A DNA stretch of 44,567 bases from an uncultured Clostridium sp. Its GTDB lineage: Bacteria; Bacillota; Clostridia; Lachnospirales; Lachnospiraceae. Location of the stretch: contig CAMNRM010000041.1 of assembly GCA_946553025.1 (NCBI GenBank), positions 1-44,567 of the forward strand, given 5' to 3'. The translations under genes were made by a program, and so were the position numbers. Shown here one piece after another: positions 1-44,567 of this stretch; the stretch's first letter is position 1; every line of letters begins with the position of its first letter. A model generated the notes under the pieces. That model was not told the DNA's origin. It was given only the letters and a program-made list of their open reading frames with translations, and searched no databases.

Positions 1-245
1 AGGGCAGCAGGCTTTCCGGGGGCTTTCTATGTTGTACTAACTTTACACGCCCCACCGGGGCACTGGATTCTAAAACCAGCCGCGAAGTACTTAATTTTTT
101 AAAACAGCTGAATGAAGAGGGCAATACCATTGTGATGATTACCCATGACAGTTCGATTGCCTTGGAAGCCCGGCGGGTGGTTCGGGTGCACGACGGGAAG
201 ATTAATTTTGATGGAGATGTAAACGACTATGCTGCAATCCTTTAA
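1..245 (+). CDS. ABC transporter ATP-binding protein, C-terminal part (5' cut by window edge)
   Basis: The frame readable from about base 54 gives TGALDSKTSREVLNFL, then VMITHDSS and VRVHDGKI, ending at TAA 243-245. These are the D-loop after Walker B and the H-loop histidine of a LolD/MacB-type ABC ATPase, which energises an export or lipoprotein-release complex at the membrane. The stop overlaps the start of the permease at 229, as usual for such pairs. Bases 1-53 do not continue the protein: the expected Walker B LLADEP is not readable in this frame, and a neighbouring frame gives RAAGFPGAFYVV, which only partly resembles the expected RAAIARAF region. Sequence errors at a contig end are the simplest explanation; a real frameshift cannot be excluded. 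Confidence 0.8.
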   Translation, partial: GSRLSGGFLCCTNFTRPTGALDSKTSREVLNFLKQLNEEGNTIVMITHDSSIALEARRVVRVHDGKINFDGDVNDYAAIL

Positions 246-1407
246 ACTGGCATTAAAAAGTATATGGAGCAATAAAATGCGCTCGTTTTTAACCATGCTT
301 GGCATTATTATCGGCGTGGCTTCCGTGATTATCCTGGTCAGCCTGGTCAATGGCTATATGTCCACAGTGGTGGAAAATTTTGCCAGCATGGGCGTAAACC
401 AGATGTCCGTCCGTCTGACGAATTTAAGTTCCCGAAAAGCGGATGTCGATGATTTCTATGACTTTTACAGCGAAAATACGGATATTTTTGCCCAGATGAG
501 TCCGAATGTAAGTCTTATGGCAACCTTAAAGAAGGGCAATGATTCCCTGACATCCACGTCGATTAGCGGCTGTTCGGAAGAGTATCTGGATTTGAAAAAC
601 TATGAACTGGAAGCCGGGCGCAATATTCAATACGCCGATATCCTTTCCCGGAATAAGGTCTGTGTGGTTGGTTATTATGTCGCACAGGAGTTCTTTGGCG
701 ACGGACAGAGTGCGCTGGGGGAAACCATTAAGATCAATGGCTATGCGTTTAAGATTATCGGCGTGGTTGAGCGCCAGGACGAGGACGATCTGGACGAGGG
801 CGGGACGGACGATTTTTTGTGGATGCCCTACAGTATCGCAGTGAAGATGGCAAGGAGTGCAGATATCAGCAATTACACTTTTGCGACCGCAGATATTGAC
901 TATACGGACAGGGCGAAGGAACTTTTGGAAAACTTCCTCTATGAGATTTATAAGAATGAGGATTTATATCGAGTAACGGCAAACAGCGAAATGCTGGATT
1001 CCCTAAATGAACAGATTGCCATGATGTCCGCTATGCTTGGCGGTATTGCCGGGATTTCCCTGCTGGTGGCGGGGGTTGGCGTAATGAATATTATGCTGGT
1101 TTCCGTGACGGAGAGGACGAGGGAGATCGGCATCCGAAAATCCTTAGGGGCAAAGCGCGGGACAATTATGCAGCAGTTTGTTATCGAGGCCGCAGTGACC
1201 AGTTCCATTGGCGGTGTAATTGGGATAGTGCTGGGCGCAGGAGTGACCGGGCTTGCCGGGAATCTGATGGGGATAAACGCCGTGCCCACACCAGGGGCAG
1301 TATTGATTTCCTTCAGTGTTTCGGTGGGAATCGGTTTGATTTTCGGCTATATGCCGGCGAACCGGGCAGCAAAATTAAATCCGATTGATGCGCTGCGGAG
1401 TGAGTAG
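229..1407 (+). CDS. ABC transporter permease, MacB/FtsX-like
   Basis: 392 residues with the MacB-type layout. There is one N-terminal membrane segment (about 19-40, TMLGIIIGVASVIILVSL), then an extracytoplasmic domain of about 220 residues (MacB periplasmic core-like), then three C-terminal membrane segments (about 265-290, 315-345, 355-378). The conserved cytoplasmic loop TERTREIGIRKSLGAKR lies between the second and third segments. This family couples ATP hydrolysis to mechanical transport of peptides, toxins or lipoproteins, and the substrate cannot be read here. It overlaps the ATPase stop by 17 bases, so the two are probably translationally coupled. The ATG follows GGAG at about 11 bases. 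Confidence 0.9.
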   Translation: MLQSFKLALKSIWSNKMRSFLTMLGIIIGVASVIILVSLVNGYMSTVVENFASMGVNQMSVRLTNLSSRKADVDDFYDFYSENTDIFAQMSPNVSLMATLKKGNDSLTSTSISGCSEEYLDLKNYELEAGRNIQYADILSRNKVCVVGYYVAQEFFGDGQSALGETIKINGYAFKIIGVVERQDEDDLDEGGTDDFLWMPYSIAVKMARSADISNYTFATADIDYTDRAKELLENFLYEIYKNEDLYRVTANSEMLDSLNEQIAMMSAMLGGIAGISLLVAGVGVMNIMLVSVTERTREIGIRKSLGAKRGTIMQQFVIEAAVTSSIGGVIGIVLGAGVTGLAGNLMGINAVPTPGAVLISFSVSVGIGLIFGYMPANRAAKLNPIDALRSE

Positions 1408-1418
1408 GGAGTTTACGG

Positions 1419-1447
1419 TTGTGTTCTTATAAAAAATGGTGTATACT
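1419..1447 (+). promoter_or_regulatory. Probable sigma-A promoter for the Uma2 gene
   Basis: TTGTGT at 1419-1424 and TATACT at 1442-1447 with a 17-base spacer, 26 bases before the chosen ATG at 1473. The -10 is strong and the -35 moderate. Confidence 0.5.
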
Positions 1448-1472
1448 GTCACTTGGAAGGAGGAAGAGGGAT

Positions 1473-2003
1473 ATGGAAGCGTTGAAAGAAGTCGGCTGCA
1501 CACTTGAGGATATTTATGCCCTTCCTGACAGGGAGCGGGCAGAACTGATTGACGGACAGATTTATTTTATGGCACCGCCAAGTACAAAACATCAAAGACT
1601 GGTACGAAGATTCACCTATGAAATCGAAAGATATATTCAACAAAATGATGGAGAATGTGAAGTATTTCCGGCTCCGTTTGCGGTGTTTTTAAATGACGAT
1701 GATATCAATTATGTTGAGCCGGATATTTCTGTTATATGTGATGAACACAAATTGGATAACGCGGGTTGTCATGGGGCTCCAGACTGGGTTATTGAAATCG
1801 TATCTCCCAGCAGTCATAAGATGGATTATTACCTGAAGCTGTTTAAATACCGCACAGCAGGAGTTAGGGAATATTGGATTGTTGATCCAGATAAAGAAAG
1901 AATCTTTGTCTATCGTTTTGAACAGGATACGGTGGATGAATATTTGTTTGGAAATGATGTTCCTGTTGGAATTTACCGGGACTTTGTGATAAAAGTGGAG
2001 TAA
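1473..2003 (+). CDS. Uma2 family (DUF820) restriction-endonuclease-fold protein
   Basis: 176 residues from the ATG at 1473, which follows a strong GGAGGAAGAGG site; an upstream in-frame ATG at 1419 has no such site and would cover the promoter. Family hallmarks visible: LEDIYALPDRERAELIDG near the start, YVEPDISVICD in the middle, DWVIEIVSPSS, then KLFKYRTAGVREYWIVDP. The EPD and (V/I)EI residues belong to the PD-(D/E)xK-like core of Uma2 proteins. Their biological role is poorly known; they are abundant in cyanobacteria and sporadic in Clostridia. A second, clearly related copy lies at 26094-26636 on the other strand. It is followed by a palindromic repeat and a terminator, suggesting a stand-alone accessory transcript. 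Confidence 0.85.
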   Translation: MEALKEVGCTLEDIYALPDRERAELIDGQIYFMAPPSTKHQRLVRRFTYEIERYIQQNDGECEVFPAPFAVFLNDDDINYVEPDISVICDEHKLDNAGCHGAPDWVIEIVSPSSHKMDYYLKLFKYRTAGVREYWIVDPDKERIFVYRFEQDTVDEYLFGNDVPVGIYRDFVIKVE

Positions 2004-2055
2004 TTCAAATTCTTTATATGGTTCACATTGGTTGTTCACTAGCCTAATTTATCAT

Positions 2056-2099
2056 ACGTTCAGCGCAGCAGGTGCGCAGACCTGCGTGAACCGTAACGT
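2056..2099. repeat. Palindromic intergenic repeat, long form, copy 1
   Basis: Outer arms ACGTT/AACGT enclose GTTCA/TGAAC and an inner GCAGGT/ACCTGC stem around the loop GCGCAG. A diverged copy of the same unit lies at 3001-3043. The right end (TAACGTCA) matches the right end of the shorter hairpin repeats at 27626 and 27746, so they may be one family. Function unknown; a MITE-like or REP-like hairpin is the natural reading. Confidence 0.7.
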
Positions 2100-2106
2100 C
2101 AGATTC

Positions 2107-2136
2107 AAAAAGAGGGAATTTATGCCCTCTTTTTTC
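2107..2136 (+). terminator. Rho-independent terminator
   Basis: AAAAAGAGGG pairs with CCCTCTTTTT across a short AT-rich loop and runs into a T-tract. It closes the Uma2 transcript, and being A-tract/T-tract symmetric it could also act on the other strand. Confidence 0.75.
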
Positions 2137-2140
2137 TTGA

Positions 2141-2299
2141 CATTTTTATTCTAAGGAAGAAGTGCAGAGAGCGGAGATTGATGATTTGGTGGAAAAGCGA
2201 TTTGAAGGTTCGCTTCCGGCGTTTATTGCAGCCTTTGCTTCAGGCAGGGGATTGTCGGAAAAAGAGGTCGATGAAATACGGCGAATCATTGGCAAATAA
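2141..2299 (+). pseudogene. Remnant of a BlaI/MecI/CopY-family repressor (C-terminal end)
   Basis: An open frame with no start codon after the stop at 2138-2140 reads YSKEEVQRAEIDDLVEKRF, then GSLPAFIAAF, then LSEKEVDEIRRIIGK and TAA. This matches the dimerisation tail of BlaI/MecI repressors (EEx..RAE, GGS..LVxxF, LSxEExxELRxLL). The winged-helix N-terminus is gone. The terminator at 2107-2136 sits immediately upstream, so nothing obvious expresses it. A BlaR1-like remnant follows, as expected from an ancestral blaI-blaR1 pair. Recognised by eye from the family pattern. Confidence 0.6.
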
Positions 2300-2310
2300 A
2301 TTGTATTTGA

Positions 2311-2500
2311 GATGAAAATGCACAGTTTGCAGAAAATATCCTGTTAAGCTGTTTTTTTCGCTGCGTCAATTTAAGCATCGGGGCAAGCTGGCTGATTTTA
2401 GCCGTAATTATTCTTCAGGCGGCGATAAAAACCATACCCAAAAGAGTGCTTGGTATTCTTTGGCTTTTTGCCGGAATCCGGCTGGCTTTTCCATTGAACA
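2311..2500 (+). pseudogene. Remnant of a BlaR1/MecR1-like M56 sensor (N-terminal membrane segment)
   Basis: The frame opening after the TGA at 2308-2310 reads LSIGASWLILAVIILQAAI, then IPKRVLGILWLFAGIRLAFP. This is the first membrane helix and the following helix of BlaR1-type antirepressor proteases (typical pattern: MSLxASxLILxVxLLR..PKR...LWxxxLLRLLxP). There is no start codon with a ribosome site. The frame stops at 2599-2601, but resemblance to BlaR1 ends near base 2495. From there the meaningful reading frame switches to the gene below. The sensor's protease motif and penicillin-binding domain are absent. Confidence 0.6.
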
Positions 2501-2987
2501 TTATGTATTTCCCAAGGATTTTTCAGGATACAGCAAACTGGATATCTTTCCGCAGAAGCTTTTGCCATCTGCTGCAGAAGGAGAGTACCATTACCAGATG
2601 AAAGATACACTGTTTGATCCGACAGTTCAAATGTTTTTAGCATGTACTTATTCCGAAGAAGATTATAAAAAAGAAGCAGAGAGAATACGAAATATTCAGG
2701 AAGAATACCGCAAAGAAGTGAAACGGGTGATTTATGATGAAGAACACTTTTCTTTTCCGGCTTATGTAACTGCCTATGCAAGTAACCATTGCTATGAATA
2801 TGTGCTTTTTCCCGGGAATCAAAGAATTATTTATGTATTTATTCAGTTTGCCTCCAAAGATGAATTGCTTTTTGACCAGCAATTCCTTCCATTGGATTAT
2901 CAGGGTTATGGGGAAAATGACCAGGAAAATGGGGATTCAATTTATGTTTTTGTCCAGGAAGATGGGACGGGGATAGGGCTGTATTAA
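2460..2987 (+). pseudogene. Headless conserved hypothetical gene fused to the BlaR1 remnant
   Basis: A 175-codon frame whose only early start is a TTG at 2460 with no ribosome site. The part from about 2515 onward looks like real protein: KLDIFPQKL, then DTLFDPTVQMFLACTYSEED, FPAYVTAY, YEYVLFPGNQRIIYVFIQF, FLPLDYQGYG and DSIYVF. I associate this pattern with a poorly characterised, often lipoprotein-like family of Lachnospiraceae in which a signal peptide would precede this region. Here that leader is replaced by BlaR1-derived DNA in another frame, so the gene has lost its 5' end, probably by deletion. It may still be translated from the TTG, but I consider that unlikely. Confidence 0.55.
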
Positions 2988-3000
2988 TGAGAAAAGATTA

Positions 3001-3043
3001 TACGGTCAGCGCAGCAAGTGCGCAGACCTACGTGAACAATAAC
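3001..3043. repeat. Palindromic intergenic repeat, long form, copy 2
   Basis: TACGGTCAGCGCAGCAAGTG followed by CGCAGACCTACGTGAACAAT lines up base for base with the copy at 2056-2099, with about seven substitutions that weaken the stem. The two copies flank the BlaI/BlaR1/hypothetical remnants in direct orientation. Confidence 0.65.
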
Positions 3044-3091
3044 AAAAGATTTTATAAAAAAGATAAGTAAAAAATAAGTCATCAACAACTC

Positions 3092-3120
3092 TGTACAGCA
3101 AAATTGGTTTATGATATACT
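3092..3120 (+). promoter_or_regulatory. Candidate promoter for the YgiQ gene
   Basis: TATACT at 3115-3120 preceded by TGTACA at 3092-3097 with 17 bases between. The -10 is good; the -35 matches TTGACA at only four positions. It lies 66 bases before the ATG. Confidence 0.4.
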
Positions 3121-3185
3121 AACACAAAGATAAAGCTGATCAATAAAATAGAAAAGTCAACAGAAAGGAAAAACAGCAAAACAGC

Positions 3186-5177
3186 ATGGAGGCAGGAAAA
3201 AAATTTCTTCCGATTTCCCGTGAAGATATGAAAGAACGGGGCTGGGAACAGTGTGATTTTGTCTATATTACCGGGGATGCCTATGTGGATCACCCTTCGT
3301 TTGGCACGGCGATCATCAGCCGGGTGCTGGAGGCGCATGGGTTTAAGGTGGGAATTATTGCCCAGCCGGACTGGAAGGATGATGCAAGCATTCAGGTTCT
3401 GGGCGAACCCCGCCTTGGCTTTTTGGTTTCTTCGGGAAATATGGATTCTATGGTAAATCACTACACCGTGTCGAAAAAACGGCGTCAAAAAGACCAGTAC
3501 AGCCCTGGCGGGGTGATGGGAAAACGACCGGATTATGCGGTGGTGGTGTACTCTAATTTAATCCGCCGCACCTATAAAAAAACGCCGGTGATTATCGGAG
3601 GGATTGAGGCAAGCCTCCGCAGGCTGGCGCATTATGACTACTGGTCAAATCAGTTAAAACATTCGATTCTGGTGGATTCTCAGGCGGATCTGCTTTCTTA
3701 CGGGATGGGAGAGCGATCGATCGTGGAGATTGCCCAGGCACTTGACAGTGGGCTGGCGGTTTCGGATATTACGTTTGTGGACGGCACAGTGTATAAGGCA
3801 AAAACCCTGGATTCCGTTTACGATGCTGTAATTCTCCCGGATTTTTCTGCGCTGCAAAGGGATAAAAGAACATATGCGGAAAGCTTTTATAAACAATACT
3901 GCAATACCGACCCCTTTACCGGAAAACGTCTGGTGGAGGGCTACCGGGATAATCTTTACATTGTCCAGAATCCTCCGGCAAAACCTTTAAGTTCGACGGA
4001 AATGGATGATATTTATGCTCTTCCCTACACTCGAACTTTCCATCCCTCCTACCAGGAAGCGGGAGGCGTACCGGCGATTGAAGAGATTAAGTTCAGTCTT
4101 ACCAGCAGCCGTGGATGCTTTGGCGGGTGCAGCTTTTGTGCGCTGACCTTTCATCAGGGAAGGATTATTCAGGCCAGAAGCCATGAATCCCTGGTAGATG
4201 AGGCAAAACTTTTGATTCGGGATAAGGATTTTAAGGGCTATATTCATGACGTGGGCGGGCCGACCGCCAATTTTCGTTTTCCTGCCTGTGATAAACAGTT
4301 TGAGCACGGAGCCTGCCCCAGAAAACAATGCCTTTTTCCTGAACCCTGTTCAAATTTACGGGCAGACCATCAGGATTATATTGCCCTGCTAAAGAAACTT
4401 CGTGAGCTTCCCGGGGTGAAAAAGGTATTTATTCGGTCGGGGATTCGCTTTGATTATCTGTTAGCGGACAAAAACCGGGATTTCTTATGGGAACTCTGCC
4501 GCCATCATGTCAGCGGACAGTTAAAGGTTGCGCCGGAGCATGTTTCGGATGCCGTTCTTTTGCGGATGGGAAAGCCGAAAAATAAGGTGTACCGGCAGTT
4601 TATCCGTGAATATCAGTCCGTGAATGGTCAGCTTGGCAAAAAACAGTATCTTGTGCCCTATCTGATGTCCTCGCACCCGGGCAGCAGCTTAAAAGAAGCG
4701 GTAGAACTGGCAGAATACATCCGGGATTTGGGCTATATGCCGGAACAGGTGCAGGATTTTTATCCGACGCCATCGACGATTTCTACCTGTATGTACTACA
4801 CCGGACTTGACCCCAGGACGATGGAAAAGGTCTATATTCCCGACAGCCCGCATGAAAAGGCAATGCAGCGGGCATTAATCCAGTACCGTGACCCTAAATT
4901 ATATGATTTGGTGGAAGAGGCATTAGTAAAGGCCGGGAGGAAGGATTTAATTGGTTTCGGCCCCAAATGTTTAATTCGGCCCAAAGGGAGGCAGAATAAG
5001 CAGGAGGAGGATGTTAAAAATAAAGATAATAAAAATAAAGCTAGTAAAAATAAAGCTGCTAAAAATCACCGGGAATTTGCACCAAACAAAAAGAAAACGA
5101 TACCATCCGTTAAAGAAAAAGAAGCAGGAAGAAAGAAAAAGACGATTCGGAACGTGCATAAAAAGCATGAACATTAG
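3186..5177 (+). CDS. YgiQ family radical SAM protein (UPF0313)
   Basis: 663 residues. The N-terminal part (1-290) has the YgiQ signature pieces [30 protein letters not shown] and [12 protein letters not shown]. The radical SAM cluster is C311-x3-C315-x2-C318 in [15 protein letters not shown], which ligates a [4Fe-4S] that cleaves S-adenosylmethionine. Later blocks include [15 protein letters not shown] and [14 protein letters not shown]. The C-terminal ~55 residues form a Lys/Asn-rich, disordered tail encoded by near-tandem 15-base units (about 5010-5070), as in many YgiQ proteins that end in variable basic tails. The substrate is unknown in the family. ATG chosen with AAAGGA upstream. It is the first gene of a run of plus-strand genes. 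Confidence 0.9.
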
Positions 5178-5254
5178 CGTATTTGGAATACCTGAATGAA
5201 TGCCGCTAATCGGCGGCGGACTTTGAAAATAAGGACAGAAGCGAGGGAAAGACG

Positions 5255-6061
5255 ATGAAAATAGCAATTATTACCGGTGCCTCTTCCGGGATGGGAAGGG
5301 AAAGCGCCGTACAGCTTGCCGATCGGTTTGGCGGAAAACTGGATGAAATCTGGCTGCTTGCCAGAAGAAAAGAGAAGATGGAAGAGTTAATCGGACAGGT
5401 TCCGGCAAAACTCCGTTTATTCCCCATGGATATCACGGACAGGATTCAGCTGGAAAAACTTAAGTTGGCGCTGGAGGAAGAAAAGCCCAGGGTGGTTTTT
5501 TTAGTCAATGCAGCCGGTTTTGGGAAAATCGGGAAGGTGGGAGAGGTTTCTCTTTCCGATGAAATGGGGATGGTGCAGTTAAACTGCCAGGCTTTATGTG
5601 CGGTGACGAATATTGTCCTTCCCTACCTGCAAAAGGGAAGCCGGGTTATCCAGTATGCTTCTTCGGCAGCGTTTCTTCCGCAGGCGGGGTTTGCCATTTA
5701 CGCGGCGACAAAATCCTTTGTTTTAAGCTACAGTCAGGCATTAAACCAGGAATTACAGGAAAGGGGAATTTGTGTCACGGCGGTTTGTCCGGGTCCGGTG
5801 GATACAGAGTTTTTTGCGATTGCCGAAACCACCGGGGAAATGCCGGCATATAAGCAGTTAGCTATGGCTAATCCAAAAAAAGTAGTGCGCCTGGCAATCA
5901 GGGACAGCTTGATGGGGAAGCGTGTTTCCGTTTACGGTCTGACCATGAAATCCTTTTACTGCTTATGCCAGCTTCTTCCCCATTCCCTGCTACTGACTGT
6001 GTGGGACGGGCTGATGCAGGCGGCAAAGTATGGGCGAAAGGGATGGAAGAAGAAAGGGTAA
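5255..6061 (+). CDS. Short-chain dehydrogenase/reductase (SDR family)
   Basis: 268 residues with the classical SDR layout. The nucleotide-binding TGASSGMG is at 7-14, the structural NAAG block at about 89-92, catalytic serine at S136 or S137 (YASSAAF), and Y149-xxx-K153 in AIYAATKSF, followed by CPGPVDTEF. It is an NAD(P)-dependent oxidoreductase of unknown substrate. The last ~45 residues are hydrophobic then basic (LCQLLPHSLLLTVWDG, ending KKKG), suggesting membrane association as in the DltE/YqjQ-like SDR subgroup. The start follows GAGGGAAAGACG. The upstream gap of 77 bases has only a small GC-rich hairpin. Confidence 0.9.
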   Translation: MKIAIITGASSGMGRESAVQLADRFGGKLDEIWLLARRKEKMEELIGQVPAKLRLFPMDITDRIQLEKLKLALEEEKPRVVFLVNAAGFGKIGKVGEVSLSDEMGMVQLNCQALCAVTNIVLPYLQKGSRVIQYASSAAFLPQAGFAIYAATKSFVLSYSQALNQELQERGICVTAVCPGPVDTEFFAIAETTGEMPAYKQLAMANPKKVVRLAIRDSLMGKRVSVYGLTMKSFYCLCQLLPHSLLLTVWDGLMQAAKYGRKGWKKKG

Positions 6062-6065
6062 CAGA

Positions 6066-6165
6066 TAATGGGGTAAAAGATAAAGAGATAAAAATAAAGG
6101 ATAAAAATAGAAGATGAAAATAAAAGATGAAAATAAAAGGTAAAAATAGAGGGAAAGGTTATTTG
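6066..6165. repeat. Purine-rich, degenerate short tandem repeat
   Basis: Almost uninterrupted A/G/T-without-C sequence made of variants of GATAAAAATAAAG and AGATGAAAATAAA; two copies of the 13-base AGATGAAAATAAA are adjacent near 6110-6140. It lies in the intergenic space after the SDR gene. No coding potential seen. Confidence 0.5.
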
Positions 6166-6207
6166 GCGTTATTAAACAGTTAAAGTAATCAATAAAAAGG
6201 ATGAACC

Positions 6208-6777
6208 ATGAAAAGAAAGAAAAAAGGGGAATACGGTTATCGAAATGCTCATCAGCACATGGAAATCGGCAAGGTTCTCTTCGGCATTGCGGCAATTCTT
6301 GTTCAGCTTGGTGCCAGGCATTTTACGGATCAGGAAGCGATGAAAAATATTTTAACGGTTATGGCGATTTTATCGGCGCTGCCGACGGCAAACGTGGCGG
6401 CACCGCTTCTGGCATCGATAAAATACCGCACGCCGAGCCGCAGCTTTTATGAACAGCTTTCGGCGTATGAGGGGAAGGTTTCGGTGCTGTATGATTTAAT
6501 CCTTACTTCCAAAGAACAGATTATGCCGATGGATGGGACAATTATTCATCCTACGGGTGTGTATTGTTATTGTTCAAATCCTAAGCTGGCGGTGGATAAG
6601 GCAGAGCGGTTTTTAAATGATTTATTCCGCAGTCATCGCCTGGACCCGCATGTGAAGATATTGACGGGAGAAAAAGAATTTTTTAAGCGAGCTGCATCGC
6701 TAAAGCCGGAAAATGAGTATGAGGACGACGGGAGTCTGGGGTATACGATACAATTGCTGAAGGATATTTCGATGTGA
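6208..6777 (+). CDS. Conserved hypothetical protein with two N-terminal membrane segments
   Basis: 189 residues. A short basic N-terminus (MKRKKKGEYGYRN) precedes two likely membrane helices, about 21-38 (IGKVLFGIAAILVQLGA) and 46-66 (ILTVMAILSALPTANVAAPL). A soluble domain of about 120 residues follows, with YDLILTSKEQIMPMDG, HPTGVYCYC and a final SLGYTIQLLKDIS. I recognise the general type from Clostridia but know no function. The start has AAAGGATG upstream at 9 bases. It ends 14 bases before the triplicated start region of the pseudouridine synthase, so the two are probably co-transcribed. Confidence 0.75.
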   Translation: MKRKKKGEYGYRNAHQHMEIGKVLFGIAAILVQLGARHFTDQEAMKNILTVMAILSALPTANVAAPLLASIKYRTPSRSFYEQLSAYEGKVSVLYDLILTSKEQIMPMDGTIIHPTGVYCYCSNPKLAVDKAERFLNDLFRSHRLDPHVKILTGEKEFFKRAASLKPENEYEDDGSLGYTIQLLKDISM

Positions 6778-6790
6778 TGAAAGAGGTTAG

Positions 6791-6874
6791 GATGCAGTCC
6801 GTAACGATAGGGGAAAAAGATGCAGTCCGTAATGATAGGAGAAAAAGATGCAGTCCGTAACGATAGGAGAAAAT
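6791..6874 (+). repeat. Three tandem 28-bp units, each with a ribosome site and an ATG
   Basis: Units at 6791-6818, 6819-6846 and 6847-6874 share GATGCAGTCCGTAACGATAG plus a GGRGAAAA tail, differing at only a few bases. Each holds ATGCAGTCCGTA, and each tail (AGGAGAAAAAG) can serve as ribosome site for the next ATG. Because 28 is not a multiple of three, the three ATGs lie in three frames: the first gives a 22-residue peptide ending at 6860, the second an 18-residue peptide ending at 6876, and only the third opens the real gene. Confidence 0.9.
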
Positions 6875-7867
6875 GAAGCAGGGCAGAGGCTGGATAAGTT
6901 TTTGGGCAAGTACCTTAAACTTGCACCAAAGAGCTTTCTGTATAAGATGTTAAGAAAAAAGAATATTACGGTAAACCGGAAAAAATGTGATGGTTCGGAA
7001 AAGCTGACTTTCGGCGATGAAGTTCAGTTTTTTTTATCGGAGGAAACTATACAAAAATTTTCCCAAACCGATGAAATAACGGATTCTAAGCATGGCAGGG
7101 CGACGGATAATGTTTTCTGTCAAACGGCCCGCCCGCCGGAGTTAGAGATTATTTATGAGGATAAGCATATTTTAATCCTAAATAAACCTTCGGGCATTCT
7201 CTCGCAGAAGGCGGAGGCTTCGGATTATTCCCTGGTTGAGCAGATTATCGATTATCTTTTAGAAAGCGGGCAGATTTCTAAGGAACAGCTTAGAACCTTT
7301 CGTCCGTCCGTGTGCCATCGCCTGGATCGGAATACCAGCGGTTTGATCGTTGCCGGAAAATCATTGGCAGGGCTGCAGGAAATGAGCAGGCGGTTAAAAG
7401 AACGGTCCATCCATAAAGAATATCTCTGTGTTGTCTGCGGACAGATGAAGGAGAAAAAAAGAATTTCCGGTTTTTTGAAAAAAGAGGAAAAAACCAACCA
7501 GGTAAGGATTTATTCGGAGGAAGTTGAAGGAAGCCTTCCCATTGTCACGGAATACATGCCTTTGGAGGAGAAGGGGGCATACACCCTTTTGAAAGTGGCG
7601 CTGATTACCGGAAGAACCCATCAAATCCGGGCGCATCTTTCTTCTATCGGGCATCCTATCGTGGGCGATTATAAGTACGGCAGCCCTGCGGTGAATGTCC
7701 GGGTAAAAAAGCAGTATGGGATTTCCTCGCAGATGCTTCATTCCTGGAAAATAAAATTTTCGCGGCTTCAGGAACCTTTAGAGGCGTTGAGCTATAGAAG
7801 CTTTACTGCACCGCCGCCAGCGTCGTTTGATGTGTGGAAGTGGGAAGTTTTAAAAAGAAATCAATAA
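6848..7867 (+). CDS. RluC/RluD-family large-subunit rRNA pseudouridine synthase
   Basis: 339 residues. An S4 RNA-binding domain comes first (about 10-65: GQRLDKFLGKYLKLAP, then ITVNRKKCDGSEKL, GDEVQFFL). The catalytic domain has EIIYEDKHILILNKPSGIL and the motif-II block HRLDRNTSGLIVAGKS, whose Asp is the family's nucleophile. TGRTHQIRAHLSSIGHPIVG lies further on. It converts uridine to pseudouridine in 23S rRNA; RluC-like specificity is likely but not provable by eye. The start chosen is the third of three repeated ATGs, the only one in frame. The upstream mini-ORFs overlap this start and could modulate initiation. Confidence 0.9.
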   Translation: MQSVTIGENEAGQRLDKFLGKYLKLAPKSFLYKMLRKKNITVNRKKCDGSEKLTFGDEVQFFLSEETIQKFSQTDEITDSKHGRATDNVFCQTARPPELEIIYEDKHILILNKPSGILSQKAEASDYSLVEQIIDYLLESGQISKEQLRTFRPSVCHRLDRNTSGLIVAGKSLAGLQEMSRRLKERSIHKEYLCVVCGQMKEKKRISGFLKKEEKTNQVRIYSEEVEGSLPIVTEYMPLEEKGAYTLLKVALITGRTHQIRAHLSSIGHPIVGDYKYGSPAVNVRVKKQYGISSQMLHSWKIKFSRLQEPLEALSYRSFTAPPPASFDVWKWEVLKRNQ

Positions 7868-7879
7868 GTAAAAATTTTT

Positions 7880-7907
7880 CGTTGCTGTGAACGTATGAAC
7901 AGAAATA
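7880..7907. repeat. Short hairpin repeat, degenerate copy
   Basis: CGTTGCTGTGAACGTATGAA followed by CAGAAATA. The left arm is identical to the copy at 27746-27773, while the right arm has drifted (CAGAAATA instead of CAGTAACG), so the stem is broken. Confidence 0.55.
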
Positions 7908-7946
7908 AGTTCTCTTTTTATGAAGAAAATTTCTGACACATGAAGG

Positions 7947-7975
7947 TTGACATCTTTTCCGGCAAACGGTATAGT
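7947..7975 (+). promoter_or_regulatory. Strong sigma-A promoter for trpS
   Basis: Perfect TTGACA at 7947-7952, a 17-base spacer, and TATAGT at 7970-7975, 67 bases before the chosen trpS start. No T-box consensus or terminator-antiterminator was seen in the short leader. Confidence 0.85.
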
Positions 7976-8041
7976 AGGTAGAGAAAAAGCGAATTAGGAA
8001 AAACAAAAGCAAATACTTTACGCGATTGGAAGGAAATGAAT

Positions 8042-9133
8042 ATGGGAAAAATTATTTTAACTGGGGACAGACCCACGGGAAAACTTCATATAGGGCATTA
8101 TGTCGGCTCGTTAAAGCAGAGGGTGAAGCTGCAAAATTCAGGGGAATATGACGAGATTTTTATTATGATTGCGGATGCACAGGCGTTGACGGATAATGCG
8201 GACAACCCGGAAAAGGTGCGTCAGAACATTATCGAAGTGGCTCTGGATTATCTGTCGGCAGGATTAGACCCGCAAAAGTCTACCCTGTTTATCCAGTCGC
8301 AGATTCCTGAACTTTGTGAACTGTCCTTTTATTATATGAATCTGGTCACGGTATCGCGGCTTCAGCGCAATCCTACGGTGAAGTCGGAGATTCAGATGCG
8401 GAATTTTGAAACCAGTATCCCGGTTGGCTTCTTTACCTATCCCATCAGCCAGGCGGCGGATATTACGGCATTTCAGGCGACGACGGTTCCGGTCGGGGAA
8501 GATCAGATGCCGATGATTGAGCAGACCAGGGAAATTGTCCATAAATTTAATACGGTTTACGGGGAAGCGCTGACGATGCCGGACGTCCTTCTTCCCGATA
8601 ATAAAGCATGTATGCGTCTGCCCGGCACGGACGGCAAGGCGAAGATGAGCAAGTCTTTGGGAAACTGTATCTATCTTTCGGATACGGAAAAGGATGTACA
8701 GAAAAAGATTATGTCCATGTACACCGATCCTAATCACCTGCGCGTGGAAGATCCGGGATGCATCGAGGGGAATACCGTGTTTATGTATCTGGATGCATTT
8801 TCCACGGAAGAACATTTTGCAAAGTATCTGCCGGAATATAAGAATCTGGATGAGTTAAAGGCCCACTACCAGCGCGGCGGTCTGGGGGATGTAAAGGTGA
8901 AAAAGTTCCTGAATAAGGTTTTGCAGGAGGAGCTTGAACCTATCCGTCAGCGCAGGAAGGAATTTGAGCAGGATATTCCGGCGGTATATGAGATTTTGAA
9001 AAAGGGCAGTGAAAAGGCGAAAAGGAAAGCCGAACAGACCTTGGCGGGCGTTAAGCGGGCAATGCGGATTAATTATTTTGAGGATGCAGAATTAATCGCT
9101 GCACAGGCAAAGCAGTTTCAGGCGAAAGAATAG
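8042..9133 (+). CDS. trpS: Tryptophanyl-tRNA synthetase
   Basis: 363 residues from ATG 8042. An ATG two codons upstream (8036) sits only 2 bases from GGAAGG, while 8042 has the normal 8-base spacing. Class I synthetase signatures: the HIGH-type [15 protein letters not shown] at about 14-28 and the KMSKS loop [11 protein letters not shown] at about 200. [19 protein letters not shown] is the tryptophan-site region conserved in TrpRS. It charges tRNA-Trp in the cytoplasm. Length is slightly above the usual ~330 residues owing to a lysine-rich helical C-terminus. Monocistronic by context, with a strong promoter before and a hairpin terminator after. Confidence 0.95.
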
Positions 9134-9148
9134 AAGATGGTGCGGGAA

Positions 9149-9198
9149 GCGTGTTCGGACATTGGCGTTGGTGAAAACCATGTTCTGACACGCTTTTG
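9149..9198 (+). terminator. Probable terminator of trpS
   Basis: GCGTGT pairs with ACACGC, and GGACA with TGTTC after a 2x2 internal loop; the apical loop is about 18 bases and CGC runs into TTTT. The T-tract is short, so strength is uncertain. Confidence 0.55.
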
Positions 9199-9285
9199 TC
9201 CGTGTGCGGCGAGAACTGTATTGGGACGATTAGTCAGGGCGGCCTGCGCGGTTGATAATATTTTGGCGGCAGAGGGATAACAGAG

Positions 9286-9840
9286 ATGGGAACATGGCAT
9301 ACAAGAGGACTCAGGGGATCGGGGCTTGAGGATTTGATTAACCATACGAATGAAAGCTACCGGGAAAAAGGGCTGGCATTGATTCAGAAAATCCCCACGC
9401 CGATTACGCCGATAGAGATTGATAAGGGCAGTCATCAGATTACATTAGCTTATTTTAATCAGAAGAGTACCGTGGATTATATCGGTGCCGTCCAGGGGAT
9501 ACCAGTGTGCTTTGATGCCAAGGAATGCCGGACGGATACCTTTCCTCTGCACAATATTCACCCGCATCAGATGGCGTTTATGCAGGAGTTTGAACAGCAG
9601 GGCGGGGTGGCTTTTTTTATTGTTTCGTACACGGGGCGCAATGAAGTGTACTATGTTTCCTATGACGATGTGGCTGTGTTTTGGAAAAGAATGGAAGAGG
9701 GCGGGAGGAAGAGCTTTACTTACGAAGAAATCGATCATGCTTTTCGTATTCGTTCGCACAGGGATATGTATATTCATTACCTGGAAGCATTGCAAAAAGA
9801 TTTGGACAGAAAGGAATCGGAGAGAAACGAATCGAATTAA
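9286..9840 (+). CDS. recU: Holliday junction resolvase RecU
   Basis: 184 residues, close to the usual length. Signature blocks: GLEDLINHTNESYREKGLAL, KIPTPITPIEI, STVDYIGAVQGIPVCFDAKE, DTFPLHNIHPHQ and GVAFFIVSY. The D in STVDYIG and the D-A-K-E in CFDAKECRTDTF form the PD-(D/E)xK nuclease centre that cuts four-way junctions; RecU also modulates RecA. RecU is the Firmicute resolvase, supporting the taxonomic placement. In many Firmicutes it sits beside a penicillin-binding protein gene, but here it lies alone between trpS and the his operon. The ATG has only a weak purine stretch (AGAGGGATAACAGAG) upstream. Confidence 0.93.
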   Translation: MGTWHTRGLRGSGLEDLINHTNESYREKGLALIQKIPTPITPIEIDKGSHQITLAYFNQKSTVDYIGAVQGIPVCFDAKECRTDTFPLHNIHPHQMAFMQEFEQQGGVAFFIVSYTGRNEVYYVSYDDVAVFWKRMEEGGRKSFTYEEIDHAFRIRSHRDMYIHYLEALQKDLDRKESERNESN

Positions 9841-9848
9841 GAATGTGG

Positions 9849-9877
9849 TTGACAATGCGGAGGATATTTTCTATAAT
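9849..9877 (+). promoter_or_regulatory. Consensus sigma-A promoter of the his operon
   Basis: TTGACA at 9849-9854, exactly 17 bases, TATAAT at 9872-9877: a perfect consensus. The transcript would have a leader of about 105 bases before hisZ. I see no run of His codons, no T-box sequence and no clear terminator hairpin in that leader. Confidence 0.9.
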
Positions 9878-9990
9878 AAAAAGCACGTTATCGAATTAGC
9901 ACTTTACTACAGGAAAGTGAATAGGCGGGTTTTCTCGTCACAGAGGCTATACGAAAGAGGAACATAATAAAAGGATAAGGAGCACGGTTC

Positions 9991-11256
9991 ATGACAAAGC
10001 AATTGATTCATACGCCGGAAGGTGTTCGCGATATTTATGCCGCAGAGTGCAGGCAGAAGCTAAAGGTACAGAAAAAGATACTGCACACCCTTTATGCCTA
10101 CGGCTACCAGCACATGGAAACGCCGAGTTTTGAGTTTTTTGATATTTTTAATGAGGAACGGGGAAGTGTAAGCTCGCGGGAAATGTTTAAGTTTTTTGAC
10201 CGGGAAAATAACACATTGGTCTTAAAGCCGGATATGACGCCGGCGATTGCGCGGTGCGTGGCAAAATATTTTTCGGAGGAAGCCATGCCTGTCCGTCTTT
10301 GCTATCTGGAGAGGACGTTTACCAACAACATCAGCTACCAGGGACGGTTAAAAGAGTCCACACAGACGGGGGCGGAAATGATTGGCGACGATTCAAGTGA
10401 CGCCGACGCGGAGATGATTGCCATGGTGATTGACTGTCTGCGGGCGGTGGGCTTAAAGGAGTTCCAGGTGGAACTGGGACAGATTGAATTTTTCCGCGGA
10501 CTGGTGGAAGAGGCGGGGATTGACGAAGATACCCGGATACAGCTTCAGGAATTGATTGAAAATAAGAACTTTTTCGGCGTGGAGGAATTGCTCCGTGCCC
10601 ATCCGATGGATGCCCAGCTGAGGGAAGTTTTTCTGCATCTGCCGAAACTCTTTGGTTCGATAGAGCAGGTGCGCACGGCAAGGTCGCTTACGGATAATCC
10701 CAGGGCAAGGTTTGCCATTGAACGATTGGAAAAGGTTCATCAGATTCTGGAAAACTATGGGCTTTCGGAGTATGTTTCCTATGATTTGGGGATGCTCAGC
10801 AAGTATCAGTATTATACAGGGATTATTTTTAAGGCTTATACCTATGGGACGGGGGATTACCTTGTTACCGGCGGGCGCTATGATAAGCTGCTGGAGCAGT
10901 TTGGGAAAGATGCCCCGGCGGTGGGGTTCGGCATTGTGGTTGACCGCGTGTTAATGGCGTTAAGCAGCCAGAATATTTTTCTTCCGGCAAAGAGGAAGGA
11001 TACCATGGTGCTTTTTGATGTGTCGGCACGGGTGGAGGCTGTGGCCCTTGCAAAGCGGCTTCGGGAAAAGGGGATTCCGGTGCTTTTCCAGCGCAGGCAC
11101 AGGACGCCGAAGATGGATGATTACCTGCAGATGGCTGTGCGGCGCGGCATGGACAGGATGATTTATGTTTATGACGACGGCAAGCGGGGGCTGGTGTATG
11201 CGCTGCCGGAGATGGAAGCCGTGCAGGAAGTTGATGTGCCAAAAATCGATGGATAG
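9991..11256 (+). CDS. hisZ: ATP phosphoribosyltransferase regulatory subunit
   Basis: 421 residues with a class II histidyl-tRNA-synthetase-like fold: TPEGVRDIYAAECRQKLK at the start, FKFFDRENNTLVLKPDMTP, then RLCYLERTFTNN. It departs from true HisRS: the motif-2 region lacks the RxGKGRYREF block, and there is no tRNA-reading insertion. It pairs with the short HisG encoded 46 bases downstream, whose length requires a HisZ partner, to form the hetero-octameric first enzyme of histidine synthesis and to confer histidine feedback. The ATG follows AAGGATAAGGAGC. First gene of the operon behind the 9849 promoter. Confidence 0.93.
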   Translation: MTKQLIHTPEGVRDIYAAECRQKLKVQKKILHTLYAYGYQHMETPSFEFFDIFNEERGSVSSREMFKFFDRENNTLVLKPDMTPAIARCVAKYFSEEAMPVRLCYLERTFTNNISYQGRLKESTQTGAEMIGDDSSDADAEMIAMVIDCLRAVGLKEFQVELGQIEFFRGLVEEAGIDEDTRIQLQELIENKNFFGVEELLRAHPMDAQLREVFLHLPKLFGSIEQVRTARSLTDNPRARFAIERLEKVHQILENYGLSEYVSYDLGMLSKYQYYTGIIFKAYTYGTGDYLVTGGRYDKLLEQFGKDAPAVGFGIVVDRVLMALSSQNIFLPAKRKDTMVLFDVSARVEAVALAKRLREKGIPVLFQRRHRTPKMDDYLQMAVRRGMDRMIYVYDDGKRGLVYALPEMEAVQEVDVPKIDG

Positions 11257-11302
11257 GCAATAAATGATGCAGAACAGGCAAAGTTCCTGAAAGGAATAGA
11301 AC

Positions 11303-11944
11303 ATGAGAGAATTAACCGTAGCCCTGGCGAAGGGCAGGCTGGCGAATAAGGCCATGGATTTATTTGAACAGATAGGGATTTCCTGCGAGGAGATGAAGGA
11401 TAAGGATTCCCGCAAGCTGATTTTTGAAAATAAGGAACTGGGGATGCGTTTTTTTCTGGCGAAAGCCAATGATGTTCCGACCTATGTGGAGTATGGGGCG
11501 GCGGATATCGGTATCGTGGGGAAGGATACGATTTTAGAGGAAGGGCGCAAGCTTTATGAAGTGCTGGACCTTCGGATGGGCAGGTGCAGGATGTGCGTGT
11601 GCGGGCCGCTTTCGGCGAAGGAACAGTTAAACAATCACGCCTTAATCCGCGTGGCGACAAAGTATCCGCACATTGCCAAGGACTATTTTTATAATAAAAA
11701 GTACCAGACCGTGGAGATTATTAAGCTGAATGGTTCGATTGAGCTGGCACCTATTGTGGGGCTTTCCGATGTAATTGTGGATATCGTGGAAACGGGGAGT
11801 ACCCTGCGGGAAAATGGTCTGGCGGTTTTGGAGGAAATTACGGATTTGTCGGCAAGAGTTGTGGTCAATCAGGTAAGTATGAAGCGGGAAAATGAGCGTA
11901 TTTCCCGGATCATTAAGGGGTTGCAGGAACTGGTGTATACGTAA
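11303..11944 (+). CDS. hisG: ATP phosphoribosyltransferase, short form
   Basis: 213 residues, the catalytic-only short form that needs HisZ. Visible blocks: ELTVALAKGRLANKAMDLF, FFLAKANDVPTYVEYGAADI, GIVGKDTILEE and VDIVETGSTLRENGL, the PRPP-binding loop. It condenses ATP with PRPP to phosphoribosyl-ATP, the committed step of histidine synthesis. The C-terminal regulatory ACT-like domain of long HisG is absent, as expected. The start follows AAAGGAATAGAAC. Confidence 0.95.
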   Translation: MRELTVALAKGRLANKAMDLFEQIGISCEEMKDKDSRKLIFENKELGMRFFLAKANDVPTYVEYGAADIGIVGKDTILEEGRKLYEVLDLRMGRCRMCVCGPLSAKEQLNNHALIRVATKYPHIAKDYFYNKKYQTVEIIKLNGSIELAPIVGLSDVIVDIVETGSTLRENGLAVLEEITDLSARVVVNQVSMKRENERISRIIKGLQELVYT

Positions 11945-11992
11945 GTTTTTAAGATAGAAAATATAGAAATCATGGGCAATGGAGGATGCAGG

Positions 11993-13294
11993 ATGAGAAT
12001 AATACCATTAGATGAGGGAAGCCGGAAGAATATTTTGGAGGATTTATTAAAGCGCGATCCCAACCAGTACAGCCAGTACGCCGATACCGTTTCTGCGATT
12101 GTGGAGCGGGTGAAAAAGGATAAGGATGAAGCGCTTTTTTCCTATACATTGCAGTTTGATAAGGCAGAGATTAGCGCGGAAAATGTGCGGGTAAGCCAGG
12201 CAGAAATTGAGGAAGCCAGGGAAAAGGTTGACCCGAAACTTTTGGCGGTTATGGAAAAATCGATGGAAAATATCCGCGAATATCACCAGCGCCAGGTGCG
12301 CCAGAGCTGGTTTTCCAGTAAGCCGGACGGGACGATTTTAGGGCAAAAAATCACTGCGTTAGAGAGTGTGGGCGTGTATGTTCCGGGCGGAAAGGCAGCC
12401 TATCCTTCCACGGTTTTAATGAATATTATCCCGGCAAAGGTGGCAGGCGTGGAGAGGATTGTGATGGTTACGCCGCCGGGAAAGGACGGGAAGGTGAATC
12501 CGGTTACGCTTACGGCTGCCTATCTGGCTGGAGTTACCGAGGTCTATAAGGTGGGCGGCGCACAGGCGATAGCTGCCCTGGCATTTGGAACCGAGTCGAT
12601 CCCGCGGGTGAATAAGATTGTCGGGCCGGGGAATATCTTTGTGGCGCTGGCAAAAAAGGCGGTTTATGGTCATGTCAGCATTGACAGCATTGCCGGTCCG
12701 AGCGAGATTTTGGTGCTTGCCGACGAAACCGCAAATCCCCGGTATGTGGCGGCGGATTTACTGAGCCAGGCGGAGCATGATGAACTGGCTTCGGCGATTT
12801 TAGTAACCACCAGTATGGAACTAGCCAGGGCGGTTTCCGCGGAGGTGGATAAACTGGTTAAGACCCTTTCGCGGCGGGAAATTCTGGAGAAATCTTTGGA
12901 AAATTATGGGTATCTTCTGGTTGCCCGTTCGCTTGACGAGGCGATAGAAACGGCGAATGAGATTGCTTCCGAACACCTGGAAATAGTCACAAAAAATCCC
13001 TTTGAAGTGATGACAAAAATCCGTAATGCCGGGGCAATTTTTATCGGGCCGTACAGTTCAGAACCCCTTGGCGATTACTTTGCCGGGCCGAACCATGTGC
13101 TTCCGACGAATGGAACAGCGAAGTTCTTTTCGCCGTTGGGTGTGGATGATTATGTGAAAAAATCCAGCATTATCTATTATTCAAAAGAGGCGCTTGAGGC
13201 GGTGCACACGGAGATTGAGGCATTTGCCGAATCGGAGCAATTAACGGCACATGCAAATTCCATACGGGTTCGGTTTTCCGGGGAAGGGCAGTAG
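11993..13294 (+). CDS. hisD: Histidinol dehydrogenase
   Basis: 433 residues from the ATG at 11993, seven bases after GGAGG; an in-frame ATG at 11972 would place that ribosome site inside the gene. Blocks: [77 protein letters not shown] and [14 protein letters not shown]. The Gln and His of the SQAEHD segment are zinc-ligand positions in the family. It is the NAD-dependent two-step oxidation of histidinol to histidine, the last step of the pathway. Directly downstream of hisG. Confidence 0.96.
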
Positions 13295-13387
13295 AACCAT
13301 GTGATTCAGAAAACCGAAGCAGTCCAGAGAAAAACATTGAAAAAGCGTTAGGATAGAATAACGAAAAAGAGTTGAAGAGGGGATAAG

Positions 13388-13975
13388 ATGATGCGGAAAG
13401 CACATATTGTCAGGAATACCAGGGAAACAAAAATTGTTATGGATTTAAACCTGGACGGGGAGGGGAAGGCAGATATTTCTACGGGAATCGGCTTTTTTGA
13501 CCATATGTTAAACAGCTTTGCCCGCCATGGTTTTTTTGATTTGACGGTGAAGGTTGAGGGCGATCTTGAGGTAGATACCCACCATACGATAGAAGATACG
13601 GGCATTGTTCTGGGGATGGCCATTAAAGAAGCTGTGGGGAAAAAAGAAGGAATTAAGCGCTATGGTTCGGTAATTCTTCCCATGGATGAAGCCCTGCTCC
13701 TCTGCGCTCTTGACCTTTGCGGGCGTCCCTATCTGGTCTATGATCTCACCCTTGATCGGGAATATGTCGGCGATCTGGAAACGGAGATGATCAAAGAGTT
13801 TTTCTATGCGGTTTCCTATGCCGGGGAGATGAATCTTCATGTAAAACAATTTTCCGGGATGAATAATCACCATATCATTGAAGGTGCATTTAAGGCATTT
13901 GGGAAGGCGCTAGATGAGGCGGTTTCCATTGATAACCGGATTCAGGGTGTGTTGTCTACGAAGGGGAGTTTATAA
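13388..13975 (+). CDS. hisB: Imidazoleglycerol-phosphate dehydratase
   Basis: 195 residues, the monofunctional HisB without the phosphatase domain of enteric bacteria. Two HHxxE-type manganese sites are visible: HHTIEDTGIVLG around residue 60 and NNHHIIEGAFKAFGKAL near 160. TGIGFFDHMLNSFARHG precedes them. It converts imidazoleglycerol phosphate to imidazole-acetol phosphate. The histidinol-phosphate phosphatase needed later is not in this cluster. ATG-ATG start behind GAGGGGATAAG. A 93-base gap separates it from hisD. Confidence 0.96.
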   Translation: MMRKAHIVRNTRETKIVMDLNLDGEGKADISTGIGFFDHMLNSFARHGFFDLTVKVEGDLEVDTHHTIEDTGIVLGMAIKEAVGKKEGIKRYGSVILPMDEALLLCALDLCGRPYLVYDLTLDREYVGDLETEMIKEFFYAVSYAGEMNLHVKQFSGMNNHHIIEGAFKAFGKALDEAVSIDNRIQGVLSTKGSL

Positions 13976-14011
13976 AACCATTTAATTCATTAAGATTACG
14001 GAGGAAGAAAC

Positions 14012-14734
14012 ATGCAGCTTTACCCAGCAATTGATATGAAAGACGGGAAATGTGTCCGCCTGCGTCAGGGGGCTTTTCAGGAGATGACGGTGTATTCGGA
14101 CGCACCGGAAAAGGTAGCCGCTTACTGGCAGGAACAGGGGGCTTCTTTTTTACATTTGGTTGATTTGGACGGGGCGCTGGCGGGGCATTCGGTCAATGCG
14201 CCGGTGATTGAAAAAATTGCCAAAACGGTTTCTATCCCTATTGAACTTGGCGGAGGAATCCGTACCCGGGAAAGTGTCCAAACGATGCTTTCTCTAGGGG
14301 TAAAGCGGGTGATTATCGGAACGAAGGCGGTGGAGCGCCCGGAGTTTCTTCGGGAACTGGCCGATGAATTTGGCCCAGAGGCTATCGTGGCGGGAATTGA
14401 CGCCCGGGACGGCTGGGTGGCGATTCAGGGCTGGGAGGAAATCAGCAAAATCCGTGCCCTGGACTTAAGCTTGCAGATGAAGGATTTTGGCATTCGGCAC
14501 ATTGTCTATACGGATATTTCCAGAGATGGGATGTTGTCCGGGCCGAATGTGGAGGCGACAAAGGCATTGACAAAAGAAACAGGGCTTGACATTATCGCTT
14601 CCGGGGGAGTATCCTGTATAGAGGATCTTGAACAGCTTTACCGGGAAGATATCTGCGGGGCGATTATCGGGAAAGCGCTCTATGAGAAACGGATTGACTT
14701 AAAGGAAGCTGTGGCAAGGTTTGAGCATCGATAG
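14012..14734 (+). CDS. hisA: ProFAR (phosphoribosylformimino-AICAR ribotide) isomerase
   Basis: 240-residue TIM barrel. YPAIDMKDGKCVRLRQGAF carries the first catalytic Asp; IELGGGIRTRESVQTMLSLG, VAGIDARDGWVAIQGW (second catalytic Asp) and ISRDGMLSGPN follow. GGVSCIEDLEQLY and GAIIGKALYEKRI form the C-terminal phosphate-binding loop. It performs the Amadori isomerisation of ProFAR to PRFAR. All expected catalytic residues are present, in contrast to the HisF-like barrel encoded next. The start follows GGAGGAAGAAAC. Confidence 0.96.
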   Translation: MQLYPAIDMKDGKCVRLRQGAFQEMTVYSDAPEKVAAYWQEQGASFLHLVDLDGALAGHSVNAPVIEKIAKTVSIPIELGGGIRTRESVQTMLSLGVKRVIIGTKAVERPEFLRELADEFGPEAIVAGIDARDGWVAIQGWEEISKIRALDLSLQMKDFGIRHIVYTDISRDGMLSGPNVEATKALTKETGLDIIASGGVSCIEDLEQLYREDICGAIIGKALYEKRIDLKEAVARFEHR

Positions 14735-14770
14735 GCCCAGAAAAGGAAGATTACGGGAAAGGAAACAGCA

Positions 14771-16057
14771 ATGACAAAAATAAAAGGATTAATTCCCGGA
14801 TTTGGCTGCAGGGAAGGAAAAGCGGTTTGCCGGGAGGACGGACAGGTTGTGGAATATACGGAGGCAGTTTCCCTCTGTCGGCATTGGAGCAATAATGGGG
14901 CGGATCAGCTTTTGATTTATGATCTGGCAGAACAGGAGGCCGATCACGAAAGGACGATTCATTGCCTGAAGGAAATTGTACGGGAAATTGATGCACCGGT
15001 GATTGTCGGCGGCTGGGTTAAGCGTCTGGAAGATGTGAAAAAATATCTTTATGCCGGGGCTTCGGCTGTTTTTCTGGACGGCAAAAATGAAGAAAATATT
15101 GACTTAATTAAAGAAGCCTCCAACCGCTTCGGCAGTGAAAAAATCAATGTGTTTTTATCGGATGCACGGCTTCTTTCCCGGGCAGAGGAATTTATCCAGC
15201 TGGGGGCTTCAAGATTGATTTTGGACTGTGATTTCAGCATACGGGAACTGAAGCGCATTTCGGATATGGGAATCCCCTGCCTGATTGCCTGCGAACATAA
15301 AGAAGAAGAGCTGGTGATGTCCTGCTTTCAGTCGCCGGAGGTGGAGGGCATTGTCCTTCCGGCAAAAAAGGGCGAGAACTGGATGGAGTTAAAACAGACC
15401 TTAAAGGCCCGGGGAGTTGCGGTAAATACGCTGGAAAGCGATATTGCGTGGAACCGGTTTAAGTTAAATAAAGACGGGCTGATTCCGGTAATTGTACAGG
15501 ACTATAAGACCAGTGAAGTTCTGATGTTAGCTTATATGAATGAAGAGGCTTTCCGCCAGACGCTGGAAACGGGAAGGATGACTTACTTTAGCCGGAGCCG
15601 GAATAAGCTGTGGTTAAAAGGCGAAACTTCCGGGCATTTCCAGTATGTAAAATCCCTTCGCTTAGACTGCGATCAGGATACGATTCTGGCAAAAGTTCAT
15701 CAGATTGGAGCGGCCTGCCATACGGGGAACCGAAGCTGCTTTTTTACGAATTTGGTGGAGAAGGAGTATAAGGAAAGCAATCCGCTAAAGGTGTTTGAAG
15801 ATGTCTATTCCGTGATTTTGGATCGCAAGGCAAACCCGAAAGAGGGTTCGTATACCAACTATTTATTTGATAAGGGAATCGATAAGATTTTAAAGAAATG
15901 CGGCGAGGAGGCAACCGAGATTATTATTGCCGCAAAGAATCCCGACCCGGAAGAAATCAAGTACGAAATTTCTGATTTTCTGTACCATGTGATGGTGCTG
16001 ATGGCGGAAAAGGGGATTAGCTGGGAAGAGATTACGAGGGAATTGGCAAATCGTTAA
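14771..16057 (+). CDS. Fusion of a degenerate HisF-like barrel with HisI and HisE
   Basis: 428 residues, about twice the size of HisIE. Residues 1-225 read as a HisA/HisF-type barrel: [15 protein letters not shown] aligns with the HisF start but replaces the catalytic LDVKDG aspartate by Gly12. [18 protein letters not shown] aligns with the PxxVGGGI loop with GGGI changed to GGWV, and [14 protein letters not shown] aligns with the HisF C-terminus. Residues ~230-335 are phosphoribosyl-AMP cyclohydrolase (HisI) with metal-binding D299, D301, D303 and zinc cysteines C300, C316, C323 ([10 protein letters not shown]). Residues ~340-428 are phosphoribosyl-ATP pyrophosphatase (His[31 protein letters not shown]). 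HisI and HisE look intact; the barrel probably lacks HisF activity. Last gene of the operon. Confidence 0.88.
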
Positions 16058-16167
16058 GGCATAGCTTTTCTTTTGGCTTTGCTGCGGCATAACCATAACA
16101 CAGGGTTTTTCAGATAAAGGATAATGTTCAATAAAGAATAATCAAAAAGAAAGAAGGAAAATTAAAA

Positions 16168-17400
16168 ATGTCTTTAGTCGTTGATAAGTTTCTGCGTTAT
16201 ATTTCCTTTGACACACAGTCGGAAGATGAACAAGAACAGCAGCCAAGTACCCAAAAGCAGTTTGTACTGGCGAATGTTCTTGCGGATGAACTGCGGGAGA
16301 TGGGAGCTGAGGAAGTGACGGTGGATGAGCATTGTTATGTTTTTGCAACGATTCCGGCAACTTCCGAAAAGAAGCTTCCGGTGCTGGGGCTGCTGGCACA
16401 TATGGATACTTCTCCGGCATTTTCCGGGCTGAATGTTAAGCCGCAGATTGTGAAAAATTATGACGGTCAGAAGATTGTGCTGAATGAAGAACTGGGAATT
16501 GTCCTTGACCCGAAGAAATTCCCGGATATGCTGGGTTATGTGGGAAAAGATTTAATTACCACGGATGGAACGACGCTTTTAGGTGCAGATGACAAGGCTG
16601 GCGTGGCAGAGATTATGGCGGCTGCGGAGTATTTCCTTACCCATAAGGAAGTGGAGCATGGGAAGATCCGCATTGGCTTTACCCCGGATGAGGAAGTGGG
16701 AAGAGGGACGGAAAACTTTGATCTTGAGGCTTTTGGGGCGGATATCGCCTATACGGTGGACGGCGGCCCTCTGGGTGAGTTAGAGTATGAAAACTTTAAC
16801 GCGGCAGGCGCGAAAGTTTGGGTTCATGGAAAGAGCATCCATCCGGGTTCTTCCAAGGGAATGATGGTCAATGCCCTGCTTATCGGTATGGAATTTCAAT
16901 CCATGCTTCCCGTCTTTGAAAATCCAATGTACACGGAAGGTTATGAGGGATTTTATCATTTGAATCATATGCACGGGGATGTGGAAACGGCCTGTCTGGA
17001 GTATATTATCCGCGACCACGATAAAGAAAAATTTGCCAGGAAAAAACATCAGATGATGCGGACGGCGGACTTTTTAAATCTGAAGTACGGCATAGGTACA
17101 GTGGATGTGGAAATGAAGGATTCTTATTACAATATGAAAGAAAAAATCGAACCGCACATGTATCTGATTGATATGGCAAAGGAAGCAATGGAAGATTTGG
17201 GCATTGAGCCGTTAGTGTGTCCTATCCGCGGCGGAACAGACGGGGCAAATCTGTCCTATCAGGGACTTCCCTGCCCGAACCTTTGTACAGGCGGTCATAA
17301 TTTCCATGGGAAATACGAATATATCTGCATCCAGGCCATGGAAAAGGTCATGGAACTATTAATTGCCATTGTGCAGAAGGTTGAAAAATTCAGTAAATAG
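16168..17400 (+). CDS. pepT: Peptidase T (tripeptide aminopeptidase, M20B)
   Basis: 410 residues, the standard PepT length. Blocks: [14 protein letters not shown] at the start, [15 protein letters not shown] (zinc-ligand His and catalytic Asp), [20 protein letters not shown] (bridging Asp), [20 protein letters not shown] (catalytic and ligand Glu), [20 protein letters not shown] and [20 protein letters not shown]. It is a cytoplasmic dinuclear-zinc exopeptidase releasing N-terminal residues from tripeptides. The ATG follows AAGAAGGAAAATT. Transcribed alone, with a hairpin terminator 40 bases downstream. Confidence 0.95.
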
Positions 17401-17437
17401 GATGCGAAAAAAGCGCAGGTGCTTGTGAACAGGGAGT

Positions 17438-17478
17438 AAAGGACGGCGGAAGTGTTTGAATGGCTTTGCCGTCCTTTT
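17438..17478 (+). terminator. Terminator of pepT
   Basis: GGACGGC pairs with GCCGTCC over a loop of about 20 bases that itself has weak pairing, followed by TTTT. It is flanked by AAA on the left, so it may extend by A-T pairs. Confidence 0.65.
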
Positions 17479-17537
17479 ATTCATATAGGTTTGATTTACT
17501 ATCTTGTTTTACAATTAAAAATATGGAGGGTTATACT

Positions 17538-17966
17538 ATGCCATTAAGGCTATTGGTACACATGGGAAGGAAGCCGGAGGGGTTGCAGATTGTGCTGGAT
17601 AATGAAGATTTTTTTATGAAACATACGATACATTTATTAGATGAAAGAGTTAATGGTCTGACAAAATATACGGACGGTGCAATCTATGTTAATGAACGAT
17701 ATTTTAAGGACAGGTTCGGTGCGTTTGTTCCATGGTTTGATATGAGCACGGGCGGAAAAACAATACTTAATATTTTTTATCATCCTGATATTTGTTTTAG
17801 TCAGAAGGAATGTGGGGAAAATGCATGTGCGGACATTAAAAATTTAACACAAGGCTGTGTAACACCGGGATATATCGTTGATTATGATGGAGATGACCGA
17901 TGTGATGTAATTATCGATGATAATCCCGAATGGCATTACACCAGTGTAAAAGAGGTAAATTCATGA
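17538..17966 (+). CDS. Hypothetical protein, possibly DUF4869-like
   Basis: 142 residues from ATG 17538, eight bases after GGAGGG; an ATG 78 bases upstream has no ribosome site. The middle reads GGKTILNIFYHPDICFSQKE then CGENACADI. This pattern (short hydrophobic strand, then Cys-Gly-(D/E)-N-x-C) recalls DUF4869 proteins, but the match is from memory and uncertain. No signal peptide or membrane helix. The stop overlaps the next gene's start in ATGA, so the pair is translationally coupled and presumably acts together. Confidence 0.65.
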   Translation: MPLRLLVHMGRKPEGLQIVLDNEDFFMKHTIHLLDERVNGLTKYTDGAIYVNERYFKDRFGAFVPWFDMSTGGKTILNIFYHPDICFSQKECGENACADIKNLTQGCVTPGYIVDYDGDDRCDVIIDDNPEWHYTSVKEVNS

Positions 17967-18367
17967 GCGATTTAATTTATTATCACCAGGGAGATTTATT
18001 GATTCAGCTATGCAGATGTATCCATATCTATGAAGGACTATCGGCTACAGGAAAAACGTTTTTACCCAGATTCGCAGAAAAATATGCAGATGCGCCGCGA
18101 TTTATTCGGATTTCGACAAAAAAAGAATATGATATGCTGCTTAAAACAGGTGAAAATCTATTTCTTTCGGAGGATGATATTTTATTTTTGGACAGGTTTG
18201 ATTTATTTGTATCGGATAAGGCTATTGACTTGTTGAATGATTTTGAGAAGCGTTGTGTTTTAATTGACTATAAACAGTTTATTGGACTTCCATTCAATAC
18301 AATTCGGCTGGCAAGCATTAAATTTGATGGAAAACGATTTGAGGTAAAAAGTGAAAATATTATCTGA
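17963..18367 (+). CDS. Small P-loop protein of unknown function
   Basis: 134 residues. The ATG at 17963 overlaps the upstream stop by four bases and has AGAGG seven bases before it. A Walker A fit is present at G25-LSAT-G30-K31-T32 followed by F-L-P-R-F. A hydrophobic strand ending in acid, DDILFLDRFDLF at about 73-84, could be Walker B. The rest (NDFEKRCVLIDYKQFIGLP) suggests alternating strands and helices of a minimal NTPase. It is too short for an AAA+ or ABC domain. Not recognised as a named family. A decayed frame follows at 18403, so the cassette may once have been longer. Confidence 0.65.
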   Translation: MSDLIYYHQGDLLIQLCRCIHIYEGLSATGKTFLPRFAEKYADAPRFIRISTKKEYDMLLKTGENLFLSEDDILFLDRFDLFVSDKAIDLLNDFEKRCVLIDYKQFIGLPFNTIRLASIKFDGKRFEVKSENII

Positions 18368-18402
18368 AGATAACCAATATATGACAACCAGTTTATTATT
18401 AG

Positions 18403-18528
18403 CCAGATATTTTTAACATCAACGAGATGGAGGAACATTGCATTCAATATCAGCAGGATACAGAGCGCTGGCTTATATCGGACATATCAAAAAATTTAGG
18501 AGAAAACTGGTGGGAAAATGATAAGTAA
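18403..18528 (+). pseudogene. C-terminal remnant of an unknown gene
   Basis: A 41-codon open frame without a usable start or ribosome site reads NINEMEEHCIQYQQDTERW, then LISDISKNLGENWWENDK and TAA. The aromatic and acidic composition looks protein-like. It lies 35 bases after the P-loop gene and before a terminator. I do not recognise it. Confidence 0.35.
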
Positions 18529-18552
18529 TTCCTATATTATCTAAATGTTATA

Positions 18553-18588
18553 GAGGCTGTCCCTTATCAACATGAACAGCCTCCCCTT
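18553..18588 (+). terminator. Terminator between convergent genes
   Basis: GAGGCTGT and ACAGCCTC form an 8-bp perfect stem around a 15-base loop, followed by CCCCTTTT on the plus strand. It closes the coupled pair at 17538-18367; rtcB ends 16 bases further on the other strand. Confidence 0.7.
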
Positions 18589-18603
18589 TTCATTCCTCCC
18601 GCC

Positions 18604-19812
18604 CTATTCGTCCCCGCTTGCCTTAAAGTTATAGATGGGGCGGATAATCTCCTGGATTTCGGCGGTGACATCGATGTTTTGAACGATATCCTCCATCGTC
18701 TTATACGCCATAGGACATTCATCCAGTGTCCCGGCATTGACGGAGGTGGTGTAGATGCCCTTCATCTGTTTTTTAAATTCCGATACGGTGAAGGACTGCT
18801 TTGCCGCAGATCGGCTCATTAACCTGCCTGCTCCGTGGGGCGCGGACTGGTTCCAGTCGTCGTTTCCTTTGCCGACACAGATCAGCGATCCGTCGCGCAT
18901 ATTGATGGGAATCAGAAGCTTTTCTCCTTTTTTTGCGGATACTGCCCCTTTTCTTAAGATCATGGCGTCGGTATCGATGTAATTGTGCACGGTGGTAAAC
19001 TGCTCTACGACATGCAGCTTCATTTCTTTGATCAGTTCATCCATCATTGCCTGGCGGTTTAAGCGGGCGTAGGTCTGGACAATCTGCATATCGTGAATGT
19101 ACTGTTCAAACAGTTCCCCCGACACATAGGCGAGGGTTTTGGGAATTTCGGTTTTTTTGCTGCGCTTTAATGCACGCAGGCTTTTTTGTATCTGCTTTTC
19201 CTTTCCCTGTTCCCGTAATTCGGCAATCAGCGCGTCCACTTCCCGCTTGTCCGGTGCGTTTAACCGGTTATAGCCTTCTTCCTGATAATAGGCGGCAACC
19301 TCCAGGCCAAGGTGACGGCTGCCGGAGTGGATAACGATGTAGATATTGCCTGCATTATCCTTATCCACCTCAATAAAATGGTTTCCGCCGCCCAGCGTTC
19401 CCAGGCTTTTTTCTGCCCGGTCGTGGTTGATCTGGGGCCAGCAGTGAAGATTCATTAAGTTGATTTGTTCAAAATACCGATGCGTCTTTTCTCGGACATC
19501 AAAGCCGGAAGGGATTTTCTGATAGATCACCTTATCGAACTTTTGCAGTTCCAGATGTTTTTCCTTTAATTTTACCGTTTCCATCCCGCAGCCGATATCC
19601 ACGCCGACCAGGTTGGGGACGACTTTATCCGTTATCGTCATCGTCGTCCCAATCGTACAGCCCGCTCCAGCATGGATATCCGGCATCATCCGTATCCGGC
19701 TCCCTGCGGTAAACTCCTGATTCAGCAGAAGTGTTACCTGGACAATGGACGCTTCATCGACCACATCGGTAAATATCTTTGCTTCATTATATTTTCCTTT
19801 TACTTCGAGCAT
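18604..19812 (-). CDS. rtcB: RtcB-family RNA ligase
   Basis: 402 residues, in the short RtcB range. Blocks in order: RMMPDIHAGAGCTIGTTMT, then VGVDIGCGMETV with the metal-binding C75, LGTLGGGNHFIEV, IVIHSGSRHLG, and SAPHGAGRLMSRS near the end, where H326 is the expected guanylylation histidine. RtcB joins RNA 2',3'-cyclic phosphate or 3'-phosphate ends to 5'-OH ends using GTP and manganese, repairing cleaved tRNAs and other RNAs. No RtcA cyclase or RtcR regulator lies nearby. The start follows AGGAGGGTAA. It sits 40 bases downstream of the acetyltransferase in the same direction, so they may share a transcript. Confidence 0.93.
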   Translation of the reverse strand: MLEVKGKYNEAKIFTDVVDEASIVQVTLLLNQEFTAGSRIRMMPDIHAGAGCTIGTTMTITDKVVPNLVGVDIGCGMETVKLKEKHLELQKFDKVIYQKIPSGFDVREKTHRYFEQINLMNLHCWPQINHDRAEKSLGTLGGGNHFIEVDKDNAGNIYIVIHSGSRHLGLEVAAYYQEEGYNRLNAPDKREVDALIAELREQGKEKQIQKSLRALKRSKKTEIPKTLAYVSGELFEQYIHDMQIVQTYARLNRQAMMDELIKEMKLHVVEQFTTVHNYIDTDAMILRKGAVSAKKGEKLLIPINMRDGSLICVGKGNDDWNQSAPHGAGRLMSRSAAKQSFTVSEFKKQMKGIYTTSVNAGTLDECPMAYKTMEDIVQNIDVTAEIQEIIRPIYNFKASGDE

Positions 19813-19852
19813 TTACCCTCCTATTTAGTTTGTGTGCTGTTTCTTAAATAAG

Positions 19853-20488
19853 CTATTCTGTTTGATTTTCTTCCATATCCGTCCAGGATTCCTGATCAAA
19901 TTTTTGTTTTTTGAAGTAGTAGATTCTATCCTCTTCGGTTATTTCACGGATAATTCGGCAGGGGTTGCCGGCAGCAATCATGTTGTCAGGAATATCCTTC
20001 CCCACAATGCTCCCCGCTCCGATGACCACATTATTTCCAATCGTCACTCCCGGAAGGATGACCGCATTGCCGCCTATCCATACATTATCGCCAATCGTAA
20101 CGGGGATTCCGTATTCATAACCGGAATTGCGGCTCTCCGGGTGGATGGGGTGTCCTGCCGTATAAATTGATACATTGGGAGCAATTTGGGCATTTTTTCC
20201 GATGGTGACTTTTCCCACATCGAGGACAGTGAGGTTGTAGTTGGCAAAAAAATTCTCGCCGACTTCAATATTCCATCCATAATCGCAGCGAAACGGCGGC
20301 TCTATCCAGACGTTGTTTCCCGTTTTTCCCAACAGTTTTTTCAGCATTTCAGGAATCTTTGCCCTTTCTTTTGGCGGCAGAAGATTAAATTCATAAACAA
20401 GCTGTTTGCAGATATCCCTTTCTTCTTCAAGTCCATCAAGCCATGCCTTATACGGCAGAGCGTTTAACATTCTCTCTTTTTGATTCAT
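19853..20488 (-). CDS. Sugar O-acetyltransferase (maltose/galactoside acetyltransferase type)
   Basis: 211 residues from the ATG complementary to 20486-20488, behind a perfect AAGGAGGAAAAG; a longer in-frame extension to 20566 would run over the promoter. The N-terminus [20 protein letters not shown] is the Maa/LacA leader domain. The rest is left-handed beta-helix hexapeptide repeat ([53 protein letters not shown]). The catalytic His lies in [12 protein letters not shown]. It transfers acetyl from acetyl-CoA to a sugar hydroxyl. Maltose versus galactoside specificity cannot be told by eye. Confidence 0.92.
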
Positions 20489-20537
20489 CTTTTCCTCCTT
20501 CAGGATGTTTCGTGATAATGAAAAACATGGGGATTCT

Positions 20538-20566
20538 ATTATATATCCGCACTGTCCGTTTGTCAA
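20538..20566 (-). promoter_or_regulatory. Consensus sigma-A promoter for the acetyltransferase (minus strand)
   Basis: On the minus strand, TTGACA (20561-20566), 17 bases and TATAAT (20538-20543), 50 bases before the start codon: a perfect consensus. It may also drive rtcB. Confidence 0.88.
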
Positions 20567-20622
20567 TTTTGGTTAATAAGCAAACGAAATGCATAAAAAA
20601 TACAAAAAAATGCATAGATATT

Positions 20623-20652
20623 TTGGACAAAGGAAAGAGATTGTGCTATAAT
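20623..20652 (+). promoter_or_regulatory. Promoter for the paaK-ACT transcript
   Basis: TTGGAC at 20623-20628, an 18-base spacer and perfect TATAAT at 20647-20652. The leader of about 100 bases holds AGCAGGC pairing with GCCTGTT (about 20691-20736), a moderate hairpin with no T-tract. Confidence 0.7.
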
Positions 20653-20757
20653 CCTAATACATCAATGCTTTAAACTGATGACAGTGCGGAGCAGGCAGCG
20701 AAGCGGTGAGAAAAAGCCTGTTCTGAGAAACCAAGCGGAAAGGAAGGATAACTGGTT

Positions 20758-22065
20758 ATGGAACATTATTATCAGCCAGAAATTGAATGCGCCTCCCGGG
20801 ATCAAATCCGGGCGTGGCAGGGCGAGCGGCTGGCAAAGACCGTAAAGAGAGTGTATGAAAATGTGGAGTTTTACCGCAAGAGGATGGACGAAAAGGGAGT
20901 AAAGCCGGAGGATATTCAGTCTGTTGACGATTTACATAAGCTTCCGTTTTTGACGAAGGATGATCTGCGGGATGCCTACCCTTATGGTCTTTTGGCGGCC
21001 CCCCTTTCGGACTGTGTCCGTATTCAGTCCACCAGCGGTACGACAGGACGCCGGGTTGTGGCATTTTATACGCAGCATGATTTGGACTTATGGGAGGAGT
21101 GCTGTGCCAGGGCGATTGCCGCGGCAGGCGGGACGAATGAGGATGTAGTGCATGTGTGCTACGGCTACGGCCTGTTTACCGGAGGCCCCGGCTTAAACGG
21201 AGGCTCGCATAAGATTGGCTCCCTCACGCTTCCGATGTCCTCGGGAAATACCGAGCGGCAGATTCAGTTTATGTGCGATTTGGGCTCGACGATTTTGTGC
21301 TGTACGCCTTCCTATGCCGCCTATCTTGCCGAGTCCATCTGGGAGAGGGGTCTTCAGGATCAGATTAAGTTAAAGGCCGGAATTTTCGGCGCGGAGGCGT
21401 GGACGGAAGAGATGCGCCGCGATATCGAAGAAAAACTTGGGATTAAGGCTTATGATATTTACGGTCTGACCGAGATTTCCGGCCCGGGCGTGTCATTCGA
21501 GTGCAGCGAGCAGACAGGGATGCATATTAATGAAGATCACTTTATTGCCGAAGTCATTAACCCAAAGACGGGAGAGGTTCTTCCCGACGGGGAGAAAGGC
21601 GAATTGGTATTTACCAGCATTACCAAGGAGGCATTCCCCTTAATCCGCTACCGCACCAGGGATATCTGTATCTTAAGCCATGAAAAGTGCTCCTGCGGCC
21701 GCACCCATGTCAAGATGACCAAACCTCTGGGACGGAGTGATGATATGTTAATTGTCAAAGGCGTTAATGTATTCCCGTCACAGATTGAAACCGTGCTGCT
21801 CAACCAGGGCTATCCGGCAAACTACCAGATTATTGTGGATCGCAAGAACAACAGTGATACCATTGAGGTTCAGGTTGAAATGACGCAGGAGATGTTCTCG
21901 GATAATGCCGGTGTAGTAGCTGAGAGAGAGAAGAAGCTGGTAGAGGCATTAAAGGCTATGCTGGGTATCTTTGTTAAGGTTAAACTGGTGAACCCGAAGG
22001 CCATTACCCGCAGCGAAGGAAAAGCTGTCCGTGTCATTGACAAGAGAAACTTATATCAGGGGTAA
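20758..22065 (+). CDS. paaK: Phenylacetate-CoA ligase family adenylate-forming enzyme
   Basis: 435 residues, the normal PaaK length. IQSTSGTTGRRVVAFYT near residue 90 is the ATP-binding P-loop. IYGLTEISGPGVSFEC, LVFTSITKEAFPLIRYRTRD and GRSDDMLIVKGVNVFPSQIE are the A5, A7 and A8 regions of the adenylate-forming superfamily. It activates an aryl acid to its CoA thioester via an adenylate. In gut anaerobes this family is typically paired with an ACT protein, as here, and linked to aromatic amino-acid fermentation products; the actual substrate is inferred, not shown. ATG behind AAGGAAGGATAAC. Confidence 0.93.
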   Translation: MEHYYQPEIECASRDQIRAWQGERLAKTVKRVYENVEFYRKRMDEKGVKPEDIQSVDDLHKLPFLTKDDLRDAYPYGLLAAPLSDCVRIQSTSGTTGRRVVAFYTQHDLDLWEECCARAIAAAGGTNEDVVHVCYGYGLFTGGPGLNGGSHKIGSLTLPMSSGNTERQIQFMCDLGSTILCCTPSYAAYLAESIWERGLQDQIKLKAGIFGAEAWTEEMRRDIEEKLGIKAYDIYGLTEISGPGVSFECSEQTGMHINEDHFIAEVINPKTGEVLPDGEKGELVFTSITKEAFPLIRYRTRDICILSHEKCSCGRTHVKMTKPLGRSDDMLIVKGVNVFPSQIETVLLNQGYPANYQIIVDRKNNSDTIEVQVEMTQEMFSDNAGVVAEREKKLVEALKAMLGIFVKVKLVNPKAITRSEGKAVRVIDKRNLYQG

Positions 22066-22097
22066 AATAAAACGATTTTGACAGGAGGGGATTGAAG

Positions 22098-22529
22098 ATG
22101 ACGGTAAAGCAAATTTCGGTATTTGTAGAAAATACTCCAGGAAAGCTGGCGGAACTGACCGAGTATTTACATCAGCACGATATTGATATGCGTGCGCTGT
22201 CCATTGCAGAAACACAGGATTTTGGGATTGTGCGGATTATTGTAGACGATGCCTACAAGACTTCCCAAGTGCTTAAAGAGGCCGGGTATGTGGCATCAAT
22301 TACGCCGGTGCTGGCTGTGGAAATGCCCGATGAGCCGGGAAGTTTATTTAAGATTTTAAAGCTTTTGGGCGACGGCGGGATCAATTTGGAATACATGTAT
22401 GCGTTCCTGACCCGCAAGGAATCCACCGCCTATATGGTGCTTCGTGTGGAGGACAATGAAAAAGCAGCGGAGATTTTAAGCAAAAAGGGAATCCATACCG
22501 TGTGCCAGGATGCGATTGCCCGCTTATAG
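22098..22529 (+). CDS. Tandem ACT-domain protein
   Basis: 143 residues from ATG 22098, behind GGAGGGG; a TTG two codons upstream is less likely. Two ACT repeats are visible: VKQISVFVENTPGKLAELTE (about 3-22) with MRALSIAETQDFGIVRIIVD, and VLAVEMPDEPGSLFKILKLL (about 74-93) with INLEYMYAF. ACT domains bind amino acids, usually at the dimer interface, and regulate metabolism. This stand-alone form commonly follows paaK, and the 32-base gap here supports a shared transcript. A plausible role is sensing an aromatic amino acid, but that is inference. Confidence 0.9.
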   Translation: MTVKQISVFVENTPGKLAELTEYLHQHDIDMRALSIAETQDFGIVRIIVDDAYKTSQVLKEAGYVASITPVLAVEMPDEPGSLFKILKLLGDGGINLEYMYAFLTRKESTAYMVLRVEDNEKAAEILSKKGIHTVCQDAIARL

Positions 22530-22590
22530 AATCCACAAATTTTAGTAAAAATAAGTACAGGTTGGTAAATAACGGATATGCCGTTAGCGA

Positions 22591-22618
22591 AATTCCCGGT
22601 TGGCAGCCGGGAATTTTT
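22591..22618 (+). terminator. Terminator of paaK-ACT
   Basis: AATTCCCGG pairs perfectly with CCGGGAATT around TTGGCAG, followed by TTT. Its loop contains the -35 box of the next promoter. Confidence 0.88.
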
Positions 22619-22628
22619 GCGGTATACT
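22600..22628 (+). promoter_or_regulatory. Promoter for the NhaC-type gene, overlapping the terminator
   Basis: TTGGCA at 22600-22605, exactly 17 bases, TATACT at 22623-22628. The -35 lies in the loop of the preceding terminator hairpin. The leader to 22742 is about 107 bases with no clear regulatory fold. Confidence 0.6.
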
Positions 22629-22741
22629 AAAACAGGTTTGGCTTGTCTGAACCGGTAATTGCGAAAAAAGTCTGTCAGATATAAGGGAATGGGTCGGAAA
22701 GTTCCGGCGGGACAGGCGATAAGAAAAGGAGAGAAAAATCA

Positions 22742-24361
22742 ATGATGTGCAGTACAAGAAAACGAAGTATCTTTGTCTGCGCCCTGCTGGTCATGGTGCT
22801 GATGGGTTCCATGACCGTTCTGGCAGCTGAGGGGGAAGCAGAGTATGTCCCCGGCGTTTATGCCACGTTCTGGGCGCTGGTACCGCCGATTGTGGCGATT
22901 GGCCTGGCGCTGATTACCAAGGAGGTTTACAGTTCCCTGTTCGTGGGAATCCTTATGGGCGGTCTTTTGTATTCCGGCTTTACCTTTGAGAAAACCTTCA
23001 CCCATATCTTTGAGGACGGGGTTATCGGCGTATTGTCGGACAGCTATAATGTGGGTATCCTGGTATTCCTGGTTATCCTGGGCGCGATGGTAAGCCTGAT
23101 GAACAAGGCGGGCGGTTCGGCGGCCTTTGGTCAGTTTGCGGTAAAGAAGATCCACAGTCGGGCGGGGGCGCAGTTAGCGACCATTTTGCTGGGTGTGCTG
23201 ATTTTTATTGACGACTATTTTAACTGCTTGACGGTGGGAAGCGTAATGCGCCCGGTGACGGACAAGTTTAAGGTGTCCAGGGCCAAGCTTTCCTATCTGA
23301 TTGATGCAACGGCAGCGCCGGTCTGCATTATTGCCCCGATTTCCTCCTGGGCGGCTGCGGTAACCGGTTTTGTGGAGGGAGAGGACGGATTTTCCATCTT
23401 TATCCGGGCCATTCCCTATAATTTTTATGCCATCCTGACCATTGTTATGATGGTTGGCATGGTGCTGATGAAGGTGGAGTTCGGGTCGATGAAAACCCAT
23501 GAATTAAATGCGGTTAAGGGCGATCTCTTTACCACGCCGGGCCGTCCTTACGGGGCAGCAAAGGAGGAACTGGCGCAGACCAAGGGAAAGGTTATGGATC
23601 TTCTGATTCCGATTATTGCCCTGATTGTCTGCTGTGTGCTGGGGATGCTCTACACCGGCGGATTCTTCAGCGGAACAGATTTTGTTACGGCGTTTTCACA
23701 GTCGGATGCCTCCCTGGGGCTGACCTATGGAAGCTTCTTTGGCATGATCATTACCATTGTCCTGTATCAGATCCGCCGTGTTCTTAAGTTTTCCGACTGC
23801 ATGGCATGCATCCCTGAAGGCTTTAAGGCGATGGTTCCGGCGATTTTAATTCTGACCTTTGCCTGGACGTTAAAGGCAATGACGGACAGCCTGGGCGCGG
23901 ATGTGTATGTGGCCGGTCTGGTGGAAGCCAGCGCGGGAAGTCTTTTAAACTTCCTTCCGGCGATTATCTTTGTTGTGGGCTGTCTTTTAGCCTTTGCCAC
24001 GGGAACTTCCTGGGGAACCTTTGGGATTTTAATTCCGATTGTGGTTGCTGTGTTTGAAAATACCAATCCGCAGTTAATGATTATCTCGATCTCCGCCTGC
24101 ATGGCAGGGGCGGTGTGCGGCGATCACTGTTCACCGATTTCCGACACAACGATTATGGCTTCCGCGGGGGCGCAGTGCGAGCACGTCAACCATGTCAGCA
24201 CCCAGCTTCCCTATGCGGTTACGGCGGCTGCCGTATCATTTGTAACCTATATTATTGCCGGTTTCGTACAATCACCGCTGGTTTCCCTTCCGGCGGGAAT
24301 ATTGCTGATGCTCGGCGTACTGACGATAATAAAAACAAAAGGGAATACCATCCAGGAATAA
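22742..24361 (+). CDS. NhaC-family Na+/H+ (or organic-ion) antiporter
   Basis: 539 residues, strongly hydrophobic with about 11-13 membrane segments. The conserved NhaC block CGDHCSPISDTTIMASAGA lies near residues 458-476. IGLALITKEVYSSLFVGILMGG near the start and FIDDYFNCLTVGSVMRPVTD around 160 are further family motifs. The first ~28 residues (RSIFVCALLVMVLMGSMTVLA) look like a cleavable signal peptide or extra first helix before AEGEAEY, unusual but seen in Clostridial members. Members exchange Na+/H+ or malate/lactate, and the substrate is not deducible. ATG-ATG start behind AAGGAGAG. It stands between a terminator and a convergent gene. Confidence 0.88.
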   Translation: MMCSTRKRSIFVCALLVMVLMGSMTVLAAEGEAEYVPGVYATFWALVPPIVAIGLALITKEVYSSLFVGILMGGLLYSGFTFEKTFTHIFEDGVIGVLSDSYNVGILVFLVILGAMVSLMNKAGGSAAFGQFAVKKIHSRAGAQLATILLGVLIFIDDYFNCLTVGSVMRPVTDKFKVSRAKLSYLIDATAAPVCIIAPISSWAAAVTGFVEGEDGFSIFIRAIPYNFYAILTIVMMVGMVLMKVEFGSMKTHELNAVKGDLFTTPGRPYGAAKEELAQTKGKVMDLLIPIIALIVCCVLGMLYTGGFFSGTDFVTAFSQSDASLGLTYGSFFGMIITIVLYQIRRVLKFSDCMACIPEGFKAMVPAILILTFAWTLKAMTDSLGADVYVAGLVEASAGSLLNFLPAIIFVVGCLLAFATGTSWGTFGILIPIVVAVFENTNPQLMIISISACMAGAVCGDHCSPISDTTIMASAGAQCEHVNHVSTQLPYAVTAAAVSFVTYIIAGFVQSPLVSLPAGILLMLGVLTIIKTKGNTIQE

Positions 24362-24409
24362 GAATGGGATGGACTCCCTTCGTTTGCATTAGAGTATATT
24401 TATAAATAT

Positions 24410-24997
24410 TTATTCCAGATGAACCAGCGTATATGGATGCCTTATCTGCGGCAGGAAGGTGTCCAGAATATCGCTGGTTTTTATTTTCAGGCTGGATGTA
24501 TTAACGCAGGGATGGCAGCCGATAAATGCATGGCCGGTAATAACATCTTCATCAATAAGCAGTTTTACCCTGTTTTCGGTGTCGTTCATCAGTCCCAGGA
24601 TACTGACGGAACCGGGGGTGATATCCAGAAACCGTTCCATATACTCTTCTTTGGCAAAGGAAAGGCGGGAACTGCCGATTTGTTTGGAAAGCTGCGCCGT
24701 ATGAAACTTTTTTTGCCCCGGCATCAGCAGAAGGTAGAAGGAGGTTTTCTGGGCATTGCATAAAAAAAGATTTTTACAGATTTCCGTGCCAAGGACTTCT
24801 TCGATACCAAGGCATCCCTCGATGGTAAATGCAGCCTCATGATCCAGCCGTTCATAGGGAATATGGAGCCGATCCAAAAGATCATAGGTGCGGATTTCTT
24901 TGGGAAGCCGCCCGTTTTCTGTCTTTGGACGGCCCTTGTAAAGAATGGGATTAAGGTTTGGTGTTTCCATAGTTTCTATAGTTTCCATAGTTTTCAT
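24410..24997 (-). CDS. ProX/YbaK-type prolyl-tRNA deacylase-like protein
   Basis: 195 residues from the ATG complementary to 24995-24997, behind GGAGAGTCATC; an in-frame extension upstream would overlap the neighbour. Blocks: YDLLDRLHIPYERLDHEAAF, GTEICKNLFLCN, TSFYLLLMPGQKKFHTAQLS, LDITPGSVSILGLMND and GHAFIGCHPCVNTSSLKIK. This is the stand-alone editing (INS/YbaK) domain that hydrolyses mischarged aminoacyl-tRNA, in the PrdX/ProX group; the substrate is inferred to be Ala- or Cys-tRNA-Pro. The N-terminus has the odd repeat MKTMETIETMET from 9-base DNA units. Confidence 0.9.
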   Translation of the reverse strand: MKTMETIETMETPNLNPILYKGRPKTENGRLPKEIRTYDLLDRLHIPYERLDHEAAFTIEGCLGIEEVLGTEICKNLFLCNAQKTSFYLLLMPGQKKFHTAQLSKQIGSSRLSFAKEEYMERFLDITPGSVSILGLMNDTENRVKLLIDEDVITGHAFIGCHPCVNTSSLKIKTSDILDTFLPQIRHPYTLVHLE

Positions 24998-25019
24998 GAT
25001 GACTCTCCAAAATATTTTA

Positions 25020-25847
25020 CTAAAAACAATCAAACCACCGAAAATGCACACAAGCGCGGTAAACGCCGTCTTCACGAATATGAGGGGCAACATAATCGGC
25101 TTCTTTTTTTAACTCCTCCACACTGTTTCCCATGGCAATGCCGATACCGGCTTCTTTTAAAATCTCCACATCGTTCATGCTGTCGCCAAAAGCAGCCGTA
25201 TTTCGGATATCGATTCCCCAGTAACTGCACAGCCGTTTTAAACCTTCGGCCTTTGACGCTTCCTGTTCCACGATATCCGCCCCGACCTTTCCGGCAAACA
25301 TCGGACACTTTACCTGGGGGAAATGCTGTTCTAACAGCTTTACCCCTTCTTCGTCCCCGATATAGGCAAGTGTGCGCACCTCCATGGAAAAAAGCTTATC
25401 TGCATCCGCAAACCGTCTTCCCACATCGCCCCATTTTTTCTTATCATGGGCAATAACGGCGTCCGGACAGGTATAATAATCCTTTCCGTCAATGGTCACG
25501 CCCAAACTTAACCCATGCTCCATGGCAAAGCAAAGGAGTTCATGCAGAAGCCCCTGATCCATAAAATGATTATAAATCAACTCCTGCCCTACCGTAACTT
25601 TTGTTCCGTTCAGATGAATAATCCCGTCGGGTCTAAGCTGATCACGAAAATCACAGCTGTAATAATTATCCATATCACGCCCGGAGGCAATAACAATTCT
25701 ATGATTTTCCCGCAGACGTTCTACCGCCTTCATGGCGCTGTCCGGGATTTGGTATGTACGATGATCCAGAAGCGTCATATCCAAATCAAAGCTGATAATC
25801 GACCGACGATCCTGTATTTTTCCCTCGGTTTGCATCCTGATTTTCAT
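25020..25847 (-). CDS. HAD-superfamily hydrolase, Cof type (class IIB)
   Basis: 275 residues. HAD motif I ISFDLDMTLLDH with nucleophile and acid Asp near residues 20-24, motif II IVIASGRD, and motif IV GDSMNDVEILKEAGIGIAMG. A class IIB cap of about 100 residues lies between. Such enzymes dephosphorylate sugar phosphates, nucleotides or flavin precursors, and the substrate is unassigned. GGAGG is almost touching the first ATG; an alternative ATG four codons later has a 13-base spacing, so the start is uncertain by four residues. It lies 22 bases upstream of the deacylase and likely forms a two-gene transcript with it. Confidence 0.9.
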   Translation of the reverse strand: MKIRMQTEGKIQDRRSIISFDLDMTLLDHRTYQIPDSAMKAVERLRENHRIVIASGRDMDNYYSCDFRDQLRPDGIIHLNGTKVTVGQELIYNHFMDQGLLHELLCFAMEHGLSLGVTIDGKDYYTCPDAVIAHDKKKWGDVGRRFADADKLFSMEVRTLAYIGDEEGVKLLEQHFPQVKCPMFAGKVGADIVEQEASKAEGLKRLCSYWGIDIRNTAAFGDSMNDVEILKEAGIGIAMGNSVEELKKEADYVAPHIREDGVYRACVHFRWFDCF

Positions 25848-25874
25848 TCCTCCAAAAAAAATTTAAAAAAGGTC

Positions 25875-25903
25875 TTTTCAAATCCAGATCTTTTTGCTAT
25901 AAT
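25875..25903 (+). promoter_or_regulatory. Promoter of tRNA-Pro
   Basis: TTTTCA at 25875-25880, 17 bases, perfect TATAAT at 25898-25903, ending 11 bases before the mature tRNA. Confidence 0.65.
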
Positions 25904-25914
25904 AAGAAATCGAG

Positions 25915-25988
25915 CGGGGTATGGCGTAGCTTGGTAGCGCGCTCGGCTGGGGGCCGAGAGGTCGCAGGTTCAAATCCTGTTGCCCCGA
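25915..25988 (+). tRNA. tRNA-Pro (anticodon GGG)
   Basis: Cloverleaf by eye: acceptor CGGGGTA pairs with TTGCCCCG (one G-T pair). The D arm is GCGTAGCTTGGTAGCGC, the anticodon arm CTCGG-CTGGGGG-CCGAG with GGG at 34-36, and the T arm CAGG-TTCAAAT-CCTG. The discriminator is A and CCA is not encoded. It is a lone gene with its own promoter and terminator. Confidence 0.95.
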
Positions 25989-26000
25989 TTTTTAAAAATA

Positions 26001-26040
26001 TGTCAGAAGCCTTGATTTTACAGGGCTTCTGGCATTTTTT
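26001..26040 (+). terminator. Terminator of tRNA-Pro
   Basis: TGTCAGAAGCC pairs with GGCTTCTGGCA (one T-G pair) around a 12-base loop, followed by six Ts. Confidence 0.9.
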
Positions 26041-26093
26041 CTGCCTTAGATTCAAGGTTATTTTTTGAAACCATTTGAATACATTCTTTTTTC

Positions 26094-26636
26094 TTATAAT
26101 AAATCTGCAATATTCATCTTTAAATCCTGATAAATACATCCAGATATGGTGTCATCAAACGAATATTGTTTTGTATTCCGTCCATGTTCAAAATCATAAA
26201 CCATAACGGTTTGTTTTGCAGGATTGATAATCCAGTATTCCCTCACGCCAGCAGAACGATATTTAAAAAGCTTTATTTCATAGTCCATTCGCTCTGTGCT
26301 GGGAGATATAATCTCAACAATCCAATCAGGAGCACCATTACAGCCGTATTCATCCAGCTTATTTTTATCACAGATAACCGATACATCCGGTTCAACATAC
26401 GTTTTATTATCAGCATTTAAAAATACGGCAAACGGAGCAGGATACACTTCACAGTCGCCATCTTTTGTTTCAATATAGTTTCCAATAAGTTTTGTCAACT
26501 GAGCAACCAGTTTCTGATGTATTCTCTTTGGCGGAGTCATGTTATAAATCTTTCCATCGATCAGCTCCGCCCGCTCTCCATCTGGCAAAGCATAAATATC
26601 ATCGATTGTATACACCTTTTCCTGTGCTAATGTCAT
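26094..26636 (-). CDS. Uma2 family (DUF820) protein, second copy
   Basis: 180 residues, clearly a paralogue of the gene at 1473-2003. Shared blocks are IDDIYALPDGERAELIDG, CEVYPAPFAVFLNADN, YVEPDVSVICDKNKLDEYGC, NGAPDWIVEIISPST and KLFKYRSAGVREYWI. The PD-(D/E)xK-like core residues are kept. The ATG follows AAGGAGGGCTGCAGG. Upstream on the minus strand a TATAAT at 26738-26743 is the best -10 candidate, with a poor -35 (GTGCAA). It stands alone between the tRNA terminator and the cell-wall hydrolase gene. Biological role unknown. Confidence 0.87.
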   Translation of the reverse strand: MTLAQEKVYTIDDIYALPDGERAELIDGKIYNMTPPKRIHQKLVAQLTKLIGNYIETKDGDCEVYPAPFAVFLNADNKTYVEPDVSVICDKNKLDEYGCNGAPDWIVEIISPSTERMDYEIKLFKYRSAGVREYWIINPAKQTVMVYDFEHGRNTKQYSFDDTISGCIYQDLKMNIADLL

Positions 26637-26802
26637 CCTGCAGCCCTCCTTTTTTGAAATGACTTTTATGATTTCTACTTACATATATATTTGCACCTGT
26701 CCTCTTTTCCAGCATCAATAACACATAAGATTTATTGATTATACCATATTTTCGTAGCTTTTGCACCCAAAATTATGTTTTATTGTTTCTATTGTTTCTA
26801 AA

Positions 26803-27441
26803 TTACTGATTACAAAATGCATGTCCGCCGATTCTTACCTGTACACGGCGATTTTGCGGTCTTCGTGAAAAATACAGGGTCTGGAACGGAAGGATATTGG
26901 TTTCTCCCTGTAAGACGGAAGAGATGCTGGCCAGTACCTGGGGCGAGGGTGCAGCCTGGGCGCTGTAGCGCATTCTCCAGGTGCTAAACTGTCCCCTGGC
27001 TGACAGCACATGCTCCAGACTTCCCCCATAGTACGGACTTACCATCCGGTTAAAAATCACCTCAATCACGGCCTGCTGTCCAAGAGGACTTTCTCCTCCC
27101 GCTTCCAGCATAACAATCCGGGCAAGCAGGTCAACCTCTGACGGAGTAAGAAAGATCCCCCATCGGTTTCCCTGGAGCTTTGGCTGTGCATTTTCTTGCG
27201 CCGCTGATGCTTTAGCCCTCTCTTTTAATTCTGCATAAGATTCTCCCACGGCGATGGACTGAACCTCCTGCAAAAAAGTAATGGATGAATTTTCGTTTAC
27301 GTACTCGTTTTCAGCAACAATGTCCGCCATTGTATCTAAAGAACATGCTCCTTCCTGATAGGTTTTTTCTTTTTCGCCTCCAAATACAGAAAGGCAATAA
27401 AAAAGACTTAAACCCAGAGCGATCATTATTCGTTTTCCCAT
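26803..27441 (-). CDS. SleB-type cell-wall hydrolase, secreted
   Basis: 212 residues from the ATG complementary to 27439-27441; an ATG four codons upstream overlaps the ribosome site GGAGGAAATC and is rejected. The N-terminus MGKRIMIALGLSLFYCLSVF is a signal peptide or anchor. A linker to about residue 95 follows, then the Hydrolase_2/SleB domain: EVDLLARIVMLEAGGESPLG, QQAVIEVIFNRM, FSTWRMRYS and FQTLYFSRRPQN. The first Glu of the EAGGE block is the likely catalytic acid of this muramidase/transglycosylase family. It lacks the peptidoglycan-binding domain of SleB itself, so a role in spore cortex versus vegetative wall is open. Confidence 0.88.
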   Translation of the reverse strand: MGKRIMIALGLSLFYCLSVFGGEKEKTYQEGACSLDTMADIVAENEYVNENSSITFLQEVQSIAVGESYAELKERAKASAAQENAQPKLQGNRWGIFLTPSEVDLLARIVMLEAGGESPLGQQAVIEVIFNRMVSPYYGGSLEHVLSARGQFSTWRMRYSAQAAPSPQVLASISSVLQGETNILPFQTLYFSRRPQNRRVQVRIGGHAFCNQ

Positions 27442-27625
27442 GATTTCCTCCATTCTGGCTGTGCACGTTTCACAGCACTTTCCTCCTTATTCTCCATGGA
27501 TTTTTCCAAGCGGCAGATTACTTTTTTACAAAACAACTGCTTCTGCCCTGGATAAATTATCCATGCTTAAAGATTACTCACTTGGGAGTATTCCCGGCTT
27601 TTGCTAAAATATACCTGAAAAATAC

Positions 27626-27653
27626 CATTGCTGTGAACATGCAGACAGTAACG
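27626..27653. repeat. Short hairpin repeat, copy in gap 27442-27797
   Basis: CATTGCTGTGAACATGCAGA followed by CAGTAACG: 9-base arms CATTGCTGT/ACAGTAACG around a 10-base loop. The 356-base divergent gap holding it contains no gene that I can see, only this copy and the one at 27746. Confidence 0.65.
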
Positions 27654-27745
27654 CCATATACACAGCAAAAATACTGCACGAAACACACTATGCTCTGGAC
27701 AAATGGAAATTTTTCAGATAAACTATGAACGATATGAAGTCAAAA

Positions 27746-27773
27746 CGTTGCTGTGAATGTTTAAACAGTAACG
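27746..27773. repeat. Short hairpin repeat, best-conserved copy
   Basis: CGTTGCTGTGAATGTTTAAA followed by CAGTAACG: CGTTGCTGT pairs with ACAGTAACG with a single G-T wobble. It sits 24 bases before the next gene's start, so it would fold in that mRNA's leader or mark its operator. Confidence 0.7.
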
Positions 27774-27797
27774 TCAAAACCACGGGAGGAAATGAAG

Positions 27798-28208
27798 ATG
27801 ATTGCTATTTTATGTTTGGACAGCCGGAACGGATTAATGTTCGGCGGCAGACGACAAAGCCGTGATCGGCTTCTTCTGGAAGATATTGAAGATTTTTGCG
27901 AAGGAAAAAACGTGATGATGAATGAATATTCCAGCCGCCTGTTTCTTCAATACGGTTTTTCAAACCAGACCGTTCTTCCGGATTTTCTTGCACAGGCAGG
28001 CCCCGGAGATATCTGTTTTATCGAGGGAAATGATGTGCTGCCCTTTTGGGAAAAAGTAGAAAAACTGATTCTTTATTGCTGGAACCGTATTTATCCTGCG
28101 GATTTATATTTTGACCCGGCAGTTCTTGAGGGCTGGCGTCTGACAGAGAAAAAGGACTTCCCCGGCTTTTCCCACGAAATATTGACCAGAAAGGTGTATG
28201 AACGATGA
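27798..28208 (+). CDS. Conserved hypothetical protein coupled to a nuclease gene
   Basis: 136 residues from ATG 27798, 8 bases after GGGAGGAA; the ATG two codons upstream is too close to it. Reads MIAILCLDSRNGLMFGGRRQ, then DFLAQAGPGDICFIEGND, LILYCWNRIYPADLYF and GFSHEILTRKVY. No membrane segment, slightly acidic. I recall similar sequences as conserved hypotheticals of Lachnospiraceae but know no function. Its stop overlaps the nuclease start (ATGA), so both are made together. An immunity or chaperone role toward the nuclease is a guess. Confidence 0.75.
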   Translation: MIAILCLDSRNGLMFGGRRQSRDRLLLEDIEDFCEGKNVMMNEYSSRLFLQYGFSNQTVLPDFLAQAGPGDICFIEGNDVLPFWEKVEKLILYCWNRIYPADLYFDPAVLEGWRLTEKKDFPGFSHEILTRKVYER

Positions 28209-29029
28209 AAACTACAGAAAAGAAAAAAAAGAAAACCTTCCTTTATGCCCTGATTGTTGTTGCTGTTTTGCTGATTAAGCTGGCAACAGGAACGTTTCAG
28301 CCCGAGGATCTGGAGGCACTTACCTCTCTTACCGGACAGGAAACCGCCGTTTCGCAGACCATGGCGCAAAGTCATGATGAAATACCATCATCCTCTCCTG
28401 CACAGGGCACTGCACCGTCAGCCTCCGCGCCCATAAGTCCTGAAGATATTCCGGAATATTCCGGCGAGCCTTACGTTGTCCTTAATAACAATCTTCCTGA
28501 CTTCACCGAGGAAGATAAGACTACGGCTTCCTTTGAAATCTACGGAGATCTGGACAGTTTAGGGCGCTGTACAACGGCCTATGCCAATGTAGGCTATGAC
28601 CTTATGCCCACAGAAAAAAGGGGAAATATCAGCAGTGTAAAGCCTACCGGCTGGCATTCGGTGCAGTACGACCATGTGGACGGAAAATCCCTGTACAACC
28701 GCTGCCATCTTATCGGTTTTCAGCTTACCGGAGAGAATGCCAATAAGAAGAATCTGATTACCGGCACCCGTTACCTGAATGTCGAAGGTATGCTTCCTTT
28801 TGAAAATATGATTGCCGACTATGTAAAGGAAACCAATAATCATGTTTTATACCGGGTTACTCCCATTTTCCAGGAAGACTATCTGGTTGCCGACGGCGTG
28901 CAGATGGAGGCATGGTCGGTGGAGGATGACGGCGAAGGCATCTGCTTCCATGTTTTTGCCTATAATGTCCAGCCCGGAGTAAGCATTGACTATGCTACCG
29001 GAGAGAGCTGGCTGACGAAAGAACCTTAA
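28205..29029 (+). CDS. Membrane-anchored or secreted DNA/RNA non-specific endonuclease
   Basis: 274 residues. A basic start (MKTTEKKKKK) and one hydrophobic segment (about 11-27, TFLYALIVVAVLLIKLAT) make an anchor. A Ser/Pro-rich linker runs to about 85, then a NUC-type domain: GRCTTAYANVGYDLMPTEKR, YNRCHLIGFQL with catalytic H168, and ANKKNLITGTRYLNV with the metal-binding Asn. This resembles streptococcal DNA-entry nuclease EndA and other beta-beta-alpha-metal enzymes, where D/N-R-x-H carries the general base. It probably degrades extracellular nucleic acid. It overlaps the upstream gene by four bases. A weak AAGTTTT/AAAACTT hairpin follows the stop. Confidence 0.88.
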   Translation: MKTTEKKKKKTFLYALIVVAVLLIKLATGTFQPEDLEALTSLTGQETAVSQTMAQSHDEIPSSSPAQGTAPSASAPISPEDIPEYSGEPYVVLNNNLPDFTEEDKTTASFEIYGDLDSLGRCTTAYANVGYDLMPTEKRGNISSVKPTGWHSVQYDHVDGKSLYNRCHLIGFQLTGENANKKNLITGTRYLNVEGMLPFENMIADYVKETNNHVLYRVTPIFQEDYLVADGVQMEAWSVEDDGEGICFHVFAYNVQPGVSIDYATGESWLTKEP

Positions 29030-29109
29030 GTTTTAAAGAAAAACTTGCATGAAGAAAGGAAAAGGATTAAACTTATTGCAGAAAGATAAAGAGAAAGGAC
29101 GAGAATACT

Positions 29110-30528
29110 ATGACGCAATTATATGATCTGGTTATTGTAGGTGCAGGCCCGGGAGGGTATACGGCGGCTTTGCAGGCTGCGGATTTTGGGATGAAGGTAG
29201 CCATTATCGAGGAAAAGGAAGTGGGAGGCGTCTGTGTCAACCGCGGCTGTATCCCTACAAAGGCCCTTCTTTATGCATCGCATATTTTTTCCTTAATGCA
29301 GACCAGCGATGAGTTCGGTATCTTTACCAATGAGATTTCCTTTGATTACGGGAAAATGCAGAAATACAAGGAACGCTCGGTGGTCACTTACCGTCAGGAG
29401 ATTTGCCGGATGTTTGAGGAAAAAAAGATTACGGTTGTGCAGGGGAAGGGGATTCTGCGCCGGGATCGAACGGTTGAAGTTCATGGCAGAGAGGGAAAAG
29501 AATTTTATCAGGGAAAATACATTCTTTTAGCGACCGGTGCAAAGGCATCCGTTCCGCCGATTCCCGGTTCTGACCTTCCGGGGGTAGTGACCAGCGACCG
29601 GATACTCAGCGGAAGGGATTGGAATTATCATCGGGTTGTGATTATCGGCGGCGGTGTGATTGGTGTGGAGATGGCAACGATCTTTAATAATCTTTGCAGT
29701 CAGGTTACGATTATTGAAAAGAATGACCATCTTTTAGGGCCCATGGACGATAAAGTAGCCAGGGAACTGGAGGAGATCTTAAAGGCAAAGGGTATTCAGA
29801 TTTACTGCAATGCCGATCAGATTTCCATTGAAAAAGAAGACGGTTTAATCTGCTGCGCGAAAACGGCACAGGGTGAAGAAATCCGTCAAAAGGCAGGGAT
29901 TATCCTGATTGCCACAGGGAGAAAGCCGGATCTTACCGGGCTTTTCGGTGAAGACATCCATCCCGAAGTTAAGGACGGGCGACTGGTTGTGGACAAAAAT
30001 TTTGAAACCAGCGAGCCGGGGGTTTATGCCATCGGCGATTTAACGGCGGATATCCAGCTTGCCCATGTAGCGGCTGCCCAGGGAACCTTTGTGGTGGAAA
30101 ACCTGGCTGGAAAGGAACACAGCATCCGTCTGGAAGTTGTTCCTAACGGAATGTTTGTCAGCCTTCCCATTGTACCAAGCTGTATTTACACCACACCGGA
30201 GATTGCCACGGTGGGAATTACCGAGGAAACAGCGAAAACTTACGGCATGAAGGTTCGTGTGGGGCATTATTCGATGCGTGATAACGGAAAATCCATTATT
30301 ACCAGGGCTGATGACGGGTTTATCCGCCTTGTCTTTGAAGCCTATTCTAATACAATTGTCGGGGCGCAGATGATTTGTCCGCGTGCGACGGACATGATTG
30401 GGGAAATGGCAACGGCAATCGCCAACGGCCTTTCGGCAACCCAGCTTTCCCTGGCCATGCGTGCGCATCCGACCTACAGTGAGGGCATTAAGGCTGCAAT
30501 AGAGGACGCTATGCATACGGAAATTTAA
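29110..30528 (+). CDS. lpdA: Dihydrolipoamide dehydrogenase family flavoprotein
   Basis: 472 residues. FAD-binding VIVGAGPGGYTAALQAADFG is at the start, the redox disulfide is C42/C47 in GGVCVNRGCIPTK, the NAD-binding GGGVIGVEMATIFN is near 185, and the active-site base is in HPTYSEGIKAAIEDA near the C-terminus. It oxidises dihydrolipoyl groups of E2/H proteins with NAD+. No 2-oxoacid dehydrogenase or glycine-cleavage gene is adjacent, so the partner complex is elsewhere or the enzyme serves another disulfide system. ATG behind AAAGGACGAG. Confidence 0.92.
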   Translation: MTQLYDLVIVGAGPGGYTAALQAADFGMKVAIIEEKEVGGVCVNRGCIPTKALLYASHIFSLMQTSDEFGIFTNEISFDYGKMQKYKERSVVTYRQEICRMFEEKKITVVQGKGILRRDRTVEVHGREGKEFYQGKYILLATGAKASVPPIPGSDLPGVVTSDRILSGRDWNYHRVVIIGGGVIGVEMATIFNNLCSQVTIIEKNDHLLGPMDDKVARELEEILKAKGIQIYCNADQISIEKEDGLICCAKTAQGEEIRQKAGIILIATGRKPDLTGLFGEDIHPEVKDGRLVVDKNFETSEPGVYAIGDLTADIQLAHVAAAQGTFVVENLAGKEHSIRLEVVPNGMFVSLPIVPSCIYTTPEIATVGITEETAKTYGMKVRVGHYSMRDNGKSIITRADDGFIRLVFEAYSNTIVGAQMICPRATDMIGEMATAIANGLSATQLSLAMRAHPTYSEGIKAAIEDAMHTEI

Positions 30529-30570
30529 GGAATTCGGCACGGTTGATGCGGATTTGAGGAGGAAAACAGA

Positions 30571-32358
30571 ATGATACAAGAACGTTTGGCTAAACTTCGT
30601 GAACTGATGAAAGATCGCGGCATGGATGCCTATCTGGTTCCTACAGCGGACTTTCATGAGTCGGAATATGTGGGCGATTACTTTAAATGCAGAAGTTTCT
30701 TATCCGGGTTTACCGGTTCAGCCGGGACGCTGGCCGTGACCATGGACGAGGCGGCACTCTGGGTAGACGGAAGATATTTTGTCCAGGCGGGCAGTCAGCT
30801 TCAGGGCAGCGGCATTTCCATGATGAAGATGGGCGAGGAGGGTGTGCCTGAACTGGAAGACTACCTGGTGGAACATGTGCCGGAGGGCGGATGCCTTGGC
30901 TTTGACGGAAGGGTGGTCAACAGCTTTACCGGGAAAAAGCTGGAGCGAAGACTTGCCCGAAAAAAAGCCAGGATTGCCTATGAAGAAGATCTGGTGGATT
31001 TGATCTGGAAGGATCGCCCGGAGCTTTTAAGTGAACCCGTGTGGATACTGAAGGAATGTTATGCCGGAAAGAGCGCCAAAGACAAGCTGTGTGATCTGCG
31101 GGCGGCCATGGAAAAAGAGGGGGCAACGATTCATCTTCTGACGACGCTGGATGATATTGTATGGCTGTTCAATATCCGCGGAAATGATATCCCATGCAAT
31201 CCGGTGGTCTTATCCTATGCGGCGATTACACCGGATGACGCCTATCTGTTTATTTCCCCGGAAAGCGTAAATGACGAGGTTCGCCGCTATCTGGAGGATT
31301 TGGGTGTAAAGCTTCGGCCCTATTTTGATATTTATCCTTACGTAAAATGCCTGCGGGACGAGCAAGTGCTCTTAGAAAAAGAACGGGTAAACTATGCCAT
31401 TGTCCGCAATATCGATGCATCGAACCAGGTGATCAGCCGTTTAAATCCCACCGTAACGGCAAAGGCAATAAAGAATCCGGTGGAAATTGAAAATATGAAA
31501 AAAGCCCATATTAAAGATGGGGTTATTATGGCCCGCTTTATGTACTGGCTGAAGAAAAACATCGGAAAAATCCCCATGGATGAACTTTCCGTTCAGGAAA
31601 AGCTTGACGGGATGCGCATGGAAGCCGAGGGAAATCTGGGACTGAGTTTTGATACCATTTCCGCCTATGGGCCGCATGCGGCGATGTGCCATTATTCAGC
31701 TACCAAGGAGAGCAATGTTCCGTTAGAAGAAAAAGGGTTTTACCTGGTGGATTCCGGCGGACAGTATCTTGAAGGGACGACGGATATTACCAGGACGATT
31801 GCCGTAGGGCCGCTGACAAAAGAAGAAAAGGAACACTATACCCTGGTGTTAATCAGTATGCTCCGCCTTGGGGCAGTGAAATTCCCTTATGGTTCCCGGG
31901 GACTGACCTTAGACTATGCTGCCCGGCAGGTATTCTGGGACAGGGGGATGAACTTTAACCACGGCACGGGCCACGGTGTAGGCTATCTCTTAAATGTTCA
32001 CGAACGCCCGGTGGGAATTCGCTGGAAGATGGTGCCGGAGCGGATGGACAGCTGTATCTTAGAAGCCGGGATGGTTACATCCAATGAACCGGGAATGTAC
32101 ATCGAGGGAAGCCACGGGATACGTACAGAGAATTTAATGTATTGTGTAGAAGATGAAAAGAATGCATTTGGGCAGTTCCTGCGCTTTGAATATCTGACCT
32201 TTGCGCCGATTGACACGGATGGTATAGAAAAAGAACTGATGACCGAGAGCGATATTGCCCTGTTTAATGCGTACCATAAGCAGGTTTATGAAAAGCTTTC
32301 TCCTTATCTTGAGGGAGAAGAAAAAGAGTGGCTGAAAGAGGCCACAAAGGAGATTTAA
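30571..32358 (+). CDS. Xaa-Pro aminopeptidase (M24B), long form
   Basis: 595 residues, the long cytoplasmic aminopeptidase-P form with two N-terminal creatinase-like domains (1-150 and 155-305) and a C-terminal pita-bread domain. Metal-site blocks: GFYLVDSGGQYLEGTTDITR with the two Asp ligands, FNHGTGHGVGYLLNVHERP with the His ligand, and SNEPGMYIEGSHGIRTEN with the Glu ligands. TGSAGTLAVTMDEAALWVDG is typical of the N-terminus. It removes N-terminal residues preceding proline. Perfect GAGGAGGAAAACAG ribosome site. The next gene starts 7 bases after its stop. Confidence 0.93.
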   Translation: MIQERLAKLRELMKDRGMDAYLVPTADFHESEYVGDYFKCRSFLSGFTGSAGTLAVTMDEAALWVDGRYFVQAGSQLQGSGISMMKMGEEGVPELEDYLVEHVPEGGCLGFDGRVVNSFTGKKLERRLARKKARIAYEEDLVDLIWKDRPELLSEPVWILKECYAGKSAKDKLCDLRAAMEKEGATIHLLTTLDDIVWLFNIRGNDIPCNPVVLSYAAITPDDAYLFISPESVNDEVRRYLEDLGVKLRPYFDIYPYVKCLRDEQVLLEKERVNYAIVRNIDASNQVISRLNPTVTAKAIKNPVEIENMKKAHIKDGVIMARFMYWLKKNIGKIPMDELSVQEKLDGMRMEAEGNLGLSFDTISAYGPHAAMCHYSATKESNVPLEEKGFYLVDSGGQYLEGTTDITRTIAVGPLTKEEKEHYTLVLISMLRLGAVKFPYGSRGLTLDYAARQVFWDRGMNFNHGTGHGVGYLLNVHERPVGIRWKMVPERMDSCILEAGMVTSNEPGMYIEGSHGIRTENLMYCVEDEKNAFGQFLRFEYLTFAPIDTDGIEKELMTESDIALFNAYHKQVYEKLSPYLEGEEKEWLKEATKEI

Positions 32359-32365
32359 TCCACCG

Positions 32366-33868
32366 ATGAAAGAAATAAAAGGGAAAAACACAAAAAAGCC
32401 GCAGGTTTATGCAACTGCGGCTTCAAAAACAAATACAAAGAGCCAGGGACAGCTTGAAGAAAACAGAAAAGACAGCGGAAGGTTATTTGGCGGGGATAAG
32501 GAAAGGCTGAACGAGGGCGGCAGGGCATTTGGCGGGAATAAGGAGAGTTTGAACGAGAGCGGCAGGGCATCTGGCGGGAATAAGGAAAGGCTGAAGGACG
32601 GCGGCAAAGCATTTGGCGGAAGAAGGGAAAATAACGCCGATGTACGGGAAAAAAGGATTACGGAAACAGGACTGCAGAAAAAAGGTCTGGAAAAAACGGA
32701 GCATGGAAGCAAAGGGACGAAATTATGTCCGTCCGCCGGGCGCTGCGGGGGCTGCCAGCTAATTCACCTTCCCTATAAAAAACAACTGGAACGAAAGAAA
32801 AAGAAGCTTGAAGACTTACTTCGCGGGATCTGCACGGTTTACGGGATGGAGGGAATGGAAAATCCCTGGCATTACCGCAATAAGGTTCACGCCGTCTTTG
32901 ACCATGATCGAAAAGGAAATCCGATTTCCGGGATTTATGAGGCGGGAAGTCATCGGGTGGTTCCGGTAGATCACTGCCTTTTGGAAGATGAGAAGGCAGA
33001 TGAAATTATTGTGACGATTCGGGAATTATTAAAATCCTTTAAGATCCGTACATATGATGAAGATACCGGTTATGGGCTGCTCCGCCATGTTCTGATACGG
33101 AAAGGATTTTTCAGCGGGCAGATTATGGTCGTTTTGGTTACGGTTTCCCCTGTCTTTCCTTCCAAAAGCAATTTTGTCCGGGCATTGCGGGAAAAACATC
33201 CGGAAATTACGACCATTGTTCAAAACATTAATGAGCGCAATACCAGTATGGTTCTGGGAAAACGGGATCATATTTTCTTTGGGCGGGGATTTATCGAAGA
33301 TTATCTCTGCGGCTGCGTATTTCGGATTTCTCCGCAGTCCTTTTATCAGATTAATCCGGTGCAGACCGAAAAGCTGTATCAAAAGGCGCTTAAACTGGCT
33401 GACCTTCATGGGGATGAAACCGTGATTGACGCTTACTGTGGGATTGGAACCATTGGCATTATTGCGGCGAAGCAGGCAGAAAAGGTTATCGGCGTGGAAT
33501 TAAATCCCGAAGCCGTGCGGGATGCAATAAATAATGCAAAAATAAATCATATCCAAAATATCCGTTTTTACTGCAACGATGCCGGGCGGCTGATGCGGGA
33601 GATGGCAGAAAGCAGGCAGAAAGCCGATGTGGTCATTATGGACCCGCCCAGAAGCGGGAGCACAGAAGAGTTTATGGATGCCGTAAAGGTTTTAGGGCCC
33701 CGAAAGGTTATTTATATCTCCTGCGGGCCGGAAACACTGGCGCGGGATCTGCAGTATTTTCACAAGCTGGGGTATCAGGCGGACGGCGGATGGGGGTATG
33801 ATCTTTTTCCTGGAACGGAACATATAGAAGTTGTGACGTGTTTGCGGCAAATGGAAGGGAAGAAGTAA
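32366..33868 (+). CDS. rlmD: 23S rRNA (uracil-C5)-methyltransferase, RlmD/TrmA family
   Basis: 500 residues. The first ~105 residues are a disordered basic/Gly-rich region containing 14-residue repeats (separate entry), not part of the usual enzyme. The [4Fe-4S] cysteines are C121, C127 and C130 (CPSAGRCGGC), with a fourth probably in VDHCLLED. The SAM domain has DAYCGIGTIGIIAAKQA, IGVELNPEAV and VVIMDPPRSG; catalytic C453 is in YISCGPETLARDL. It makes 5-methyluridine in 23S rRNA; RlmD versus RlmCD (U747/U1939) specificity is unresolved, and RlmCD is the common Firmicute form. The ribosome site GGAG lies inside the end of the upstream gene. Confidence 0.9.
   Translation: MKEIKGKNTKKPQVYATAASKTNTKSQGQLEENRKDSGRLFGGDKERLNEGGRAFGGNKESLNESGRASGGNKERLKDGGKAFGGRRENNADVREKRITETGLQKKGLEKTEHGSKGTKLCPSAGRCGGCQLIHLPYKKQLERKKKKLEDLLRGICTVYGMEGMENPWHYRNKVHAVFDHDRKGNPISGIYEAGSHRVVPVDHCLLEDEKADEIIVTIRELLKSFKIRTYDEDTGYGLLRHVLIRKGFFSGQIMVVLVTVSPVFPSKSNFVRALREKHPEITTIVQNINERNTSMVLGKRDHIFFGRGFIEDYLCGCVFRISPQSFYQINPVQTEKLYQKALKLADLHGDETVIDAYCGIGTIGIIAAKQAEKVIGVELNPEAVRDAINNAKINHIQNIRFYCNDAGRLMREMAESRQKADVVIMDPPRSGSTEEFMDAVKVLGPRKVIYISCGPETLARDLQYFHKLGYQADGGWGYDLFPGTEHIEVVTCLRQMEGKK
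32477..32623 (+). repeat. 42-bp coding tandem repeat (3.5 copies) in the rRNA methyltransferase
   Basis: Units start at 32477, 32519 and 32561, with a partial unit from 32603. They encode GRLFGGDKERLNEG, GRAFGGNKESLNES and GRASGGNKERLKDG, then GKAFGG. DNA identity between units is high, including synonymous positions, pointing to recent slippage or unequal exchange. The frame is preserved because 42 is a multiple of three. Confidence 0.9.
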
Positions 33869-33880
33869 AATTTAGTCAGA

Positions 33881-33909
33881 TTGCAAAACTCACTTTAGTT
33901 GATTATCAA
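33881..33909 (+). promoter_or_regulatory. Weak candidate promoter of the hsd operon A
   Basis: TTGCAA at 33881-33886, 17 bases, TATCAA at 33904-33909, just before hsdR. Only four of six matches at each box. Confidence 0.35.
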
Positions 33910-33934
33910 ATACTTAAATGAAAGGTATTGCAAT

Positions 33935-36900
33935 ATGAAAAACGAAAAGCAAATAGAAACCAGTTTTATTAAAAAGCTTGTAGAGTTAAAATATACTTAC
34001 CGTGAAGACATTAAGACAAAAGCAGCACTGGAAGAAAATTTTCGGAATCATTTTCAAAATCTAAATCGAGTCAAGCTAAGTGATTCAGAATTTCAAAGAT
34101 TGAAAGAAATGATTATTACTCCCGACGTATTTGCAGCAGCAAAAATCCTAAGAGAAACCAATACGTTTAAACGTGATGATGATACACCATTACAATATAC
34201 TTTAGTAAATACTGCTGACTGGTGTAAAAATGAATATGAAGTTATAAATCAGCTTCATATCAATACAGAAACCAATTATCATCGTTCCGACGTAATCCTT
34301 CTTATTAATGGTATTCCTACGGTTCAAATAGAATTAAAAGCATTGGAAATTATTCCTAAAAGAGCAATGGAACAGGTGGTTGAATATAAAAATGATCCTG
34401 GTAATGGATTTACCAATTCTTTGCTTTGTTTTATACAACTTTTTATTGTAAGTAATGAGAGTAATACTTATTATTTTGCAAATAACAATAAAGAACATTT
34501 TAATTTTAATGCGGATGAGGGTTTTTTACCTGTTTACCAGTTTGCAGATAAAAAAAATAAGAAAATTTCCTGTCTATATGATTTTTCTGAAACATTATTG
34601 CGCAAATGTGCTTTAGGAGAATTAATTAGCAGATACATGGTTTTAGTGGCGAATGAACGAAAAATGATGATTATGCGGCCTTACCAAATTTATGCAGTTA
34701 AAGCAATCATTGACTGTATCAATGAAAATCGGGGAGATGGCTATATTTGGCATACTACGGGAAGCGGAAAGACTCTTACTTCCTTTAAGGCATCAACATT
34801 ATTAAAGGATAATCAAAATATAGCAAAATGTCTTTTTGTTGTGGACAGAAAAGATCTTGACAGACAAACAAGAGAAGAATTTAATAAGTTTCAGGAAGGC
34901 TGTGTTGAAGAAAATACAAACACGGACACTCTGGTAAAACGCCTTATTTCTGAAGATTATCGTCATAAGGTTATTGTAACAACGATTCAAAAACTTGCAT
35001 TGGCATTAAATGAAGATAATAAAAAAAGCAGAGAAAGGAAGAAAAAGGGAGAGTTGGCCTATAAAGAACAGCTTGCTCCTTTAAAAGATAAAAGGATAGT
35101 GATTATCTTTGATGAATGTCATCGTTCGCAATTTGGAGAAAACCACAGAGCAATTAAAAATTTTTTTCCGAAGGCTCAGCTTTTTGGCTTTACAGGAACG
35201 CCTATTTTTGAAAAAAACGCAACGTACAGGAAAATTGACGGCACTATAGGTTCTTATAAAACAACAAAGGATATTTTTAATAAAGAACTTCATGTATATA
35301 CAATTACAAATGCGATTGATGATAAGAACGTGCTGCGTTTTCATGTTCACTATTTTAAACAGAAAAAGAATAAGGACGATAATATCTCAAAAATAAATGA
35401 GGAAACAAATAAACGGGCTGTGGTGCAGACAATCTTATCGAAACATGATATAATAACTAATGAGCGAAGATATAATGCTATTTTGGCAACAGCTTCCATT
35501 AATGATGCCATTGAATATTATGAATTGTTTAATACAATGCAAAAAGATTTTTCAAAAAACAACAGCAATTTTAAAGCATTAAATATAACCTGTGTATTTA
35601 CTCCTCCGGCGGAAGGAAATAAAGATGTTCAGCAAATCCAGGAAGATCTTCCGCAAGAAAAGGAAGATAATAAAAAAGAACCTGCAAAAAAGAAAATTGC
35701 ACTTTCAAAAATTATTGACGATTATAATAAAAAATATAACACAAATTATGACATTAATAATTTTGACGGATATTATCAAGATGTTCAGCAGCGGATTAAA
35801 AATCAAAAATACACTAACATGGATTATCCGCATAAAAATAAAATCGATATTACCATTGTTGTCGATATGCTGCTGACAGGATTTGATTCTCAGTATTTAA
35901 ACACCTTGTATGTTGATAAAAATTTAAAATATCATGGGTTAATACAGGCTTTTTCGAGAACAAATCGAGTCCTTAATGATACAAAACCGTATGGAAATAT
36001 CTTTGATTTTAGAAATCAGACAGAAGAAGTGGATCGTGCTATTGCACTTTTTTCCGGTGAAGATACCAACAGACCTCCAAAAGAAATCTGGCTTGCTGAA
36101 CCTGCATCTGAAGTTGTCGAAAAACTGGGCACGGCAATGGCTGAACTGAAAACGTTTATGGAATCTCAGGGGCTGGAATGTAATGCAGAGGAACTGAGTA
36201 ATCTTAAAGGAAACTTGGCACAATGTGCATTTGTTCATAAGTTTAAAGAGGTTCAGCGACTAAAAGTACAACTTGAACAGTACACGGAAATCGAAGAGAA
36301 AGACAGGAAAAAAATGGAAGAACTGCTTCCGGAAGATTATATGCGTGCATTTCGTGGAGCCTATATGGATATTGCCCGAAAGTTAAGATCTGAACAGGGA
36401 AAAGATTTTACAAATAAAAATGCTGAAATAGAGCAGCTTGACTTTGAATTTGTTTTGTTTTCCTCAGCCATTATTGATAATGATTATATTATGGCACTTA
36501 TTGCAAAATATACACAGGAAGAGCCTCAAAAACAAAAGATGAGTAAAGAACAGCTGATTCAAATGCTTTCTGCAACATCTAATCTTCTTGATGAGAGAGA
36601 AGTTATTGTTGAATATATTCAGTCACTTCCGACAGGAACAGTTATGAATGAAAATGAAATCAAATTAGATTTTCAAAAATTTAAAGAACAAAAAAGCAAC
36701 CAAGAAGTTCGTGCTCTTGCCGAAAAACATGGGATTGCAGAAGAAGAAATGCAGGCATTTATTGAAAAAATTATTGAACGGATGATTTTTGATGGAGAAG
36801 AACTAAGTGATTTGCTGAATCCACTTAATCTAAGCTGGAGAGATAGAACAAAAAAAGAACTGGATTTGATGGAAGATTTAATTCCACTATTAAAAAAAAT

Positions 36901-36943
36901 GGCCAATGGCCGCGAAATTATGGGGCTGAATGCATATGAGTAA
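33935..36943 (+). CDS. hsdR: Type I restriction enzyme R subunit (system A)
   Basis: 1002 residues from ATG 33935, behind AAAGG; an ATG 12 codons upstream lies on the candidate promoter. The N-terminal nuclease centre is D119...E133-L-K135 (RSDVILL, TVQIELKALE), a PD-(D/E)xK site. The SF2 translocase follows: Walker A TTGSGKT with K279, DECH at 393-396 in IIFDECHRSQFGE, FGFTGTPIF, and motif VI QAFSRTNRV. A helical C-terminus links to the methylase core. It translocates DNA with ATP and cuts at a distance when the target is unmethylated. The region is visibly more AT-rich than the preceding genes, suggesting horizontal acquisition. Confidence 0.95.
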   Translation: MKNEKQIETSFIKKLVELKYTYREDIKTKAALEENFRNHFQNLNRVKLSDSEFQRLKEMIITPDVFAAAKILRETNTFKRDDDTPLQYTLVNTADWCKNEYEVINQLHINTETNYHRSDVILLINGIPTVQIELKALEIIPKRAMEQVVEYKNDPGNGFTNSLLCFIQLFIVSNESNTYYFANNNKEHFNFNADEGFLPVYQFADKKNKKISCLYDFSETLLRKCALGELISRYMVLVANERKMMIMRPYQIYAVKAIIDCINENRGDGYIWHTTGSGKTLTSFKASTLLKDNQNIAKCLFVVDRKDLDRQTREEFNKFQEGCVEENTNTDTLVKRLISEDYRHKVIVTTIQKLALALNEDNKKSRERKKKGELAYKEQLAPLKDKRIVIIFDECHRSQFGENHRAIKNFFPKAQLFGFTGTPIFEKNATYRKIDGTIGSYKTTKDIFNKELHVYTITNAIDDKNVLRFHVHYFKQKKNKDDNISKINEETNKRAVVQTILSKHDIITNERRYNAILATASINDAIEYYELFNTMQKDFSKNNSNFKALNITCVFTPPAEGNKDVQQIQEDLPQEKEDNKKEPAKKKIALSKIIDDYNKKYNTNYDINNFDGYYQDVQQRIKNQKYTNMDYPHKNKIDITIVVDMLLTGFDSQYLNTLYVDKNLKYHGLIQAFSRTNRVLNDTKPYGNIFDFRNQTEEVDRAIALFSGEDTNRPPKEIWLAEPASEVVEKLGTAMAELKTFMESQGLECNAEELSNLKGNLAQCAFVHKFKEVQRLKVQLEQYTEIEEKDRKKMEELLPEDYMRAFRGAYMDIARKLRSEQGKDFTNKNAEIEQLDFEFVLFSSAIIDNDYIMALIAKYTQEEPQKQKMSKEQLIQMLSATSNLLDEREVIVEYIQSLPTGTVMNENEIKLDFQKFKEQKSNQEVRALAEKHGIAEEEMQAFIEKIIERMIFDGEELSDLLNPLNLSWRDRTKKELDLMEDLIPLLKKMANGREIMGLNAYE

Positions 36944-38207
36944 GGACAAAAAAATAATTCCTAAATTAAGATTTCCCGGATATTACCTTGAATGGAGTTC
37001 CATGAAATTTGATTTTGAATTTTTACCAACAAACAATTTTTCAAGAGCTGAAATGAATGATTGTAAGGGTAATGTAAAAAATATTCATTATGGGGATGTG
37101 CTTATCAAGTATAATCATATTTTAAACAATACATTATCGATTCCCTTTATTAATGAAAATATAAATTTATCTAAATTTAAAAAGGAAAGTTATTTACAAA
37201 ACGGAGATATTATTATTGCTGATACTGCCGAAGATTTAACTGCTGGAAAAGCGGTAGAGGTTCAAAATATTGATTTCCCTATTTTGGCAGGACAGCATAC
37301 CTTTTTGTGCAGACCTAAAATGAAATTTGCTCCTAGGTTTTTAGGGTATTATTTTAATTCATCAGCATATCATCATAAATTAATACCTTTGCTTACAGGC
37401 ACAAAAGTCTATTCAATAAGTAAAGAAAATATAAAAAATACGTTAATTCTATATCCTAAAAACAATGAAGAACAGCAAAAAATTGCAGATTGTTTATATT
37501 CTGTAGATAATCTTATTGATGCAGAAAGCCGGAAATTGACGGCATTAAAAAAGTACAAAAAAGGGGTGATGCAAAAATTATTTCCTGGTGAAGGTGAACT
37601 TCTGCCTGTATGGAGATTTCCTGAATTCCAAAATCCTGGAGATTGGAAGTATGAGGAAATAAATAATATCGGAGAGGTAATTACCGGAAAAACGCCTTCA
37701 ACATCCGATTTATCTCTATGGAATGGCGATATACAGTTTGTAACACCTACCGATATTACAGAAGAAAAATATCAGCATCATACGCAAAGAACTGTTGTAA
37801 AAACACCAAAAATTAAAATATTACCCCCTTATACAATAATGTTTACTTGTATTGCTTCTGTTGGAAAAATAGCATTATCTGTATATCCCTGTATTACAAA
37901 TCAGCAGATTAATTCGATTATTCCCGGAAAAAATTATTATAATGAATTTGTATATTATTCATTATTGGGGAAAACATTTTCTGTCAAAAAACAATTGGCC
38001 AATACAACATTACCAATAATAAACAAAACGGATTTTTCAAAAATAAAAATTCCTGTAACTTTAAATGTAAAGGAACAGCAAAAAATTGCGGATTGTTTAT
38101 CAGAAATAGATTGTCTTATTACGGCTCAAACTAAAAAAGTTGAATATTTAACAACACACAAAAAGGGATTAATGCAAGGTTTTTTCCCTTCTTTAGAGGA
38201 GAACTAG
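36936..38207 (+). CDS. hsdS: Type I restriction specificity subunit S (system A)
   Basis: 423 residues from ATG 36936 (another in-frame ATG lies at 36930). It overlaps the hsdR stop by 8 bases with no clear ribosome site, implying coupled translation. Two target-recognition domains (about 1-170 and 205-380) each end in a repeated conserved helix: EEQQKIADCLYSVDNLI...LKKYKKGVMQKLFPG and KEQQKIADCLSEIDCLI...TTHKKGLMQGFFPS. GEVITGKTPSTSDLSLWNGD opens the second domain. The two domains read the two halves of a split DNA target. The full-length gene looks intact. Confidence 0.93.
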   Translation: MSKDKKIIPKLRFPGYYLEWSSMKFDFEFLPTNNFSRAEMNDCKGNVKNIHYGDVLIKYNHILNNTLSIPFINENINLSKFKKESYLQNGDIIIADTAEDLTAGKAVEVQNIDFPILAGQHTFLCRPKMKFAPRFLGYYFNSSAYHHKLIPLLTGTKVYSISKENIKNTLILYPKNNEEQQKIADCLYSVDNLIDAESRKLTALKKYKKGVMQKLFPGEGELLPVWRFPEFQNPGDWKYEEINNIGEVITGKTPSTSDLSLWNGDIQFVTPTDITEEKYQHHTQRTVVKTPKIKILPPYTIMFTCIASVGKIALSVYPCITNQQINSIIPGKNYYNEFVYYSLLGKTFSVKKQLANTTLPIINKTDFSKIKIPVTLNVKEQQKIADCLSEIDCLITAQTKKVEYLTTHKKGLMQGFFPSLEEN

Positions 38208-38209
38208 GT

Positions 38210-39526
38210 ATGAGTATAAATATACCAGATAAGCTTACAAAAGAGGAATATAATAAACTGATAAATAAAAAATTAAATACATCAGATTTAGGAAGATATA
38301 AAAATGATATTAAGGAAAATTATAAAAGGCCAAAAGGTGGTACAGAATATTTTTTAAATGAAAGTTTGTCCGAAGAAGTACGGGAAAGACTAGATTATAT
38401 TTTCAAAAGAATAGGCGATAAACAATTTGACAGCTTAAAAAATGTTGCTAAATATTTGCGGATGTTGCTTGATGAAAAAAATTATATTATGCTGTTTGCT
38501 TATAATGGCACAGGAAAAACAAGATTATCCATGGAATTTAAAAAGTTGGGCCAGTTCATTGATGAAAAAACAGGGCAAAAGTCTATAGATACATTATATT
38601 ATAATGCATTTACAGAGGATCTTTTTTACTGGCATAACGATTTAACCTATGACAGGGACAGATATTTAAACTTTAATGGCAATTCAAAATTTTTTGATGG
38701 TCTAAAAGAGCTGGCGATTGAAAACAGAATTCGTCCGTTTTTAAATACTTATGCAGATTTTGATTTTAAAATTGATTATGACAAATGTAGAATTTATTTT
38801 TATCGGGATGTAATGATTTCTGAAGATAACCAGGAAATTGACAGTATTAAAATATCACGCGGAGAAGAAAATACATTTATCTGGTGCTTTTTTCTTGCAA
38901 TTATCCAAATGATTGCTGATGGAGTGGAAGCCTATAATTGGGTTAAATATATTTATATTGATGATCCTATTTCCTCATTAGATGATAATAATGTTATTGC
39001 TGTAGCAAGTAATCTGGCGAAATTGTTAAGTAATCAAAATATTAAAATAGTTATTTCTACACATCATACATTATTTTATAATGTATTGTGCAATGAAATT
39101 AACAAACCGGAACAGCTTTATTTTCAAAGAAAAGCAAAGAGTGAAAATTATCTCTTAAAAGATACCAGCAAAACTCCGTTTTTTTATCATATTGCTCTGC
39201 TAAAGGAATTAAAAGAAGTTTCAGAAAATGGAATATTATATACCTATCATTTTAATATTCTTCGTAATATATTGGAAAAAACAGCTTCCTTTCATGGTTA
39301 CAGGCATTTTTCATCATGTTTACGAAAAGGAAATGATGATAACTCTATTGTTTATACAAGAATAATCAATCTTTTAAGTCATGGAAATTATTCTGTTTTT
39401 GAACCAAAAGAAATGGTTGAAGAAAATAAAGAATATTTTCGGACAATATTAAATGATTTTTTAGACGACTATAAATTCAATAGAAATATATTTAAAACGG
39501 AGCAAATGCAGGAGGAAAATGAATGA
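38210..39526 (+). CDS. PrrC-like ABC ATPase, candidate anticodon nuclease, inside the hsd operon
   Basis: 438 residues. Walker A is AYNGTGKT with K103-T104, an ABC-like signature ISRGEENTFIW starts at S216, and Walker B plus D-loop is YIYIDDPISSLDD with D251-D252. The switch histidine is in ISTHHTLF (H285/H286). The IDDPISSLDD form is typical of the AAA_13/PrrC group. The C-terminal domain has R352-NIL-E356 in LRNILEKTASF and H391 in LLSHGNYS; R-x3-E...H is the arrangement proposed for the tRNA-cleaving site of PrrC (Arg320, Glu324, His356 in E. coli). PrrC is also encoded inside a type I locus and held silent by it. It lies 2 bases after hsdS and overlaps hsdM. Nuclease activity is inferred. 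Confidence 0.75.
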   Translation: MSINIPDKLTKEEYNKLINKKLNTSDLGRYKNDIKENYKRPKGGTEYFLNESLSEEVRERLDYIFKRIGDKQFDSLKNVAKYLRMLLDEKNYIMLFAYNGTGKTRLSMEFKKLGQFIDEKTGQKSIDTLYYNAFTEDLFYWHNDLTYDRDRYLNFNGNSKFFDGLKELAIENRIRPFLNTYADFDFKIDYDKCRIYFYRDVMISEDNQEIDSIKISRGEENTFIWCFFLAIIQMIADGVEAYNWVKYIYIDDPISSLDDNNVIAVASNLAKLLSNQNIKIVISTHHTLFYNVLCNEINKPEQLYFQRKAKSENYLLKDTSKTPFFYHIALLKELKEVSENGILYTYHFNILRNILEKTASFHGYRHFSSCLRKGNDDNSIVYTRIINLLSHGNYSVFEPKEMVEENKEYFRTILNDFLDDYKFNRNIFKTEQMQEENE

Positions 39527-41313
39527 ATGATACACATCAAAAACAATTAGGTTCAGCATTATGGGCAATAGCTGATAAACTGCGCGGAGCAATGAATGCA
39601 GATGATTTCAGAGATTACATGTTATCCTTTCTCTTTCTTCGTTATCTTTCAGACAACTATGAAGAAGCTGTAAAAAAAGAACTTGGCGGCGATTATCTGT
39701 TAAGCGAAAATGAAATAAAAAACAACAGCAATACTATGGATGCCTACAGAGAAGAACTTAAACAGGTTATTGTCGATTATAGTAATTCTCTTCCTTTAAA
39801 TAAATTAGGTTTAAGTAACGATGAAACCGATAATGAAAGAATTGAAAAATTAAGAAATGAAGTAATTGATGATTATAGTAAGATGCTTTACAGCCAAAAT
39901 ATCATTCCCCTTGCGGTTTGGTACATTCGGAATTTAGAATATGTGGAAATACTTGAAAAGCAAATGCGGCGTAAAATTCACTATGTAATAAGGCCGGCAT
40001 TTTTATGGAGTAATATCTATGAATTGGCACGAACTCAAAATAATGAATTACTGAAAATCTTACAAAGTGGTTTTAAATATATTGAAAATGAATCCTTTGA
40101 AAGTAAGTTTCGTGGTTTGTTTTCTGAGGTTAATCTTGATTCTGATAAATTAGGAAAAAATTATTCCGAGCGAAATGCTCTTTTGTGTTCAATTATTACC
40201 GAAATAGCAAATAGTTTATCCGAGTTTCCAAACGAAATTGATCTTTTAGGGGATGCTTATGAATATTTAATTGGACAATTTGCCGCAGGTTCAGGAAAGA
40301 AAGCTGGAGAATTTTATACACCACAACAGGTTTCTACGATTCTTTCACGTATTGTTACCCTTGACAGTCAAGATCCACGCAATGGAAAGAAAAGCAAGCT
40401 TAGAAATATTCTGGATTTTGCCTGTGGTTCAGGTTCATTATTAATTAATGTAAAAAAACAACTTGGTGCAAATGGTATTGGGCAAATCTATGGGCAGGAA
40501 AAAAATATAACAACTTATAATCTTGCGCGTATGAACATGCTGCTTCATGGATTGAAAGATTCCGAATTTCAAATTTATCATGGTGATTCTCTGCTTAATG
40601 ACTGGAAAATTTTAAATGAGATGAATCCTGCAAAAAAAATGCAGTTTGAAGCTGTCGTGGCAAACCCTCCATTTAGTTATCGATGGGAGCCTAAAAAAGA
40701 AATGGCAGATGATTTTCGATTTAAAAGTTATGGGCTTGCACCAAAATCCGCAGCAGATTTTGCTTTTTTATTACATGGATTTCATTTTTTAAGTAATGAT
40801 GGAACAATGGCTATTATTTTACCCCATGGAGTATTGTTCCGCGGTGGTGCTGAAGAAAAAATCCGGACAAAGCTTCTGAAGGATGGAAATATTGATGCGG
40901 TTATCGGTTTACCTTCTAATCTATTTTTTTCGACAGGGATTCCGGTTTGTATATTAGTACTTAAAAAATGTAAAAAATTTGATGATGTGTTAATCATTAA
41001 TGCGAGTGAAGGTTTTAAAAAAGAACGGCGTCAAAATGTACTTTTAAAAAAACATGTTGATGAGATTATTGACACTTATCAATATAGAAAAGAAGAGAAT
41101 AAAAAATATTCTCGCCGAGTTTCTATGGCTGAAATTGAGAATAATAAATATAATTTGAATATTTCACGCTATGTTAGTACAGCACCTGAAGAAGAAATTA
41201 TAAATATAGAAGAAGTATGTCAGGAACTTGAAAAGATAGAAGCTGAAATTAATAAAGCAAAATCAAATCACAATTATTTTTTGAAAGAACTTGGTTTGAA
41301 ATTACTTCCCTAA
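39523..41313 (+). CDS. hsdM: Type I DNA adenine methyltransferase subunit M (system A)
   Basis: 596 residues. The start ATGA overlaps the previous stop and has GGAGGAAAATGA before it. An N-terminal helical HsdM domain comes first (LGSALWAIADKLRGAMNADD, LSFLFLRYLSDNYEE). The N6-methyltransferase core has AGEFYTPQQVSTILSRI, motif I DFACGSGSLLIN from D298, and catalytic motif IV NPPF at 381-384. GTMAIILPHGVLFRGGAEEK and FFSTGIPVCILVLKK follow. With S it methylates the target adenines; with R and S it forms the restriction complex. The gene order R-S-x-M with M last is less common than M-S-R. Confidence 0.95.
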   Translation: MNDTHQKQLGSALWAIADKLRGAMNADDFRDYMLSFLFLRYLSDNYEEAVKKELGGDYLLSENEIKNNSNTMDAYREELKQVIVDYSNSLPLNKLGLSNDETDNERIEKLRNEVIDDYSKMLYSQNIIPLAVWYIRNLEYVEILEKQMRRKIHYVIRPAFLWSNIYELARTQNNELLKILQSGFKYIENESFESKFRGLFSEVNLDSDKLGKNYSERNALLCSIITEIANSLSEFPNEIDLLGDAYEYLIGQFAAGSGKKAGEFYTPQQVSTILSRIVTLDSQDPRNGKKSKLRNILDFACGSGSLLINVKKQLGANGIGQIYGQEKNITTYNLARMNMLLHGLKDSEFQIYHGDSLLNDWKILNEMNPAKKMQFEAVVANPPFSYRWEPKKEMADDFRFKSYGLAPKSAADFAFLLHGFHFLSNDGTMAIILPHGVLFRGGAEEKIRTKLLKDGNIDAVIGLPSNLFFSTGIPVCILVLKKCKKFDDVLIINASEGFKKERRQNVLLKKHVDEIIDTYQYRKEENKKYSRRVSMAEIENNKYNLNISRYVSTAPEEEIINIEEVCQELEKIEAEINKAKSNHNYFLKELGLKLLP

Positions 41314-41365
41314 ATAATATTTTGAGGATATGGGAGCGGGCGATATATTATAGGAGATATCAGAG

Positions 41366-41836
41366 ATGAATAGAAATGAATTGGTAGAATTATTAGCGGA
41401 AGAAATGTTATTTGAAGTTGTAGCATCAAAAATAGAAGAAGTGGATCAGATTCCACGGATGCTGGAAAGAATTGGTTATTTAGATAATGAAGAAGAAGCT
41501 ATTTCTTTAATCAATCACTGTGAAATTGACCTGGACTCTCTTGAAATAATTCAGTTTACGGTAGAAAATGGAAAGATTATTATTGAATTTGAAATACCTC
41601 TTTTTGGTGTAAGTGCATTTCATGATAGTCAGGGGATTTTAAAGGTTACGGCAAGTGCAACTGGAAAATGTTCAATCCCGGATATTGATGTATTTGACTG
41701 GGACGAAGCATTTGATTGGGAAAATGGAGTTTGGAGAGATGATTTTGATGAAGGGATAATTGAAATTATTGAACTGCAGTATACCGGTGAGTCCTGTGAT
41801 GATTGGCGTGCTATAGGATGGATGCAGCAGAAATAA
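41366..41836 (+). CDS. Highly acidic hypothetical protein next to hsdM
   Basis: 156 residues with about 37 Asp/Glu against about 10 Lys/Arg, a net charge near -27 by my count. N-terminal helical part (ELVELLAEEMLFEVVASKIE), then beta-rich stretches (IIQFTVENGKIIIEFEIPLF), then a very acidic segment VFDWDEAFDWENG...RDDFDEG. No signal peptide or membrane helix. ATG behind GGAGATATCAGAG, 52 bases after hsdM, so probably the tail gene of operon A. Family not recognised. The charge would fit a DNA-mimic or a partner of a basic protein, but many ordinary hypotheticals are acidic. Confidence 0.65.
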   Translation: MNRNELVELLAEEMLFEVVASKIEEVDQIPRMLERIGYLDNEEEAISLINHCEIDLDSLEIIQFTVENGKIIIEFEIPLFGVSAFHDSQGILKVTASATGKCSIPDIDVFDWDEAFDWENGVWRDDFDEGIIEIIELQYTGESCDDWRAIGWMQQK

Positions 41837-41907
41837 ATGAAGAAATTTGACGGGAAGTGTTTTATATTGGATTTAAAGAGAAAGCCAGATTATTGATAAA
41901 TTATTTG

Positions 41908-41930
41908 CGTTCGTAAATTATTTATGAACG
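41908..41930. promoter_or_regulatory. 23-bp palindrome upstream of hsdM of system B
   Basis: CGTTCGTAAAT-T-ATTTATGAACG: 11-base arms with a single mismatch around one base, just upstream of the -35 box at 41946. Length and symmetry suit a dimeric regulator's operator. There is no T-tract, so it is not a terminator. The rest of the 314-base gap 41837-42150 shows only the promoter below and no gene. Confidence 0.55.
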
Positions 41931-41945
41931 ATAGTTCACAGAAGG

Positions 41946-41975
41946 TTGAAAAACGTGCAAAAAGTGTGTTATACT
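41946..41975 (+). promoter_or_regulatory. Promoter of system B
   Basis: TTGAAA at 41946-41951, 18 bases, TATACT at 41970-41975, giving a leader of about 170 bases before hsdM. Confidence 0.6.
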
Positions 41976-42150
41976 CTTAAAAGTGCTTTACATACGGTTG
42001 CATATAGAAGAGCTGGGTTCTGCGATGTAAGATATAATGAGTAAAATATCACTACAGATGTGCTTATAAAGACACGTGAATATCTAAAGTGTGGTATTGC
42101 TGATATTGTGGAAATAGTCCCAGATGAATCATCAGAGAAGGAAAACTAAA

Positions 42151-43653
42151 ATGGCAGATAAAAATACAGCTGATATTGGCTTTGAAAAACAGATATGGGA
42201 TGCAGCCTGTGTGCTTCGCGGCAACATGGATGCATCAGAATATAAGAACGTCGTTCTGGGATTGATTTTTCTGAAGTATATCTCAGATCGGTTTGATGAT
42301 AAGTACCAGGAGCTTGTTGAAGAGGGCGACGGATTTGAGGAAGACATCGATGAATATACTTCTGAAGGCATCTTTTTTGTACCGGCGGGTGCACGCTGGA
42401 GAGAGATTGCAGCAAAAGCACATACACCGGAAATCGGTACAGCTATCGATGATGCCATGCGTGCTATTGAAAAAGAAAACAAACGTCTGAAAGATATTCT
42501 TCCTAAGAACTTTGCACGTCCGGAACTGGATAAGCGCAGACTTGGTGATGTGGTAGATTTATTCACCAATATTCAGATGATCGAACACGGCAGTGAGAAA
42601 GATATTCTGGGCCGTACTTATGAGTATTGTCTTTCCATGTTTGCAGAACAGGAAGGTAAACGTGGCGGTGAATTCTTTACTCCATCCTGCGTGGTACGTA
42701 CTTTGGTCGAAGTGTTAAAACCGTTTAAGGGCCGGGTATATGACCCTTGCTGCGGTTCAGGCGGTATGTTTGTCCAGTCGGCAAAATTTGTAGAAAACCA
42801 TAGCGGTAATATCAGCAATATCTCTATTTATGGTCAGGATTCAAATCCTACTACGTGGAAGATGGCACAGATGAACCTTGCGATCCGTGGTATTGAGCCG
42901 GATCTGGGAACTTATGCTGCTGATAGTTTTTTGGATGATCGTCATCCTACATTAAGAGCAGATTATATTATGGCCAATCCGCCATTTAATCTTTCAGATT
43001 GGGGCGCTGATAAATTAAAAGAGGACGTTCGCTGGCAGTATGGTATGCCGCCAGCAGGAAATGCCAACTTTGCATGGCTACAGCATATGATTTATCACCT
43101 TGCACCGGCAGGAAGAATCGGTATGGTACTTGCTAATGGTTCCCTGTCTTCTCAGTCAGGTGGTGAGGGTGAAATCCGTAAGAATATTGTCAATGCGGAT
43201 TTGGTTGAGTGCATTGTCGCAATGCCGACACAGCTTTTCTATACGACGCAGATTCCGGTTTCTCTTTGGTTTATCAATAAGCAAAAGAAACAATCCGGGA
43301 AGACTTTATTTATTGATGCCCGTAAGATGGGAACAATGGTAAGCCGCAAACTTCGTGAACTTACTGATGATGACATTAAGAAGATTTCAGACACCTATGA
43401 GGCATTTGTAGCCGGAACACTTGATGATGTGAAGGGCTTCTGTGCTGTTGCTGACCTTCAGGAAATTGAAAAACAGGACTTTATTCTGACACCGGGCAGA
43501 TATGTAGGTATTGAAGAAGTAGAGGATGACGGAGAACCGTTTGAAGAAAAAATGACACGCCTTACATCTGAGTTGTCGGATCTGTTTTCTAAATCTCACG
43601 AGTTAGAAGATGAAATTCGTAAGAAATTGGGGGCGATTGGGTATGAAGTGTAA
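42151..43653 (+). CDS. hsdM: Type I DNA adenine methyltransferase subunit M (system B)
   Basis: 500 residues from ATG 42151 behind AAGGAAAA; an in-frame ATG nine codons upstream lacks a site. DIGFEKQIWDAACVLRGNMD at the N-terminus, GGEFFTPSCVVRTLVEVLKP, motif I YDPCCGSGGMFVQSA from D198, and catalytic NPPF at 276-279 (MANPPFNLSDWG). TGRYVG near the end is the usual C-terminal block. It differs strongly from the system A methylase and has more balanced codon use, so the two systems are independent acquisitions. Its stop overlaps the start of an hsdS stub by 11 bases, the normal M-S overlap. Confidence 0.94.
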   Translation: MADKNTADIGFEKQIWDAACVLRGNMDASEYKNVVLGLIFLKYISDRFDDKYQELVEEGDGFEEDIDEYTSEGIFFVPAGARWREIAAKAHTPEIGTAIDDAMRAIEKENKRLKDILPKNFARPELDKRRLGDVVDLFTNIQMIEHGSEKDILGRTYEYCLSMFAEQEGKRGGEFFTPSCVVRTLVEVLKPFKGRVYDPCCGSGGMFVQSAKFVENHSGNISNISIYGQDSNPTTWKMAQMNLAIRGIEPDLGTYAADSFLDDRHPTLRADYIMANPPFNLSDWGADKLKEDVRWQYGMPPAGNANFAWLQHMIYHLAPAGRIGMVLANGSLSSQSGGEGEIRKNIVNADLVECIVAMPTQLFYTTQIPVSLWFINKQKKQSGKTLFIDARKMGTMVSRKLRELTDDDIKKISDTYEAFVAGTLDDVKGFCAVADLQEIEKQDFILTPGRYVGIEEVEDDGEPFEEKMTRLTSELSDLFSKSHELEDEIRKKLGAIGYEV

Positions 43654-43750
43654 ACTTGAAGAAATTGTAGAAGTAACAATGGGGCAATCTTCCAAATCCG
43701 AATACGATAAAACTGCATCTGCAAGAGTAGCTTGCCAGCAGGACAGATGA
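43643..43750 (+). pseudogene. hsdS stub, N-terminal 20-odd residues only (system B)
   Basis: A 35-codon frame starting inside the hsdM end reads KLEEIVEVTMGQSSKSEY, the classic opening of an HsdS target-recognition domain (xMGQSPxSEYYN). After about base 43703 the sequence stops being hsdS and becomes a recombinase remnant in another frame, and the frame ends at TGA 43748-43750. So the first specificity gene has been replaced from its 20th residue onward. It cannot supply a DNA-recognition domain. Confidence 0.8.
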
Positions 43751-44027
43751 TAATCCATCACTCTTTGTAAGATTGCGAGCGCCGTATGAACGGATAAAAA
43801 TTGGTGGCATGGAGTACTGCCTCCGCGAGATTGGCAAGTGGCTGAATATTCCGAAAGTGCATCCACATAAGTTCTGGCGGGCGCTGGCAACAATGGCGAT
43901 TAATAAAGGGATGCCCAAAGAACAGGTTCAGCAGCTCTTAGTGCATCAAAAGATAGGTACCACCATGTATTATGCGATGGTGAAGCAACAGAATGTGGAG
44001 TTGGAACATAGAAAATACATCAGATAG
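43704..44027 (+). pseudogene. Tyrosine recombinase remnant, C-terminal part, disrupted
   Basis: The frame in phase with the stop at 44025 reads KLHLQE, then TAG at 43728-43730, then LASRTDDNPSLFV, KVHPHKF, LATMAINKGMPKEQVQQLL and TTMYYAMVKQQNV. This is the catalytic C-terminus of the XerC-like recombinases often found beside hsdS genes. Lesions: the N-terminal two thirds are missing, a stop replaces the Tyr expected in LQEYL, and HKFWRALAT puts Trp where the HxxR arginine should be (normal HKFRRTLAT). LVHQ also replaces LGHx. The nucleophile Tyr (TTMYYAM) remains. An ATG at 43773 could give an 84-residue product, which would be inactive. Confidence 0.8.
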
Positions 44028-44037
44028 GAGCGCAAAT

Positions 44038-44567
44038 ATGGAACTTAAAGAATATAGGTTTGATGAAGTAACCATCAATTTTGATAAGAAGAGAGTTCCG
44101 ATTTCGGGTGCACAGCGAGAGAAAAGGCAAGGTAAGTATCGCTATTATGGTGCGCAAGGCATAATTGATTATATTGATGATTTCATCTTTGATGGGACAT
44201 ACCTTCTCATTGCCGAGGATGGCGAGAATCTTAAATCTCAAAAACAAAAAATCGCTCAAGTTGTTGATGGACAATTCTGGGTCAATAATCATGCTCACAT
44301 CGTGCAAGGCAACGAGCTATCTGATACTCGTTATCTTTGCTATTTGCTAAACAACATGGATTTGTCTGGATATGTTACCGGATCAGCACAGCCAAAATTG
44401 AGCCAAGCAAATTTGAATTCAGTTATACTACACCTTCCGTCTATCAGTGAGCAGCGGATAATTGTAGAGTATTTGTATATGTTCGACAAGAAAATTTCTG
44501 TCAATCAGCAGATAAACGATAATTTACAGCAACAAGCAGCCGCATTGTTTGAATCTTGGTTTGTCAA
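44038..44567 (+). CDS. hsdS: Type I restriction specificity subunit S (system B), 3' end cut by window
   Basis: 176 codons are visible with no stop before the window ends. ATG 44038 follows AGGAGCGCAAAT. It starts MELKEYRFDEVTINFDKKRV, then a target-recognition domain with YYGAQGIIDYIDDFIFDGTY, LIAEDGENL, FWVNNHAHIVQG, SAQPKLSQANLNSV and LPSISEQRIIVEYL. LQQQAAALFESWFV is the central conserved helix, so one recognition domain is complete and a second may follow beyond the window. It lies 10 bases after the recombinase remnant and is probably the working specificity gene of system B. An hsdR is expected further downstream. Confidence 0.9.
   Translation, partial: MELKEYRFDEVTINFDKKRVPISGAQREKRQGKYRYYGAQGIIDYIDDFIFDGTYLLIAEDGENLKSQKQKIAQVVDGQFWVNNHAHIVQGNELSDTRYLCYLLNNMDLSGYVTGSAQPKLSQANLNSVILHLPSISEQRIIVEYLYMFDKKISVNQQINDNLQQQAAALFESWFV

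Follow-up and report, generated by a model that had tools for sequence, protein, structure and literature searches.

PrrC is the classic tRNA-cutting guard of a restriction enzyme, and most of the work consulted here concerns one E. coli protein, which is encoded with the type I enzyme EcoprrI. PrrC lengths of 341–416 aa were given in a 2008 survey; the same survey describes RloC, which has an ABC head and a C-terminal R-x3-E...H motif but carries a zinc-hook insert and is seldom linked to restriction-modification genes (PMC2610378). A further system, PrrC170 of Klebsiella quasipneumoniae (2024), was cloned as HsdR, HsdS, PrrC and HsdM together with the stretch before hsdR. PrrC170 is reported to have stopped phages T1 and T7 and, when overexpressed, to have caused growth arrest, and tRNA sequencing pointed to tRNA-Lys (PMC11555353).

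Here we analyze a prrC gene from an uncultured Clostridium sp., which lies in a stretch of 44,567 nucleotides (contig CAMNRM010000041.1) that we call the window. The locus is a Lachnospiraceae representative of a second PrrC clade. Its gene order, hsdR-hsdS-prrC-hsdM, is the one listed for PrrC170, and because that system is reported to act against phage and to target tRNA-Lys, the window's system is of a known kind. We place PrrC170 in the window's clade solely by its gene list and by its reported 35% identity to EcoPrrC; eight members of the window's clade are 32–37% identical to our E. coli reference, L117. Unlike the window's PrrC, those of L005, L115 and L116, clade members from enterobacteria, do not have the N-terminal extension described below. 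The function of the window's PrrC is expected. The variant, with a conserved extra domain and a charge reversal at the residue inferred to touch the wobble base, is undescribed among the literature matches listed; the titles and abstract openings of those matches held nothing on an N-extended group or on exchange of prrC alleles.

Results

An intact prrC gene in a complete type I operon

The genes of the operon are as follows.

33899..36943, + strand: hsdR, type I restriction subunit of the EcoR124/type IC kind, with a TTG start listed
about 33935, + strand: possible alternative in-frame ATG start of hsdR
36930..38207, + strand: hsdS, specificity subunit, overlapping hsdR by 14 bases
38210..39526, + strand: prrC, predicted N-extended PrrC anticodon nuclease, 438 aa, ATG start
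39523..41313, + strand: hsdM, methyltransferase subunit, 596 aa, ATG at 39523

The initial annotation had reported a 438-residue reading frame between hsdS and hsdM, and we found that frame intact. The stop codon of hsdS (ending at 38207) is followed after a 2-base gap by the prrC ATG, and hsdM begins within the prrC stop codon, giving an overlap of 4 bases. HsdR contained the Pfam domains EcoR124_C (PF12008, 5.3e-59) and HSDR_N (3e-31), matched TIGR00348 above its NCBIfam cut-off, and scored 1081 bits with the PADLOC model REase_I. In HsdS, Methylase_S matched in two stretches (Pfam, 1e-34) and Specificity_I at 1.7e-84 (PADLOC), whereas HsdM matched TIGR00497 hsdM (NCBIfam, 371 bits vs a cut-off of 243) and N6_Mtase (Pfam, 8e-105). 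EcoR124I is a type IC enzyme, and all of the type IC features were present, namely the EcoR124-type HsdR C-terminus, HsdM and a two-domain HsdS. The operon is a complete type IC-like hsdR-hsdS-prrC-hsdM with an intact prrC frame.

Because the junctions are tight, the four genes are very likely transcribed as one unit. Between 33600 and 42200, promoter-like sites (48 vs 41.7 expected, sd 6.2) and terminator-like sites (4 vs 3.3, sd 2.1) occurred at background, and these counts are therefore uninformative on the transcript. Gene rlmD stands upstream of the hsd operon. The host genome of the window is 4.87 Mb long and contains a single match to the PrrC model.

The 438-residue protein and its motifs

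The PADLOC PrrC model matched the protein at E = 4e-132 (438.8 bits, residues 71–435), and Pfam AAA_13 matched at 1.5e-13 (50.8 bits; cut-off 36). Using hhalign, we compared a profile of 80 rows (of low diversity) from the window's clade with one built from four E. coli-type PrrCs, and the two aligned at E = 8.7e-67 over 349 columns, with R352, E356 and H391 opposite R320, E324 and H356 of E. coli PrrC. These scores lie far beyond chance. As the E. coli reference we used L117 (NZ_CP116245), an ‘anticodon nuclease’ of 396 aa that is encoded on an E. coli plasmid and bears D222, D287, R320, E324 and H356 at the published E. coli PrrC numbers (PMC3014915). In BLASTP the window PrrC was 35% identical to L117 over 372 columns. 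The searches that gave no PrrC match were NCBIfam (weak ABC-transporter matches only), the PDB by single sequence (best E = 0.012, ABC transporters), the PDB by profile (0 matches at 0.01), and tblastn across 50,697 phage records.

The following features were placed on the protein by alignment unless another basis is given; all are on the + strand.

38498..38521, +: Walker A, AYNGTGKT, residues 97–104, including K103
38594..38644, +: LYYNAFTEDLFYWHNDL block, residues 129–145, common to E. coli-type PrrC
38855..38872, +: ABC signature-like SRGEEN, residues 216–221, including S216
38948..38983, +: Walker B and D-loop, YIYIDDPISSLD, residues 247–258, including D251-D252 (YIDDPISSLD)
39062..39064, +: H285, the linchpin or switch histidine, His in 93/94
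39161..39187, +: putative tRNA-recognition peptide position, residues 318–326, from sequence
39170-39172, +: K321, opposite E. coli D287
39185..39484, +: predicted C-terminal helical nuclease domain, residues 326–425, probably HEPN on the structure model
39263..39265, +: R352, triad Arg (E. coli R320), 94 of 94
39275..39277, +: E356, triad Glu (E. coli E324), 94 of 94
39380..39382, +: H391, triad His (E. coli H356), 94 of 94

We take the LYYNAFTEDLFYWHNDL block to be, probably, the 15-residue ‘PrrC box’. That name appears in both PMC2610378 and PMC3014915. The alignment of 94 sequences comprised 19 N-extended PrrCs (window included), 69 short ones and 6 of E. coli type. Its 80 genome loci were kept from 481 relatives found by peptide patterns, which consisted of the Walker A block plus one other block, with the triad outside both. 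Conservation of Walker A is partly by construction because it served as a fetch pattern. The ABC-type NTPase motifs (Walker A, signature, Walker B/D-loop and linchpin His) were aligned and conserved, and HEPN domains were among the best PDB matches of the predicted C-terminal fold, at low Z.

Every residue singled out in the initial annotation (K103, S216, D251-D252, H285/H286, R352, E356, H391) was present and aligned with a PrrC motif, and its R-x3-E spacing and distance to the His were reproduced (39 from R to H in the window PrrC, 36 in L117). It had proposed to align the three triad residues across homologues, which were conserved in 94/94; to search with family models, which gave the AAA_13 and PADLOC PrrC matches above; and to ask if the C-terminal region was unrelated to PrrC, whereas we found the two homologous along their whole length. 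Kinship to PrrC therefore stood, but the label ‘PrrC-like’ was too weak, because by its sequence the product is a full-length, true PrrC. Like E. coli PrrC/EcoprrI, represented by L117, it has homology over the full length, the ATPase motifs, the triad and a type I operon; unlike that system, it has only 35% identity, a different gene order (hsdM-hsdS-prrC-hsdR in E. coli), an N-terminal extension with no such counterpart in E. coli, and K321 where E. coli has D287.

Gene order and distribution of the clade

The four annotated E. coli-type loci had the order hsdM-hsdS-prrC-hsdR, in one case with a small gene before hsdR. The very diverged sixth E. coli-type sequence, L093b, lies in an operon of hsdR-hsdS-prrC-hsdM order. 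Within the window's clade, hsdM lay no more than 3 kb downstream of prrC in 86 of the 87 other loci, hsdS no more than 6.5 kb upstream in 84 of the 86 loci with enough sequence (for L004, one of the two misses, the annotation places hsdS adjacent), and hsdR upstream in 66/68. The order hsdR-hsdS-prrC-hsdM is the norm for this clade and no peculiarity of the window, and the initial proposal that the protein is tied to its type I system was upheld by the hsdM linkage. In seven loci (L061, L070, L071, L089, L093, L096, L103) about 0.7–2.3 kb separates prrC from hsdM. One of these, from Halomonas (L093), holds two PrrC homologues in a single hsd operon (5181-6263 and 7893-9089), one 33% and the other 56% identical to the window PrrC.

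Systems with this arrangement are rare in the host family, Lachnospiraceae. Any match to the PrrC model was found in 27 of 397 genomes, with strong matches in two, the window's own and G148; the next-best match was at 6.7e-17. Close HsdM relatives were confined to the same two genomes (100% and 83% identity), and the other HsdM matches listed were at most 48% identical (202/394 genomes had any match). Within the compared part, L006 of G148 and L075 of Faecalicatena faecalis have identical PrrCs. An archaeal record (Candidatus Methanoperedens, L055) carries a clade PrrC at 7983-9116 with adjoining hsdR, hsdS and hsdM, and pairs on the PrrC tree with a sequence from an anammox bacterium.

On plasmids, 44 of the 3,377 records with an HsdM match reached 60% identity. 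Among the best 60 plasmid HsdM rows, 43 stood at 59.5% or more, one fragmentary record at 49%, and the others at 44.4% or less; an annotated ATPase or anticodon nuclease gene overlapped the match in 30 of the 43. On Arsenophonus nasoniae plasmids L152 and L157 (two examined of five listed), hsdR-hsdS-hsdM of the same subfamily occurred with the prrC slot empty. The restriction backbone can thus do without PrrC. The resistance plasmid NC_019069 (L156) has an unannotated prrC copy with a broken frame, and related plasmids carry intact copies.

A conserved N-terminal extension

38210..38407, + strand: conserved N-terminal extension, residues 1–66, with no counterpart in the other PrrCs compared

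The window and 18 of the 80 kept genome loci (19/94 aligned sequences) encode PrrCs of 429–444 aa with about 66 extra residues, whereas the other clade members start near window residue 66. The extension was predicted confidently (block pLDDT 79–93). Pfam searches of four extension sequences at E values up to 5 gave weak, inconsistent matches in three and no consistent family, and none of 27 relatives on viral contigs aligned with the query before residue 31. We built a 35-row PrrC tree without the extension and without position 321, and a branch with support 100 had 18 of the 19 N-extended sequences on the same side. L052, the remaining one, paired with the short PrrC of the archaeal record (L055), and a tree holding all 19 together was not rejected (p = 0.16). 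Judged from sequence, the window PrrC belongs to a distinct N-extended PrrC group, as the initial annotation had suspected from an N-terminus unlike that of textbook PrrC.

On a 93-row PrrC tree, long branches joined the E. coli-type sequences to the N-extended side, at a weak support of 46. The extension may accordingly be either a derived trait or an old trait since lost. A coupling of the extension to an insert in HsdM was considered and rejected, as both combinations occur: the full HsdM stretch is present in the short-PrrC loci L006, L072, L075, L081, L083, L088 and L104, and missing from the N-extended loci L041, L046, L047 and L052.

Exchange of prrC between restriction backbones

The N-extended and short groups were set from PrrC ahead of the HsdM and HsdR trees, which were quick trees with testing under one model. 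Locus L048 (N-extended) and locus L074 (short) are 91% identical in HsdR and 90% in HsdM but 63% in PrrC, whereas L048 and L044, both N-extended, are 91% identical in HsdM and 86% in PrrC. The window's backbone resembles those of the short clade PrrCs from F. faecalis (L075) and Streptococcus orisratti (L083), with HsdM 83% and HsdR 79% identical, but these PrrCs are 58% identical, start at about window residue 66 and have Asp at position 321. Against the N-extended loci L039 and L040, PrrC was 64–66%, HsdM 79–80% and HsdR 73–76% identical, and against N-extended L035 the values were 68% for PrrC and 83% for HsdM.

The PrrC types interleaved on an 80-row HsdM tree, with seven changes of type, at least five of them forced by well-supported branches. 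Holding the N-extended rows together was rejected in a 32-row HsdM subset (15 vs 17 rows; log-likelihood lower by 425, AU p = 2e-4), in the HsdM subset with all 16 N-extended rows held together (p = 3e-10), and in the HsdR tree (15 vs 14 rows, AU p = 5e-71). Because HsdM and HsdR reject a grouping that 18/19 of the PrrCs show, prrC alleles have been swapped between backbones; the evidence for this exchange is clear. Since the trees show exchange of prrC, PrrC behaves like an effector module that can be interchanged. Pairs such as L048 and L074, in which very similar HsdR and HsdM serve two different PrrCs, amount to a natural experiment and make PrrC silencing and tRNA choice testable.

Position 321 and the target tRNA

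Mutants of E. coli PrrC led to the inference that D287 touches the modified wobble base (PMC3014915). The window PrrC has Lys (K321) rather than Asp at this position. Lys was found in 16/19 N-extended PrrCs, the remaining three having Glu, Asn and Asp, vs 1/69 short PrrCs (Asp 34, Glu 14, Ala 9, Ser 5, Asn 3, Gln 3); the E. coli-type sequences had Asp in 5/6 and Arg in the sixth. Asp at 287 is variable within PrrC and not a defining feature. On the tree, Lys321 required four changes and marks essentially one group, which leaves too few independent pairs for a test. Because this is close to one historical event, Lys321 hints at altered tRNA specificity but falls short of showing it; because Lys321 marks nearly the same group as the extension, neither is an independent test of the other.

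A reading that we regard as possible, though doubtful, is that the target is not, or not only, tRNA-Lys, and that the N-extended group would read another anticodon or wobble modification by means of its Lys. The skewed residue counts (Asp or Glu in 48/69 short PrrCs) favor it, as does the statement in section 33 of PMC3014915 that the recognition sequence differs among PrrCs and that substrates may vary. However, the Lys change was not repeated independently, and an acidic residue is also missing from position 321 in 21/69 short PrrCs. The enzymes of wobble modification argue against it as well. We considered Lys321 as a match to the mnm5U pathway and found this unsupported, for enzyme presence did not sort with Lys321. 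PF05430, which we take to be MnmC, exceeded its cut-off in 6/45 genomes, in 0/18 N-extended hosts, and likewise not in the window's genome. PF06962, presumably MnmM, was found in 14/40 genomes, comprising 6/18 N-extended hosts vs 8/10 Firmicute hosts of an Asp-type PrrC, and was absent from the window's genome. Many of the genomes are drafts or were assembled from metagenomes, which makes these absences weak. The window's genome contains one exact match to an anticodon-arm pattern like that of tRNA-Lys(UUU).

Proposed mechanism

We consider it highly probable that the window PrrC is an anticodon nuclease guarding its own type I restriction-modification enzyme. As in E. coli, PrrC would stay silent while docked on HsdRMS until a phage blocks the restriction enzyme or overwhelms it; the ATPase head, of ABC type, would then shift state and unmask the C-terminal nuclease. 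By analogy with PrrC170 of Klebsiella as well as with E. coli PrrC, this nuclease would use R352, E356 and H391 to cut a tRNA anticodon loop, the likeliest target being tRNA-Lys(UUU), after which translation and then phage growth would stop. The tRNA cleavage activity, the target, and the suicide-backup role given to the protein by the initial annotation are predicted here by analogy. At the level of a guess, the extension could tune how PrrC docks on the restriction complex or is silenced there, and K321, at the inferred wobble contact, could tune anticodon recognition. We hold more tentatively, as something rather unlikely, that PrrC is a swappable effector of which the N-extended form would be a functionally distinct guard, with its own docking or sensing and its own tRNA or modification specificity, and that backbones exchange such alleles. 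If true, prrC swaps would renew the second line of defence once phages evolve resistant tRNAs or tRNA repair.

We judge it very unlikely that the protein is instead a PrrC that has decayed or taken on another role, helping the restriction enzyme as an ATPase subunit and no longer cutting RNA. Its RNase activity is a prediction, and its branch is among the longer ones (0.35) on the 35-row PrrC tree; but the ATPase and triad residues are all intact, the triad is invariant across the alignment, the prrC frame is open, and the operon junctions are tight. Least probable of all is an RloC-like nuclease, a DNA-damage sensor outside the control of a restriction enzyme, for although hhalign matched two RloC-like proteins (probability 96.7, E = 3.4e-10, 201 columns, R-x3-E region covered), the PrrC profile was far closer (8.7e-67), a C-x2-C search of the 438 aa found no zinc-hook motif, no insert relative to PrrC was seen (438 aa vs 727 and 733 in the RloC-like L007 and L008), and the window's clade is tightly linked to hsd, as RloC rarely is according to PMC2610378.

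Other features of the window

The RNA ligase RtcB can heal some RNA breaks, and the initial annotation had pointed to an rtcB gene far from the operon; it is indeed present about 14 kb before the hsd operon.

18604-19812, − strand: RtcB RNA ligase (PF01139, 4.1e-64)

Genes rtcB and prrC co-occur in the window, and nothing links them.

Just after hsdM, a 156 aa reading frame (41366-41836, + strand) encodes an extremely acidic protein with a pI of 4.05 and a net charge of about −27. Pfam, NCBIfam and PADLOC gave no convincing family match to it, and a search of 149 further genomes from the family gave no relative; the window's genome itself has one weak second match of 26 residues. DNA-mimic anti-restriction proteins such as ArdA or Ocr are similarly acidic, and a DNA mimic between two type I systems, if true, would be notable. 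A second, different type I system begins downstream (42124-44567, + strand), and the best PADLOC model of its hsdM differs from that of the first system. An open-ended reading frame at 43993, hsdS-like by eye and with no NCBIfam match, is cut off by the contig end. Elsewhere in the window, 14771-16057 (+ strand) encodes a histidine-pathway fusion in which a (partial) HisA/HisF-type domain is joined to HisI (PRA-CH) and HisE (PRA-PH).
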